Part shown: piece by piece, positions 1 to 64,000 of the stretch | Layout: each line of letters starts with the position of its first letter | Position numbering within the stretch: the stretch's first letter is position 1 | Source of the DNA: Sphingomonadaceae bacterium | GTDB lineage: Bacteria; Pseudomonadota; Alphaproteobacteria; Sphingomonadales; Sphingomonadaceae | Assembly: GCA_025359445.1 (NCBI GenBank) | Contig: JANYGB010000053.1 | Location: 25,440 to 89,439, forward strand | Reading direction: 5' to 3' | Length of the DNA stretch: 64,000 nt | Program-made: the position numbers and the translations under genes | Notes under the pieces: generated by a model | What the model saw: only the letters and a program-made list of their open reading frames with translations | Databases searched by the model: none | Told to the model about the DNA's origin: nothing

Positions 1-74
1 ACACGATCAGTGCCTTCGGGTCGAGAATGGTCCCATTCGAAGGAACTGATTTTGGTCCTCCTCCGGAGACTGTC

Positions 75-1232
75 ATGCTCAAGTCTTTCACCATTGAAAT
101 ATCTCAAGAAATTCTGGCCGATCTCGAAGAGCGGCTCAGTCGAACACGATTGCCGAACGGAAATGGCTTCGAACCGTGGGCGGATGGCACTCCTTCGGCT
201 TACGTTGCCGAGCTGGTTGCACATTGGCGAACCGATTTTGACTGGCGGGCACAAGAGGCGGAACTGAACCACTTCACGCAGGTGCGTGGGAAAGTCGATG
301 GTAGCACGGTTCACTGCATCCATGAACGCGGCGTGGGACCAGCACCGATACCGCTGCTTCTGGTCCACGGATTTCCCGACAGCATCTGGCGATTCCACAA
401 GATTATCCCGATGCTGACTGATCCGGCGGCGCATGGCGGCGATCCTGCAGATGCTTTCCATATCGTCGCACCGAGCCTCCCAGGCTATGGCTGGTCAGAG
501 GAACGGCATGGGGATGCCGGATTGTTCGGTCTTGGCGATCTGTTTGCCAGGTTGATGGAAGACCTCGGTTACGAGCGGTTTGGTGCTCATGGCGGCGACT
601 GGGGTAGTACAATCGTTGAGCAGCTCGCGCGCAGTCACGCCAAACGTCTACCCGGCATCCACTTAACCGATGTTCCCTTTTCGCACGCCTTTCAAAAGCC
701 CGATAACCTGAGCCATGCAGAGAAGGCTTATCTAGAAAAGATGGAGGCCTTCCAGAAGAACGACGGTGCCTACGCGATAATCCAGGGAACACGCCCATCA
801 ACACCCGCGCAGGCGCTCAACGATTCACCCGCAGGGCTCGCCGCCTGGATAGTTGAGAAATTCTACGAATGGAGCGACTGCGACGGCCACATCGAAACGC
901 GCTTCAGCAAAGATGAGCTGCTGACGAATGTGATGATTTATTGGGCGACCCAGACGATCGGCTCATCTTTTCAGCCCTATCGCGACGCGATGAAAGCAGG
1001 CGCGGTGCGCTGGACGAAAGAAGCCGCGAAAAGCTGGTTCGGATCCGACAAGACCCCCGCAGCGTTCGCGCTCTTCCCCCACGACATTGCACCGCCGCCG
1101 CGCGAATGGGCCGAGCGTTTCTATCAAGTCGAGCGTTGGACCGAAATGGATCGTGGCGGCCATTTCGCGGCGCTAGAGGAACCCGAACTGCTCGCCGAAG
1201 ACCTCCGCGCCTTCTTTCGGCCGTTGCGATAG
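75..1232 (+). CDS. Epoxide hydrolase family protein (EHN domain, alpha/beta hydrolase)
   Basis: ORF 27..1232; internal ATG at 75 gives MLKSFTIEISQEILADLEERLSRTRLP, typical of epoxide hydrolase N-termini; HGFPDS, GGDWGS nucleophile region. Confidence 0.85.
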   Translation: MLKSFTIEISQEILADLEERLSRTRLPNGNGFEPWADGTPSAYVAELVAHWRTDFDWRAQEAELNHFTQVRGKVDGSTVHCIHERGVGPAPIPLLLVHGFPDSIWRFHKIIPMLTDPAAHGGDPADAFHIVAPSLPGYGWSEERHGDAGLFGLGDLFARLMEDLGYERFGAHGGDWGSTIVEQLARSHAKRLPGIHLTDVPFSHAFQKPDNLSHAEKAYLEKMEAFQKNDGAYAIIQGTRPSTPAQALNDSPAGLAAWIVEKFYEWSDCDGHIETRFSKDELLTNVMIYWATQTIGSSFQPYRDAMKAGAVRWTKEAAKSWFGSDKTPAAFALFPHDIAPPPREWAERFYQVERWTEMDRGGHFAALEEPELLAEDLRAFFRPLR

Positions 1233-1297
1233 TGTTCGATCGAGCCAGTGCTCCGGTGCAAGGTGACAGTCTGCGCGCGTGCCGCTAAGGGCGCGGG

Positions 1298-3115
1298 ATG
1301 ACTGACTTGGCCTTGATCCGCAATTTCTCCATCATCGCGCATATCGACCATGGCAAGTCGACCCTCGCCGACCGGCTGATCCAGTTCACCGGAGGCCTCA
1401 CCGACCGCGAGATGAGCGAGCAAGTCCTTGATAACATGGACATCGAAAAAGAGCGCGGGATCACCATCAAGGCCCAGACGGTCCGCCTCAGCTACACCGC
1501 CGACGATGGCCTGACGTACGAGCTCAACCTGATGGACACCCCCGGCCACGTCGACTTCGCCTATGAAGTCAGCCGCAGCCTCGCCGCGTGCGAAGGCGCG
1601 CTGCTGGTGGTCGACGCCGCGCAAGGGGTCGAAGCGCAAACCCTCGCCAACGTCTACCAGTCGATCGAACACGACCACGAGATCGTGCCCGTCATCAACA
1701 AGATCGACCTCCCCGCCGCCGAACCCGAAAAAGTCCGCGCCGAGATCGAGGAAGTCATCGGCCTCGACGCCTCCGAGGCCGTCCTCACCAGCGCCAAATC
1801 GGGCATCGGCATCAAGGAAGTGCTCGAAGCCGTCGTCAAAAAGATCCCGCCCCCCAAAGGCGACGCCGCCGCGCCGCTCAAGGCCATGCTGGTCGACTCA
1901 TGGTACGATCCCTACCTCGGCGTCGTCATCCTCGTCCGCGTCATCGACGGGGTGATCAAAAAGGGCCAGCAAATCAAATTCATGGCCGGCGGGACCGAAC
2001 ACCTGATCGACCGGGTCGGCTGCTTCACCCCCAAGATCGAGCAATTGTCCGAACTCGGCCCCGGCGAAATCGGCTTCATCACCGCGCAGATCAAGGAAGT
2101 CGCGCAGGCTAAGGTCGGCGACACGATCACCACGGTCAAAGCCGGCGCGGTCAAGGCGCTCGCGGGCTTCAAGGAAGTCCAGCCGGTGGTGTTCTGCGGG
2201 CTGTTCCCGGTCGACGCGGCGGACTTCGAAAAACTGCGCGAGTCCATCGCCCGCCTGCGCCTTAACGACGCCAGCTTCACCTTCGAAATGGAAAGCAGCG
2301 CCGCGCTCGGCTTCGGCTTCCGCTGCGGCTTCCTCGGGCTCTTGCACCTTGAGATCATCCAGGAGCGCCTGACCCGCGAATACGACCTCGACCTGATCAC
2401 CACCGCGCCATCGGTGGTCTACCGCATCCAGCTGCGCAAAAGCAAAACCGACGACGCGCGCGAGCTGCTGCTCCACAACCCGGCCGACTATCCCGATCCC
2501 AGCCGGATCGAGCAGATCGACGAGCCGTGGATCAAGGCGATGATCTACACGCCCGACGAATACCTCGGCTCCATCCTCAAGCTGTGCCAGGACCGGCGCG
2601 GGGTGCAGACCGGGCTGACTTATGTGGGCGGCCGCGCGCAAGTCAGCTACGAATTGCCGCTCAACGAAGTGGTTTTCGATTTCTACGACCGCCTCAAAAG
2701 CATCAGCCGCGGCTATGCCAGCTTCGATTACGAGCAGATCGGCCTGCGCGAAGGCGACCTCGTCAAGATGTCCATCCTCGTCAACAACGAGCCGGTCGAC
2801 GCGCTCTCCATGATCGTCCACCGCGACAATGCCGAAGCGCGCGGCCGCGGCATGTGCGAACGCCTTAAAGACCTGATCCCGCGCCACCTGTTCAAGGTGC
2901 CGATTCAAGCCGCGATCGGGGGCAAAGTGATCGCCCGCGAGACGATCCAGGCAATGCGCAAGGACGTGACCGCGAAGTGCTACGGCGGCGACATCAGCCG
3001 CAAGAAGAAGCTGCTCGACAAGCAAAAGAAGGGCAAAGCCCGGATGCGCGAGTACGGCAACGTGTCGATCCCCCAAGAAGCCTTCATCGCGGCGCTACGC
3101 ATGGGCGAGGAATAG
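1298..3115 (+). CDS. lepA: Elongation factor 4 (LepA GTPase)
   Basis: [53 protein letters not shown]; full-length LepA. Confidence 0.98.
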
Positions 3116-3119
3116 AAAA

Positions 3120-3210
3120 GCCCCTCCCCGGTGGGGAGGGGTTGGGGTGGGGGGTACCACGCTGGTGTCGAACCCCCACCCCCAGCCCATCCCCGCCGGG
3201 GAGGGGAGCC
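3120..3210. repeat. Palindromic GC-rich intergenic repeat downstream of lepA
   Basis: GCCCCTCCCCGGTGGGGAGGGGTTGGGGTGGGGG ... CCCCCACCCCCAGCCCATCCCCGCCGGGGAGGGG inverted arrangement. Confidence 0.7.
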
Positions 3211-3314
3211 AGAAGCCAACAAAACTCCGCTCAACCTGAGCCTGCCCAACCCCCCAAAAACCTGCTAAGACCCCACCCAACCAATCACCTGACCAAAAGA
3301 GAACGATCCCCAAA

Positions 3315-3638
3315 ATGGCTACCTACAAAGACCCCACCTTCGAAGAACGCACCGCACTCGCCCGCCAGGCCCGCGAAAAGGCCCTAGCCAAACTCGCCGC
3401 CAAACCCGCGCTCGATCCGGCGGTAGTGGCCGAACGCAAAGCCGCCCAGCAGGCCCGCGAACAAGCCGCCGCCGAAAAAAGCGCCGCCAAGAAAGCCGCG
3501 ATCGTGCAGGCAAAGGCCGACAAGCTGGCCGCCGCCGAAGCCGCCGCCGAGGCCGCAAAAGCGCCGGTGGTGAGCGAAGAGGAACTGAAGGCCGCGCGTG
3601 ATGCAAAGTACGCGGCGCGGAAGAAGCGCAAGGGGTGA
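3315..3638 (+). CDS. DUF6481-like small Lys/Ala-rich protein
   Basis: MATYKDPTFEERTALARQAREKALAKLAAKP...; recalled family resemblance. Confidence 0.7.
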   Translation: MATYKDPTFEERTALARQAREKALAKLAAKPALDPAVVAERKAAQQAREQAAAEKSAAKKAAIVQAKADKLAAAEAAAEAAKAPVVSEEELKAARDAKYAARKKRKG

Positions 3639-3750
3639 ACTTATTTTACTCCACGCTGGGTGCCGCAAATAGGTCGCAAAGCAAGACTTTGACGCCACCT
3701 TTCGAGCGTAACGGCTTGTAGCTCCTCTCGGAGTATGCTCAACTTACTCA

Positions 3751-6192
3751 ATGAAAAACGAGCGCGCGTCTTGGTCTGAGTTAAGCATAGAGGACCTCTT
3801 TTTTGCTTTTCGCAAAGCGAAGGTTGATTGCTATTTTGAAACCTCGATTAGAGTCGCCGAGAAATTTGTTCGGTACGAAGAGAGGTTAGGAGAGCGCTTA
3901 GCGACTCTGCTGCAAAGATTGCAGGCTGGCGATGTCAAAGAGGTCTTCTCAGAAGGTCTTGGCGAACCCGCGATTTTTCCAAAGAAAGTAAGTCTGGGAC
4001 GAGCCGATTCCAGCAAATCATTGCATGCTTTTTTCTCAGATTCGAAACGCGCATTCAAGAAGGAACGAAGTCGCGGTCTTATTCCCGAGTTCCGAATGAT
4101 TGGGGATTTTGCAGTAGAGGTTCACATAATTTCTGCGTTGTGGGTCAATTTAATTGGACACAAATTTGACGCTCAACTTGGCGATAGTGCAGTCGCATCT
4201 CGGCTACGGCGCTATAGGAGGGATTCCGTTGGAAGCGGGATTGGTGATTACCATCTAGAAGCGATTGGCTCCTTCGAACCTTATTTCGAGCCATATCGAA
4301 AATGGAGAGACGGCGGCCTTGACGCGATCAAAGTCAATTTGGAAAAGGGCCAGGGGGTTGTTGCACTGACTCTTGATGTTGGAAACTTTTATCACAGCAT
4401 CGATCCGAGCTTTGCTGTGCACCCAGCATTTCACGAATACGCTGGCATCAAACTTGCCTCATTTGACATTGAATTTACTCAAAACATAACGGACGCCTTA
4501 AATGCGTGGTCTAAGAAATGCGCTGATAAGGTCGCAATTTTTGGCTGCGAACGCGAAACATTCGGGGGTCTTCCGATCGGTCTTTCTGTAGTTAGAGTGC
4601 TTTCAAACATAATTTTACTTTATCTTGATCGAGAATTGGAGAATTCTGTATTCCCAATTTACTACGCTAGGTATGTTGATGACGTTTTTCTTGTCATTCG
4701 AGACAATGAAGCATTCGAAAGTCAAGATGATATCTGGCAAATGCTGCAGCTTCATATCCCGTCGCTCAAGCGCGAGGACGATGGAAATGTGGCGTTGCAG
4801 CTGCCTAATTGGGCTGGAAATACTCGATTGTTTTTTCAGGCCGAAAAGCAGAAGTGTTTCTTTTTGAGTGGGGAGTCTGGCCTCGACCTACTCGACAACA
4901 TTGCTTCGCAAATCCGGGAGGTCTCAAGCGAGCGTCGACTGATGCCCCTTCCGGAGCAGCTCGACCAGACTCAGTCCGCAAGGGCTCTAACAGCCACTGA
5001 TACTGCTGATGAAGCGGATAGTTTGAGGAGAGCGGACGGCCTGACTCTCCGGCGTCTTGGCTGGTCAGTACTCCTTCGATCGGTGGAAGTGTTGGCGCGC
5101 GATTTGTGCCCAAAAGATTGGGTAGATGAGCGAAACCGATTTTACGAGTTTGCTCATGATCACGTAATTCGGCCTGACAAGATATTAGAGCAGATTGACC
5201 GCTTGCCGCGACTTTTTTCCATCGCGGTTTCACTCGGCGATTGGAAGGCTGCGTTAAGGATTTGGCGAGAGACAATATCGGCTATTTACGCACTGCAAGA
5301 TGCTACGGCCTTTAGTGTAATGAGGATCAACGGCCACACTTGCCAAAGCAACCCAGAAAAGGTGTGGGACGAGACCCGCTTGCAAGTGCAACGATTCTTT
5401 CGTAAGGCGCTTATTCGAGCCATTGGCATCGAGCAAGGTAAGGCCAAGGCATTTTCGGTGTTGGTAGGAGATTTGGATTTCGAGACTTCGGAGCTTTTTT
5501 CCCTCGCACAATCGGCTAGAGAAACCGATTGGGGGAGGATCCCCTACAAAGAGCATTTGCGATTGTATGCCGACCGGCACGCTCCCATTCGGGTGGACGA
5601 GGAAATTCTTTATGGTCGGTATGGCCATGAGACTGAACTTCGTCAGTTCTTGACGCGTTCAGTTAATCGGGTGGACCCGCAATCCGGTGCAAGGGTAAGG
5701 CATGAACTGGGCGAAACGCCGTACGTCTCCCTACTACCGTTTCTCTTTCCCACTAGAGCCTATACACCAGAGGAAATCGCGCTCTATTTGCCGTCGGAAT
5801 GCGTCTCTGACGAGCCCATTGCAGCAGCTCACGCCTGGTCCGAGTACACTCGAGCGGTACGCGGTGTCTGGGTCCGCAGCGAGCTCGCAGATGAAATGAC
5901 CCTGCCCAATCCGAGTGCCTCAAGAGATATTGACGACGGCGACAGCAATACGCCTCAATCACCTGGGCAAGGTGCACGCACAATTGAACCCAAAGATCCG
6001 CCGAAGCATATCGTGATTGACGACGGCGAAAGCCACTTCCCGGTTCGTGTAGGAATTACTAGCTTCGCCACGTCAGACGCTACTTGGTCACTGGGTGCCA
6101 CGGGCAATCCGGACCTGTCGCCCAATCGTTACAAGTCGATTGCGAAAATCGTAAATCATGCCCTGAAGGAGGAAAAAAGCCAGATTATCTAA
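3751..6192 (+). CDS. Reverse transcriptase (RNA-directed DNA polymerase), N-terminal part of an RT-nitrilase fusion, DRT1/UG-like
   Basis: VVALTLDVGNFYHSIDPSF (domain A), GLPIGLSVVRVLSNIILLYLD, YARYVDDVFLV (YVDD at 4672-4683); C-terminus VRVGITSFATSDATW...NRYKSIAKIVNHALKEEK looks like the start of a nitrilase domain that continues in the -1 frame. Confidence 0.85.
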   Translation: MKNERASWSELSIEDLFFAFRKAKVDCYFETSIRVAEKFVRYEERLGERLATLLQRLQAGDVKEVFSEGLGEPAIFPKKVSLGRADSSKSLHAFFSDSKRAFKKERSRGLIPEFRMIGDFAVEVHIISALWVNLIGHKFDAQLGDSAVASRLRRYRRDSVGSGIGDYHLEAIGSFEPYFEPYRKWRDGGLDAIKVNLEKGQGVVALTLDVGNFYHSIDPSFAVHPAFHEYAGIKLASFDIEFTQNITDALNAWSKKCADKVAIFGCERETFGGLPIGLSVVRVLSNIILLYLDRELENSVFPIYYARYVDDVFLVIRDNEAFESQDDIWQMLQLHIPSLKREDDGNVALQLPNWAGNTRLFFQAEKQKCFFLSGESGLDLLDNIASQIREVSSERRLMPLPEQLDQTQSARALTATDTADEADSLRRADGLTLRRLGWSVLLRSVEVLARDLCPKDWVDERNRFYEFAHDHVIRPDKILEQIDRLPRLFSIAVSLGDWKAALRIWRETISAIYALQDATAFSVMRINGHTCQSNPEKVWDETRLQVQRFFRKALIRAIGIEQGKAKAFSVLVGDLDFETSELFSLAQSARETDWGRIPYKEHLRLYADRHAPIRVDEEILYGRYGHETELRQFLTRSVNRVDPQSGARVRHELGETPYVSLLPFLFPTRAYTPEEIALYLPSECVSDEPIAAAHAWSEYTRAVRGVWVRSELADEMTLPNPSASRDIDDGDSNTPQSPGQGARTIEPKDPPKHIVIDDGESHFPVRVGITSFATSDATWSLGATGNPDLSPNRYKSIAKIVNHALKEEKSQII

Positions 6193-6896
6193 TATTTCCT
6201 GAACTATCTATCCCGGAGCGTTGGGTTAGTACGATATCGAGTAAGTTACGAGAGGGGCGTATTAGTCTAATTGCAGGACTAGATTATCGTCGTTACTCAG
6301 GAAAAAAAATTGATAGTTCAGCCGTGATGGTTCTGAACGATCGTAGACTCGGATATTCGACCTCATTGCAAATTAGGCAAAGAAAGTCTCAGCCAGCGCC
6401 GGGGGAGGAAAAGAATCTCCTAAAAAGCCATGGCCACGATTGGCGAAGCCCCGCGACCGAACAAAAGCCTGTATATGTGCACAACGGATTTCATTTTTCA
6501 GTACTCGTTTGTAGTGAACTCCAGAACATTGAATATCGATCAAAATTGCAAGGGTATGTGGACTGTCTCTTTGTAATTTCATGGAATAAAGATCTTGAAA
6601 CCTTTTCAGCGCTTGTTGACTCTGCAAGCCTTGATGTCCATTCTTATGTTGCTCTATCTAATAATTTGCGCTATGGAGACAGTCGAGTTCGGAGTCCTGC
6701 GAAAGATTCGTTTAAGCGCGATGTTTGTCGTGTGCGGGGCGGCGTTAACAATCAGCTCGTTGTTGTCGAGATTGACCCTCGCATCCTGAGAGCTCAGCAA
6801 AGCCGGGCCAAGCGGTGGCCTGACGATGGTGACGCATACAAGCCAGCTCCTGAAGGTTTTGCCATTTCGCCCAGCAGATTCACCACTCCCAGTTGA
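6177..6896 (+). CDS. Carbon-nitrogen hydrolase (nitrilase)-like domain, in -1 frame relative to the upstream RT
   Basis: KPDYLIFPELSIPERWVSTISSKLREGRISLIAGLDYR (FPEL Glu), FHFSVLVCSEL (candidate Cys at 6510-6512), ends KPAPEGFAISPSR; no in-frame ATG near the domain start (ORF-track start 6084 is TTG). Confidence 0.75.
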   Translation, partial: KPDYLIFPELSIPERWVSTISSKLREGRISLIAGLDYRRYSGKKIDSSAVMVLNDRRLGYSTSLQIRQRKSQPAPGEEKNLLKSHGHDWRSPATEQKPVYVHNGFHFSVLVCSELQNIEYRSKLQGYVDCLFVISWNKDLETFSALVDSASLDVHSYVALSNNLRYGDSRVRSPAKDSFKRDVCRVRGGVNNQLVVVEIDPRILRAQQSRAKRWPDDGDAYKPAPEGFAISPSRFTTPS

Positions 6897-6969
6897 ATGG
6901 CGCATTGGGATTGCTGTGGGATGGTGGGATTACGGTGACAGGTGCGAAAACCCCCAAACCTTCCTAACC

Positions 6970-7362
6970 TTAAATCCCCGGCCATTCCTCCAGCTTCAAC
7001 CTATCGATCCGCCGGAAGTCCTTGCCGTTGCGGGTGATGAGCGTCGCGTCGCGGGTGATGGCCTGCGCGGCGATCAGGCGATCGAGGGTGGTGCGTCTGT
7101 CATAACCGAGGTTGTAGACGATTTTGCCGTAAGTGAGAATGTCGGCATCGGTGAACATCTGAGTGGCGATGGTTTGCAGGAAGCGGACGAGCAATCGCCG
7201 GCGCAGCGGTGCTTGGCTCGGATCGGCGTTGACGCCGTTTTCGAGTTCGATCCGCGTGATCATCGAGATCACAGGAAGGTCCGGCAGTTCGTCGATCAGC
7301 CGCAAGGTTGCCGGGTGTGCGTCGCGCAGCGCTATAGCGACGTCGGTGTCGATAAAAATCAT
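6970..7362 (-). CDS. vapC: PIN domain toxin, VapC family
   Basis: MIFIDTDVAIALRD...VISMITRIELENGV...DADILTYGKIVYNLGYDRRTTLDRLIAAQAI. Confidence 0.85.
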   Translation of the reverse strand: MIFIDTDVAIALRDAHPATLRLIDELPDLPVISMITRIELENGVNADPSQAPLRRRLLVRFLQTIATQMFTDADILTYGKIVYNLGYDRRTTLDRLIAAQAITRDATLITRNGKDFRRIDRLKLEEWPGI

Positions 7363-7391
7363 GCGGCGAAAGTCATGCTGGTGCGGCGCGA

Positions 7392-7658
7392 TCAGAACAG
7401 TTTCTTGCGATCGGGCCAGTCGAACGGATCGCGCTTTTGCACTCCTCCTGGCGGCGCGCCGATTGCTGCCATGTCTGCCGTCAACTTACGCAACACGCGG
7501 CGAACATCAGCACTGTCGCGCGTGAGCTTGATCGTCACCGTGTCGCCGGTCTTGTTCATCTCAAGTTCCGCTCCCGCTGGAATGGCGAATCCCTTGGGCA
7601 GCCGCACCGCGACGCTGTTGCCGGACTTGAAGGTTTTGGTGTGGACCGGCTTTGTCAT
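7392..7658 (-). CDS. vapB: AbrB/MazE-type antitoxin, VapB family
   Basis: MTKPVHTKTFKSGNSVAVRLPKGFAIPAGAELEMNKTGDTVTI (SpoVT/AbrB fold); ATG at 7658; directly upstream of vapC. Confidence 0.8.
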   Translation of the reverse strand: MTKPVHTKTFKSGNSVAVRLPKGFAIPAGAELEMNKTGDTVTIKLTRDSADVRRVLRKLTADMAAIGAPPGGVQKRDPFDWPDRKKLF

Positions 7659-7661
7659 GCT

Positions 7662-7684
7662 GCCGTATATACGGGATATACGGC
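7662..7684. promoter_or_regulatory. Palindromic operator candidate upstream of vapB
   Basis: GCCGTATAT-ACGGG-ATATACGGC: perfect 9-bp inverted repeat with 5-nt spacer, 3 bp upstream of the vapB ATG. Confidence 0.6.
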
Positions 7685-7686
7685 GA

Positions 7687-7911
7687 TCAGGCAAGTCGCC
7701 CCGCATCCACATGCTTGATCCAATCCCGCACCACCCATTCCCCCATGCTCGCCGCATCGTGCAGGCCCGGCTCGACCACCGGGCGCATTTCGGGGAAGGC
7801 CATGCGGCCGGGTCTCGGCCTGGCGGGGGGCAGGCCGATGTCGGGGAAGCCGCGTTTGAGGAAGTCGGGCAGTTCTCCTTCGACAGGCTCAGGTTGAACG
7901 GGCTTTTTCAT
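7687..7911 (-). CDS. Small hypothetical protein (MKKPVQPEPVEGELPDFLKRGFPDIGLPP...)
   Basis: ATG at 7911; ATGA overlap with the stop of the upstream CDS; proximal part encoded by a REP-like sequence. Confidence 0.55.
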   Translation of the reverse strand: MKKPVQPEPVEGELPDFLKRGFPDIGLPPARPRPGRMAFPEMRPVVEPGLHDAASMGEWVVRDWIKHVDAGRLA

Positions 7912-8747
7912 GAGTCTTGGTCCTTGTCGTCGGTGAAGTCGCTGAGTTCGATGCGGCGGGTGACGTTGGCGCCGTCCCACTCGTCGCCTGCCTGCGTGCC
8001 GGGTTCGTCGCCGCCTTCGTCGCCCGGCTGGTCGATCAGCGCCGCGCTGGCCGGCTCGTTCCAGGCGGTGCGGCCGGCCTCCTGGTCGGCATCGGCGGCG
8101 GCGGCGTAGGCTTCGTACAGCGCGCGGGTGGCGCTGGTCATATCTTCCAGCCAGCCTTCCTGCAGCCGGTCGAGCTGGGCGTCGAGCGCGTCGTTGTTTT
8201 CGTCGGCTTCGGCGGCCTCTTCGCGGGCGCGCTCTTCGTCCCACTCTTTGCGCCATTGCTTTTTGAACCGGCTGAGGCGGTTTGCGTCTTGCGGATCGTG
8301 GAGCGAGCCGCGCCGCGCGGTGACGCGGCTATCCGCGGCGAAGCGAGTGGGCGCGCGGTTTTTGAGCATGAACATCAGCAGGCGGTCGTTGTGGACGATC
8401 CGGCTGCCGATCAGCTTGCCGTAGGAATAGACCGGGACTTCGGTGCCGTAGAGCGCGCGCTCCATCGCGATGTCCTCGAGTTGCTGGACGCCAAGCGCGA
8501 GCGCGGCTTCCCACGCGGTGCGGAAGGTGGTGGCTTCAGTGTGGCGGCGCAGCAGGTAGGCGCCCTCGGGGGTCATGTTGACGCGGTGAGCGGCGGCCTT
8601 GACGCTGCCGGTGTCGGCCAGCGCCTCGATGAAGCCCAGCTGGCGTTCGGGGGTCCAGCCGTCGTGGCGCTGGTAGTGGCGCGGGACCGGGGTGAAGGCG
8701 GGGAGCGGGGCTTTTTTGCCGCGCGGGCGGGCTTTGTCGATGGTCAT
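7908..8747 (-). CDS. HTH / terminase small subunit-like hypothetical protein
   Basis: MTIDKARPRGKK...GWTPERQLGFIEALADTGSVKAAAHRVNMTPEGAYLLRRH; start chosen at 8747. Confidence 0.6.
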   Translation of the reverse strand: MTIDKARPRGKKAPLPAFTPVPRHYQRHDGWTPERQLGFIEALADTGSVKAAAHRVNMTPEGAYLLRRHTEATTFRTAWEAALALGVQQLEDIAMERALYGTEVPVYSYGKLIGSRIVHNDRLLMFMLKNRAPTRFAADSRVTARRGSLHDPQDANRLSRFKKQWRKEWDEERAREEAAEADENNDALDAQLDRLQEGWLEDMTSATRALYEAYAAAADADQEAGRTAWNEPASAALIDQPGDEGGDEPGTQAGDEWDGANVTRRIELSDFTDDKDQDS

Positions 8748-8890
8748 GGTGGGCTCCGGGGCATGGGCGCGGGGAAGTGGGGGCGCGGGAGCATTGCGCA
8801 GGTGAGGGCCTGTAGGAAAGTGTTTTGGCGGTTGAGCTTCTACTCCGCAGGTTGACAATGCGGGGCAGGGCGCGCTTCACTGCGGCTTCC

Positions 8891-9346
8891 ATGTTGTCCC
8901 AAAAAACCCGTTATTCGATCCGCGCGCTCCAGCACTTGTCCGACACCTGGCGGCAGGGGCCGGTGCGGCTCGATACGATTGCCGAGGCGCAGAATATCCC
9001 GCGCAAATTCCTCACCGTGATCCTGTCCGAGCTGGTCCGCGGCGGCTTGGTGAACTCGACTCGCGGGCGCGACGGGGGGTATGAGCTGGCCCTGCCGCCA
9101 GTCGACGTGCGCTATGGCGATATCATCCGGCTGACGCGCGGGAGCCTGGCGCTGGTGCCGTGCGCGGCGCGCAACGCGCATGAGCATTGCAGCAATTGCC
9201 TGCCCGAGGCGGAATGCCGGCTGCGCGGGCTGATGCTGACCCTGCGTGACGAGATGGCGGCGATGCTCGATCAGGTGACACTGGCCGACCCGATCACGCT
9301 GCAACCTTCGTTCGACGTTGCCCGGGACCTGCCGCAGTCGGCTTAG
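8891..9346 (+). CDS. Rrf2 family transcriptional regulator
   Basis: MLSQKTRYSIRALQHLSDTW...IAEAQNIPRKFLTVILSELVRGGLVNSTRGRDGGYELA; Cys-containing C-SNC-EAEC loop. Confidence 0.9.
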   Translation: MLSQKTRYSIRALQHLSDTWRQGPVRLDTIAEAQNIPRKFLTVILSELVRGGLVNSTRGRDGGYELALPPVDVRYGDIIRLTRGSLALVPCAARNAHEHCSNCLPEAECRLRGLMLTLRDEMAAMLDQVTLADPITLQPSFDVARDLPQSA

Positions 9347-10379
9347 CGGCATCTTGCAGCGCGGTGAGGAACTGGTCGGTCGCGCGGTCCCAGCTGTAAC
9401 CAGCGCCGATTACCGCCGCAGCGAGGCCATCGAGCCGCAGCGCCTGATGGATCGCGAGTGCCAAGTCTTCGTTAAGCGCGCCGATCGTCATCGGCAAATC
9501 GCCCGCCGGGCCGCGGCCATTGCGTCCGATGATGTCGAGCGGGCCGGGGACGGGGAGCGCCGCCACGGGCAACCCGCAAGCCAAGGCCTCGATCAAGACC
9601 AGCCCGAAAGTATCGGTGCGGCTGGGGAAGACAAACACATCGGCCGAGCAATAGGCCCGGGCGAGCGCCTCGCCGGAAAGCGCGCCCAGGAACGTGACCT
9701 CGGGGTAGCGCTTGCGCAGCGCGTCGAGGTCGGGCCCGTCACCGACCACCACCTTGTGCCCCGGAACGGCCGCGTCGAGGAACTGAGGGAGGTTCTTCTC
9801 AGGCGCGACCCGGCCGACATAAAGCAGCACCGGGCCGGGGTATGAGCCAAGCTGCGGCAGCGACGCATGGCCGGGGCGGAACAAATCGTGGTCGATCCCG
9901 CGGGTCCACAGCTTCCAGTGGGGCAGCCCGCGCTGTTCAAGCTCGGCCCCCAGCGTCGGGGTTGAGACCAGCACCGCGCGGGCCGGCGCGTGGAAGCGGC
10001 GCATCAGCGGCCAGAACCGCTCGGCGCTGAGCCCGGTGCGGACCGCGGCATAGTCGGGGAAGCGGGTGTGGAAGGCGGTGGTGAACGGTACGCCGTGCGC
10101 CAGGCACCAGCCGCGCGCGCTCCACCCGATCGGGCCCTCGGTAGCGATGTGGACGATGTCGGGGGCGAAGTCGCTCAGCGTCCGGCGCGTCCCGAACCGC
10201 GGCGCAAGCGCGAGGCGGATCTCGCTGTAGCCGGGCAGCGGCATGGTGCGGAACTGGCTCGGGGTGATCAGCTCGACTTCGTGCCCGCGTTCGAGCAATT
10301 GGCCGACCGTGGTCGAGACCGAGCGGACCACGCCGTTGACTTGCGGATGCCAGGCGTCGGTGCAAATCGCGATTCTCAT
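9294..10379 (-). CDS. Glycosyltransferase family 4-like protein
   Basis: MRIAICTDAWHPQVNGVVRSVSTTVGQLLERGHEVELITP...LYVGRVAPEKNL...FVFPSRTDTFGLVLIEALACGLPVAA. Confidence 0.92.
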   Translation of the reverse strand: MRIAICTDAWHPQVNGVVRSVSTTVGQLLERGHEVELITPSQFRTMPLPGYSEIRLALAPRFGTRRTLSDFAPDIVHIATEGPIGWSARGWCLAHGVPFTTAFHTRFPDYAAVRTGLSAERFWPLMRRFHAPARAVLVSTPTLGAELEQRGLPHWKLWTRGIDHDLFRPGHASLPQLGSYPGPVLLYVGRVAPEKNLPQFLDAAVPGHKVVVGDGPDLDALRKRYPEVTFLGALSGEALARAYCSADVFVFPSRTDTFGLVLIEALACGLPVAALPVPGPLDIIGRNGRGPAGDLPMTIGALNEDLALAIHQALRLDGLAAAVIGAGYSWDRATDQFLTALQDAAKPTAAGPGQRRTKVAA

Positions 10380-11263
10380 GCAAATTCCCTTTCGGTGGGA
10401 GCGGGCTGTGGTTCGGCTTTGGGAGTGCGGGCGGCGGCGATGCGGTGTTCCTCGACCCAGTCGATCAGCCGCATCGTGCCGTCGGCGGCCTCGACCAGCG
10501 CGGTGCAGCTTTCGACCCAGTCGCCGTCGTTATAATAGGTGATCGCTCCGATCTGGCGGATTTCGGCGCAGTGGATATGGCCGCAGACCACCCCATCGAC
10601 CCCGCGTTCGCTGGCGGCGCGGGCAACCGCTTCCTCGAACTCGCCGACGAAGGCGACCGCGTTCTTGACCCGCTTCTTGAGGTAGGACGACAGCGACCAA
10701 TAGGGCAATCTGAGCCGCCGCCGCACATTGTTGAGCACCACGTTGGCCTGGAGCAGCAAATTGTACGCCTGATCGCCCGCGAAGGCGAGCCAGCGGTGAT
10801 AGAGCACCACCACATCGAACGCGTCGCCATGGGTGACCAGCAGGCGGCGGCCGTCCTTGGTGGTGTGGATCGCTTCAAGCGCAACCTCGACCCCGCCGAA
10901 GGTGAACCCGGCATAGGGCCGCAGCATCTCGTCATGATTGCCTGCGATCAGCACCACCCGGGAGCCGCGATGCGCCAGCTTGAGAATGCGCCGCACCACT
11001 TCGTTGTGCGCGTCGGGCCAATACCAACCCTTGCGCAGCCGCCAGCCGTCGAGGATGTCACCGACCAGATAAAGCGTCTCGCACTCGATCGCCCGGAGGA
11101 AGTCGAGCAGCAGCACCGCGTTGCACCCTTTGGTGCCGAGGTGGATGTCCGAAATCCACACGGTGCGGAATTTCTGCTTGGGCCGGAACCCGCGCGGTTC
11201 GGGCAGATCGAGCCAGGCCGGCAGTCTGGCGGCAAGATCGGCGGGGTCAGATTCGCGTGGCAT
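10376..11263 (-). CDS. Metallophosphoesterase, UDP-2,3-diacylglucosamine diphosphatase-like
   Basis: VWISDIHLGTKGCN...LYLVGDILDGW...IAGNHDE...GHIHCAEI; 4-bp overlap with the glycosyltransferase gene. Confidence 0.9.
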   Translation of the reverse strand: MPRESDPADLAARLPAWLDLPEPRGFRPKQKFRTVWISDIHLGTKGCNAVLLLDFLRAIECETLYLVGDILDGWRLRKGWYWPDAHNEVVRRILKLAHRGSRVVLIAGNHDEMLRPYAGFTFGGVEVALEAIHTTKDGRRLLVTHGDAFDVVVLYHRWLAFAGDQAYNLLLQANVVLNNVRRRLRLPYWSLSSYLKKRVKNAVAFVGEFEEAVARAASERGVDGVVCGHIHCAEIRQIGAITYYNDGDWVESCTALVEAADGTMRLIDWVEEHRIAAARTPKAEPQPAPTEREFA

Positions 11264-11473
11264 CGCGCAGCTCCGTTTCGGGTTCCCGATGCGGGCCGCA
11301 ATCGCAGCTTTGCATTACATGCGTGTGGCGCTTTGAAGACGCGATTGTAACAATTCGCGCCTGTGCACAGCACGCCGCGTAAAAGCTGCGCTTCATCGCC
11401 GCCAAAAGAATCTGGGCTTGTCTATGATAACAGTAGAGATACCAAGGCGGCCAAGGACCTCTCCTCCCGGAGC

Positions 11474-11507
11474 CCGGGGCCGGCCGCGCATGACCGGCCC
11501 CGGTTTT
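11474..11507 (+). terminator. Rho-independent terminator-like hairpin upstream of the TonB receptor gene
   Basis: CCGGGGCCGG-CCGCGCATGA-CCGGCCCCGG-TTTT, perfect 10-bp stem. Confidence 0.65.
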
Positions 11508-11529
11508 CATTCATCAGGATCCGCTCACG

Positions 11530-14043
11530 ATGCATTCGTTCGTCCGTTTCTCCCTGCTTGCCTCCGCCTCGCTGCTCGCCGCGCCAGCCTTCGCCGATGC
11601 CGCTGCCGATACCGCCGCCAGCGCCAAGACCGCTACTGCCGATCCGCAATCGAAGACCTCGGTCGGGACCGGGGCGAGCGATGAGAGCGACGAAATCGTT
11701 GTCACCGCGCGCCACCGCAGCGAAAGTTCGCAAGCCGTGCCGGTCGCGATCTCGGTGATCGGTGGCGATCACATCGACAACACCGGGGCGTTCAACGTCG
11801 GGCGGCTCCAGCAGTTGACCCCGACGCTGCAGTTCTATTCGTTCAACCCGCGCAACACCTCGGTCAACGTGCGCGGGTTCGGCTCGCCGCTCGGGCTGAC
11901 CAACGACGGGATCGACCAGGGGGTCGGGATCTATGTCGACGATGTCTATTATTCGCGAGTCGCCTCATCGACCTTCGATTTCCTCGATGTGAAGCAGATC
12001 GAAGTGCTGCGCGGGCCGCAGGGCACGCTGTACGGCAAGAATACCACGGCGGGCGCGATCAACATCACCTCGCGCCAGCCGACATTCGATTTCGAGGGCC
12101 GGGCGGAACTGTCACTCGGCAACAATGGCTACGTCCAGGCCAAGGGCGCGGCTTCGGGGCCGGTAACCGACAAGCTGGCGCTGCGCCTGGCGGTCTCGGC
12201 GACCAAACGCAATGGCACGGTCCGTAACATCACGACCGCCGTGGACGACAACAATCTCGGCAATATCGGGCTGCGCGCGCAGGCCTTGTGGCGTCCGACC
12301 GACAACCTCGAGATAAGCCTGGCGGGGGACTACAACCACCAGAACATCGTCTGCTGCGCCACGGTGTTCGCCAGTTACGTCCCGACCCAGAAGGCGACCA
12401 ACCGCCAGTATCCGGCAATTTCGGCGGTGCAGGGCTACTCCATCCCGCTGGCCGCGCAGGATCCGGCCAACCGCCTGACCGATGTCGATGCCACCCTGCG
12501 CGCGCGCCAGTCGATCGGCGGGGCGTCGCTGCGCGCCAAGCTCGATCTCGGGGCCGGCACGCTGACCGCGATCACCGCGTTTCGCTATTGGGATTGGGAT
12601 CCCTCGAACGACCGCGATTTCACCGCGCTGCCGATCACCACGATCAGCCAGAACCCATCGAAGCAGCGCCAGTTCACGCAGGAACTGCGTTACAACCGCC
12701 ACAGCGACAAGCTCGATTTTCAGCTCGGCAGCTTCTATTACCAGCAGTCGATCAATACCAACGGCAGCCAGGTCCAGGGTCCGGCGGCGACCAGGTGGCT
12801 GCTCTCGCCAAGCACCGCGCCGACCAATCCCTATAACCAGAACGTCATCGACGGGCTGACTTCGACCAACACCATCCACCTCAGCAACGTGAGCATCTCG
12901 GTCTATGGTCAGGCAAGCTGGCGGCCGGTGCCGCGCTTGACGATCCAGCCCGGTTTCCGGGTCAATTACGACAAGAAGGACGGCTCGTACAACGCGGTGG
13001 TCACCGACAAGCTGGGCAATATGCTGACCCCGGGCATGGTCACCACTGGCACTCCGGCGCAAAAAGCGCAGCTGCAGGTGCTGCTGCCCGAAAGCTATGC
13101 CCCCAGCTTCAGCGCATGGAACCTGTCGTATGATCTGACCCTGGCCTACGATCTGGCCGACGATGTGCACACTTATGCGACCTATTCGAAGTCCTTCCAG
13201 ACCGGCGGGATCAATTTGAACGGCGTGCCCGCCGATGCGGTGACGGGCTTGCCGCAAAGCCAGTTCAACACCGTCGCACCCGAATCTGTCCGGCACTACG
13301 AGGTGGGGATCAAGTCGCAGTTCTGGGACCGCAAGATCACCTTCAACCTCGCCGCGTACCGCACCGATATCAGCAACTATCAGGCGGTGTTTTCCAGCAA
13401 CAACGCCGCCTCGCTCTCTACCCTGCGCGGCTATGTCGCCAATGTGCCCAAGGTCCGCTCGCAAGGGATCGAGGCGGATTTCTCAGTCCGCGCGAGCGAG
13501 CGGTTCAATGCCTATGCCAACTTCGCTTACACCGATGCGACGTACCGCGACTTTACGAACGCCCCGCCGCCGCTCGAACTGTCGGGCGGATCCAGCTTCA
13601 GCGGGACCAATTGCACCATCCCCACCGTGCTGCCGATCGGCACCAGCCCGGTCAGCTGCGACATCACCGGGCAGCAACTGCCCGGCGTATCGAAATACGC
13701 GCTGTCGTTCGGCGCGGAAGGCAACGTGCCGGCGGCGCTGCTGGGTAAGCCGGGTCAGTTCTACCTCGGCGCGGACGGCAACACCCGCTCGTCATTCTCC
13801 TCCAACGCCACGCCTTCGCCCGCAACGCAGATCAAGGGGTACACCCTGACCAACTTCCGCCTCGGCTGGCGTTCTGATCGCGATGGCCCGGGCGTGCGGG
13901 TCGATGTGTTCGGCTGGGTGCGCAACGCCTTCAACGTCTCGTACCTCGAACAATTGCAGATCGCGCCGAACAGCGTCGGCCTGGTGGTCGGCAACCTGGG
14001 CGATCCGCGCACCTTCGGGGGCACGATCAAGTTCGAATTCTGA
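11530..14043 (+). CDS. TonB-dependent receptor
   Basis: Signal peptide, DEIVVTARHRSESSQAVPVAISVI, LRGPQGTLYGKNTTAGAINITSRQP plug motif, terminal FGGTIKFEF. Confidence 0.95.
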   Translation: MHSFVRFSLLASASLLAAPAFADAAADTAASAKTATADPQSKTSVGTGASDESDEIVVTARHRSESSQAVPVAISVIGGDHIDNTGAFNVGRLQQLTPTLQFYSFNPRNTSVNVRGFGSPLGLTNDGIDQGVGIYVDDVYYSRVASSTFDFLDVKQIEVLRGPQGTLYGKNTTAGAINITSRQPTFDFEGRAELSLGNNGYVQAKGAASGPVTDKLALRLAVSATKRNGTVRNITTAVDDNNLGNIGLRAQALWRPTDNLEISLAGDYNHQNIVCCATVFASYVPTQKATNRQYPAISAVQGYSIPLAAQDPANRLTDVDATLRARQSIGGASLRAKLDLGAGTLTAITAFRYWDWDPSNDRDFTALPITTISQNPSKQRQFTQELRYNRHSDKLDFQLGSFYYQQSINTNGSQVQGPAATRWLLSPSTAPTNPYNQNVIDGLTSTNTIHLSNVSISVYGQASWRPVPRLTIQPGFRVNYDKKDGSYNAVVTDKLGNMLTPGMVTTGTPAQKAQLQVLLPESYAPSFSAWNLSYDLTLAYDLADDVHTYATYSKSFQTGGINLNGVPADAVTGLPQSQFNTVAPESVRHYEVGIKSQFWDRKITFNLAAYRTDISNYQAVFSSNNAASLSTLRGYVANVPKVRSQGIEADFSVRASERFNAYANFAYTDATYRDFTNAPPPLELSGGSSFSGTNCTIPTVLPIGTSPVSCDITGQQLPGVSKYALSFGAEGNVPAALLGKPGQFYLGADGNTRSSFSSNATPSPATQIKGYTLTNFRLGWRSDRDGPGVRVDVFGWVRNAFNVSYLEQLQIAPNSVGLVVGNLGDPRTFGGTIKFEF

Positions 14044-14168
14044 CCGCAGCCCATCCCCTCTCCTTCTGCGGCTGCGGAAGGAACCATGCGGGCCCTTTCA
14101 TCAGGGGAGCCGCATCTGGGCGGGGCATCCTGACGGGTGTCCCGTCCAGTATTGCGTCTTGGAACGCC

Positions 14169-14271
14169 CGTCATCCCGGCGCAGGCCGGGACCCAGCACT
14201 ACTGCCAATGAATCCGCGAAGCGTCGCTATTTTCTTGTTTGGACGGGGTCCCGGCCTGCGCCGGGATGACG
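14169..14271. repeat. REP/palindromic element with perfect 26-bp inverted arms
   Basis: CGTCATCCCGGCGCAGGCCGGGACCC (14169-14194) and its exact reverse complement (14246-14271). Confidence 0.85.
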
Positions 14272-14351
14272 AATTGGATTCATTGCAGTTTGTTCTAATT
14301 TACGCGGAGTCGTGACTCCATCGCGTAGCCCCGCTAGAACAGGCGGCGAAC

Positions 14352-16012
14352 ATGCTAACCGCGCTCGCCATCCGCAACATCGTCCTGATCGAGGCGCTCG
14401 ACTTGTCGTTTACCGATGGGCTGGGGGTGCTGACTGGCGAAACCGGCGCGGGCAAATCGATCCTGCTCGATGCGCTGGGGCTGGCGCTGGGTGCGCGGGC
14501 CGAAACATCGCTGGTGCGCAGCGGCGAGGATCAGGCAAGCGTGGTGGCCAGCTTCGAGTTCGACCGCTTGCCCCCGGCCATTCGCGACCTGCTGAGCGAG
14601 GCCGAACTCGATATCGAACCGGGCGAGCCACTGCTGATTAAGCGGCGCTTGAAAGCCGACGGCGGCTCCAAAGCGTTCATCAACGATCAGCCGGTCGGCG
14701 CGGCGCTGTTGCGCGAACTGGCTCCGCATCTGGTTGAGCTGCACGGCCAGCATGACGACCGGGGCCTGGTCAATCCGCGCGGGCATCGCGCGTTGGTGGA
14801 TCGCTATGCCGGAGCCGATGTGGCTGCTGTGACTGCGGCGTGGACCGCATGGCGCAGCGCGGCCGATGCGCTGGCCGCTGCGCGCGGTGCCATCGCGCAA
14901 GCCGCCGAAGACCGCGAGCTGCTGCTCGCGCATCTGGCCGAACTGACCACGCTTGAACCGCAACTTGGCGAGGAAGAGCAACTCGCGCAGGCGCGCGCGA
15001 CGATGCAGAAGGGCGAGCGGCTAACCGGCGATCTGGCCGAACTCGCGAAGCTGTGGGCCGGATCGGATTCGGCGCTGGCGGGCCTGCGCAGCGCGGCGCG
15101 GCGGCTTGACCGGATCGCGGGCGAGCATCCCTTGCTGGCCGAGGCTTTGGCTGCGCTCGACCGTGCGGTGATCGAGGCTTCGGAAGCGGAGACCTCGCTT
15201 GAGCGCGCCGCCGATGCCTTGGCGCACGATCCCGCCGCGCTTGACCGGATCGAGCTGCGACTGTTCGAACTGCGCGCAGCCGCACGCAAGCACCACTGCC
15301 AGGTCGATGACTTGCCGCACTGGATGCGCGCGATGCGCGATGCGCTCGACGGGATCGAGCATGGCGAGGCGGAGCTGGCCGCGCTGGAAGCTGCGGTTGC
15401 GGCGGGGGCGGCGGACTATCGCGAGCGGGCGGAGGCGCTGTCGGCGCTGCGGAGCGCAGCAGCGGCCAAGCTTGACGTAGCGGTGGCGCAGGAACTCGCG
15501 CCGCTCAAGCTCGATGCCGCGCAGTTCCAGACCAGCGTGGCGCAATTGCCCGAGGATCTATGGGGCGCGGGCGGGATCGACAAGCTTGAATTCCTGATCA
15601 GCACCAACCCCGGCGCTCCGTTCGGGCCGCTGAACAAGATTGCCTCGGGCGGCGAGCTGTCACGCTTCATCCTCGCATTAAAGGTGGCACTGGCCGAGCA
15701 GGGCGGCGCCGCGACGGTGATCTTCGACGAGATCGATCGCGGCGTTGGCGGCGCGGTGGCCAGCGCCATCGGCGAACGGCTGGCGCGCTTGGCCAGCGGC
15801 GGGCAATTGCTTGCGGTGACGCACAGCCCGCAAGTCGCGGCGCGGGGGCAGCAGCACTATGTCATCGCCAAATCGAGCGAGGGCACTGTTACGCGCACTT
15901 CGGTTCATTTGCTCGACGATGCCGGCCGCCAGGAAGAGATCGCGCGGATGCTCTCGGGCGCGGAGATTACCGCTGAGGCGCGCGCGCAGGCCGACCGGCT
16001 GCTGGAGCGGGT

Positions 16013-16016
<4 letters not shown>
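14352..16016 (+). CDS. recN: DNA repair protein RecN
   Basis: MLTALAIRNIVLIEALDLSFTDGLGVLTGETGAGKSILLDALGLALG; QHDDRGL; FDEIDRGVGG. Confidence 0.97.
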
Positions 16017-18888
<2,872 letters not shown>

Positions 18889-18910
18889 TGCCAGCAAAGG
18901 GTGCCAATCG

Positions 18911-19384
18911 ATGAGTGTCGCGTTTCGCCGTGAGAGCGACGAGGAACATCTTGAACCCAAGTTCGAGCTTCCAATCCCGCCTGGCCCCAATCTGGTTACG
19001 GCGCGCGGCCTGGCGCTTATTCGCGGCCGAGTGGCGGAAATAACCGGGCAGCTCGAAAAGCTTTCCGATGAAAACGCGATCAAGGTTGCAAAGCGCGATC
19101 TGCGTTATTGGCAGACCCGGGAAATCACCGCTGAACTTGTTCCGGCTCCCAGCGGCGCGGCGGTGCAAATCGGCACTGTGGTTACGTTTCTACACAACGG
19201 AAAGCGGCGCTGCTTGAGCATTGTCGGTGACGATGAGGCCGATCCGGCCATCGGCTTGGTCAGCTATTTTGCGCCATTGAGCCGCGCCTTAATGAAGGCA
19301 GTGCCCGGCGAGTTTCTCGATTTCGGCGGCACCGCAGATGCGATCGAAGTGCTGCAGATTGCAGTGATTGGAGAACCGGCGTGA
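18911..19384 (+). CDS. GreA/GreB family transcription elongation factor-like protein
   Basis: GAAVQIGTVVTFLHNGKRRCLSIVGDDEADPAIGLVSYFAPLSRALMKAVPGEF resembles the GreA C-terminal domain. Confidence 0.75.
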   Translation: MSVAFRRESDEEHLEPKFELPIPPGPNLVTARGLALIRGRVAEITGQLEKLSDENAIKVAKRDLRYWQTREITAELVPAPSGAAVQIGTVVTFLHNGKRRCLSIVGDDEADPAIGLVSYFAPLSRALMKAVPGEFLDFGGTADAIEVLQIAVIGEPA

Positions 19385-19468
19385 ATGTAGATGGTTGAGG
19401 CGGAAGTCTAGGAAATTGAGCCTGCCCGTGCTGGTTGCATTGCAGCCGCTGGTCAAGGCTCGCTTGCG

Positions 19469-20401
19469 CTACGACCGTTCCTGCGCCGCTGCGATTGGTG
19501 CCGAAGTCCGCCGCAATGCGACCAGCAGCACGCCGAGCAATGCTATCGTGCTGCCAACGGCCATGCGGGCATCGAAATGATCGCCGGTGATCGCCACGCC
19601 AAGGCCAATGGTGACGATCGGGGTCATCAGCGTCAGCGGCGAAATCAGGTTTGCCTCATAGCGCCCGATCAGCAGGTAATAGGCGCTATGCGCAAACACC
19701 GAGACGACCAGCGCCGACCAGAATACCGCACCGATAAAATACCAGCCGGCCGCCGCCGCTGCCTGGTACGCCTGCGGCTCGATTATCGCGGAGAGCGGAG
19801 CGAGCAGCACCAGCCCGGTCAGCCCGACCCAAGCCTGAAACCGCAGCGGCGCAATATCATCCATTTGCTTCATCAGCACCGCACCGAGCGAGCCGCAGAA
19901 GGCCGCGCCCAGCAAAAAGCCCATCCCCGCAGAGACTTTGAATCCCGGTTGCCAGACCACCACCAGCACCCCGGCCAGCGCCAGGGAAATGCCCAGACCG
20001 CGCCGCCAGTGGATCCGCTCGCCCAGTAGCCAGACCGAGAGCAGCGTGGTTATCGGCACGCTCGATTGCACCACGATCGCCGCTTCGGACGGCGAGGCCC
20101 ATTTCAGCGCAACGAACATCAGTCCGAAGCTGCCAGCGCCCATCGCCAGACCAATCGCCACAGTCCGCCACGCCGGGCGCGGCATCGGCAGCAGCCATGG
20201 CAGGGTCACCAGCGTGACGATGGCAAAGCGCACCGCCGTGTAGAACAGCGGCGGCACGTGCCAGTGGCTGATCACAACTTTGCTCAGCACGTTGTTGGTC
20301 GCCCAGAACAAACAGACCAGCACCAGCAACAGGAAATCGCGCGGCTTCACCGGCGACCAGAATCGCGTTGGCGCCGGAGCGTATCGCGCTGGCGCAGCCA
20401 C
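19469..20401 (-). CDS. DMT family (EamA) transporter
   Basis: Multi-TM; FWATNNVLSKVVI; internal duplicated EamA halves. Confidence 0.9.
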   Translation of the reverse strand: MAAPARYAPAPTRFWSPVKPRDFLLLVLVCLFWATNNVLSKVVISHWHVPPLFYTAVRFAIVTLVTLPWLLPMPRPAWRTVAIGLAMGAGSFGLMFVALKWASPSEAAIVVQSSVPITTLLSVWLLGERIHWRRGLGISLALAGVLVVVWQPGFKVSAGMGFLLGAAFCGSLGAVLMKQMDDIAPLRFQAWVGLTGLVLLAPLSAIIEPQAYQAAAAAGWYFIGAVFWSALVVSVFAHSAYYLLIGRYEANLISPLTLMTPIVTIGLGVAITGDHFDARMAVGSTIALLGVLLVALRRTSAPIAAAQERS

Positions 20402-21282
20402 AAGATCGACCAGTCGCCATTCACCAGGCGTTCGGCGATGCGCAGCCCAGCGCGGCGGCAGGCGGCACGGACTTGCGTCTCCTGGCTTTCAAGCAATCCG
20501 GCGAGCAGCAGATGCCCGCCCGGGACCAGCGACCTGGCGAAGTGCGGGGCAAGATCGATCAGCGGCCCGGCGAGAATGTTGGCGATGATCAGATCGTAAG
20601 GCCCGCGCGCTTCTAGCAGCGGGTGGTCCATCCCGTCGGCGACCAGCATGGTCAGTTCGCCCGGGCGCGCGCCTTGCAGGACACCGTTGGCGCGGGCGTT
20701 CTCATCGACCACTGCCAAGCAAACATCGTCGATGTCGCTCGCAGTGGCGAGCGCGCGCGGCCACAGGTGAAGCGCGGCGAAGGCCAACAACCCGGTGCCG
20801 GTGCCGATATCGGCGCAGTTCTTTACCACCACCCCGCGCGCTTTCATCTCGGTCAGCATGGCGAGGCAGCCGGCGGTGGTGGCGTGCTGGCCGGTGCCGA
20901 AGGCCTGGCTCGCGGGAATGGAGTAATCACGCATGCCCGCTTCATTCAGCGGCGGATGCTCGGGTGTATGAACGTAGAACCGCCCGGCGCGGATGGGTTC
21001 GAGCCCGGTCTGGCTGGTGGTCAGCCAGTCAGTCTCGGGCAATTGCTCGATCCTGAAGGTCGGTGCCTTGGCGAACAGTCCCGCCACCGCAGCCTTGTCA
21101 TCGCGCGCAGGTTTGCGCGGCAGCCACGCTTCAAGCTGCCACGCATCGGGCTGGTCTTCGGCCACTTCGCTTCCGGCGATGACGATATCGGTGTCCCAAT
21201 CCTCGGCATCCTCATGCGCCAACAGCGCCGCTTCGATCACCGCGCGCGGGGCGAGTGCAAGCAGTTTCCATGCTGCGCTCAC
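20347..21282 (-). CDS. prmA: Ribosomal protein L11 methyltransferase
   Basis: FGTGQHATTAGCLAML...NCADIGTGTGLLAFAALHLWP...DLIIANILAGPLIDLAPHFA; GTG start at 21282 likely (4-bp overlap with upstream gene). Confidence 0.92.
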   Translation of the reverse strand: MSAAWKLLALAPRAVIEAALLAHEDAEDWDTDIVIAGSEVAEDQPDAWQLEAWLPRKPARDDKAAVAGLFAKAPTFRIEQLPETDWLTTSQTGLEPIRAGRFYVHTPEHPPLNEAGMRDYSIPASQAFGTGQHATTAGCLAMLTEMKARGVVVKNCADIGTGTGLLAFAALHLWPRALATASDIDDVCLAVVDENARANGVLQGARPGELTMLVADGMDHPLLEARGPYDLIIANILAGPLIDLAPHFARSLVPGGHLLLAGLLESQETQVRAACRRAGLRIAERLVNGDWSILWLRQRDTLRRQRDSGRR

Positions 21283-22172
21283 TTGGCGGAACGCTCCTTG
21301 GCGAGGCGTTCTTCGAACTTGGCGAGCGAGGATTCGGCGTAGCGTTTGCAACCCTCCTTGTCGGCGAGCGGCGCGTCACCTGCGAACCGCTCGAAAAGCG
21401 CGCTCTGGCCGGGGTGAGGAGTGACCAGCAGCGAGCAGGGCAGCACCGCGATCCGGGCTACGCCGCGTCGATACTGCGCGACCCAGGCCGGATGATCGCT
21501 GAAGCGGTACCCATCGGCAGCGGGCGTACTGGCGCTGTCGGCATAAACGATCGCCGCGCAATTTCGCGCGCCGCAGCCACGGATCACCCAACTCGTCGAA
21601 CCGCGGGTATGTCCCGGCGTTGCGATCGGAGTGATCCGGTTCAAGCCGACCCTGATCGTTTCGCCATCGCGGAGCAATCGGGTAACCTTCACTGTCCGGA
21701 TGCCATGATCAATCAGTCCGAACTGCGGATCGTCGGATGCGACCGTGCCGCTTTCCAGTTCGCGTGCCTGAGCAGGAAGCGCGGCGACCTGTGCGCCGGT
21801 GGCAAACTGCAGCGCGGCCATTCCGCCGACGTGATCGAAATGCGCGTGGCTGGCGAGCAACCACTTCACGTCGCGCGGATCAAGCCCGAGGCGGCGGATA
21901 TTGGCGAGCACCAGCGGCGCGGCTTCGGCTGGGCTGCTGTCGATCAGGATGTGACCCTGCGGCGAGGCGATCAGCAGCACGGTGATCCCGCAAGTCCCGA
22001 CGTAGTAGACCTGCCCGTCGATCCGTGCCGGTGGGGCGGGATCGGCCCAGCCGTCCTTTTGGTCGCAAGCCTTGAGTAGCTGGGTGACCGGCGGGGCTGT
22101 GGGGGTGAAGTGCGTGGGTGACGCCGATACGAGCAACAACGCAGGGAGCACGAGCAAGGCCTTACCGAACAT
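21279..22172 (-). CDS. bla: Subclass B3-like metallo-beta-lactamase
   Basis: Signal peptide MFGKALLVLPALLLVSASP; WLLASHAHFDHVGG (HxHxDH), ATPGHTRGSTSWVI, LVTPHPGQS. Confidence 0.85.
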   Translation of the reverse strand: MFGKALLVLPALLLVSASPTHFTPTAPPVTQLLKACDQKDGWADPAPPARIDGQVYYVGTCGITVLLIASPQGHILIDSSPAEAAPLVLANIRRLGLDPRDVKWLLASHAHFDHVGGMAALQFATGAQVAALPAQARELESGTVASDDPQFGLIDHGIRTVKVTRLLRDGETIRVGLNRITPIATPGHTRGSTSWVIRGCGARNCAAIVYADSASTPAADGYRFSDHPAWVAQYRRGVARIAVLPCSLLVTPHPGQSALFERFAGDAPLADKEGCKRYAESSLAKFEERLAKERSAK

Positions 22173-22881
22173 AACTCGCCCCATTGGCATCGAGCACCGC
22201 TCCGGTCATGCTCGGCGGCGCATCGAGCGCGCAGAACACTGCCATTGTCGCAATTTCCTCCGGCGTGGCGACCCGCCCCAATGGAATTTCGGCGAGCAAA
22301 GCCGCGCCGCCACGGCTGGTCAGATAATCCCCGGCCATCGCGGTGTCAGTAAAGCCCGGGCAAATCGCATAACTCAGCACGCCGCGCGCCGCGTAGTGCC
22401 GGGCAATGGTCTTGTGCATCGCGATCATCCCGCCCTTGGCCGCAGCATAATGCCAATGCTCGGGCGAATCGCCGCGGTAGGCGGCGCGGCTGGCGATGTG
22501 GACCACCCGCCCGCCGCTTGTCCCGGCCAGCCAGTGCTTGACCGCAAACCGCGACAATTCCGCCGCCGCAGTCAGATTGATCCGCAGCGTATCCTCCCAC
22601 TGGTCGAGCCAGACGATGTCCGAATTGCCCAGCGGATTGGGCGCGAACTTGCCGGCATTGTTGACCAGCACGTCGATCCGCCCATGCGGCGCGCGCTCCA
22701 GCGCTTCGTCCCACAGCGCCGAGGCAGCCGTAGGGTCAGCCAGATCGGCCGCGATCGTACCGGCATCGCCAACGCGGCTGGCATGGCCGATCACGGTAAC
22801 CCCGCGTGCGCGCAGCGCCATTGCAATTGCCGCGCCAATCCCGCGTGAGGAGCCGGTTACAAGAGCGGTGAGGGTGGTCAT
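22162..22881 (-). CDS. SDR family oxidoreductase
   Basis: MTTLTALVTGSSRGIGAAIAMALRARG...LVNNAGKFAP...HYAAAKGGMIAMHKTIA; ATG at 22881. Confidence 0.92.
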   Translation of the reverse strand: MTTLTALVTGSSRGIGAAIAMALRARGVTVIGHASRVGDAGTIAADLADPTAASALWDEALERAPHGRIDVLVNNAGKFAPNPLGNSDIVWLDQWEDTLRINLTAAAELSRFAVKHWLAGTSGGRVVHIASRAAYRGDSPEHWHYAAAKGGMIAMHKTIARHYAARGVLSYAICPGFTDTAMAGDYLTSRGGAALLAEIPLGRVATPEEIATMAVFCALDAPPSMTGAVLDANGASYVR

Positions 22882-22898
22882 GCATGTGCTTTGGCTTA

Positions 22899-22993
22899 GC
22901 GCGCGGCCTTCGACAAGCTCAGGCTGAGCGGGGATTTGGAATTTGTTCCTCGCACTGCGTCCTCTCATGCTGAGCTTGTCGAAGCACGCGCGC
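22899..22993. repeat. REP-like palindromic pair
   Basis: GCGCGCGGCCTTCGACAAGCTCAGGCTGAG and inverted CATGCTGAGCTTGTCGAAGCACGCGCGC. Confidence 0.7.
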
Positions 22994-23093
22994 AACATTA
23001 GCGCCTGCCGCTTGCACGCCCCCACGTTTTGATTATGGGGAAAGCGCATCCGGAGCGCGCTGCTCCGCTTAACGCTCAGGGGTTCGAAACCGC

Positions 23094-23495
23094 ATGGCCC
23101 AAATCGAAGCCAAGCCCGCCGCCCGCCCGCTTTCGCCGCACCTGTCGATCTGGCGCTGGGGGCCCGCCATGTTCGTCTCGATCCTTCACCGCGTCACGGG
23201 TGACGGGATGGCGCTGGTCGGATTGCCGGTGCTGCTGTGGTGGCTCTATGCGGTCGCCGCCGGGCCTGTCCCTTATGCCATATTCGCCGGGCACGCCGGA
23301 GCGTGGTACGGCAAGCTGGTGCTGATCGGGCTGACCTACGCGTTCCTCAGTCACATGGCCTCGGGCTTGCGCCACTTCGTGCTCGATACCGGCGCGGGGT
23401 ACGAACTTAAGAACAATGCCTTGTGGTCAATCCTCACGCCGGTCCTAGCGCTCAGCGCTACGGTCGCGGTGTGGGTTTTCATTCTGCTGCGTTGA
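23094..23495 (+). CDS. sdhC: Succinate dehydrogenase cytochrome b556 subunit
   Basis: RPLSPHLSIWRWGPAMFVSILHRVTGDGMA; SHMASGLRHFVLDTG. Confidence 0.95.
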   Translation: MAQIEAKPAARPLSPHLSIWRWGPAMFVSILHRVTGDGMALVGLPVLLWWLYAVAAGPVPYAIFAGHAGAWYGKLVLIGLTYAFLSHMASGLRHFVLDTGAGYELKNNALWSILTPVLALSATVAVWVFILLR

Positions 23496-23507
23496 GGAAA
23501 CGGAACG

Positions 23508-23891
23508 ATGGGTAACGGGACTGAACTGGGCAGGGTCCGCGCGCTGGGATCGGCGCATAGCGGCGCGCATCACTGGCTGCTGCAACGCTACACCGCGATC
23601 GGCAACCTGTTTGCCGGGCTGTTCCTGCTGTTCTCTCTGATCTTGACGACCGACTTCAGCTTCAAGGCGATCCACGACTGGCTCCACGCGCCGCTGCCCG
23701 CCCTGATAGCCGGGCTGTTCGTGATCTCGACCTTCTGGCACGCGCGGCTTGGTTTGCAGGTGCTCGCCGAGGACTATGTCAAAGACAATGCCAACAAGTT
23801 CGCGGTGATCGCCGCGCTGAACCTTTCGACCTTTGCTGGGGCCGCGTTCGGCCTGTTGAGCGTGGCGCGCATCGCGCTGGGTGGAGCCTGA
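23508..23891 (+). CDS. sdhD: Succinate dehydrogenase hydrophobic membrane anchor subunit
   Basis: [20 protein letters not shown]...[16 protein letters not shown]. Confidence 0.93.
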
Positions 23892-23892
23892 C

Positions 23893-25698
23893 ATGACTGC
23901 CGCATACAAGATCATCGATCACACTTATGATACCGTGGTGGTCGGCGCGGGCGGATCGGGCCTGCGCGCCACGATGGGCAGCGCCGAGGCAGGCCTGCGC
24001 ACCGCCTGCATCACCAAAGTCTTCCCCACCCGCAGCCACACCGTTGCGGCGCAAGGCGGGATCGCCGCGAGCCTCCAGAACAACAGCCCGGACCACTGGA
24101 CCTGGCACATGTTCGATACCGTCAAGGGCTCGGACTGGCTGGGCGACCAAGACGCGATCGAATATATGGTGCGCGAAGCTCCGGCCGCAGTGTACGAGCT
24201 TGAGCACGCCGGGGTGCCGTTCAGCCGCAACGACGACGGCACGATCTACCAGCGCCCGTTCGGCGGGCATATGCAGAACATGGGTGAAGGCCCGCCGGTC
24301 CAGCGCACGTGCGCCGCGGCTGACCGCACCGGCCACGCGATGCTTCACGCGCTGTACCAGCAGAGCCTGAAGTACGACGCGGACTTCTTCATCGAATACT
24401 TCGCGATCGATCTGATCATGGATGGAGGCAAATGCGTCGGCGTGATCGCGCTGTGCATGGACGATGGCTCGATCCACCGCTTCCGCAGCCACGCGGTGGT
24501 GCTGGCGACCGGCGGCTATGGCCGGTGCTACTTCACCGCCACCAGCGCTCACACCTGCACCGGCGACGGCGGCGGGATGGTGCTGCGCGCCGGGCTGCCG
24601 CTGCAGGACATGGAATTCGTCCAGTTCCACCCGACCGGGATCTACGGCGCCGGCGTGCTGATCACCGAAGGCGCGCGCGGGGAGGGCGGCTATCTGACCA
24701 ACTCCGAAGGCGAGCGGTTCATGGAACGCTATGCCCCCTCGGCCAAGGACCTCGCCAGCCGCGATGTCGTCTCGCGCTCGATGGCGCTGGAAATGCGCGA
24801 AGGACGCGGGGTCGGCCCGAACGGCGATTATATCAACCTGCATCTCGATCATATCGATCCCAAGGTGCTGGCCGAACGCCTGCCCGGGATCACCGAGAGC
24901 GGCAAGATCTTCGCCGGCGTCGATCTGACCCGCCAGCCGCTGCCGGTCTGCCCGACGGTGCATTACAACATGGGCGGTATCCCCGCCAACTACCATGGCG
25001 AGGTGATGACCATCGGCGCTGACGGCAACCCCGAAACGCCGGTTCCGGGGCTGTTCGCGGTGGGCGAAGCGGCCTGCGTTTCGGTCCACGGCGCGAACCG
25101 ACTGGGTTCGAACTCGCTGATCGATCTGGTGGTATTCGGCCGCGCCGCCGGGCACCGGCTGAAAGAGCTGATCGTGCTGGGCAGCGCGCACGCCGAACTG
25201 CCCAAGGACAGCGCCGACCTCGCGCTGGGCCGGCTCGACCACTTCCGCAACGCCACGGGCGGATCGCCTACCGCCGAGATCCGGCTCGAGATGCAGCGCA
25301 CCATGACCAAGGGCTGCGCGGTGTTCCGCGACGAAGCGCTGATGGCCGAAGGCAAGGCCGCGCTGGCCAAAACCTACGCGCGGATGCAGGACGTGAATGT
25401 GACCGACAAGTCGCTGATCTGGAACACCGATCTGGTCGAAACAATGGAACTCGACAACCTCCTCGCGCAAGCCACTGTCACGATCCACAGCGCCCACAAC
25501 CGCAAGGAAAGCCGCGGCGCGCACGCGCACGAAGACTTCCCCGAGCGGAACGACGCCGAATGGATGAAGCACACCGCCGCCTGGTTCGATGGCTGGGGCG
25601 GCAAGGGCGGGGACGTGCGGATCGATTACCGCCCGGTGCATGAATATACGCTCACGGACGATGTGGAGTACATCAAGCCGAAGAAGCGGGTTTATTGA
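23893..25698 (+). CDS. sdhA: Succinate dehydrogenase flavoprotein subunit
   Basis: [71 protein letters not shown]. Confidence 0.98.
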
Positions 25699-26345
25699 TG
25701 TTTCGCGGCGTTTTTGCTGCTGTGATTCTGCTTTCTGGAGTTGCCGTTGACGACGGGGCGAAGGCTGTTCTGGAGCGAACCAGAAGCAGCACAACAACCT
25801 ATGCGTCATACGAGTGGATGACAGTACGTGACGAGGAGGGTGCCAACCTAGAGGGTTGGGCGGCGGAATTTCATCGCGGTGACTGGCATCGGATTGAAAC
25901 TCAATGGCGTCACGCACTTACAAATTGCCGGACAGGTGACGCCTACATCTACGAGGTCTCGAGTGGGACGTTACGGCAGTTTGATGATAAGCAAAATGCA
26001 ACATGCGGAGTTACAAGTGCTGGCGGCATTGAGTCCGTAGAACGTCTGCCCAGCGTGAGTATCAAGCCTTATGGGCGACTGGATTTCATCAGGGTAACTG
26101 ACGCAAGGCGGATCAGAAATTATCAGGTCGATAGCCGCGGTTTGTTAGTTAGGGCGGATTGGTTCCAGCGTGACGGGTCACGCTTTCCTTGTCTTATTCA
26201 GGAGCCCGTTGCGATTCTTCGAGTGCTGCCAGCGCAAGATATTTTTTCTGTGAAATCGATAGCAAAGGCGGTGACACCGGAGAGATATCGGCAAAACCCC
26301 ATGCCAGCTACAGCAAAAGGTCCGTCAGGGAAAAGTTGCAGTTAA
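25698..26345 (+). CDS. Hypothetical secreted protein
   Basis: ATG at 25698 overlaps the sdhA stop; N-terminal signal-like [19 protein letters not shown]. Confidence 0.65.
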   Translation: MFRGVFAAVILLSGVAVDDGAKAVLERTRSSTTTYASYEWMTVRDEEGANLEGWAAEFHRGDWHRIETQWRHALTNCRTGDAYIYEVSSGTLRQFDDKQNATCGVTSAGGIESVERLPSVSIKPYGRLDFIRVTDARRIRNYQVDSRGLLVRADWFQRDGSRFPCLIQEPVAILRVLPAQDIFSVKSIAKAVTPERYRQNPMPATAKGPSGKSCS

Positions 26346-26380
26346 ATTTGCAGTGATGCGTGGGGAGACCCTTATACCTT

Positions 26381-26519
26381 CGTCACCCTGAACTTGTTTC
26401 AGGGTCCATTTCGCCTCCCCCTCCGACGTTCGATTTGGCCCTGCAGCTGGGCCGTGACAGCCCATTTCAAGCCGCCGGTTGTCAGGCACGGTGGATGCTG
26501 AAACGAGTTCAGCATGACG
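26381..26519. repeat. REP-like palindromic pair (GTCAYSCTGAACTYGTTTCAG family)
   Basis: CGTCACCCTGAACTTGTTTCAGGGTCCA (26381-26408) and inverted TGGATGCTGAAACGAGTTCAGCATGACG (26492-26519). Confidence 0.75.
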
Positions 26520-26589
26520 GCAATTAGGGTGGGGTGATAGCAGTCGCGTTCAACTAGCAGGCCCGTAGAAAACGCCATTTATCCTTCGC

Positions 26590-26966
26590 CCGTTCATCGC
26601 CACCCTAGCGCTCATCGCCTGCACCGCAGCCGCGCCAGCGCCTCCCACCCCTCCCCAACTCCCCGACCCGATCCAAGCCGGGTGGCACGGGCACAAGGTC
26701 TGCGAAGTGCTCGCCGACAACCCCCAGGTCCGCACTGCGCGCTGCACGTTTCCGCCGGGCGAGGGGCATGAGCGGCACTTCCATGCCGCGCACTGGGGTT
26801 ATGTCCTCGCCCCTCGACCATGCGGATCACCACCGCGCAGGGCGCCGTCGTGCGCGAGCTTAAAGCAGGGGATACCTGGTGGAGCGACGGGGTGGCGTGG
26901 CATGAGGTGCTCAATGTGGGCAACACCACCGGGGTCTATCTGATCGTCGAGCCCAAGGCGCGCTGA
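26590..26966 (+). pseudogene. Frameshifted cupin-domain lipoprotein
   Basis: Frame 1: RPFIATLALIACTAAAP...VCEVLADNPQVRTARCTFPPGEGHERHFHAAHWGYVL; then frame 3: MRITTAQGAVVRELKAGDTWWSDGVAWHEVLNVGNTTGVYLIVEPKAR*; break near 26813-26820, no clear ATG. Confidence 0.7.
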
Positions 26967-26973
26967 TCCAGCC

Positions 26974-27207
26974 TTACATATCGTGGTATTTGGTCGGGGC
27001 CTGGTAGGTCTTGGGATCGTAGCTCGAATAGATCTGGCCGATCTTTTCTTCGCGGGCCTTGGCCTCGGACATCGACTTGAAGAACATCAGCCCCATCATC
27101 ACGGTGATGACCACCTGCCACAACGCCACCGGCATACCGATCGCAAGCTCGATCAGGACCAGGAACAGGTTGAGACCGAACAGTCCGCCGAACGCCTTGG
27201 TTTTCAT
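26974..27207 (-). CDS. Small membrane hypothetical protein
   Basis: MKTKAFGGLFGLNLFLVLIELAIGMPVALWQVVITVMMGLMFFKSM, one or two TM segments. Confidence 0.7.
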   Translation of the reverse strand: MKTKAFGGLFGLNLFLVLIELAIGMPVALWQVVITVMMGLMFFKSMSEAKAREEKIGQIYSSYDPKTYQAPTKYHDM

Positions 27208-27261
27208 GCTATTTGCCCCGTAACTTCGGGGGCAATATGGCGCGAAATAACCAAATATTGC

Positions 27262-28410
27262 TTAACGCCAGCGCAGCCGGTCTGGGGTGAGTTCGGCCAC
27301 CGACTTGACCCCCATCAGCTGCATCCCGCGGCGGATCTCGTCCTGCAAGATGCCCAGCGCGCGTTCGACGCCGTCTTGTCCCGCCGCAGCGAGCGCATAC
27401 AGATACAGCCGCCCACCTGACGCAGCAGTTGCCCCGGCACAAAGGCTTTTGAGCGCATGGGTGCCGCGCCGCACGCCGCCGTCGCAGATGATTTCGATCC
27501 GCCCGCCCACAGCATCGACAATCTCGGGCAGTTGATCGAACGGCGCGCGGCTGCCGTCCAATTGCCGCCCGCCATGGTTGCTGACCATGATCGCGTCGAT
27601 CCCCATGTCGGCGGCGCGGCGCGCATCGGCGACGCTCATCACGCCCTTCAATGCGAATTTGCCGCCCCAGTCATCGCGCAACTGCTCAGCCATGGTCCAG
27701 TCGAGCGTCTGGTTCAGCATCGTGTTGAAGTATCCGGCGATCGACACTGCCTCGCCGGTTCCTTCGCGCACGTGGCTATCGAGGTTGGGCAGCGCGAACT
27801 TTTCGCGCAGCATGTAATCGAGCGCCCAGCGGGGCTTCATCGCGTAGGACAGCGCCGACGATGCGGTGAACTTGGGCGGCGAGGTGAACCCGCTGCGGGC
27901 ACAACGCTCGCGCTTTCCGGCGACAATGGTGTCCACGGTCAAGGCAATGGCATCGAATTTAGCCGCCTGGCAGCGTTCGATCATGCTGCGGTTGAGCCCG
28001 CGATCTTTGTGGTAATAGAACTGGAACAGCTTGGGCGCTGTGGTCATCGCGCCGATCTCTTCGATGCTCACCGTGGCGAGACTGGAGATCCCGCACCACA
28101 GGCCGTATTTTTCCGCCGCGCGGACCACCGCGCGCTCGCCCTGCCAGTGGAACACGCGTTGCAATGCGGTGGGCGAGAGTAGCAGTGGCAGCGCGGATTT
28201 GCGGCCGAGGATGGTGCAAGACGTGTCGATCTCGCTGACCCCGGCGAGCACATCGGGGACGAGGTCGGCGCGGTCGTAGGCGCTGGTATTGCGGGCTTTG
28301 GTCAGCTCGTCATCGGCGGCGCCATCGATGTAATCGAACACCGGCCACGGCAGTCGCTGCTTCGCCAGAAGGCGGAAATCGTCGATATTGTGGCAATCGC
28401 TCAGCCGCAT
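27262..28410 (-). CDS. FMN-dependent alpha-hydroxy-acid oxidase/dehydrogenase
   Basis: FDYIDGAADDELTKARN...SNHGGRQLDGSRAPFDQLPEI...CDGGVRRGTHALKSL. Confidence 0.95.
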   Translation of the reverse strand: MRLSDCHNIDDFRLLAKQRLPWPVFDYIDGAADDELTKARNTSAYDRADLVPDVLAGVSEIDTSCTILGRKSALPLLLSPTALQRVFHWQGERAVVRAAEKYGLWCGISSLATVSIEEIGAMTTAPKLFQFYYHKDRGLNRSMIERCQAAKFDAIALTVDTIVAGKRERCARSGFTSPPKFTASSALSYAMKPRWALDYMLREKFALPNLDSHVREGTGEAVSIAGYFNTMLNQTLDWTMAEQLRDDWGGKFALKGVMSVADARRAADMGIDAIMVSNHGGRQLDGSRAPFDQLPEIVDAVGGRIEIICDGGVRRGTHALKSLCAGATAASGGRLYLYALAAAGQDGVERALGILQDEIRRGMQLMGVKSVAELTPDRLRWR

Positions 28411-28447
28411 TGCGCGGCGTTAGCGCAGTGGCCGCGGCGAGGAAAGC

Positions 28448-29086
28448 TTAGCGGTTGCGGGCGCGCTGCTTGTCGGCTTCGGCTTGTGCCTTGGCTCGGT
28501 CCGCTTCCGCCTTGTCGCGCGCGGCTTGGGCTTCGAGTGCGGCGAGTGCGGCCGGGGTCACCTCGCGCGCTGGATAAGGACAACCGCGCGCTTGTCCGTA
28601 GCCCTTGAGGAACGAGCGCCGCGCGGTCCCGGCCTCGACTGCGTCATCGACCTTGCGCTGGTGCGAATTGGCCCCGCTGACTTCGCGGATGATCCCGCGA
28701 AATGGAATGAACGAGCCGACTGCGGCCTGCGCTACCCGGCCTGCGCTCAGTTTCTCCGCACGGTCCTGCGGAATATCGCGGTCGGGGCCGAGGACCATAT
28801 CGAGCTCGCTAACCCGGGTCGAGATTTGCGCGCAGGTCCTGACCCCGGCCATGTCGTAAGGATCGGCCACCGCAGCTTCGAGCACCGGGGGGATTTTGCC
28901 GTTGCGCAGGCCCAGGTCGCTGACCGGGGTGGCGACCACATCGACCGCGTTGACGTTTTTGTCCCTGATCGAGCGCGGCTGGGCTTGCTTGTCCTGCGCC
29001 GCAGCGGGCAGCGCGCCGACCATGCAAGTGGCAAACAGCGCGGCTGTGAACAGGCGCAGGGCGGGTGGTGCGGTGACAGTGGACAT
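28448..29086 (-). CDS. Hypothetical secreted protein
   Basis: MSTVTAPPALRLFTAALFATCMVGALPAAAQD signal peptide; Lys/Ala-rich tail. Confidence 0.7.
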   Translation of the reverse strand: MSTVTAPPALRLFTAALFATCMVGALPAAAQDKQAQPRSIRDKNVNAVDVVATPVSDLGLRNGKIPPVLEAAVADPYDMAGVRTCAQISTRVSELDMVLGPDRDIPQDRAEKLSAGRVAQAAVGSFIPFRGIIREVSGANSHQRKVDDAVEAGTARRSFLKGYGQARGCPYPAREVTPAALAALEAQAARDKAEADRAKAQAEADKQRARNR

Positions 29087-29140
29087 GCACCCGTAACGGG
29101 CCAACCGCCCAAGCGTTCCTGCCGCGCGCCGAACTGAGCG

Positions 29141-30013
29141 CTATTGCTTCATATAGACGTCGCAGACGGCATCGTCGGTGCCTTGCATCCCGCGCCGCAG
29201 GGCATCCATCCGCTGCGCGCTCGATCCGTGGGTGAACGCAGCTTCATTGGGATTGCGCCCGGCGCTACGCATCAGGTTGTCATCGCCGATCTGGTGCGCA
29301 GCGTTCAGCCCGCTTTCCATGTCGCCCTTGTCGAGCCGGTCCTTGTTCTTGCCGGCCCAGATCCCGGCGTAGCAATCGGCCTGCAGCTCAAGCCGCACCG
29401 AAAGCTGGTTGGCCGCGCGCGGGTTTTGCTGCTGCGCGCTGCGGATTTGATCGGAAACCCCGGTCAGCTTCTGGATGTGGTGACCGTATTCGTGCGCAAT
29501 CACATAATCGCGCGCGAATTGCCCGGTTGCCCCCAGTTCCTGGTCCATCTGCCGGTAGAAATCGGTGTCGAGGTAGATCTTCTTGTCCTCGGGGCAATAG
29601 AACGGTCCCATCGCGCTTTGCGCCGAACCGCAGCCCGACGAGCCGACGTTCTGGTAAAATACCAGCCCCGGCGGCTGGAACTTTATGTTGGAGGCGGCGA
29701 AAATCGGCTGCCAGGTCTTGTTGAGCGACGACAGCGCGTTGCACGATTCGAGGCTGGCTTGATCGACCTTACAGCTTTCGCTGGCGTTAGTCCCGGCAAC
29801 CGGGCCGCCACTCTGCTCTTGCGGGGCAACCTGCTGCAAGCCGCCCAGCATTTGCCCGGGATCGACCCCGAGGAAATAGGAAAGAACCAGCGCTATCACC
29901 AGTGTTCCGCAGCCAACTTGCCCGCCGCGCCCGACCGGGAATCCGCCGCCGCCGCTGCTGCTGCGCTGGTCTTCGACATTAACCGAATTGGGATCGAATT
30001 CATCAAGGCGCAT
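29141..30013 (-). CDS. Neutral zinc metallopeptidase (YpfJ-like)
   Basis: MRLDEFDPNSVNVEDQRSSSG...; DYVIAHEYGHHIQKLTGV (HEYGHH); ATG at 30013. Confidence 0.93.
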   Translation of the reverse strand: MRLDEFDPNSVNVEDQRSSSGGGGFPVGRGGQVGCGTLVIALVLSYFLGVDPGQMLGGLQQVAPQEQSGGPVAGTNASESCKVDQASLESCNALSSLNKTWQPIFAASNIKFQPPGLVFYQNVGSSGCGSAQSAMGPFYCPEDKKIYLDTDFYRQMDQELGATGQFARDYVIAHEYGHHIQKLTGVSDQIRSAQQQNPRAANQLSVRLELQADCYAGIWAGKNKDRLDKGDMESGLNAAHQIGDDNLMRSAGRNPNEAAFTHGSSAQRMDALRRGMQGTDDAVCDVYMKQ

Positions 30014-30098
30014 CGGTCTCTCTCCTTGGGCTGGACAATTGTCTGCCAAGCCGCAATGGCACCAGCATAGCGGAAATTTCAAGCACTTGGAGTCGGAT

Positions 30099-30854
30099 AT
30101 GAGCCTTGCCGGGAAACGTGCACTGGTCACCGGATCGACTTCGGGGATTGGTCTGGCGATTGCCCGCGCGCTGAAAGCCGATGGCGCCGAGGTGGTGCTG
30201 TCGGGGTTTGGCGAGCCGGACGCCATCGCCGCACTGTGCGATGAATTGAACGCGCAGCACATCGCCGCTGACCTGTCGCGCCGCGACGGGGTCGAGGCCT
30301 TGATGGCCGGAGCGGGGCCGATCGACATCCTCGTCAACAACGCGGGCATGCAGCACGTTGCGCCGGTGGATGAGTTTCCGGTCGACAAGTGGGACCAGAT
30401 CATCGCGCTTAACCTGACTGCGGCGTTCGATGCCTGTCGGCTGGCGATCCCGCACATGAAAGCGGCCGGCTGGGGCCGGATCATCAACACCGCGAGCGCG
30501 CATTCGCTGACCGCCTCGCCGTTCAAAAGCGCCTATGTCGCGGCCAAGCATGGCCTTGCCGGATTGACCAAGACAATCGCGCTGGAACTCGCGACCCAGC
30601 GCATCACCGCCAACTGCATAAGTCCGGGCTATGTCTGGACGCCGCTGGTCGAGAACCAGATCCCCGGAACGATGGCGGCCCGCGGGCTGACCCGCGAACA
30701 GGTCATCAACGATGTGCTGCTGCAGCGCCAGCCAACCAAGCAGTTCGTCCAGCCCGAAGATGTCGGCGCGATGGCCGCGTTCCTGTGCGGCGATGCTGCG
30801 GCGCAGATCACCGGCAGCAACATCAGCATGGATGGCGGCTGGACCGCCGAATGA
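30099..30854 (+). CDS. 3-hydroxybutyrate dehydrogenase (SDR)
   Basis: MSLAGKRALVTGSTSGIGLAIARAL...NNAGMQHVAPVDEFP...NCISPGYVWTPLVENQIP. Confidence 0.92.
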   Translation: MSLAGKRALVTGSTSGIGLAIARALKADGAEVVLSGFGEPDAIAALCDELNAQHIAADLSRRDGVEALMAGAGPIDILVNNAGMQHVAPVDEFPVDKWDQIIALNLTAAFDACRLAIPHMKAAGWGRIINTASAHSLTASPFKSAYVAAKHGLAGLTKTIALELATQRITANCISPGYVWTPLVENQIPGTMAARGLTREQVINDVLLQRQPTKQFVQPEDVGAMAAFLCGDAAAQITGSNISMDGGWTAE

Positions 30855-30966
30855 TCCGCCTGGCATGAAAGCCCGGAGTAGCTTTCCTGCCACCGGCTCG
30901 TACTATCGCAATGCGTATCGCATATCGCGCTTGCGAGATTGGGGCAATTGGTGTGATTAGACCGCG

Positions 30967-32460
30967 ATGAAGCGTTTCTCTTCAGCGATGAGCCGATTGC
31001 TCCTTTGGGTGCTTACAGCCGCGCTGACGCTTGACCCGATCGCTGCTGCTTCGCGCCAGGATAGAGAAGCTGCTGCGCTGCGCCTGCAACTGCTGGGCCA
31101 TATCACCGAACTCGCCAGCGATGCCTATGCGGGGCGCGAACCGGGGACCGAGGGTGAGGCCAAGTCGCTGCGCTACATTGGCCAGCATTGGTCAGATAGT
31201 GGGTTGGTCTCGGGCACCAACGATCCGGGCCACCCGTGGTTCGCGCCAGTAACGTTGGTCGGCCGCCGGCCCGATACTCACCGGGCGGTTTTTTCACGCA
31301 AAGGCAAGCGCGTGTTTGTGGCGCAGGACCAGGTGTTGGTGATCACTTCGGGCAAGCGTGCGCTGATCGAGAACGCTCCGCTGCTGTTCGTGGGCACCGG
31401 GGCAGTCATTCCGCCGCGCGCTGATCTCGCTGGCCGGGTGGCACTGCTGCTCGACGGCGGGCGGGAGGACAGCACCCGGCAGAGCGCGTTGCTCGCTGCC
31501 GGAGCGTCAGGCGTGCTGACCGTGCTTGACGGCGATCGAAGCTTTGATCACGTCGCAGCGCAGCGCGGGCGAGAAGGCTTCGCGCTGGCTGGAGCGGAAC
31601 TCGGCGGCGATATCGATGCATTTATCTCGGCGACAGCCTTGGGTGGAGTCCTGACGGGATCGAAGCAGACCCTCGCCAGTCTGACTTCGGCAGCCGCCGC
31701 ACCCAATTTCGCGCCGATGCCGCTGGATCTTGCCGTATCGCTTGAGGCAACCAGTCGCGAGACCCGTATCCACACGCACAATGTAATCGGCAAATTGCCG
31801 GGCAAGCGGCCCGAACTGGGCGCGGTGTTACTGGTGGCGCACTGGGACCATTTCGGAACCTGCGCGCAGCCGCCCGCCGAGCATCTGATCTGCAATGGCG
31901 CAATCGACAACGCCAGCGGCGTCGCGGTGCTGATCGAGGTTGCCCGGAGGCTTGCCAAAGGCCCGCAGCTTGATCGCGATGTCTATTTCCTTGCCACGAC
32001 CGCCGAAGAGCTTGGGCTGCTCGGGGCGCAAGCCTTTGCCGAAAACCCGCCAATCCCGCTGGCGCAAATTGTCGCCGCGTTCAACATTGACAGCGTTGCG
32101 CTTGCTCCGGCCGGCCAGCCGTTCGGCGTGGTTGGCAAGGGTCTGACCGGGCTTGACCTGCAAATCGCTACGGTCGCCAAGCAGCAAAAAAAGAAAGTCG
32201 TGCTCGACGAGAAAGCCAACGTTTACGTCAAGCGGCAGGATGGCTGGGCGTTGTTGCAACACGATGTGCCCGCAGTGATGGTCTCGAGTTCTTGGTCGGA
32301 CCTGGGCTTGGTGGAACATTTCTTCGAGACCGATTACCACCGCCCGAGCGATGTGGTGCGGCCCGGACTGGAATTGGGCGGGGCGGCCGACGATGTCGAA
32401 TTTCTAACCGCGCTGGTGCGCTGGTTCGGCGATCCGAAGAAAGTACCCCGGCGGCCCTAG
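30967..32460 (+). CDS. M28 family metallopeptidase
   Basis: VLLVAHWDHFGT...GAIDNASGVAVLIEVAR...FLATTAEELGLLGA. Confidence 0.93.
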   Translation: MKRFSSAMSRLLLWVLTAALTLDPIAAASRQDREAAALRLQLLGHITELASDAYAGREPGTEGEAKSLRYIGQHWSDSGLVSGTNDPGHPWFAPVTLVGRRPDTHRAVFSRKGKRVFVAQDQVLVITSGKRALIENAPLLFVGTGAVIPPRADLAGRVALLLDGGREDSTRQSALLAAGASGVLTVLDGDRSFDHVAAQRGREGFALAGAELGGDIDAFISATALGGVLTGSKQTLASLTSAAAAPNFAPMPLDLAVSLEATSRETRIHTHNVIGKLPGKRPELGAVLLVAHWDHFGTCAQPPAEHLICNGAIDNASGVAVLIEVARRLAKGPQLDRDVYFLATTAEELGLLGAQAFAENPPIPLAQIVAAFNIDSVALAPAGQPFGVVGKGLTGLDLQIATVAKQQKKKVVLDEKANVYVKRQDGWALLQHDVPAVMVSSSWSDLGLVEHFFETDYHRPSDVVRPGLELGGAADDVEFLTALVRWFGDPKKVPRRP

Positions 32461-33984
<1,524 letters not shown>

Positions 33985-33987
33985 ACC

Positions 33988-35160
33988 ATGACCCCCGCCG
34001 CGCGCGTCCAGTCGGCGATCGACCTGCTTGACCTGATCATCGCCGCAGCACGCGGGCAGGGGGCGAGCGCAGACCGGATCGTCGCCGAATGGTTCAAGAC
34101 CCGCCGCTATATGGGCAGCGGTGATCGGCGTGCGGTGCGCGAACTGGTTTACGGCGCGGTGCGCGCTTGCGGGGAAATTCCGCTCAGCGGCCGCGCGGCT
34201 ATGCTGCGGCTGGGGCAGTGGGATCCGGTGATACTGACCCTGTTCGATGGGTCGCCGCATGCGCCCAAACCGATTGAGCCAGACGAGCCGGTAGCCGTTG
34301 GCGGCATAGCGCCGCGCTGGCTGGAGGAGAAGCTGGCACACAGCGGAATTGCCGGAGACGAGGCCGCGGCCTTGCTCGGGCGCGCGCCGCTCGATCTACG
34401 GATCAACAATCTGAAAGGAGAAGTCGGCGAACTGCCGGTCGCCGGTGAACCAACACAGGCTCCCGGCGCGTTGCGTTTCCCCGCCGGAACCCCGGTCGAG
34501 CATTGGGATGCCTACAAAAGCGGACAGATCGAGGTTCAGGACACCGGCTCGCAGCTGTGCTGCATGGCGGTGGCCGCGCGGCCCGGCGAAATTGTGGTCG
34601 ATCTCTGCGCCGGGGCCGGGGGCAAGACCCTCGCGCTCGCCGCTGCGATGGACAACAAAGGGCGGCTGATTGCGGCCGATACCGATCGCGGGCGGATGTC
34701 GCGGCTAGCCCCGCGTGCCGAACGGGCCGGGGCAATGATCATCGAGACCAGGCTGCTCAATCCTGGGCGTGAGGCAGACGTGTTAGCCGATCTGGCGGGC
34801 AAGGCCGATGCCGTGCTGGTCGATGCGCCGTGCTCGGGCACCGGCACCTGGCGGCGCAATCCCGAGGCGCGCTGGCGGTTGAACGGGGCCGAACTGGCGC
34901 GGCTGACGGCACTGCAAGCGCGGCTGCTCGATCTTGCGGCCACGCTGGTCAAATCCGGCGGGCGGCTGCTCTACGTCACTTGTTCGCTGCTCGACGCAGA
35001 GGGTGCCGATCAAGCTGAGGGATTTCTCCAACGGCACCCCGATTGGCGCGCACGAATGCCGGATGTGCCTGCCGGAATCCCGCGCGGGCGGGGCCTGCGG
35101 CTGACCCCTTTGCATGACGCAACCGACGGATTTTTCATCGCCTGTTTTGTTTCGCCATGA
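33988..35160 (+). CDS. RsmB/NOP family rRNA (cytosine-C5) methyltransferase
   Basis: VVDLCAGAGGKTLALAAAMDNKG; VDAPCSGTGTWRRNPEARW; LLYVTCSLLDAEG. Confidence 0.93.
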   Translation: MTPAARVQSAIDLLDLIIAAARGQGASADRIVAEWFKTRRYMGSGDRRAVRELVYGAVRACGEIPLSGRAAMLRLGQWDPVILTLFDGSPHAPKPIEPDEPVAVGGIAPRWLEEKLAHSGIAGDEAAALLGRAPLDLRINNLKGEVGELPVAGEPTQAPGALRFPAGTPVEHWDAYKSGQIEVQDTGSQLCCMAVAARPGEIVVDLCAGAGGKTLALAAAMDNKGRLIAADTDRGRMSRLAPRAERAGAMIIETRLLNPGREADVLADLAGKADAVLVDAPCSGTGTWRRNPEARWRLNGAELARLTALQARLLDLAATLVKSGGRLLYVTCSLLDAEGADQAEGFLQRHPDWRARMPDVPAGIPRGRGLRLTPLHDATDGFFIACFVSP

Positions 35161-35708
35161 TAACAGAGCCGCAAATGCTAACGCTCAAGGAGCAGATCAT
35201 GCGTTATACTCCGGCCGCCCTGGCGCTCGCACTGGCGGCGTTGCTTACGGCCAGCACTGGCTTTGGCGCACCGCCCGTCCCGCTCGATCCGCGGGCCGGT
35301 GCGTTGGTCCAGCAAGGCCGCACCGCCCTGTCGGCGGGCAGTATCGAGGACGCGGTAGCCGATTTCGAAGCGGCACTGGCGATCCAACCGGGGCATGTTG
35401 CGATTTACCTCAACCTCGCTGAAGCAGCGCGCAAGGAGGGCATGCAGGGCAAAGCATTGCGCTATTACCGCGTGGCCATGAAGCTCGATCCCACCAACCA
35501 GTACGCCATCGCCGGTGAAGGTGAAGCGCTGGTTGAAAAGGGCGCGGTCGAGAAGGCCAAGCTTAACCTCGCGCGGCTTGAACAGCTGTGTGGCAGCAAA
35601 TCATGTGCGCCAGCGCAAACCTTGAGCGCAGCCATCGCGCGCGGCCCGGCGCCCCCCGTGGTGACGGCGGCGCAAATCGAAGTGAAGCCCGAAGTGACGA
35701 GCAACTGA
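35157..35708 (+). CDS. Tetratricopeptide repeat protein
   Basis: GRTALSAGSIEDAVADFEAALAIQPGHVAIYLNLAEAARKEGMQGKALRYYRVAMKLDPTN. Confidence 0.8.
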   Translation: MITEPQMLTLKEQIMRYTPAALALALAALLTASTGFGAPPVPLDPRAGALVQQGRTALSAGSIEDAVADFEAALAIQPGHVAIYLNLAEAARKEGMQGKALRYYRVAMKLDPTNQYAIAGEGEALVEKGAVEKAKLNLARLEQLCGSKSCAPAQTLSAAIARGPAPPVVTAAQIEVKPEVTSN

Positions 35709-35711
35709 CCG

Positions 35712-36212
35712 TCAGATCAAATCGCGAAATTCATCCAGAACAGTGCGATAAACCCGTTTCTTGAATGGAACGATAAGGTCTGGCAGCAACTCGGGATCGA
35801 CCCATTTCCAGTCCTCGAACTCGGCTGGATCATGCGCGTCAAGCCGGATGTGGTTGTCGTCCCCACCAAACCGCGCGAGCACCCAGTGCTGCCGCTGGCC
35901 GCGAAAGCGCCCTTTCCATAACTTGCCGATCAGATCTTCGGGCAAGTCATAAAACAATTCCTCGCGGGTCTGCGCGAGCAAGGTGACGTGTTCGGGTAAG
36001 ACCCCGGTCTCTTCGGTCAATTCGCGGTACGCGGCGGCGTGGATGTCCTCGCCTTCATCAATTCCGCCCTGCGGCATCTGCCAATAGACGCCGCCTTCAT
36101 CTGGCTGGCCGCGGGTATCGATCCGCCGGCCGACAAAAACCAGTCCCTGGCCGTTGACCAGCATGACCCCGACGCAGGGGCGGTACGGAAGATTGGCTGT
36201 TTCATCGCTCAT
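35712..36212 (-). CDS. rppH: RNA pyrophosphohydrolase (Nudix)
   Basis: YRPCVGVMLVN...VYWQMPQGGIDEGEDIHAAAYRELTEETGV. Confidence 0.93.
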   Translation of the reverse strand: MSDETANLPYRPCVGVMLVNGQGLVFVGRRIDTRGQPDEGGVYWQMPQGGIDEGEDIHAAAYRELTEETGVLPEHVTLLAQTREELFYDLPEDLIGKLWKGRFRGQRQHWVLARFGGDDNHIRLDAHDPAEFEDWKWVDPELLPDLIVPFKKRVYRTVLDEFRDLI

Positions 36213-36244
36213 CGCCGCGCCCTTGGCCGATCAGCGCACAAACA

Positions 36245-37180
36245 TCAACGCCCCAACATCAACTTCATTGCACCCATGATCTTTTCCATGTCCGCCTGCG
36301 CGCTGGGCAAGGCCTTACGCGTGGTGGAAAAGTCGTGGGTCAGCCCGGCCAGGTGCAGATAGAGCGTATCGACCCCCGCTTCGACCAGCTTGGTCGCCAT
36401 CCGGCGACCTTGATCTTGCAGCGGATCGAGACCCGGAGTGGCGACAATGGCCGGGCACATGCCCTTTGCATCGGCGAGCAGCGGGAAGGCGCGCGGGTTG
36501 CCGCTTTCAGGCTCATATAGTGCGTAAAACCAGTCCATCGCGGCTTTCGTGAGGAAATGCCCTTCGGCAAAAGTTTCCATCGAGCCGTCCTGCGATTCGT
36601 CGGTCGCGGGATAGAGCAGAACCTGCAGCAGCATCGGCGCAGCGGCCGGCTGGTCGCACAGGGCGCGCGCGGTGACCGTGGCGAGGTTGCCCCCAGCGCT
36701 GCCGCCGATCGTGACGAGGCCCGTGACCGTGCGGCCCAATTCGGTCGGGCTTGCGGCGAGCCAGCGCGCGGCGGCCTCGCAATCATCGGGCGCGGCGGGG
36801 AAGGGCGCTTCGGGCGCGAGCCGGTAGTCGACCGCCAGCACCGGCAGATCGAGCACGTGCGACAATTCGGTGCACAGTGAATTATGCGTATCGAGATCCC
36901 CGATCACATAGCCGCCGCCGTGGAAAAACAGGATGACGGGTGAAGGCTCGCGGCTCTCACGCACATCGTAGAACCGCACCGGGATCGGGCCTGCGGGTCC
37001 TGGGCAAGTCAGGTCCTTGATCACCGCCATGGGCCGCGGATCGGCTTCGGTCATGGCTTTGAGCGCCAGGTAACCGGCGCGCTGTTCCACCGGGATCATC
37101 GCCTCTGGCGCGGGCATGGAGTTGATCAGCGCAAGGAATCCGGCGACTTCCGGGCGCACATAAATCGAATCGTCGGCCAA
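36245..37180 (-). CDS. Alpha/beta hydrolase, HSL family esterase
   Basis: VILFFHGGGYVIGDLDTH; VTIGGSAGGNLA. Confidence 0.92.
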   Translation of the reverse strand: MADDSIYVRPEVAGFLALINSMPAPEAMIPVEQRAGYLALKAMTEADPRPMAVIKDLTCPGPAGPIPVRFYDVRESREPSPVILFFHGGGYVIGDLDTHNSLCTELSHVLDLPVLAVDYRLAPEAPFPAAPDDCEAAARWLAASPTELGRTVTGLVTIGGSAGGNLATVTARALCDQPAAAPMLLQVLLYPATDESQDGSMETFAEGHFLTKAAMDWFYALYEPESGNPRAFPLLADAKGMCPAIVATPGLDPLQDQGRRMATKLVEAGVDTLYLHLAGLTHDFSTTRKALPSAQADMEKIMGAMKLMLGR

Positions 37181-37380
37181 TTGGAAATCCTCTCTTTTTG
37201 TGGTTTAAACGAGAGGTTAAATGGCGAATTGCCACTTGACTAGGGCGTTCCACACTTCTCTTGTCGAGCAGCAAATTGGCGGCGCAGCAGTTTTTCTTGA
37301 TTGCGCCGCATCACGTGAGGGGACAAGGCGCGCCGGGCAGCCAGATATGGCCGCTTTATCGCGCCTCGCAAGGAAGATAC

Positions 37381-39330
37381 ATGGCCAGCCTAGTCGCCGA
37401 ACCCGAAGTCTCCGTTTCCAACCACCCCGAAGCCGTTGTCGTCAGGTTCGCCGGGGATTCGGGCGACGGGATGCAGCTGACCGGCGGGCAGTTCACGCTT
37501 TCCAGCGCGCTGGCGGGCAACGATTTTGCGACTTTCCCCGACTTTCCCGCCGAAATTCGCGCGCCGCAGGGCACGCTGTTCGGGGTTTCGGCGTTCCAGA
37601 TCAACTTCGGCTCGACCGACATCGAGACCGCAGGTGACGCGCCCGATGTGCTGGTGGCGATGAACCCGGCGGCGCTCAAGACCAATGTCGATGCGCTCAA
37701 GCCCGGCGGCCTGATCATCGCCGACACCGGCGAGTTCACCAAGCGCAACCTCGACAAGGCGAAGTACGATGTCAGCCCAATCGACGATGGCAGCCTGGCC
37801 AAATGGCAGGTGCTGGCCTTCGATATTTCCGCGCTGACGATGGAATCGGTCAAGCCGTATGGGCTGGGCAACAAGGAAGCGCTGCGCTGCAAGAACATGT
37901 GGACGCTCGGCCTGGCGCTGTGGATGTTCGACCGTGAGCGCGAGCCCTTGATCGACTGGCTCAAGGCCAAATTCGTCAAGCTGCCGGTGCTGGCCGATGC
38001 CAACATTGCGGCGCTCAACGCCGGACATGCCTATGGCGAGACCGCTGAGCTGGGCGGGCAATTGCACAAGGTTCACGTCGATCCGGCGGCGGCGAAGGCG
38101 GGGCTGTACCGCACGATCACCGGCGCGGAATCGGTCGCCTTGGGACTGGTCGCTGGCGCGCAGCTGGCGGGTCTCGAGATGTTCTTCGGCGGCTACCCGA
38201 TCACGCCCGCCAGTTCGATCCTGCACAGCCTTGTGCGGCTCAAGGAATTTGGCGTCACCACTTTCCAGGCCGAGGATGAAATCGCCGCCATCGGGGCCGC
38301 GATCGGCGCGAGCTATGCGGGCAAGCTGGGGGTGACCTCCAGCTCGGGTCCCGGCATCGCGCTCAAGACCGAGGCAATGGGCCTCGCGGTGATGACTGAA
38401 CTGCCCTTGGTGATCGTCAATTCGCAGCGCGGCGGGCCCTCGACCGGGCTCCCGACCAAAACCGAGCAGAGCGACCTTTATCAGGCAATCTACGGCCGCA
38501 ACGGCGACACTCCGATCCCGGTGGTCGCGGCGTGTAGCCCGTCTGACGCGTTCGACTGCGCGATTGAGGCTTGCCGCATCGCCACCCAGTACATGACCCC
38601 GGTGATCCTGCTGACCGACGGCTATATCGCCAACGCGGCCGAACCGTGGCTGGTCCCCGATCCCGCGAGCTATGCGCCGTTCCCGGTGACCTTCCTGACG
38701 GAGCGTAACGGCCCGGACGGCACGCTGCTGCCCTATGCCCGCGACGACAAGGGCGCCCGGCCGTGGATCAAGCCGGGCACGCCCGGCCTGACGCACCGGA
38801 TTGGCGGGATCGAGAAAAACCCCGGCACTGGCAACCTCGATTACAGCCCTGGGGCGCACCAGACCATGACCGATGCGCGCAAGGCCAAGGTCGATGGAAT
38901 TGCGAACTCCATCCCCGCGCAGACCGTGGCCTTGGGCGAAACCAGCGGCAAGCTCGCGGTGGTCGGCTGGGGCAGCAGCTTCGGCCCGATCCACCAGGCG
39001 GTGCGCCGCGCCCGCGCCAAAGGCATTGACGTCAGCCACATCCACGTCCGCCACGTCTGGCCGCTCCCGGCAAATCTGGGTGACTTGCTACGGGGTTACG
39101 AGCACATCATCGTCCCCGAGATGAACACCGGCCAGTTCAAGACAGTGCTGCGCGATCAGTTCCTCGTCGACGCGAAACCGCTCAACAAGACCAGCGGGCA
39201 GCCGTTTGCGATCGCCGAAATCGAAGCCGCGATCGCCACCTATTTCGACGGGGCACCCAGCAACGCCGGCGGCGGCGAAGTGCCGCCTAACGCCGCGCAG
39301 CTGCCCAGCATTGAGAGCGCCAACCCATGA
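37381..39330 (+). CDS. 2-oxoacid:acceptor oxidoreductase subunit alpha
   Basis: VVRFAGDSGDGMQLTGGQFTLSSALAGNDFATFPDFPAEIRAPQGT...; KorA-type gamma-alpha fusion. Confidence 0.95.
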   Translation: MASLVAEPEVSVSNHPEAVVVRFAGDSGDGMQLTGGQFTLSSALAGNDFATFPDFPAEIRAPQGTLFGVSAFQINFGSTDIETAGDAPDVLVAMNPAALKTNVDALKPGGLIIADTGEFTKRNLDKAKYDVSPIDDGSLAKWQVLAFDISALTMESVKPYGLGNKEALRCKNMWTLGLALWMFDREREPLIDWLKAKFVKLPVLADANIAALNAGHAYGETAELGGQLHKVHVDPAAAKAGLYRTITGAESVALGLVAGAQLAGLEMFFGGYPITPASSILHSLVRLKEFGVTTFQAEDEIAAIGAAIGASYAGKLGVTSSSGPGIALKTEAMGLAVMTELPLVIVNSQRGGPSTGLPTKTEQSDLYQAIYGRNGDTPIPVVAACSPSDAFDCAIEACRIATQYMTPVILLTDGYIANAAEPWLVPDPASYAPFPVTFLTERNGPDGTLLPYARDDKGARPWIKPGTPGLTHRIGGIEKNPGTGNLDYSPGAHQTMTDARKAKVDGIANSIPAQTVALGETSGKLAVVGWGSSFGPIHQAVRRARAKGIDVSHIHVRHVWPLPANLGDLLRGYEHIIVPEMNTGQFKTVLRDQFLVDAKPLNKTSGQPFAIAEIEAAIATYFDGAPSNAGGGEVPPNAAQLPSIESANP

Positions 39331-40388
39331 ACGAAATGACCACCATAGCCGTGCCGACCACGCTCAAGGACTGGGAGTCCGATCAGGAGGTGCGCTGGTG
39401 CCCGGGTTGCGGCGACTATGCGATCCTCAAGGCGGTGCAGCGGACTTTGCCGGAGCTGGGCGCGGATCCGGCGAAGACGGTGTTCGTCAGCGGGATCGGC
39501 TGCTCGAGCCGGTTCCCCTATTACATCGAAAGCTACGGCTTCCACACCATCCACGGTCGCGCGCCTGCGTTTGCCACGGGCATTAAACTCGCCAATCCCG
39601 AACTCGACGTGTGGATCGTCACCGGCGACGGTGACGGGCTGTCGATTGGCGGCAATCACACGATGCACCTGCTGCGGCGCAATTTGAATTGCCAGGTGCT
39701 GCTGTTCAACAACGAGATCTACGGGCTGACCAAGGGGCAATATTCCCCTACCAGCCGGGTCGGCACGCAAAGCCCGACGACGCCGCTGGGCTCGGTCGAT
39801 CGCCCGGCCAGCCCGGCAGCCTTCGCGCTGGGCGCGGGCGGGCGGTTTATCGCGCGCGGTTTCGACGTATCGAAGAACCTGCCCGAAGTGCTCAAGGCCG
39901 CGCACGCTCACAAGGGCGCGGCATTCGTCGAGATTTTCCAGAACTGCATCGTTTACAACAAGGACGTGTTCGAGGAATTTGCCGCCCCCAAGGGTGCCGA
40001 AGATCGCCAGTTGTGGCTCAAGCAGGGCGAGCCGATGCTGTTCGGCAATGCCAAGACCGGGGATACGAAAGGCATCGCGCTCGATGTCGAAAAGCTGACG
40101 CTCAAGGTGGTGGATGTGGTTGACGGCGATTGGCAGGCGGCCGGCGTGATCGTTCACGACGTCACCAACCGCTCGATCGCGCATATGCTGGTCGAAATGC
40201 CGTTCGGCCCGTTCCCGATGGCGCTTGGCGTTCTCTACGATGATCCGCGCCCGACCTACGACGAGGCTGTGCTCGGGCAAGATGCTGTGGCGCGCTCAGG
40301 CAAGAGCACCGACCTCGCCAAGCTGCTCGCCAAGGGGCAGACCTGGACGGTCAATGAGTCTGACCAAGGGCCTTTGTCGAACGTGTGA
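39327..40388 (+). CDS. 2-oxoacid:ferredoxin oxidoreductase subunit beta
   Basis: VRWCPGCGDYAILKAVQRTLPELG; GIGCSSRFPYY; GDGDGLSIGGNH ThPP motif; 4-bp overlap with alpha gene. Confidence 0.95.
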   Translation: MNEMTTIAVPTTLKDWESDQEVRWCPGCGDYAILKAVQRTLPELGADPAKTVFVSGIGCSSRFPYYIESYGFHTIHGRAPAFATGIKLANPELDVWIVTGDGDGLSIGGNHTMHLLRRNLNCQVLLFNNEIYGLTKGQYSPTSRVGTQSPTTPLGSVDRPASPAAFALGAGGRFIARGFDVSKNLPEVLKAAHAHKGAAFVEIFQNCIVYNKDVFEEFAAPKGAEDRQLWLKQGEPMLFGNAKTGDTKGIALDVEKLTLKVVDVVDGDWQAAGVIVHDVTNRSIAHMLVEMPFGPFPMALGVLYDDPRPTYDEAVLGQDAVARSGKSTDLAKLLAKGQTWTVNESDQGPLSNV

Positions 40389-40394
40389 ACCAAT

Positions 40395-41144
40395 CTACTG
40401 CTGCAATTCACCCGGCGTGGCCGCCTCGATCGCGGGCGCGGCGCTGTCGGCCAGTGTGCGCGCGGGGCGATAGAGCAGCGCCGAGGCGGTGAGCGCCCAG
40501 GCCATGCCGCCGAGCCAGCCGGCGATCGCGTCGCTGGGGTAATGCACGCCTAGCCAGACCCGGCTGAGCGCGATCAGCGCGGTGACCAGTGCCGCGCCCG
40601 CGATCAGGCTCCAGCGCACCCCGTGCCGCCCGCTGAGCGAGGCCAGCGCCAGCGCGATGCCCATGTAGACCACCGCCGAATTGAAACTGTGCCCGCTCGG
40701 GAAACTCGATCCACCAGCCTCGACCAGGTGCGATACGATGGTCGGGCGCGGGCGGCCGACGGCGGCCTTGATCAGCGTGTTGACCACCCAGCCGCTCAGG
40801 ATCGTGACCGCCAGCAAGGTCGCCTCACGCCGCAACCGGACTAGCAGCAGTGCGGCAATGGTGATCAGCGCGAACAGGTTGCGCAGCAGCACACCGCCGA
40901 GCGCCGTCCAGTCCCGCACCGCTTCGAGCACCGCTGGCGGCCCCCACGGAACCGCATCGGGGCCAGCGCGAAAATATTGCAGTCCGGCGCTATCAAAGCT
41001 GCCCAACTGGTTTCCCAGCACCAGCCATACGGTGACCGCGAACCCTACCCAGCAAACCAGTGCGGCTATCAGCGCGTGGCGAGGGGTAATGCGCCAGCCG
41101 CGCGGCGGGAGGACGAGCGTCTCGGCAGGGCGGTTGTGTTCCAT
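40395..41144 (-). CDS. PAP2 family phosphatase
   Basis: KAAVGRPRP...SSFPSGHSFNSAVVYMG...LSRVWLGVHYPSD. Confidence 0.92.
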   Translation of the reverse strand: MEHNRPAETLVLPPRGWRITPRHALIAALVCWVGFAVTVWLVLGNQLGSFDSAGLQYFRAGPDAVPWGPPAVLEAVRDWTALGGVLLRNLFALITIAALLLVRLRREATLLAVTILSGWVVNTLIKAAVGRPRPTIVSHLVEAGGSSFPSGHSFNSAVVYMGIALALASLSGRHGVRWSLIAGAALVTALIALSRVWLGVHYPSDAIAGWLGGMAWALTASALLYRPARTLADSAAPAIEAATPGELQQ

Positions 41145-41208
41145 GTTGCACACAACGCCGCAAACCGGCGGCTGTTGCAAGTAGCGCGGAAACTTGTCAC
41201 CCAGCGTC

Positions 41209-42759
41209 ATGCATTCAACCTTTGCCTTGCTCGATTGGGTGGTGATCGGGCTCTACACGCTGGTGCTGTTCGCCGGGGGGTGGCTGTTCCGCCCGCGCCG
41301 CGCGGAGAGCACGCGCGATTACTTCCTTGCGGGCGGCACGATCCCGGCGTGGATGGCGGCGATCTCGGTACTCTCGGCCACGCAAAGTGCAGCGACTTTC
41401 CTCGGCGGGCCAGACTACGGCTTCCGCAACGATTACACGTACCTGTCGGGCAATATCGGCGGTCTGATCGGCGCGCTGTTCGTCGCCAAATTCCTGATCC
41501 CGCGGTTTTATGCGATCCGCGCGACCACGGTTTACGAACTGCTCGAAGTGCGCTTCTCGCGCCGGGCAATGCGCGCGGCGGGGCTGATGTTCCTGGTGGG
41601 CCGCGTGTTTGCAGGCGGCGCGCGGGTTTATCTCGCGGCGATCGCAGTGGCTATGGTGATGTTTGCCAGCGTGGATGCCAGCGGGATCGTGATCGCCGCC
41701 GCGCTGGTGATGATCGCGGCCTTCGCTTTCACTTTCGCGGGCGGCTTGCGCTCGGTGATCCTCAATGACCTCATTCAGTTTGTGGTTTATGTCGGTGCGG
41801 CGTTGGCAGTTCTGGTGTGGCTGTGGACCAGCATCCCGGCTCCCACCTCCGCGATTATCGAGGGCCTCAAGCACAGTCCGGGCGGTATAGACAAGTTGCG
41901 GTTGTTCGACTGGTCGACCGACCCAGCCAAGCCCTTCGCCATGCCTGCGGTGATCTTCGGGGTCTCGCTGCTATACATCGCCTCGACCGGGACCGATCAG
42001 GACGTAACCCAGCGGCTGCTCGCTTCCAAAGATGCCAAAACCGGCGTGCGCGGACTGATCCTATCGCTGTTCGCCACGCTGCCGGTGGTGTTCATGTTCA
42101 TCACCATCGGGCTGCTGCTTCACGTGGTTTACCAGCGCCCCGAGCTGATGGGTGGGCGCGTGCTCACGCTCGGCTCCACGTTCGAGGGGCAGAAGATCAG
42201 CACTTTCATGCATTACATTCTGACCCAGCTGCCGCCGGGCTTGCGCGGGTTGGTCACAGCCGGGGTCTTTGCCGCCGCGATTGCCACCACCAACTCCGCA
42301 CTCAATGCGATGAGCAGCGTGATGGTGCAGGATTTCTACCGCCCGTGGAAAGACCGGCGCGGCGGGGCGGAGGAGCGTCATTTCGTGCGGGCGGGACGCT
42401 GGGGCATGGCGCTGGCCGGGCTCGCGATGTTCGGCTTTGCAGTGCTCAGCTTTTACTGGCAGCGCGCCAGCGACAAGCCGCTGCTGGAATTCGCATTGCA
42501 AGTGATGGTGTTTGCCTATGCCGGGCTGCTCGGAGTCTATTTCACCGCGCTGTTCTCGCGCCGTGGTTCGACGGGTTCGGTGATCGCGGCGCTGATCGCC
42601 GGGTTCGTCACCGTGGCCTGCTGCCAGCCTTATCTGGTGAGCGCGCTGCACCTGCCCCAATGGCTGGGTACCATCGCCTTCCCGTGGCAACTATGCCTCG
42701 GCACTGCGGTGGCGACGCTGGTCTGCCTTGCTCCACCGGGTGGAAAGGAACAAGCGTGA
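41209..42759 (+). CDS. Sodium:solute symporter family protein
   Basis: Multi-TM; STRDYFLAGGTIPAWMAAISVLSATQSAATFLGGPDY. Confidence 0.93.
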   Translation: MHSTFALLDWVVIGLYTLVLFAGGWLFRPRRAESTRDYFLAGGTIPAWMAAISVLSATQSAATFLGGPDYGFRNDYTYLSGNIGGLIGALFVAKFLIPRFYAIRATTVYELLEVRFSRRAMRAAGLMFLVGRVFAGGARVYLAAIAVAMVMFASVDASGIVIAAALVMIAAFAFTFAGGLRSVILNDLIQFVVYVGAALAVLVWLWTSIPAPTSAIIEGLKHSPGGIDKLRLFDWSTDPAKPFAMPAVIFGVSLLYIASTGTDQDVTQRLLASKDAKTGVRGLILSLFATLPVVFMFITIGLLLHVVYQRPELMGGRVLTLGSTFEGQKISTFMHYILTQLPPGLRGLVTAGVFAAAIATTNSALNAMSSVMVQDFYRPWKDRRGGAEERHFVRAGRWGMALAGLAMFGFAVLSFYWQRASDKPLLEFALQVMVFAYAGLLGVYFTALFSRRGSTGSVIAALIAGFVTVACCQPYLVSALHLPQWLGTIAFPWQLCLGTAVATLVCLAPPGGKEQA

Positions 42760-44126
42760 GGGCTCCGATAATCCTGTGGCTGCGCCGCGACTTGCGGCTG
42801 GCCGACCAAGCCGCGCTGCTGGCAGCCTGCGCGGCAGGGCCGGTCGTGCCGGTCTATGTGCTCGACGACGAGACCCCGCAGCACCGGCGTATGGGCGGGG
42901 CAAGCCGGTGGTGGCTGCACCATTCGCTCGCCAGCCTGAATGCGGCGCTCGAAGCGCGCGGCTCGCGGCTGATCCTGCGGCGCGGCAACTGCGCCGATGT
43001 GCTGCCCGCGCTAGCCGCCGAACTGGGGGCAAGCGAAGTCCACGCGCTGCACCACTACGAGCCGTGGTGGCGCAATGCTGAGCGCGTGGTGGCCAAAGCG
43101 CTCATGCTGCATCTGCACCACGGCAATTACCTCGCTCCGGCAGGTTCGGTGGTGACTGGCGGAGGCACGCCGTTCAAGATCTTCACCCCGTTCTGGCGCG
43201 CCTTGCAGGAGCAGGTGTTGCCGCCGCCGGGGCCGCAAGCCGCGCCGGACAACATCACCGCGCCTGATCAATGGCCCGCGTCGGACCGGCTCGAAGATTG
43301 GGGTCTGCTTCCTGCTCGTCCCGATTGGGCGGGCGGCTTCCGCTCCGAGTGGTCCCCGGGCGAAGTGGGCGCCGAAGATCGGCTGCAAGACTTTGCACGA
43401 ACCGGCAAATCATATGCAGACACTCGCAATCTGCCGTCGAAAGAAGGCACCTCGCGGCTTTCCCCGCATCTCCACTTCGGCGAGATATCGCCCGCGACAG
43501 TGTGGCATCGGGTTGCGGCCGAGGGCGGCTCCATCAGCACCTTCCTGGGTGAGCTGGGCTGGCGCGACTATGCCCAGAACGTCATAATGCAGTTGCCCGA
43601 CTACGGCGGCACCAACGCCAAACCCCAGTTCGAAGGGCTCGAGTGGCGCAGCGGCGATGAGGCTGAGGCCGACCTTGCCGCATGGCAGCAGGGCCGCACC
43701 GGCTATCCGATCGTCGATGCCGGGATGCGCCAGCTGTGGCGCTCGGGCTGGATGCACAACCGCGTGCGGATGATCGCGGCCTCGTTCCTGATCAAGCACC
43801 TGCTGATCGACTGGCGGCGCGGCGAGCAGTGGTTCTGGGATACGCTGGTCGATGCCGACTACGGCTCCAACGCGGTCAACTGGCAATGGTCCGCAGGCAG
43901 CGGGATCGACGCGCAGATGTTCGTGCGGATCATGGCCCCGCTCAGCCAATCGCCCAAGTTCGATGCAGCGGCCTACATCCGCGAATGGGTGCCCGAACTG
44001 GCGCACTTGTCCGACGGTGAAATTCACGACCCCGCGCTGCCGGTGCGCGGCTATCCGGCCAAACTGATCGGGCACGCAGAGGCGCGCGCACGGGCGCTGG
44101 CAGCGTGGCGCAAGCTTAAGGATTAG
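42756..44126 (+). CDS. phr: Cryptochrome/deoxyribodipyrimidine photolyase family protein
   Basis: GTG start at 42756: VRAPIILWLRRDLRLADQAALLAAC; LSPHLHFGEISP; GYPIVDAGMRQLWRSGWMHNRVRMIAASFL. Confidence 0.95.
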   Translation: MRAPIILWLRRDLRLADQAALLAACAAGPVVPVYVLDDETPQHRRMGGASRWWLHHSLASLNAALEARGSRLILRRGNCADVLPALAAELGASEVHALHHYEPWWRNAERVVAKALMLHLHHGNYLAPAGSVVTGGGTPFKIFTPFWRALQEQVLPPPGPQAAPDNITAPDQWPASDRLEDWGLLPARPDWAGGFRSEWSPGEVGAEDRLQDFARTGKSYADTRNLPSKEGTSRLSPHLHFGEISPATVWHRVAAEGGSISTFLGELGWRDYAQNVIMQLPDYGGTNAKPQFEGLEWRSGDEAEADLAAWQQGRTGYPIVDAGMRQLWRSGWMHNRVRMIAASFLIKHLLIDWRRGEQWFWDTLVDADYGSNAVNWQWSAGSGIDAQMFVRIMAPLSQSPKFDAAAYIREWVPELAHLSDGEIHDPALPVRGYPAKLIGHAEARARALAAWRKLKD

Positions 44127-44148
44127 TGGTGCCGGGGGCGGATTCGAA
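44127..44148. repeat. Left att-like direct repeat of tRNA-Phe 3' end
   Basis: TGGTGCCGGGGGCGGATTCGAA, matching 52784-52806 TGGTGCCCGGGGGCGGATTCGAA apart from one C. Confidence 0.85.
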
Positions 44149-44203
44149 TAAGTCAGTCATTTCATTGATTTATAATACAAAAAATAGAGTGCGGTTTCTG
44201 AAC

Positions 44204-44224
44204 GGCCCCCAAATAGGCCCCCAA
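44204..44224. promoter_or_regulatory. Candidate integrase arm-type sites, left end
   Basis: GGCCCCCAAATAGGCCCCCAA; same motif clustered at the right end. Confidence 0.5.
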
Positions 44225-44244
44225 CGGCTCGATCTATCGACGAT

Positions 44245-46812
44245 TTAGTTGTGGAGTAACACCATTCGGGCAATGTCAAACGGGCGCAACGGCTGGATCA
44301 TATTCAGCGCTTCATTGAAGCCCAGCTGCACAAATCCCTTGTCCGACTCATAGCTCCAAAAGACGTTTCGATACTCCCGGTGCTGCACCTGAATTTTCAG
44401 GCGGTTCTTGTCACTGTGCAGCCGCCCGTCTTCGCCATCGTCTTTGATCTCAACCAAGGCGATACCGTCACGCGTCGTCCTGCCCTTAATGCCCACTACA
44501 AAGTCGGGAAAGAAACGTTTGCCTGTCGGCAGCATCATGCGCGTTGCCCAAAGCTCGCTGCCGGGGTTGCGAAGCCACCATTGCACAGTGCCCGAAGTTT
44601 CCGTGTCGAGCATTTCGGCGAATGCTCGTTCGGGCTTGTTCATTCCGCTTGGGAAGATTCCGTGTGATCCCTTCTGGGCAGGTGGTAGGTCCGCAAGATC
44701 GAAAATGGCTTCTGGAATGGGGATGGAGTTATCCAGCCGGGCGCGTTTGCCCTGTTCTTCCTTAATCGCCGAAATCAGGGCTTCCGGTTCCCGCATGGCA
44801 GCAAGCTGAATTGTGCGACGCAAATCCTGATCGGTGAAGGCATAGCCGCCTTGTTCTGCCCGTGCCCTCAAAGCTGCGATTAGTGCTCGCTCAAGAAGGC
44901 GCGGATCGATCGAGTCATTGAAATTGAATGCTGCTTGCGCGCGCTCGGCAACGCGGGCGTTCGATATCTTGAGGCTGAGCGAAACCTCGCGTTCTTCCCC
45001 AAAGTTGAACAAGTCGCGCAGACTCATAGTCGCCAAGCTTTGGGTTTGCCCCAGCTTCCCGACTAGCGCCGAATTATCGCAGAACGCATTTGATACGTCG
45101 CTCAGAAAGACCGGGTCGCTCAGTTCGCGATAGTCGAGAGGATATTCCTGCCAAAGTGCGGCGGGCAGGCCCAGTTCGCGTTTCAGACGATAGGCGGTTT
45201 GCTTGGTCGGCTTCGGCGTTGCGCTTGGCCCGTTGTGTTCGGGCAGATTGCCGAAAAGGGGCGTTTGGCAGGCAATACGCGCCGTCTCCCCAGCTACAAT
45301 GGCGCGGTCCACAAAATCCGGGGCCATGCCGCGCACTTCGGCATCGATGGTGCCTTCGTTGATCAAAATATCCAGCCGGGCTTGGCGATCAACATCATCC
45401 GCAGGCGGGGCGGGAATGAACGCGTTCAAACGGTGTGAGTCGGACACCAACGAAGGTTGAGAAGCGGGCGAAAAGCCATATTCTACGACGTCCAGTTGAT
45501 CGGACAGCACGGTCAAGCTTTGCCGAACCGCCTTTAATTCGTCGACAGCGGCGCTAAGTCCGGCCTGCATGTCAGGATCAGTCAGGAACACATAGCCCTT
45601 GTCGAGCAAGGCGTCCCGCCCGTGCATTGGGCGAACTAGCGGATGCACACGCATGATCCGACCGACAATCTGCAAGCCAAAGCCGGTGCCGCGATTGGGA
45701 CGAACCGATACCAGGGTCCAAGCGCGGGGGGCGTCAAAGCCGGTGGCGACCGCAACCTTGAATATAAGTATTTGCTTGGAATGGTCGTAAGCCATCATGT
45801 GAAAATCGGCGTCCGGCTGGCCAGACGTATGCACCGCGATCATGTCGTCGCGAATGCCGGGGATTTCCAGAAGCTTGTTTTTTACCCGCGCAACTGGGTC
45901 TTCGCCGCCAGTCGTCTGGTCTTCGACCTGAACCAGCATCAAGGGAACGACGCCAATGTCCTTTTCGTCCAGCCGCCCGCAAATCTGCCGGTGTTGCGTC
46001 CAGCCAGCGGTTAGGGTCGCCTGTTCAAAATCGATCAGGGCTTCGTCGCCGGGGTTCATCCGCAGATAGCCCAGCATCAGGCCCCACTTGTTCAGCCCCG
46101 CTTGCACGACCCGGCCCCGTTCCACTACGACCCGGCTTTGCACTTCAACCCCAGCCGCCTTTTCGAAGGCGATCAGCTTTTCGTCGTTCGGCGTGGCGGT
46201 GGCCAGCAAAGTGAAATCGGGTTGCAGCACGTCAAGATAAAACGAAGCGGCGGCCCCCGCTGAAACACCGAAATTGAGGTGTGCTTCGTCAATCACCACG
46301 CCAATGGCAACCCCGTCCGCGCGCAGCGTTGCCAGCATGTCGTCAAGCGATAGCGTATCTTCCCGCGTCCGCCGGACCTTCCTTGCGTCCTTGTTATTTG
46401 CAGCGACCGCGCTCCACGTCTGGACGAAGACATCACCATCACGCAGGCCGCTTGCGGTCCGGTCGGTGGACAGATCGCGCAAGCGTATGCCGGGGCACTG
46501 GTCGGCAAGGTTGTCTTGGGTTTGCATGACAAGGCCGGAATAGGGGGCAAACCAGAACCAGACGCATTTCATCGACAATTTGCCAATGGCGCTTTCGATA
46601 GTGCGGCCCAGTATCAATGTTTTGCCCGAACCAGTGGGCGCTTGGAGCAACATCGCGCCGCTTTTCAGGGCGATTTCGCGCCGATGATCGGGGCGCGTGT
46701 CGATATGTTCGGCCACGCGCAGGATGGTCGCGCCAAGGGCATCGACAGCTTCGCTTTGAAAATCTGCAAGACTGTGAAGGGTCGGGCCCTGAAATGTCGG
46801 GCTGGCGTTCAT
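44245..46812 (-). CDS. Type III restriction enzyme Res-like subunit (DEAD/DEAH helicase with C-terminal nuclease-like motif)
   Basis: LLQAPTGSGKTLILGRTIES (Walker A), VIDEAHLNFG (motif II), QIVGRIMRVHP (motif VI), PDFVVGIKGRTTRDGIALVEIKDDG (PD..ExK-like). Confidence 0.88.
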   Translation of the reverse strand: MNASPTFQGPTLHSLADFQSEAVDALGATILRVAEHIDTRPDHRREIALKSGAMLLQAPTGSGKTLILGRTIESAIGKLSMKCVWFWFAPYSGLVMQTQDNLADQCPGIRLRDLSTDRTASGLRDGDVFVQTWSAVAANNKDARKVRRTREDTLSLDDMLATLRADGVAIGVVIDEAHLNFGVSAGAAASFYLDVLQPDFTLLATATPNDEKLIAFEKAAGVEVQSRVVVERGRVVQAGLNKWGLMLGYLRMNPGDEALIDFEQATLTAGWTQHRQICGRLDEKDIGVVPLMLVQVEDQTTGGEDPVARVKNKLLEIPGIRDDMIAVHTSGQPDADFHMMAYDHSKQILIFKVAVATGFDAPRAWTLVSVRPNRGTGFGLQIVGRIMRVHPLVRPMHGRDALLDKGYVFLTDPDMQAGLSAAVDELKAVRQSLTVLSDQLDVVEYGFSPASQPSLVSDSHRLNAFIPAPPADDVDRQARLDILINEGTIDAEVRGMAPDFVDRAIVAGETARIACQTPLFGNLPEHNGPSATPKPTKQTAYRLKRELGLPAALWQEYPLDYRELSDPVFLSDVSNAFCDNSALVGKLGQTQSLATMSLRDLFNFGEEREVSLSLKISNARVAERAQAAFNFNDSIDPRLLERALIAALRARAEQGGYAFTDQDLRRTIQLAAMREPEALISAIKEEQGKRARLDNSIPIPEAIFDLADLPPAQKGSHGIFPSGMNKPERAFAEMLDTETSGTVQWWLRNPGSELWATRMMLPTGKRFFPDFVVGIKGRTTRDGIALVEIKDDGEDGRLHSDKNRLKIQVQHREYRNVFWSYESDKGFVQLGFNEALNMIQPLRPFDIARMVLLHN

Positions 46813-48626
46813 TGTTGGAACCGCTTGACCAGAGTTTCACGAACCGGGCGGATTTCGAAATCGACCGGCCCTAGCGCGGTTTTCAGTTGGCCCGGTGTCC
46901 AGCTATAGACAAAGGCGTTGACGCGAGCTGTGGCCAGTTGGCGTAACCGGTCGATCAGGGCGTCATCGGTGCGGTCGGCAAGGATCAGTGTCACCCCGTC
47001 GACCGTGTATTCATTCCATGCCGCACCACTGACATAGGGGGTTAACGGCAGGCCGTGCATGGCCTTTAGCGCGGTCCAGACTTCGGTTGGAGCAAGGCTC
47101 AAATTGAGTGCGTCGAAGTCGATTTCCCGCGTGCGCAGATAGGCAAATTCAGCAGACAGATCGGCATATTTCCCGGTCGTCGCCGCGTTCAAGCGTCGGA
47201 TGCGTTCGGCGGTTATATCGCGGCAAATGTTCTTGTCGGGATCGGCGGCGGTGGCTTCGGTGGACGATACCATTATGAAACGGCGCGATCCCTGATCATC
47301 TGCATTCACTTCCATAACCGCTTGGGCCGTGGTTGCGGACCCAGCGAAAAAATCGACGACCAGATCATCGTAGCTGGTCGATTGACGGACCAGTTCGCGG
47401 ATCAGGGAAACCGGCTTGGCATAATTGAAGGCCTTTTCACCGAAGACTTCCTTTATCGTCTTTGCCGCTTCGATGTTAGTTCCCGCCACGATCTCGTTGC
47501 CATCAATGCCGGAAATTGTGTCCTTCTCGAAACTTGGCGTGACCCAACTAGACAGGGGCTGCGTAGGCGTTTTCAATTCGCTTTTGTATCGCTTGAGTGA
47601 AGGCGTTCCGAACCCAACCTTCTTTCCAATCCAAAAATCAAGGTCCGGCAAGTCAGCCCGCAAGAAGGGCGCATTACCACTGCCCGGAACATCTTTAGCA
47701 GCGATTGCCGCATCCAACTCTTCGCGTGAGTTCCACACGACGACGCGCTGATCTAACGGAAAATAGATATAACCATCCGCAATAAAATCTTCCATGTACC
47801 GCGTTCTAATTTTTGCCGCCGGACCCTTCTTTGACGAATACCGCCATACTGAATCTGGATTACATGGATACCAAATATCTTCATTTTGATCATGCAATGG
47901 GTAGTAAGTATTTTTTCTCTCTGACATATTGTGGGCTTTTGTCAGGTCGCCACCCGTTCGGTACCAGTCAGACTTAACTTCATCCCAATGCTTGTATAAA
48001 TCGAAAGTCTTTTCCGTCCCTCCGAACCGAAACTCCGGCTTTGCATAGGCTAGAACGTGTTCGTGATTATCTGAAAGGAATGCGCCCTTTTTATCATTTC
48101 CGCCAACTCGCGTCCGCCAAACGAATGTGCCCAGCCGCATTCCCGGCAAGGCTTCATCCATTAGCATTTCGAGCTTGGCGCGGTTTTCGTCATTGATCGA
48201 AACAAGGATCACGCCGTCGTTGGCCAACAGGTCGCGCGCCAGTTCTAGCCGCCGATAAAGAAACTCCAGCCAAGTCGAATGGCGATAGCGGTCGTTCGGG
48301 TCGATGTAGTGGTCGTTATAGACCCAATCCTTGTTCCCGGTGTTATAGGGCGGATCAATGTAGATGCACTTTACCCGGTGTGCATACGTCATGCGCAGCC
48401 AGCGCAGCGCGTCGTAATTGTCGCCTTCGATCACCAGATTTCGCCACGGTGCCGCGCCGTCCGACAGGGCCGGGTCAATAGCGCAGGCAATGAAGTTGGC
48501 GTCGATAGCGGCGTCCGCCTCGATTTCGCTCCGCTCCCACACAAGGCCCAACTTCTTTTCGCCATCGCGTTTGCGCAACAGATTGACCAGTTGGGATTGC
48601 GACAGACTCTCGTAGTGATCGGTCAC
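46809..48626 (-). CDS. Site-specific DNA-methyltransferase (adenine), type III Mod-like
   Basis: CIYIDPPYNTGNKDW (DPPY) before VVDFFAGSATTAQAV (FxGxx motif I), beta-class order; 4-bp overlap with Res. Confidence 0.9.
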   Translation of the reverse strand: MTDHYESLSQSQLVNLLRKRDGEKKLGLVWERSEIEADAAIDANFIACAIDPALSDGAAPWRNLVIEGDNYDALRWLRMTYAHRVKCIYIDPPYNTGNKDWVYNDHYIDPNDRYRHSTWLEFLYRRLELARDLLANDGVILVSINDENRAKLEMLMDEALPGMRLGTFVWRTRVGGNDKKGAFLSDNHEHVLAYAKPEFRFGGTEKTFDLYKHWDEVKSDWYRTGGDLTKAHNMSERKNTYYPLHDQNEDIWYPCNPDSVWRYSSKKGPAAKIRTRYMEDFIADGYIYFPLDQRVVVWNSREELDAAIAAKDVPGSGNAPFLRADLPDLDFWIGKKVGFGTPSLKRYKSELKTPTQPLSSWVTPSFEKDTISGIDGNEIVAGTNIEAAKTIKEVFGEKAFNYAKPVSLIRELVRQSTSYDDLVVDFFAGSATTAQAVMEVNADDQGSRRFIMVSSTEATAADPDKNICRDITAERIRRLNAATTGKYADLSAEFAYLRTREIDFDALNLSLAPTEVWTALKAMHGLPLTPYVSGAAWNEYTVDGVTLILADRTDDALIDRLRQLATARVNAFVYSWTPGQLKTALGPVDFEIRPVRETLVKRFQQ

Positions 48627-48701
48627 GCGACCCTTCCCCCAATTAAATCGGCAGATAATGCAACGGGGACTTAGCAGCGTCGGCGGCTGGTCGCCAAGCG
48701 G

Positions 48702-49802
48702 CTATGGCATGCCGTCACCCGTCATTTTCTGCATCACTGCCACGACTTGCGCGATCATCGCAGGATCGAATGGCGTGGGCGGACTGCCAAGTTCGCGGAT
48801 CAGCTCGCCTTGCTTATGCACGGGCACCGCACCGTAACTGGTGAACGTCGTCATCAGATCGGCATGGCCCAGGTTCTGCGACCACGCCTTCATCTGCATG
48901 ACGGGCAGATTCAATTGCATCGCATGGCGCACCAGCATGTCGCGGAAACTGTGCGGGTTGAAATACGGCAGATCGGCCAGCGCGAAGGCCCGCTTGAATA
49001 TGTCGCGGATCGGATTGGTTGTCGCCCAGCCGTGGCGCGCCAACCCCAACGCAGCAAAACCGCCGCCCTCGCCCAAGCCCATTTTGGTTGCCGGGAAGAG
49101 GGGGTCGGCCGACCCCCAAAAATGGTCGCGATCCAGTTCGCCAATCCATTTGGTCACAATTGCCTCCGCACCTTTGCAAACCGGCATGAAATAGGTCCGG
49201 AAGGTCTTGGCGAATTTGGTCCGCACCGTTCGCGCGTCCTGTTCGACATAGCCGCCCGCAAGGTTGACGTGACCCAGCCGGAAACTGGCCAACGCATCGA
49301 CCCGCGCACCAGTGACCGCAGCGAATGCGATCAAGGCGCGGTCGCGGCGCTCCAGCACCGTTGCCACCGACATTGACCGCAAGGTGTGCTCGACTTGCGC
49401 GATAGTCGGCACGGTCTTCTCCCGCCGCGCCTGCGCAATCGCAACGTCCTTGTCGCTCAGACTGAAATAGTCGGCATCGCTATGCTGAATTCGGGATTTG
49501 AAGCCCGGCTGGTCGGCCAGCCAGAAAAAGAAAGCGCGCAGATCGCGCAGGGTGGAAAGCATGGTTGCTTTGCTTAGCTGCGCGCCCGTGCGGGCGTTTC
49601 GTTCTTCGCTCAGCTTCACCCGGAAGCCCACCGCTTGCTCAAGCCGGAATTTGGCGTATTCACGCGCCCGCGTATAGTCTTCGAAGCGCGACAGTGATCT
49701 CGCCACGGCATCGACGGTGGCTTGATCGCGGCCATGCGCGCCGGTCAGATAGGCGAAGTAGCGACGCTTGATCCGCTCGTTCGCTGCATTGTGGTTTGCC
49801 AT
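48702..49802 (-). CDS. Tyrosine recombinase/integrase (no. 1)
   Basis: TGARVDALASFRLGHVNL; FNPHSFRDMLVRH (HxxR); NLGHADLMTTFTSYG; ATG at 49802. Confidence 0.88.
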   Translation of the reverse strand: MANHNAANERIKRRYFAYLTGAHGRDQATVDAVARSLSRFEDYTRAREYAKFRLEQAVGFRVKLSEERNARTGAQLSKATMLSTLRDLRAFFFWLADQPGFKSRIQHSDADYFSLSDKDVAIAQARREKTVPTIAQVEHTLRSMSVATVLERRDRALIAFAAVTGARVDALASFRLGHVNLAGGYVEQDARTVRTKFAKTFRTYFMPVCKGAEAIVTKWIGELDRDHFWGSADPLFPATKMGLGEGGGFAALGLARHGWATTNPIRDIFKRAFALADLPYFNPHSFRDMLVRHAMQLNLPVMQMKAWSQNLGHADLMTTFTSYGAVPVHKQGELIRELGSPPTPFDPAMIAQVVAVMQKMTGDGMP

Positions 49803-49876
49803 CGAATTTTCGTCCTTTTCGAAGTCACAATTGGGGGAAGGTTCGCTGCGCCTAACTAGGCTTGGCTGGCCATCCG

Positions 49877-50287
49877 CTATTTGGAAGTGGCCCAATCGGG
49901 CATGACCTTGGCCAGGTCGGCCTTTCGCACGCTGCGATTCATGCCAGCTTCGCACGCTTCGCAAAGCGCGCGCAGGTTGCCGCTGGTCGGTGTCCGGGCC
50001 ACATATTCGACCATTCCAAGGGCAGGGCGGCGCGATTGGCGACAACGCACGCAATAGATCATGCCGGGTGCGCTTGGGCATTTCCGGCTGGCATTGCGCT
50101 GGCGTAGAAAATCGCGGACAGCTGCCCCCTGAAACAACGCCGGTCGGGCGCTGTCGATTGGCTTCAAACCGTCAGCCTGCCAGTTGCCGATGGTGTTCTT
50201 GTGAACGGCGCAACAGCGTGCCAGCTCGGTAACGCTGTAGCTGTAGTGCAACTTGACCGAGTTTGGATTGACCCGCTTGGCGGCCAT
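49877..50287 (-). CDS. Hypothetical HTH-like protein
   Basis: HYSYSVTELARCCAVHKNTIGNWQADGLKPID; CVRC...CEAC motif. Confidence 0.65.
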   Translation of the reverse strand: MAAKRVNPNSVKLHYSYSVTELARCCAVHKNTIGNWQADGLKPIDSARPALFQGAAVRDFLRQRNASRKCPSAPGMIYCVRCRQSRRPALGMVEYVARTPTSGNLRALCEACEAGMNRSVRKADLAKVMPDWATSK

Positions 50288-50292
50288 CGCCC

Positions 50293-50460
50293 CTAGCCCT
50301 CGCCAGCGACGAGCCGCCGGACCGATTCCGCGCGGATCAAGGTGCGCCGCCCCAGCTTGAATGCTTCCAGCCGCCCATCGGCGATCATCGCATAGATTGA
50401 AGTGCGCCCAAGGCTTAGCGTCCGGGCGGTATCATTGATTGAGTAAGCAAGGCGCTCCAT
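50293..50460 (-). CDS. Excisionase/MerR-like helix-turn-helix protein (55 aa, absent from the ORF track)
   Basis: Manual translation: MERLAYSINDTARTLSLGRTSIYAMIADGRLEAFKLGRRTLIRAESVRRLVAGEG*. Confidence 0.8.
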   Translation of the reverse strand: MERLAYSINDTARTLSLGRTSIYAMIADGRLEAFKLGRRTLIRAESVRRLVAGEG

Positions 50461-50558
50461 TGTCCTGTTCTCCGACGCGACTGGCGGGTGCCAGTGAACG
50501 TGTCCAAGCTTAAGCGAAGGAACGGAGCGACTTCGGCCTGAAACCCGCTAAAAGGCCG

Positions 50559-51389
50559 CTAATCAGTTTCCGGCGTTTCAGGCCTTTCAAGCCGGTTCAT
50601 GATCTTTGCGGCACGTTGCCGCACTTGGCTCGGAGCCGGGCAATCTCCCGTTTGGTTGGTAAACCAAGCTGCGATCATTTCTTCAATGCGTGCCTGCGCC
50701 CCGTGGCCAGTCGGCAAACCATCTGGTCGCTGTGCTTCCGCAACAACAGCAACCATCGCACCTTCCCAATCCCATCTGGCCGGTCGACCGATTTGGGATT
50801 GGCGGGAATTTTTCGGGGGGGCGAAAGAAAACGATTGTTGCAAGGTCGCGCTCGGCAGCAACAGCTCAATTTCACTAAAGTCGAATTTCAATCCGGACAT
50901 GTCGGCATCATATGAAGGCTTATGAAGCGATGATCCCAGATGGTCCGCCTGATCCCAGAAAAAAAGGTCGAATAATGCCCCGTGACCATCAACATCTTTC
51001 GCCGTTAGGCGACCGAACTCCCAATCAATTTCTTCCGACAGCAGGAAAAATCCGACATCCACCACTACGGGTTCATCGGCTTCTCCCCAGACATTAGGAT
51101 CATCATCAAACCGATCATGCAAGGCCTTGCCCACAATGCGATTTGCCATTTCTTCGCCATAGTGTTGGCGGATAAAATCATCCATTTTTGGGCCGGAAAG
51201 CTCGCCAACTTCATTGTGATGCTCAAAATGGAATTCGGCGACCGAACAGTAAGGCTGGATTCGCCCTTCGCTTGCATAGACCTTTAGGCCGTCGTTGAAG
51301 GCCATCCAACATAAGAAGCGATTTACCCAAGGGCGGGGCGCAGCTTGCGAAAGGAAGCTCAGCGCTTCGCCGGTTGGAATCAGTTTCAC
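50559..51389 (-). CDS. Hypothetical protein, island-associated
   Basis: Long ORF with 4-bp overlap with the integrase gene; no motif recognised. Confidence 0.65.
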   Translation of the reverse strand: MKLIPTGEALSFLSQAAPRPWVNRFLCWMAFNDGLKVYASEGRIQPYCSVAEFHFEHHNEVGELSGPKMDDFIRQHYGEEMANRIVGKALHDRFDDDPNVWGEADEPVVVDVGFFLLSEEIDWEFGRLTAKDVDGHGALFDLFFWDQADHLGSSLHKPSYDADMSGLKFDFSEIELLLPSATLQQSFSFAPPKNSRQSQIGRPARWDWEGAMVAVVAEAQRPDGLPTGHGAQARIEEMIAAWFTNQTGDCPAPSQVRQRAAKIMNRLERPETPETD

Positions 51390-52618
51390 ATCCTAGAGAT
51401 AGCATGCCCTCCGATTTGCACCACAGTTGCGCCAGTTCGCAGTGTATCTAGATGATCAGCCCACCACTGCGCCATTTCAACCCGTTCGCCCCAATGCGCC
51501 CCCCGGTGATAGGCGGCGCGCACTGCGTCTCTGTCTTTGTGTGCCAGTGCCCGCTCGATTGCGTCTGACGACCATTTACCGGACTCGTTCAACAGCGTGC
51601 TGGCCATCGCTCGAAAGCCGTGCGCGGTCATGTCGTGTTTGGTGTAACCCAGCCGCCGCAGCGCCGCATTGACGGTGTTTTCGGACATTGGCCGTGCAGG
51701 GGTGCGGATCGAAGGGAACACATAACGGCCATCGCCGGTCAGATCGCGTGCACGCTCCAGCAATGCCAGCGTTTGCTTTGAAAGCGGAACGACATGCTCC
51801 AGCCGCCCCTTCATTTTCTCGCCGGGAATGCGCCAGATCGCAGCGTCGGTATCAAATTCCGTCCATTCGGCGTGGCGCAGTTCACCCGGCCTCACAAACA
51901 TCAGCGCCGAAAGCTGCAAGGCGATTTGAGTCACCGGACTACCTTCATAGCCGTCGATTGCGCGAAGCAGTTCGCCCGCTTTCTTCGGCTCCAGGATTGC
52001 CGCATGATGCTTGGTCTTGTGGCTTACCAATGCGCCGCGCAAATCGCGGGTCGGGTCGAATTTGGCCATTTGATTGGCGATGGCGAAGCGAAATACTTGG
52101 CTGGCGAATTGCAAGGCGCGGTGCGATGCTTCGGTGCGGCCCGTCGTTTCATACCGCCGTACGGCTTCCAGCAATTCAAACGGTTCGATTTCAGCAACCG
52201 GGCGCTGGCCTAAGGTGCGGTCCAATAGCTTCAAGAGCCATTCCTGCTTTGAAGTTGTAGGCGCGGCCCGGCCTTCGCGTTTGGCCTTTGCAATATAGGC
52301 CTGCGCAACCGCAGCGAACGAATTGGCGGCGCTTACCTTCGCCGCATGGCGGTCCCGTCGCTTGCGCTCGGCTGGATCAACGCCACTGGCGAGGAGCTTA
52401 CGCGCGTCATCGCGCAGGTCGCGCGCGTCCTTCAAGCCAACGTCCGGATAGGCCCCCAATGACAGCTTGCGCTCGACGCCGCCGGGGGAGCGATACTTGA
52501 GCCGCCACAGTCGCCCGCCGGTCGGTGTGACGAGCAAATAGAGGCCCTTTTCGTCCGATGCCTTGTAGTCCTTCGCGGCGGGCTTCAATGCGCGGATCGC
52601 GGTATCAGTCAGTGCCAT
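51386..52618 (-). CDS. Tyrosine-type integrase with Arm DNA-binding domain (DUF4102 type; no. 2)
   Basis: MALTDTAIRALKPAAKDYKASDEKGLYLLVTPTGGRLWRLKYRSPGGVERKLSLGAYPDVGLKDAR; RPGELRHAEW; HGFRAMASTLLNE; adjacent to tRNA-Phe. Confidence 0.95.
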   Translation of the reverse strand: MALTDTAIRALKPAAKDYKASDEKGLYLLVTPTGGRLWRLKYRSPGGVERKLSLGAYPDVGLKDARDLRDDARKLLASGVDPAERKRRDRHAAKVSAANSFAAVAQAYIAKAKREGRAAPTTSKQEWLLKLLDRTLGQRPVAEIEPFELLEAVRRYETTGRTEASHRALQFASQVFRFAIANQMAKFDPTRDLRGALVSHKTKHHAAILEPKKAGELLRAIDGYEGSPVTQIALQLSALMFVRPGELRHAEWTEFDTDAAIWRIPGEKMKGRLEHVVPLSKQTLALLERARDLTGDGRYVFPSIRTPARPMSENTVNAALRRLGYTKHDMTAHGFRAMASTLLNESGKWSSDAIERALAHKDRDAVRAAYHRGAHWGERVEMAQWWADHLDTLRTGATVVQIGGHAISRM

Positions 52619-52672
52619 TTGGGGGCCTTTCAAAATCAGCTTTTCCAATAGGCCCCCCAAAAGGCCCCCAAT
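52618..52672. promoter_or_regulatory. Candidate integrase arm-type sites, right end
   Basis: TTTGGGGGCC, GGCCCCCCAA, AAGGCCCCCAAT upstream of the integrase start. Confidence 0.5.
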
Positions 52673-52783
52673 GTTGTCCGCGTATGGGCGGTCATTGGCG
52701 AGCGCTGGCGGGTAAGCCAGTGCTCTTAATGGCAGATTTCTGGGGTTTTTTCAAGCTTCAGCGGGTGTCGGCGGACAAGCTGA

Positions 52784-52859
52784 TGGTGCCCGGGGGCGGA
52801 TTCGAACCACCGACACGCGGATTTTCAATCCGCTGCTCTACCAACTGAGCTACCCGGGC
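52784..52859 (-). tRNA. tRNA-Phe (GAA)
   Basis: Reverse complement GCCCGGGTAGCTCAGTTGGTAGAGCAGCGGATTGAAAATCCGCGTGTCGGTGGTTCGAATCCGCCCCCGGGCACCA; cloverleaf arms, anticodon GAA, encoded CCA. Confidence 0.97.
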
Positions 52860-52943
52860 CAAGCTGCATGGCGGTCCTGAAACAGGTCCACCGGGCGGCT
52901 GGAAGCGCGCGTATGGCGAAGGCTGCCGCGCTTGGCAACCCCA

Positions 52944-53108
52944 TTATGGCTCGCCGTCATCCTCATCTTGGACGGGCGCGACAGGCAGGGCGTAACCATC
53001 TTCGAGCCAGCGCACGAGATCGCGGTCCTTGCACCGCGAGGAACAGAACGGGGTGAACTCCTCGGCTCGCGGTTTGCGGCAGATCGGGCATTTGCGAATG
53101 GTCGTCAT
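52944..53108 (-). CDS. yacG: DNA gyrase inhibitor YacG (zinc-binding)
   Basis: [42 protein letters not shown]. Confidence 0.93.
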
Positions 53109-54064
53109 AAGGGCGTGGACTGCGCGAAAGCGCCGTCGAGGGCAAGCCCGGGGCGTTCCTCCCAGCGCAGCACGCGCCCGGTCCGGCGTGCCACTTCGGC
53201 TCCCCATTCCGGGCCGATGGCGCGGCGCACTGCGGGGCTTGCAGTGATCAGCAGCACGCCTGGCTCGGTGACTCGCTCAGCCCGGCGCAGCAACATCCTC
53301 GCGGCGGCTTCGGCGCGGTTCGCCGCCAAAGCGTGAAGCAACGAAGCGCGTTCAAGCCGGGCCACTAGCTGGACAAACCCAAACCCGTTCATCGCGGTGC
53401 GTTCATGCGGCCAATCGGCGAGCGCCTCGGCCAACGCAACATCGACCGCTTGCCGGTCGGCTTTGGCTGCCAGCGTGGGGAAATCGATGCCGATCGATCC
53501 GGCTAGGTCCATCCGCGGGAGGACTTGCGCCAGCGCTGCAACCGCGGCCAGCGACAGTTCGCGCGGGGGCAGGGTGCCGTCGATATCGATCACGGTCATC
53601 GCCGGGGTCGGGCTGACTGTCAGCGCGCCACCGGGAAATTCCGCCGTGCTGCTCCACGCTTCGGCAAACAGGTCTTCCCAGATGCCGGCGGGAAATTCGC
53701 GGACGATGCGGGCATCCAGCGTCTGGGCCAAAGTGGGAGCTGGGCACGGAGCGAGTTCGGTGGGGCGCGCCTGCGCGCGCTTGAGCCGTCCGCTCTCGGC
53801 CATCGCGGCGCGGGTCACGACCAGCCGCAGCGCCGCTCCTTCGCTTGCGTCGCGGGGCAGACCAGTGACGAGCACTTCCTCACCGCTCCTGAACCGGGCT
53901 GTGCCGCGCTTGGATCCGCCCATCCGCGAGACCAGAACAGCGTCGGCAACTTCGCCCGCGACCAGCGCGCCGTGGACTTGAAGCCGTGCCGCTATTGCAT
54001 CGCCGCCCTCCAGCAAGACCGCGCGATCCTCGCCGATGCCGGTTTCAACCAGCCACTCAGCCAA
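53105..54064 (-). CDS. Ribonuclease E/G-like protein
   Basis: [22 protein letters not shown]...[13 protein letters not shown]...[42 protein letters not shown] start likely. Confidence 0.8.
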
Positions 54065-54632
54065 TCGTAAATCCTGCCGCCTTGAGCAGCGCGCGTGTTT
54101 CGAACAAAGGCAGCCCGACAACGCCCGAATGGCTCCCGGAAATCCACGCGATCAAGCCCTCAGCGCTGCCTTGAATGGCATAGCCGCCGGCCTTACCGTG
54201 CCATTCGCCGCCCGCGATATAGGCATCGATTTCGGCGGCGGAGAGCGGCTTGAAGCGCACGATCGTTTCGGACAAGCGCTCGCGCAGCGTACCGTCTGGA
54301 GCGAGCAGGGCAATTGCCGAGAGCACGCGGTGGCGGCGGCCCGACATCAGCTTGAGGCACCGCCGCGCGGTGGCTTCGTCTTCGACCTTGGGCAGGATCC
54401 TGCGGCCCAGCGCCACCACGGTATCGCCCGCCAGCACAAATGCGCCGCCTCCAACCACCGCTCGGGATTTTTCCTGCGCCATCCGCGCTGCATAGACGCG
54501 CGGCAGTTCGGCCTTGCGCGGGGTTTCGTCGATATCGGCAGCGGCGATGGCGCTCGGCACGATGCCCAGCCGCGCGATCAGTTCGCGGCGACGCGGGCTG
54601 GCGGACGCTAATATCAGCTCAGGCGCGGGCAC
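54057..54632 (-). CDS. maf: Maf family nucleoside triphosphate pyrophosphatase
   Basis: [63 protein letters not shown]. Confidence 0.94.
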
Positions 54633-54641
54633 GCGCCGGGT

Positions 54642-54890
54642 TTAGCCGAACTGGCCGGGGCCACCGCGGCCGGGCATGAAGCGGTACGTGATCCGCCCCT
54701 TGGTCAGATCGTAAGGGGTCAGTTCGACCAGCACTTCATCGCCAACCAGCACACGGATGCGGTTCTTGCGCATTTTACCCGCGGTGTGGCCAAGGATTTC
54801 GTGGTCGTTTTCGAGGCGGACGCGGAACATGGCGTTGGGCAGCAGTTCAACCACCGTTCCGCGCATTTCGAGCAGTTCTTCTTTCGCCAT
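54642..54890 (-). CDS. infA: Translation initiation factor IF-1
   Basis: [70 protein letters not shown]. Confidence 0.98.
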
Positions 54891-55133
54891 CCGGCTTAAA
54901 GTCCGTGTGTTCTGGTGTTCATTGCCGCGCCCATAGCGACGCTTGGCGCAAAAGGCCATAGCTGCGCGCGTGCAAAATGACTGGCACTGCTGTTGGTCGA
55001 TATGGATGGTACGCCTGACAATTTGTTACACGACTGCGGGTTGCCAGCCGGGAACCCCTTCGCCAGTGCAGCAATTGTATCAGTAAGTTGATCGCCCCTC
55101 GCTGGGGCTCCACGGAAATATTGAGCCCAAATA

Positions 55134-57704
55134 ATGCGCAAGATTGTCACTATCCCGCTAGCCTTGTGGGCCGCACCGGCCTTTGCGCAAAGCGCCGAGC
55201 CGGTGGCTGAGCCAAGCCCGGTGGCCACGCCCGCAGCCGAGGCCGAAGCCGATGCGCCGTTACAGACGATGCAGGTTGCGGCCGACCCGGACGGTGACCT
55301 CAAGACCGATATCGTGGTGACCGCGCCGAGCATCAAAGGCCAGGTCGATACGGTCGAAGCACCGATTGCGACGCTGAACGAGGCTGACATCCAGGCCACC
55401 GGAGCCAGTTCGGTGGGCGAATTGCTGACCCGGATCAGCCCGCAGACCGGTTCTGGCCGGGGCCGCGGCGGCGGCGGAATGCCGGTGGTGCTGGTCAACG
55501 GCCAGCGGGTGACCAACTTTCGCGAGCTGCGCAATTTCCCGCCCGAGGCGATCCGCCGGGTCGAAATCCTGCCCGAGACGGTGGCGCTGAAATACGGCTT
55601 TCCGCCCGATACGCGCGTGGTCAACCTAATCCTCAAGCCCAAGTTCCGCAGCAAGTCGGTCGAGCTCAGTTATGGCTTGCCGACACTTGGCGGGTTCAGC
55701 ATCTCGGCGCTGGAAGGTTCGCTGACCCGGATCGATGGACCCGCGCGGCTCAGCCTGACCGCCTCGACCGACGATACGACGCCGCTGTTCGAAAGCGAGC
55801 GCGGCGTGATCCAGCAACCCTCGGCGCGGCCCACGGTCGGGACCGATCCGCAGGGCGCGCAATACCGCAGTCTAATCGGCGATTCGCGCAATTTCGGGCT
55901 CAACGCGGCGTGGACCCGGGGGATCGGCAAGGACGGGATGGGCGGATCGTTCAGCCTCAGCGGCGCGGCCAACCGCTCGGACAGCCATTCATACCAAGGC
56001 CTCGACGCGGTGGTGCTGACCGATCCAGGCAGCGACAGCGTGCTGCGGACCTTGCCCGGCGCGCTCGAACGAGTCAGCCACATCACCACGCTCCAGGCCG
56101 GCGCGGGATACAATACCTTCCTTGGCACCTGGCAGCTCAACACCACCGTGGACGGATCGCACATCGAGAGCAATTCGCAGTTCGATCGCCGCGCCAACAC
56201 CGCTTCGCTGATCAGCGCGGCTGCAGCGGGCACACTGCCGATCATCGGGCCACTGCCGATATTGCCCGATGCCGGGTTCGATACGACTTCGAGCAAGGTC
56301 AATTCGCTGACCTCGCTCGCCACGTTGATCGGGCGGCCGCTGCGGGTTCCGGCTGGCTCGGTCAGCGCGACTTTCAAGGCCGGTTACGCCTGGTCTGGGA
56401 TCGCCAGTAGCGACAGCCGCAGCACGACCGGCGACGTCAACCTGACCCGCGGCGACTTGTCGGTGGGCACCAACCTGTCGATCCCACTGACCAGCCGCCG
56501 TGAACACTTCGGCGAGGGCATCGGCGATCTCACGCTCAATCTCAGTGCGGGGTATGACAACTTGTCCGACTTCGGCTCGCTCACCGACTGGAGTTCCAGC
56601 CTGACCTGGGCACCGACCGCGAAATTGAGCCTGGGGGCAAGTTACATCGTCAACCAGGCGGCACCGTCGCTCAGCCAGTTGGGCAATCCGCAAGCAATCA
56701 CGCTGAACGTCCCGGTTTACGATTTCAGCCGCGGCCAGACCGCGCTGGTTTCGATCACCACCGGCGGCAATCCGCTGCTGATCAAGGAACAGCAACGCGA
56801 TCTGAAGTTTTCGGCCAACTGGCAGCTGCCATTTATCAGCAATTCCAACGTGGTCGTCGAATACTTCCGCAACCGCTCGGACAATGTCAGCGCCAGCTTC
56901 CCGATTCTCACCCCCGGTATCGAAGCTGCTTTTCCGGGCCGGGTGGTGCGCGATGCAGGCGGGCGACTGGTCAGCATCGATCAGCGCCCGGTGACCTTCG
57001 CGCGGCAAGATGGATCGCGGCTGCGCTGGGGGTTCAACACCTCGGGCGGATTCGGCACCGCAGATCCCAACGCGGGCGGCGGCGGGATACCTGGACTCGG
57101 CGGGGGTGGCGGACGCCCCCCCGCCGGTGGGCCGCGCGGTGGCGGGCGCGGCGGGGGTGCCGGCCGCGGAGGCGGTGGCGGCGGCGGCATGGGCGGTCTG
57201 ATGGGCGGCCCCGGTGGCCAGCCGGGCCGCTGGAGCCTTGGCGTGTTCGATACCCTACAGTTCACAAACCGGGTGCTGGTCGCGCCGGGCGGACCGGCGC
57301 TCGACTTGCTGAACGGTGACGCGCTGTCAGGCGGTGGCACTCCGCGTCACACGATAGAATTCAATGGCGGCGTGTTCTACAAAGGGCTGGGGACTTTCAT
57401 CCAGGGCACCTGGTCGTCGCCGACGACGCTGCAAGCTTCGGGCTTGTCCGGGACCAGCGATCTGCGCTTTGGCAGCGTGACGCTGATCAACATGTTTGTG
57501 TTCTTCGATTTCAATCAGCGGCCCAAACTGATCAGGAATGTGCCGTTCCTGAAAGGGGCGCGGCTTTCGCTGCGGTTCGAGAACCTGCTCGGATCACGCC
57601 AACGCGTGACTGATGCGAGCGGGGCAGTGCCGTTATCGTATCAGGCCGATTATCTTGATCCGCGCGGGCGAGTGATCAGGATCGAGCTGCGTAAATCATT
57701 CTGA
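55134..57704 (+). CDS. TonB-dependent receptor-like outer membrane protein with Gly-rich insert
   Basis: Signal peptide; plug-like PVVLVNGQRVTNFRELRNFPPEAIRRVEILPETVALKYGFPPDTRVVNLIL; C-terminal beta strands. Confidence 0.85.
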   Translation: MRKIVTIPLALWAAPAFAQSAEPVAEPSPVATPAAEAEADAPLQTMQVAADPDGDLKTDIVVTAPSIKGQVDTVEAPIATLNEADIQATGASSVGELLTRISPQTGSGRGRGGGGMPVVLVNGQRVTNFRELRNFPPEAIRRVEILPETVALKYGFPPDTRVVNLILKPKFRSKSVELSYGLPTLGGFSISALEGSLTRIDGPARLSLTASTDDTTPLFESERGVIQQPSARPTVGTDPQGAQYRSLIGDSRNFGLNAAWTRGIGKDGMGGSFSLSGAANRSDSHSYQGLDAVVLTDPGSDSVLRTLPGALERVSHITTLQAGAGYNTFLGTWQLNTTVDGSHIESNSQFDRRANTASLISAAAAGTLPIIGPLPILPDAGFDTTSSKVNSLTSLATLIGRPLRVPAGSVSATFKAGYAWSGIASSDSRSTTGDVNLTRGDLSVGTNLSIPLTSRREHFGEGIGDLTLNLSAGYDNLSDFGSLTDWSSSLTWAPTAKLSLGASYIVNQAAPSLSQLGNPQAITLNVPVYDFSRGQTALVSITTGGNPLLIKEQQRDLKFSANWQLPFISNSNVVVEYFRNRSDNVSASFPILTPGIEAAFPGRVVRDAGGRLVSIDQRPVTFARQDGSRLRWGFNTSGGFGTADPNAGGGGIPGLGGGGGRPPAGGPRGGGRGGGAGRGGGGGGGMGGLMGGPGGQPGRWSLGVFDTLQFTNRVLVAPGGPALDLLNGDALSGGGTPRHTIEFNGGVFYKGLGTFIQGTWSSPTTLQASGLSGTSDLRFGSVTLINMFVFFDFNQRPKLIRNVPFLKGARLSLRFENLLGSRQRVTDASGAVPLSYQADYLDPRGRVIRIELRKSF

Positions 57705-57706
57705 GC

Positions 57707-57733
57707 GGCCTTCCCGCACGGCGCGGGAAGGCC
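57707..57733. terminator. Hairpin between convergent genes
   Basis: GGCCTTCCCGC-acggc-GCGGGAAGGCC, perfect 11-bp stem. Confidence 0.6.
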
Positions 57734-57741
57734 GGTTCACA

Positions 57742-58173
57742 TCAGTGGTACACGCCGATCAGTAAGTGCAGGCACAGCGCAATCAGCGCCAGGCTGGACA
57801 AGGCAAACAAGGCGAAGCGCACAACCACCCGGTTGCTGATTGCTTGAACCAGCGAGTGGACAATGCGCAGGAGTACGTAAGCCCAAGCGATTTCGGCGTT
57901 CAAGCCGTCGCCCATGCCAGTAATGGCGAGCGCCAAGGCCACCGCGTAGAACACCGTCGGCGCTTCGTGCAGGTGGTTGTAGTTATGCGCGATCCACTGG
58001 ACTTTGCCGGGCAGCACCTCGTCGAGGCTTTTGCCGGTGCCACCGACCAGCGTCTTGCTGTCAATGCCCGCCTTGCGCATCGCCGGGATGCGGGTGATGT
58101 ACATCCACAGCCACATCACCATGGTCCACATGGCGAGAACCGCCATGGGTTTGAGAATTTCAGCTTGAATCAT
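57742..58173 (-). CDS. MAPEG family protein
   Basis: KVQWIAHNYNHLHEAPTVFYAVALALA; four TM segments. Confidence 0.88.
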   Translation of the reverse strand: MIQAEILKPMAVLAMWTMVMWLWMYITRIPAMRKAGIDSKTLVGGTGKSLDEVLPGKVQWIAHNYNHLHEAPTVFYAVALALAITGMGDGLNAEIAWAYVLLRIVHSLVQAISNRVVVRFALFALSSLALIALCLHLLIGVYH

Positions 58174-58616
58174 TACATCCCTCCCGTTTTCAATGCAGTC
58201 AGTTCAAAAGCGTGGATTGCCAGGATCAACAGGCAAACCGTTGACAATATGAACAGCGTGAAGCGTACCGGCAGCTTGTTGACCGTGGCCTGCCAGACCG
58301 AATGAACGATGCGCAGCGCAACATAGCCCCATGCAAATCCGACATCGCTGGCGCTCGCACCCATTAACGCGAGGATCACCACCGTCGGGTAAAAGATCGT
58401 CGGCTGTTCCATCAGGTGCATGTAATTGTGCGATTTCCACTGCACGGAATCGGGCAGCACACCGTCAAGGTTCTGACCGCGCCCGCCCGGCGCAGCGTTC
58501 TTGATATTGGTGCCGATCTTCGAAAGCGCTGGAAACCGCGTCACTGCGGTCCAGATCAACATAATCAGCGACCACAGCACCAATACGGCTGCGGGCGCGA
58601 GCATTTGCGCTTGCAT
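58173..58616 (-). CDS. MAPEG family protein (tandem paralog)
   Basis: VQWKSHNYMHLMEQPTIFYPTVVILALMGA; four TM segments. Confidence 0.88.
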   Translation of the reverse strand: MQAQMLAPAAVLVLWSLIMLIWTAVTRFPALSKIGTNIKNAAPGGRGQNLDGVLPDSVQWKSHNYMHLMEQPTIFYPTVVILALMGASASDVGFAWGYVALRIVHSVWQATVNKLPVRFTLFILSTVCLLILAIHAFELTALKTGGM

Positions 58617-58684
58617 GCAATTTCCCCCTCTTATGCTTCCCGGGGGGCAAGGTGTTCTGCAGCGCGCCGATTGTCAATTGTGGC

Positions 58685-59677
58685 CTAGTCGGCGCTGGCA
58701 ATGACCTTGGCAAAGGCTGCGGCATCGGTGTTGCCGCCCGACAGGATGATGACGGTGCATCCCTCGAGGCTGACCTTGCCTGCCAGCGCTGCTGCCAGCG
58801 CCGCCGCACCGCCGGGCTCAATTACCAGATGCAGTGCCGAAAACGCCCAGCGCTGCGCCGCGCGAACCTCGGCCGGAGTGACCGCCAGCCCGAACGGCAC
58901 CCGGCCTTTGAGCACGGCAAAGTTGATCGGGCGGGTCGCCGGGGTTTGCAGCGCATCGCAATCGGTCGGCGCGGAGGTATCGGCCACCCCGACGATTTCG
59001 CCGCGCTCAAGGCTGATTCGCACGTCGTCCCAGCCTTCGGGTTCTACGGGCACGATTGCCGCATCGGGGCAAGCGAGCGACAACCCGGCGGTCAGCCCGC
59101 CGCCACCGCATGGGGCGACGATCCGGGTCGGGCCGTCCAGCCCGCGCGCCGCCAGTTGCGCCGTAATCTCCAGCCCGGCCGAGCCCTGGCCCTCGATCAC
59201 CCACGGATCGCCGAACGCATGGACCAGCACCGCGCCGCTTTGATCGATCAGGCGCTGGGCAACCGCATCGCGGTCTTCGCCGCCCGCGCGGTCGTAAAGC
59301 ACAACTTTGGCGCCCAGCGCGCGGGTCGCATCGAGTTTTACTTGCGGGGCGTTGGCGGGCAGAACGATGGTTGCGTCGATCCCGAGCGCGCGTGCGGCCC
59401 AGGCCACACCCTGTGCGTGATTGCCGCTCGAAACGCCGACGACGCCCATTGCGCGCTCGGCCTCGGTCAAGTCGCTCAGCCGGTGCCACGCGCCGCGGAT
59501 CTTGAACGAACCGATCGGCTGCAGGCTCTCGGCCTTGAGCCAGACGCGGGTGCCGTTGATTTCGGCTTCGAGCAGCGGGGTTTGCGCTAGCAGCTGGGCG
59601 ATCTTGGCCGCTGCTCTGGCAACTCCGGCTGCGCTAGGCCCATGCTGTTCAAGAATTGGCATTTGTTGTGCGGACAT
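58685..59677 (-). CDS. Threonine/serine dehydratase-like PLP enzyme
   Basis: GSFKIRGAWHRLSDL (SxKxRG), VSSGNHAQGVAWAA, PCGGGGLTAGLSLA, LSGGNTD. Confidence 0.93.
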   Translation of the reverse strand: MSAQQMPILEQHGPSAAGVARAAAKIAQLLAQTPLLEAEINGTRVWLKAESLQPIGSFKIRGAWHRLSDLTEAERAMGVVGVSSGNHAQGVAWAARALGIDATIVLPANAPQVKLDATRALGAKVVLYDRAGGEDRDAVAQRLIDQSGAVLVHAFGDPWVIEGQGSAGLEITAQLAARGLDGPTRIVAPCGGGGLTAGLSLACPDAAIVPVEPEGWDDVRISLERGEIVGVADTSAPTDCDALQTPATRPINFAVLKGRVPFGLAVTPAEVRAAQRWAFSALHLVIEPGGAAALAAALAGKVSLEGCTVIILSGGNTDAAAFAKVIASAD

Positions 59678-59725
59678 GAAACAATCCTATATGCGGGTTC
59701 GCGTGCGATAAAGGAGATTCACGGC

Positions 59726-60936
<1,211 letters not shown>

Positions 60937-60937
<1 letters not shown>

Positions 60938-61320
60938 TGCGTTGGTCGATAGTCTGGATCTGCGCGACCTTTGCCTTAGCTCCAGGGAGTTTGTCGGCAG
61001 CACCCGGATTACCGTTGATTCCACCTGCGTACTGGGGTGAGTTTTCGCCCAACCCTGCCTATTGTGGGCTTCCGATTTATATGGACGACGATGCGCCTAA
61101 AATCGCGGCAAGCAACAATCGTATATGGGTACGCGCAGACTACGTTCGTAATTTTGCACACAGGAGACACGTAGTCGCGGTTATCAAGTCACCTCGAGGT
61201 CTGATTTTGCAGTTCGATCTGCAAATTGACGAGATTCCTCCTCCCGGCCGTTTTGAATTGTCCAAGGATGGCGAGGTGCTTAATCACCGCTGGCGGCGTT
61301 GCCATGTGAAAGAGAAATAA
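60937..61320 (+). CDS. Hypothetical secreted protein
   Basis: ATG overlaps upstream stop (TGATG); signal peptide MRWSIVWICATFALAPGSLSAAP. Confidence 0.65.
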
Positions 61321-61321
61321 G

Positions 61322-62557
61322 GTGGAAACCAGAGCCGGCGATCCGGGGCCCTTTGCCCACTTCGACCTTTCCCGCGTCGATAGCCCCGCGTTTGTAGTCG
61401 ATGCCGCGCGGCTGCGGGCTAACCTCTCGGTGCTGGCCGACGTGCGCGACCGGGCGGGGATCAAGATGCTCGCGGCATTGAAGGCCTTTTCGATGTGGTC
61501 GACTGCGCCGATTATCGGCGAATACCTCGACGGGGTCTGCACCTCGGGGCTGTGGGAAGCGCGGCTCGCCGGCGAGTTCTACGACGGCGAGATCACCACC
61601 TATTGCGCGGCCTACAAGCCCGAAGACTTGGACGAAATTCTGCGGCTGTCGGACCATGTCGTGTTCAATTCGCCGCAGCAGATCGTGCGGTGCAGCGCGA
61701 TCATTGCCGCCGCGCGCGACCGGGGGGTGATTTTCGACATCGGCCTGCGGATCAATCCGCTGCACCCGACCGGCGAAGTGCCGCGTTACGATCCGTGCGC
61801 GCCGCATTCGCGGCTCGGCTTCCCGATCGACCAGCTGACCGAGGAACATTTCGAGCTGATCGACGGGCTGCACATGCACACGCTGTGCGAACAGGATTTC
61901 GAACCGCTGCGCGAAACCTGGGACGTCGCGTTCGATTACCTTGAGCCGTTTTTCGGCCAGTTCGACTGGATCAATCTGGGCGGCGGGCACCACATCACCC
62001 GCGCCGATTACCAGCGCGATGAGCTGGTTCAGTTCCTGATCGATCTGAAAGACGATACCGGCGCGGAGGTTTACCTTGAACCCGGCGAAGCGGTAGCGCT
62101 CGACGCGGGCATTCTGGTCGGCACGCTGCTCGATCTGGGCGATAACGGGATGCCGGTTGCGATCACCGATATTTCCGCAACCTGCCATATGCCTGATGTG
62201 ATCGAGGCGCCTTATCGGCCTGCGATGCTGGGCGAGATTCCCCGCGAAGGCGGGGACCTCATGGCAGGTAGCGCAAACCCGCCTGAGGCCCCCGCCTTCG
62301 CGGGGGAGCAGGGGATAGTCCGGCTCGGCGGGCCCTCCTGCCTTGCCGGAGACGTGATCGGCGATTACCGCTTTGCCACCGGCCCGCGCGTCGGCCAGCG
62401 CTTCGCATTCCTCGATCAGGCGCATTATTCGATGGTCAAAACAACCACCTTCAACGGCGTGGCGCTGCCGTCGATCTGGCTGTGGGACTCGGACACCGAC
62501 AGCCTCGAATGCATCAAGCGGTTCACTTACGAGGACTTCCGCGATCGGCTGAGTTGA
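61322..62557 (+). CDS. nspC: Carboxynorspermidine decarboxylase with in-frame palindromic insertion
   Basis: SPAFVVDAARLRANLSVLADVRDRAGIKMLAALKAFSMW; NLGGGHHITRADY; VYLEPGEAVALDAG; RLGGPSCLAGDVIGDY. Confidence 0.94.
   Translation: METRAGDPGPFAHFDLSRVDSPAFVVDAARLRANLSVLADVRDRAGIKMLAALKAFSMWSTAPIIGEYLDGVCTSGLWEARLAGEFYDGEITTYCAAYKPEDLDEILRLSDHVVFNSPQQIVRCSAIIAAARDRGVIFDIGLRINPLHPTGEVPRYDPCAPHSRLGFPIDQLTEEHFELIDGLHMHTLCEQDFEPLRETWDVAFDYLEPFFGQFDWINLGGGHHITRADYQRDELVQFLIDLKDDTGAEVYLEPGEAVALDAGILVGTLLDLGDNGMPVAITDISATCHMPDVIEAPYRPAMLGEIPREGGDLMAGSANPPEAPAFAGEQGIVRLGGPSCLAGDVIGDYRFATGPRVGQRFAFLDQAHYSMVKTTTFNGVALPSIWLWDSDTDSLECIKRFTYEDFRDRLS
62236..62309. repeat. Palindromic element inside nspC coding sequence
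   Basis: GATTCCCCGCGAAGGCGGGGACCTCA (62236-62261) vs inverted TGAGGCCCCCGCCTTCGCGGGGGAGC (62284-62309). Confidence 0.85.
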
Positions 62558-62613
62558 ACAAACACTGGCGCAACCCATCGGCGAAGCTAAGCTCACCGCC
62601 AAGGGAGAGCCGC

Positions 62614-63858
62614 ATGCCAGACCAGATTCTCGACGCCCACACCAGCGATCCTGTCCTGATGGGCTGGCAGCAGGGCCTGCCGCCCGCGCCCGACAAGACC
62701 ATCCACTGGGCCGATGCCGGGCACATGCGCTTTCCCTCGCACCGCTATGCCTTCTCCAACATGCGCGAGTTTCTGCCGACTGCGCGGGTTTCGCGCGGGG
62801 CAGGGCCGGTGTGGGCGCTGCCGGTGGCGCTGCGCGACGATTTGGACGCGGTGCAGTTTCAGGCGCTCGACGATGGCCGCATGCTGACCTGGGAGCAGTC
62901 GCTGTTTGAAAACTTCACCGATGCGGTGGTCATTCTGCACCGCGGAACGATCGTCTATGAACGCTACTTCGGGGTCACCCGGCCCAACAGCACGCACATC
63001 GCGTTTTCGATCACCAAAAGCTACGTCGGTACGCTGGCGGAAATGCTGATCGCCGAGGGCAAGCTCAATCCCTCGGCCCCAGTAGCGGAGCTGATCCCTG
63101 AGCTGGCCGGCAGCGGGTTTGCCGATGCCACCTTGCGGCAGGTGCTCGACATGACCACCGCCCTCGATTTCTCGGAAGACTATACCGACGCCAATTCAGG
63201 CATCGGCGCGTTCTCGTTTGCGTTGGGGCTAACCCCGCGTCCGCCGGGCTATGCCGGGCCGACCGACGTGTTCAGTTACCTGCCAACCATCGCCAAGGCC
63301 GGGACGCATGGCGAGCGCTTCACGTACCGCACCTGCAACACCGAAGTGCTCGGCTGGATCGTTGCGCGCACCGCTGGCGTGCGGCTCGACCAGCTTTTGT
63401 CCGAACGGATCTGGGCGCCGCTGGGCATGGAGCAGGACGCCGATTTCCTGACCGATTCGACCGGGATGCCGTTTGCTGGCGGCGGGCTTAATCCGGTGCT
63501 GCGCGATATGGCCCGATTCGGTGAAGCAATGCGCTGCGACGGGCACGGCAACGGTGGCCAGAAAATTGCCCGCGAAGTGGTCGCCGGGATCAAGGCCGGG
63601 GGCAGCAAGGCCGAGTTTGCACCCGCCGGATACACCTACCTTCCGGACGGTTCGTACCGCAGCCAATGGTGGTCAATGCCCGGAAATCATGGCGCTTTTT
63701 CGGCACGCGGGATCCACGGCCAGGCAATCTATGTCGACCCCGCAGCGGAGGTGACTATCGCCCGGTTCGGCTCGCATCCGGTCGCGGCCAACACGCTGAT
63801 CGATGCTGCGACGCTGCCCGCATTCCGTGCCATCTCGGACCACCTTATGAAGGGGTGA
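62614..63858 (+). CDS. Serine hydrolase, class C beta-lactamase-related / 6-aminohexanoate-dimer hydrolase-like
   Basis: HIAFSITKSYVGTLAEMLIAEGKLNPSAPVAELIPELAGSGFADATLRQVLDMTTALDFSEDY (SxTK). Confidence 0.9.
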   Translation: MPDQILDAHTSDPVLMGWQQGLPPAPDKTIHWADAGHMRFPSHRYAFSNMREFLPTARVSRGAGPVWALPVALRDDLDAVQFQALDDGRMLTWEQSLFENFTDAVVILHRGTIVYERYFGVTRPNSTHIAFSITKSYVGTLAEMLIAEGKLNPSAPVAELIPELAGSGFADATLRQVLDMTTALDFSEDYTDANSGIGAFSFALGLTPRPPGYAGPTDVFSYLPTIAKAGTHGERFTYRTCNTEVLGWIVARTAGVRLDQLLSERIWAPLGMEQDADFLTDSTGMPFAGGGLNPVLRDMARFGEAMRCDGHGNGGQKIAREVVAGIKAGGSKAEFAPAGYTYLPDGSYRSQWWSMPGNHGAFSARGIHGQAIYVDPAAEVTIARFGSHPVAANTLIDAATLPAFRAISDHLMKG

Positions 63859-64000
63859 TATTCGCCGCAAAACCTGCGCATTTTCACTTGCAGTTCACCT
63901 GCATCAATTTATAGCGACCCCCCGCAGCCCCATGGGGACTTCCAAACCGCAAGGCTGCTTTCGCAATGTGTTGTTTTGGCCGCAAGGCCTATTGGGGGTC

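Follow-up and report, generated by a model that had tools for sequence, protein, structure and literature searches.

Layout and family of the RT-nitrilase gene

Within the window, that is, the whole stretch of 64,000 nucleotides of Sphingomonadaceae DNA analysed here, the forward strand carries a gene that joins a reverse transcriptase (RT) to a nitrilase. Its 5′ part (3751–6192, 813 amino acids) encodes an N-terminal region, the RT domain and a helical region, and its 3′ part (from about 6183 to 6896, in the −1 frame) encodes the nitrilase (carbon-nitrogen hydrolase) domain. The motifs named in an earlier note on this DNA lie where it had located them. ORF 3751–6192 contains LTLDVGNFYHSID, GLPIGLSVVRVLSN and YARYVDDVFLV, and the −1 frame has FPELS at 6195, RQRKSQPAPGEE at 6375, VLVCSEL at 6501 and YKPAPEGF at 6837. 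The gene is the sole RVT_1 match in the genome. Its neighbours on the reverse strand are a VapC-like toxin with a PIN domain (6970–7362; PIN E 9.7e-15, VapC E 5.4e-18) and a VapB-like antitoxin (7392–7757; VapB E 1e-9). An Rfam search gave no RNA near the gene, and neither a sigma-70-like promoter nor a terminator was found at it.

The two halves, joined as one protein for this purpose only, were aligned with eight full-length members of the UG5 group. Hardly any variation is seen in this alignment at the RT aspartates, at YVDD or at four nitrilase residues, namely Glu (FPEL), Lys (RQxK), Glu (PAxxE) and Cys (CSE); the window copy has all of them. The first catalytic aspartate belongs to motif A, LTLDV (4366–4380), and corresponds to D215 of the protein from genome G430, while the YVDD is encoded at 4672–4683. 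In the nitrilase half of the window gene the four residues stand in FPEL, RQRK, PAPGE and VCSE, the last with its Cys codon at 6510. The domain terminates in a tail, YKPxPEGF...R...P (6837–6893), whose K, P, P, F, R and P are nearly invariant in the family. Identity to the G430 protein amounts to 61% for the RT half and 74% for the nitrilase half, which keeps an open frame and a coding-like base pattern.

When both halves were searched against the UG and DRT models of PADLOC, as the earlier note had suggested, RT_UG5-nitrilase came out on top, with E 5.5e-175 and 582 bits for the RT half (profile positions 12–684 of 907) and E 1.1e-93 and 313 bits for the nitrilase half (680–900 of 907), values that chance could not account for. 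This profile is the best of all UG models for the gene; the Drt1a model reached E 3.1e-10 and 36.6 bits with the RT half and E 5.2e-18 and 62.3 bits with the nitrilase half, where it trails by about 250 bits. Pfam recognized RVT_1 alone in the RT half, slightly below the cut-off (E 1.5e-6), and matched no domain in the nitrilase half; the NCBIfam matches on the gene were to RTs only and sub-threshold. An RT of the group II intron, retron or DGR type, which the earlier note had named as a placement that would refute it, was rejected, retron St85 (3.5e-8) and group II (3.9e-4) being below their respective cut-offs.

It is barely conceivable that the gene is a true DRT1 (UG1) system. Such a system has the same order of RT, helical region and nitrilase, and its solved nitrilase (PDB 9yfd) is matched by the nitrilase half with E 8.6e-6, but the UG5 model scores far above Drt1a on both halves, and on this ground the gene is assigned to UG5. 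As read from these profiles, the window gene is a member of UG5, a class 3 UG/Abi group sister to DRT1/UG1. Both UG1 and UG5 were earlier described as nitrilase-fused RTs (PMC8934634), and the nitrilase-bearing UG/Abi RTs were put in class 3 (PMC13275509). The likeness to DRT1/UG1 (9YFD, PMC13275509) extends over the RT, the helical region and the C-terminal nitrilase, with homology detectable in both domains (UG5 alignment profile against 9YFD, E 8.4e-20, spanning the RT and nitrilase regions), and includes a conserved lysine-bearing C-terminal tail. The two belong nevertheless to different UG groups, and DRT1 has 1229 amino acids against about 1050 in the alphaproteobacterial UG5 members. 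Of the DRT1/UG-type gene that had been claimed, the UG/Abi RT-nitrilase stands and the DRT1 does not; nor is it a "divergent or unassigned" UG member, as UG5 is already assigned and PADLOC provides a separate model for it (PDLC03780). With that UG5-nitrilase system the window copy shares the full domain order, the whole-length profile match and the catalytic residues; it differs in being split by a frame break, with no single uninterrupted fusion ORF, and thus belongs to the group by descent, as a disrupted member.

The frame break between the two domains

The RT frame closes at the TAA of 6190–6192 and the nitrilase is read in the −1 frame, so that the halves do not form one ORF. The break (6165–6192) falls at an A-run near 6174–6179. 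In a codon alignment with six relatives (G430, G371, G359, S. hankookensis, C. mobilis and E. coli; 40–64% identity to the window copy), each has a single ORF across the junction, the nitrilase following the RT part without a change of frame, and the codons used there are varied and non-slippery, without A-run. Because the six relatives run through in one frame with unrelated codons, the break is private to the window copy, in line with the frame repair that the earlier note implied. Judged from the sequence alone, either a frameshift has occurred recently or the assembly is in error. The window copy probably makes no working nitrilase, and its product is probably an RT protein without effector, from which protection is not expected unless the assembly has introduced the break. 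The "stand-alone antiphage system" proposed before applies to intact members of the family and not to this frame-broken copy.

A sequencing or assembly error, with the gene intact in the organism, would challenge only the broken state of the copy and is a serious possibility, although we hold it to be somewhat short of even. The change is a single one in an A-run, and both halves keep open frames, family-level conservation and all catalytic residues; a recent real mutation would look identical, however, and real decay is plausible, as the copies of C. mobilis and genome G1213 also appear broken. Slippage at the A-run, whether programmed or phase-variable, giving RT-only and RT-nitrilase proteins, is very unlikely: the in-phase codons GAG GAA AAA AGC include no canonical −1 heptamer, no relative has an A-run or frame change here, and in DRT1 the RT and the nitrilase work together, even if a run of six A does sit at the domain border and the −1 product would be the full fusion. 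The nitrilase half could also be an independent gene, as in the UG6 systems, given that separate nitrilase genes accompany the UG6 RT within this bacterial family. This we consider highly improbable, for the first conserved strand region (VRVGITSF...) is missing from the half and sits in the RT frame, the sole upstream start, the TTG at 6084, lies in a stretch unconserved in that frame, and the nitrilase is fused in close relatives. A private frame break, recent or introduced by the assembly, is the reading retained.

In the C. mobilis copy (L005:954–4097) the first 120 residues or so fail to align in its frame, and the gene looks broken; the G1213 copy (L053:7091–10129) consists of back-to-back pieces of 594 and 417 amino acids. 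These further, apparently broken copies suggest repeated loss of the UG5 system.

Matches in four genomes (G324, G379, G477 and G447), considered as split UG5 genes, were rejected since they are UG6. UG6-type systems are seen in four sphingomonad genera, with a UG6 RT, a separate nitrilase and a DnaG-like protein side by side, the RT assignment having been tested in one of the four loci (L044). A DEDDh-exonuclease-like gene is common to three of the four. In the UG6 system (RT_UG6, RTasNitrilase and DnaG-like) the nitrilase is related to that of UG5, but, unlike in the UG5 fusion, it is a separate gene accompanying an RT of another group and a third component.

Acquisition of UG5 and the spot downstream of lepA

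The earlier note described the region as AT-richer than its flanks and horizontally acquired, and both composition and comparison agree with this. The UG5 gene has a GC content of 49% against 62.5% for the window, and a GC3 of 0.39–0.50 against 0.84–0.87 in the nearby lepA and TonB receptor genes. A block of 5.2 kb (3643–8836) comprising the UG5 gene, the VapBC pair and ORF 7908–8858 is missing at the matching site of G122, the closest relative at the locus (DUF6481 91% identical), where, by blastn and the junction sequence, the flank that ends at 3643 is joined straight to the one that resumes at 8836. As ten other lepA loci have 7908-type genes, G122 may have lost part of the block by deletion, but the UG5 gene itself, being AT-rich, looks imported. 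No tRNA is found at the insertion, and therefore tRNA integration was not the route here. A phage-borne origin is unsupported, as the queries used gave no UG5 relative in viral contigs or phage records. In the UG5 comparison dS is saturated.

UG5 is absent from all 194 other genomes of the genus, and the full fusion occurs in three of the 346 other genomes of the family. These belong to three other genera, and all three have it at lepA. Hence in four genera, that of the window included, UG5 is located directly downstream of lepA; the G359 copy comes after the end of a DUF6481-like gene, an arrangement close to that of the window. The tree of UG5 copies, a weak test, fits one or several arrivals of the four lepA-site copies. 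The UG5 genes of S. hankookensis and C. mobilis are elsewhere, adjoining recombinase or integrase genes. In 40 other genera the genes right after lepA vary; the 57 proteins found there include six HNH_2, three GmrSD and two C5 methylases, together with an EcoRI-type methylase, an MvaI/BcnI endonuclease and an AbiEii-like AAA protein. Among 55 control proteins 5–8.6 kb further on, none of those families had two or more members; for families with a single match, the listing covered the first 25 families. The stretch that follows lepA (3115–8858 in the window) is a variable spot of Sphingomonadaceae, often with restriction or other defence genes.

Outside the family, E. coli WP_000222103.1 is a UG5 homologue with 40% identity over its full length and the nitrilase fused as in the window gene; unlike the window copy, it is intact. 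A homologue at least 99% identical to the E. coli plasmid copy is carried by 252 of 5426 complete E. coli genomes (about 5%). In the two E. coli genomes viewed, the UG5 site has AbiE genes, an integrase remnant and an adjoining tRNA-Thr. The E. coli records viewed annotate UG5 as "hypothetical protein" or "RNA-directed DNA polymerase".

A proposed DRT1-like mechanism for UG5

DRT1 acts by abortive infection and requires both RT and nitrilase activity (PMC13275509). It primes DNA on S402, 77 residues past D325, and forms dormant filaments closed by the C-terminal tail (PMC13275509). Protein-primed untemplated DNA synthesis was shown for DRT1 and also for DRT5S and DRT5L (PMC13275509); we found no UG group stated there for the latter two, and it is our guess from the names that they are the small and large UG5. 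Other class 3 DRTs are said to lack conservation of S402 (PMC13275509), and for this reason the primer and regulation of UG5 may differ from those of DRT1. The literature searched yielded no phage assay on any protein bearing the UG5 label.

A serine is kept in every aligned UG5 member, Ser393 in the window (SSERR, 4924–4938, forward strand) and S400 in G430, respectively 82 and 83 residues past the last Asp of YVDD, against 77 in DRT1. By analogy with DRT1 we propose Ser393 as candidate DNA primer and the YKPxPEGF tail as candidate lid, the tail possibly corresponding, judged from sequence, to the C-terminal lid of DRT1. In the model, an intact UG5 member would synthesize short stretches of DNA without a template, bound covalently to the protein, with Ser393 as candidate primer. 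The attached DNA would drive assembly of the nitrilase and keep it dormant. Phage replication would release the nitrilase, the freed enzyme would attack an essential amide or nitrile metabolite, and the cell would die or halt before phage release.

We consider it quite probable that the window carries a UG5 RT-nitrilase horizontally acquired into the defence-rich spot after lepA and later interrupted by a single frame break, the family working by a DRT1-like mechanism. That UG5 primes DNA on Ser393 to control the fused nitrilase and that the A-run is in addition an on/off switch of the effector is, as a joint proposal, scarcely probable.

As a locus this is nothing unusual: the defence family is catalogued, and the copy is broken. 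With the conserved serine and tail, the DRT1 mechanism can be put to the test in UG5, and the spot adjacent to lepA, repeatedly holding UG5 and restriction genes in sphingomonads, can be mined for new defence genes.

What the first reader, a model, noticed from the sequence alone, without database searches (positions are those of the whole stretch)
6160..6200. RT and nitrilase domains split by a -1 frame change at an A6 tract preceded by AAGGAGG
Seen: frame 1 reads GAG GAA AAA AGC CAG ATT ATC TAA (stop 6190-6192). The nitrilase continues in the -1 frame from AAG CCA GAT TAT CTA ATA TTT CCT GAA (6177 onward). The nitrilase N-terminal strand and helix (VRVGITSFATSDATW...YKSIAKIVNHALKEE) are still in frame 1, so the break is inside the domain. 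The junction AAGGAGG-AAAAAA-GCC (6166-6180) combines a perfect Shine-Dalgarno-like motif with a homopolymer. One extra A gives continuous ...ALKEEKKPDYLIFPEL.... No ATG lies near the domain start, so independent translation is unlikely. Options: -1 ribosomal frameshifting on AAA, RNA polymerase slippage, an A6/A7 phase-variable switch controlling a toxic defence gene, an assembly error, or recent inactivation. The rest of the nitrilase frame is open to its natural end, which argues against old decay. Caution: zero-frame codons GAA AAA AGC are not the canonical A AAA AAG phasing, A6 is short for transcriptional slippage, and the SD-to-slip spacing is shorter than in dnaX.
Basis: partly seen in the sequence, partly recalled or inferred. 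Interest (0 to 1): 0.82.

Follow-up and report, generated by a model that had tools for sequence, protein, structure and literature searches.

The report
Frame-broken RT-nitrilase phage-defence gene
A bacterial anti-phage gene of a known family (reverse transcriptase fused to a nitrilase) carries a one-base frame break in this genome that none of 80 related genes compared at that spot shares, so it is most likely a recently broken gene or a consensus error and not a programmed frameshift or switch.

Summary
An 813-aa ORF (3751-6192) stops within the nitrilase domain, and the rest of that domain continues in the -1 frame (6177-6893) after AAGGAGG-AAAAAA. Both halves match one PADLOC family, RT_UG5-nitrilase, end to end (E 5.5e-175 and 2.6e-93). 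It is a class-3 UG/Abi RT related to DRT1 (PDB 9YFD).

The programmed readings fail. In 80 homologous loci that span this point, the frame is continuous, the segment keeps nearly constant length, and neither an A tract nor an SD-like motif is conserved. The only in-phase slip motif, A_AAA, is the weakest of the active -1 tetramers in E. coli. The SD-like motif is too close to the tract, the downstream RNA folds worse than shuffled sequence, and E. coli RNA polymerase shows no slippage below eight As. No usable start codon lies between the break and the catalytic Glu.

Both halves evolve at normal relative rates and all catalytic residues are kept. The break is therefore either very recent or absent from the real genome. 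Best reading: a recent one-base loss-of-function indel in a horizontally acquired defence gene. Main rival: a consensus error, which needs reads to exclude. Ordinary; low interest.

The parts
3751..6192 (+). Frame-1 ORF: UG5-type reverse transcriptase (YVDD), helical region and the first part of the nitrilase domain, 813 aa
   Evidence: RT_UG5-nitrilase, profile 12-684/907, E 5.5e-175
6166..6178 (+). AAGGAGG + A6 at the frame break; lesion placed only to about 6160-6180
6177..6896 (+). Rest of the nitrilase domain in the -1 frame, stop 6894-6896; E 6201, K 6384, C 6510, E 6516 kept
   Evidence: (profile 681-900/907, E 2.6e-93)
6302..6309 (+). A8 tract in the same gene, in frame, intact
3642..6922 (.). 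Stretch absent from the nearest relatives; the broken gene fills nearly all of it

Best explanation
This is an ordinary single-gene RT-nitrilase anti-phage system (UG5 type, class-3 UG/Abi RT) that has recently suffered a one-base indel within about 6160-6180. As sequenced it makes an RT with an incomplete nitrilase that lacks every catalytic residue. By analogy with DRT1, where a nitrilase active-site mutant gives no immunity, it should be inactive in defence. Shown here: family, frame break, uniqueness of the break, kept residues, unaccelerated evolution of both halves, and acquisition at a variable site. Inferred: that the base change is real in the organism, and the loss of function. Loss may have been neutral or favoured because the effector is a potential burden (inference).
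For: Both halves match one profile with adjoining profile coordinates. In all 80 homologous loci that cover the junction the frame is continuous, and 70 homologs are full-length single ORFs without stops. Three other homologs are also broken, each elsewhere (L062 at YVDD, L066 near aa 154-172, L088 in the early nitrilase domain), so lone breaks occur in about 4% of the family. Divergence of the nitrilase relative to the RT in this gene is 0.767, inside the 0.716-0.826 range of its 12 nearest relatives, and 41 of 43 highly conserved nitrilase positions are kept. Few other frame breaks are seen in about 141 kb of this genome's coding DNA compared with homologs, so the assembly is not generally error-ridden. 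DRT1 C1116A abolishes immunity (PMC13275509), and C1116 aligns with the Cys at 6510-6512. PMC3711429 classes unclustered frame transitions as indel mutations or sequencing errors.
Against: No reads and no second isolate are available, so a consensus error is not excluded. The intact downstream frame and normal relative rates are also what an error, or a still-expressed gene, would show.
Confidence: 0.6

Rival explanations
1. The base is missing only in the consensus (sequencing or assembly error at a short A tract); the organism has an intact gene.
For: No sign of decay anywhere in the gene; the break touches a homopolymer; PMC3711429 expects homology-confirmed singletons to be sequencing errors rather than genuine indels; the assembly is in 71 contigs, some as short as 2.4 kb.
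Against: A6 is short; the gene has seven A/T runs of six or more, A8 included, and only this one sits at a break. At most one or two unexplained frame-break candidates in about 141 kb compared.
Confidence: 0.3
2. Reversible on/off switch by tract-length change, shielding the cell from a costly effector.
For: The break is at a homopolymer and removes only the effector's catalytic part; another homolog is broken by an 11-bp tandem repeat at the RT active site.
Against: Neither tract nor position is conserved: only 2 of 80 homologs have A6 in the compared 23-codon segment, both in frame. A6 is as common in the window as expected. The longer A8 in the same gene is not the broken one.
Confidence: 0.06
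3. Programmed -1 ribosomal frameshifting or RNA polymerase slippage makes some full-length protein.
For: A_AAA in phase at 6174-6177; -1 slippage restores exactly the homolog length; an SD-like motif lies upstream.
Against: No homolog needs it. Without stimulators such tetramers barely shift (mean 0.147% against 0.112% background), and even with the IS3 pseudoknot A_AAA ranks last of the six active ones (PMC4066793). Stimulatory SDs lie 6-17 nt before the motif's second base (same paper); here the gap is about 2-4 nt. The downstream RNA is less structured than shuffles, z +2.49. E. coli RNA polymerase showed no activity on runs below 8 As (PMC6260861). These rules come from E. coli, not this genus.
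Confidence: 0.04

Closest known systems
UG5-nitrilase reverse transcriptase (PADLOC PDLC03780; class-3 UG/Abi RT; probably the group called DRT5L in PMC13275509, my reading)
   Same: RT domain with YVDD, C-terminal nitrilase, collinear over the full profile; up to 50% identity to intact single-ORF homologs in many phyla
   Different: Frame broken inside the nitrilase, so no single polypeptide as sequenced
DRT1 / UG1 (PDB 9YFD, PMC13275509)
   Same: RT-nitrilase architecture; catalytic Cys aligns
   Different: Much weaker profile match (Drt1a E 3e-10 against 5.5e-175); the paper states that the DRT1 priming serine is not conserved in other class-3 DRTs
dnaX and IS-type programmed -1 frameshifting
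   Same: A-rich tract and an SD-like motif in a coding region
   Different: No slippery heptamer, wrong SD spacing, no downstream structure, no conservation

Membership tests
UG5-nitrilase RT (class-3 UG/Abi, DRT) | Profile match over RT and nitrilase | tested here: met
   both halves, adjoining profile coordinates
UG5-nitrilase RT (class-3 UG/Abi, DRT) | RT catalytic YxDD | tested here: met
   YVDD invariant in the alignment
UG5-nitrilase RT (class-3 UG/Abi, DRT) | Nitrilase fold and catalytic E, K, C | tested here: met
   residues kept in the -1 frame; fold matches nitrilase-superfamily amidases, E 8e-10
UG5-nitrilase RT (class-3 UG/Abi, DRT) | One continuous polypeptide | tested here: not met
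   frame break; 70 full-length homologs are continuous. Filed as a broken member by descent, not as a working system.
UG5-nitrilase RT (class-3 UG/Abi, DRT) | Protein-primed DNA synthesis and phage defence | not testable with these tools
   needs expression and plaque assays
Programmed -1 ribosomal frameshifting | Efficient slippery motif (X_XXZ_ZZN or A_AAG) | tested here: not met
   only A_AAA, weakest of the active tetramers
Programmed -1 ribosomal frameshifting | Stimulators: SD 6-17 nt upstream, downstream structure | tested here: not met
Programmed -1 ribosomal frameshifting | Conserved in homologs | tested here: not met
   0 of 80
Transcriptional slippage | A run long enough for bacterial RNA polymerase | tested here: not met
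   usually nine; none seen below eight As for E. coli RNA polymerase
Phase-variable gene | Tract-length variation among copies of the gene in one species | not testable with these tools
   no second isolate or reads; single copy in the genome

The most novel reading that the evidence does not exclude
A lineage-specific recoding or A6/A7 switch throttles synthesis of the nitrilase effector, so that most of the product is RT with a dead effector and only a trace is full length.
Probability: 0.04. Interest if true: 0.65.

Novelty: new member of a known kind. Interest (0 to 1): 0.14.

Why it matters
Little by itself: it shows that a homopolymer beside an SD-like motif is not evidence of recoding once homologs are aligned. 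A side result is that about 4% of UG5-nitrilase homologs found here carry lone, unrelated frame breaks, which fits frequent loss of costly defence genes (or sequencing errors in those genomes).

Tried and rejected
Internal start for the nitrilase: between TTG 6084 and GTG 6324 the -1 frame has no ATG/GTG/TTG; 6324 lies past the catalytic Glu, and 6084 lies before the break, where the -1 frame does not encode the domain. Two-gene UG5-small plus separate nitrilase arrangement: rejected, because the break is inside the nitrilase and there is no start. Second intact copy in the genome: none. Same gene in phage or viral collections, or DNA relatives on plasmids: none. Close homolog in 150 relatives: only one weak partial match. 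Decay signal by conserved columns: only two changes in the nitrilase part, E957D and R973L, not informative. Most flagged frame breaks elsewhere in the genome appeared to be gene ends or overlapping ORFs; one (L173 near 3143) was left undecided. 18-nt direct repeat at 5929/6016: in frame and not linked to the break.

Full report
Observation. The sequence reads as described. The frame-1 ORF 3751-6192 (813 aa) stops at 6190-6192, and the -1 frame is open from 6177 to a stop at 6894-6896. AAGGAGG is at 6166-6172 and A6 at 6173-6178. The combined string is unique in the window, but its parts occur about as often as chance predicts, and AAG GAG GAA encodes Lys-Glu-Glu.

Identity. PADLOC's RT_UG5-nitrilase profile matches the first ORF at profile positions 12-684 (E 5.5e-175) and the -1 frame at 681-900 (E 2.6e-93). 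The gene is a class-3 UG/Abi reverse transcriptase. The nitrilase profile finds DRT1 (PDB 9YFD, E 6.4e-12) with the catalytic Cys aligned. A model of the -1 segment (pLDDT 87.9) matches nitrilase-superfamily amidases. All presumed catalytic residues lie after the break.

Homologs. Plasmid searches gave intact E. coli and Sinorhizobium copies. A genome scan gave 80 loci across many phyla. Of these 84 loci, 80 cover the junction; all are in one continuous frame there, and nearly all keep the same 23-residue length. A6 occurs in only two of them, in frame; an SD-like string occurs in three. Seventy are full-length ORFs without stops. Three are broken elsewhere: L062 by repeats of an 11-bp unit at YVDD, L066 within aa 154-172, L088 in the early nitrilase domain. 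A shared programmed event is therefore excluded; a lineage-private one is not, but has no positive support.

Mechanistic tests. For -1 ribosomal frameshifting the in-phase motif is the tetramer A_AAA. Without stimulators such tetramers barely shift, and with a strong pseudoknot A_AAA is the weakest of the six active ones; SDs stimulate at 6-17 nt (PMC4066793), whereas here the gap is about 2-4 nt. The downstream 80 nt fold worse than all 200 shuffles. Transcriptional slippage by E. coli RNA polymerase was not detected below eight As (PMC6260861), and selection against A/T runs is typically evident at nine (PMC1088944). There is no internal start between the break and the catalytic Glu.

Age of the break. 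The ratio of nitrilase to RT divergence for this gene (0.767) lies within the range of its 12 nearest relatives (0.716-0.826). Conserved positions are 41/43 kept after the break and 54/56 before. So the segment after the break has not drifted: the break is very recent, or is not in the organism's DNA.

Setting. The gene fills 3642-6922, a stretch missing from the nearest relatives. G599 (about 88-90% identical flanks) carries other sequence, including a RadC-like ORF (my reading of its translation), at the same flank beyond lepA; in G023 and G600 the left flank joins directly to the sequence at 8837. The gene has 49% G+C against 62% for the window. This is a typical variable site with horizontally acquired cargo (inference).

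Assembly quality. About 141 kb of this genome's coding DNA compared with homologs gave six further candidates; most appear to be gene ends or overlapping ORFs, and at most one or two remain open. This makes a random consensus indel in this gene unlikely a priori, but the same is true of a real mutation, so the two cannot be separated without reads.

Conclusion. The likeliest reading is a recently broken member of a known defence family (0.6), then a consensus error (0.3). A switch or recoding is improbable (about 0.1 together). PMC3711429 classes lone frame transitions in the same way.

Noticed in passing
L062:7916-7956 (Shewanella sp. AM-377-N06): UG5-nitrilase homolog broken exactly at the RT active site by extra copies of the 11-bp unit TATGTTGATGA, which encodes YVDDM; the intact sequence would already hold about 1.5 units, so the active-site codons look slip-prone. 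Could be a real switch, a mutation, or an amplification or assembly artefact.
   Followed up: partly
L088:9190-9235 (Thiotrichaceae MAG): Another homolog has its frame break in the early nitrilase domain, at a different site and not at a homopolymer.
   Followed up: partly
window 3642-6922 and 3642-8837: Variable insertion site beside lepA: DRT gene here, RadC-like cargo in G599, empty in G023 and G600.
   Followed up: partly
window 6970-7655 (-): PIN-domain toxin and MazE/VapB-like antitoxin pair (VapBC-like) next to the DRT gene; the PIN gene is also present in G599.
   Followed up: no
L034:3969-5658: The E. coli plasmid homolog lies next to an AbiEi/AbiEii pair.
   Followed up: no
window 5929-5946 and 6016-6033: 18-nt in-frame direct repeat (94%) in the linker before the nitrilase, where this protein is longer than its E. 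coli and Sinorhizobium homologs.
   Followed up: no
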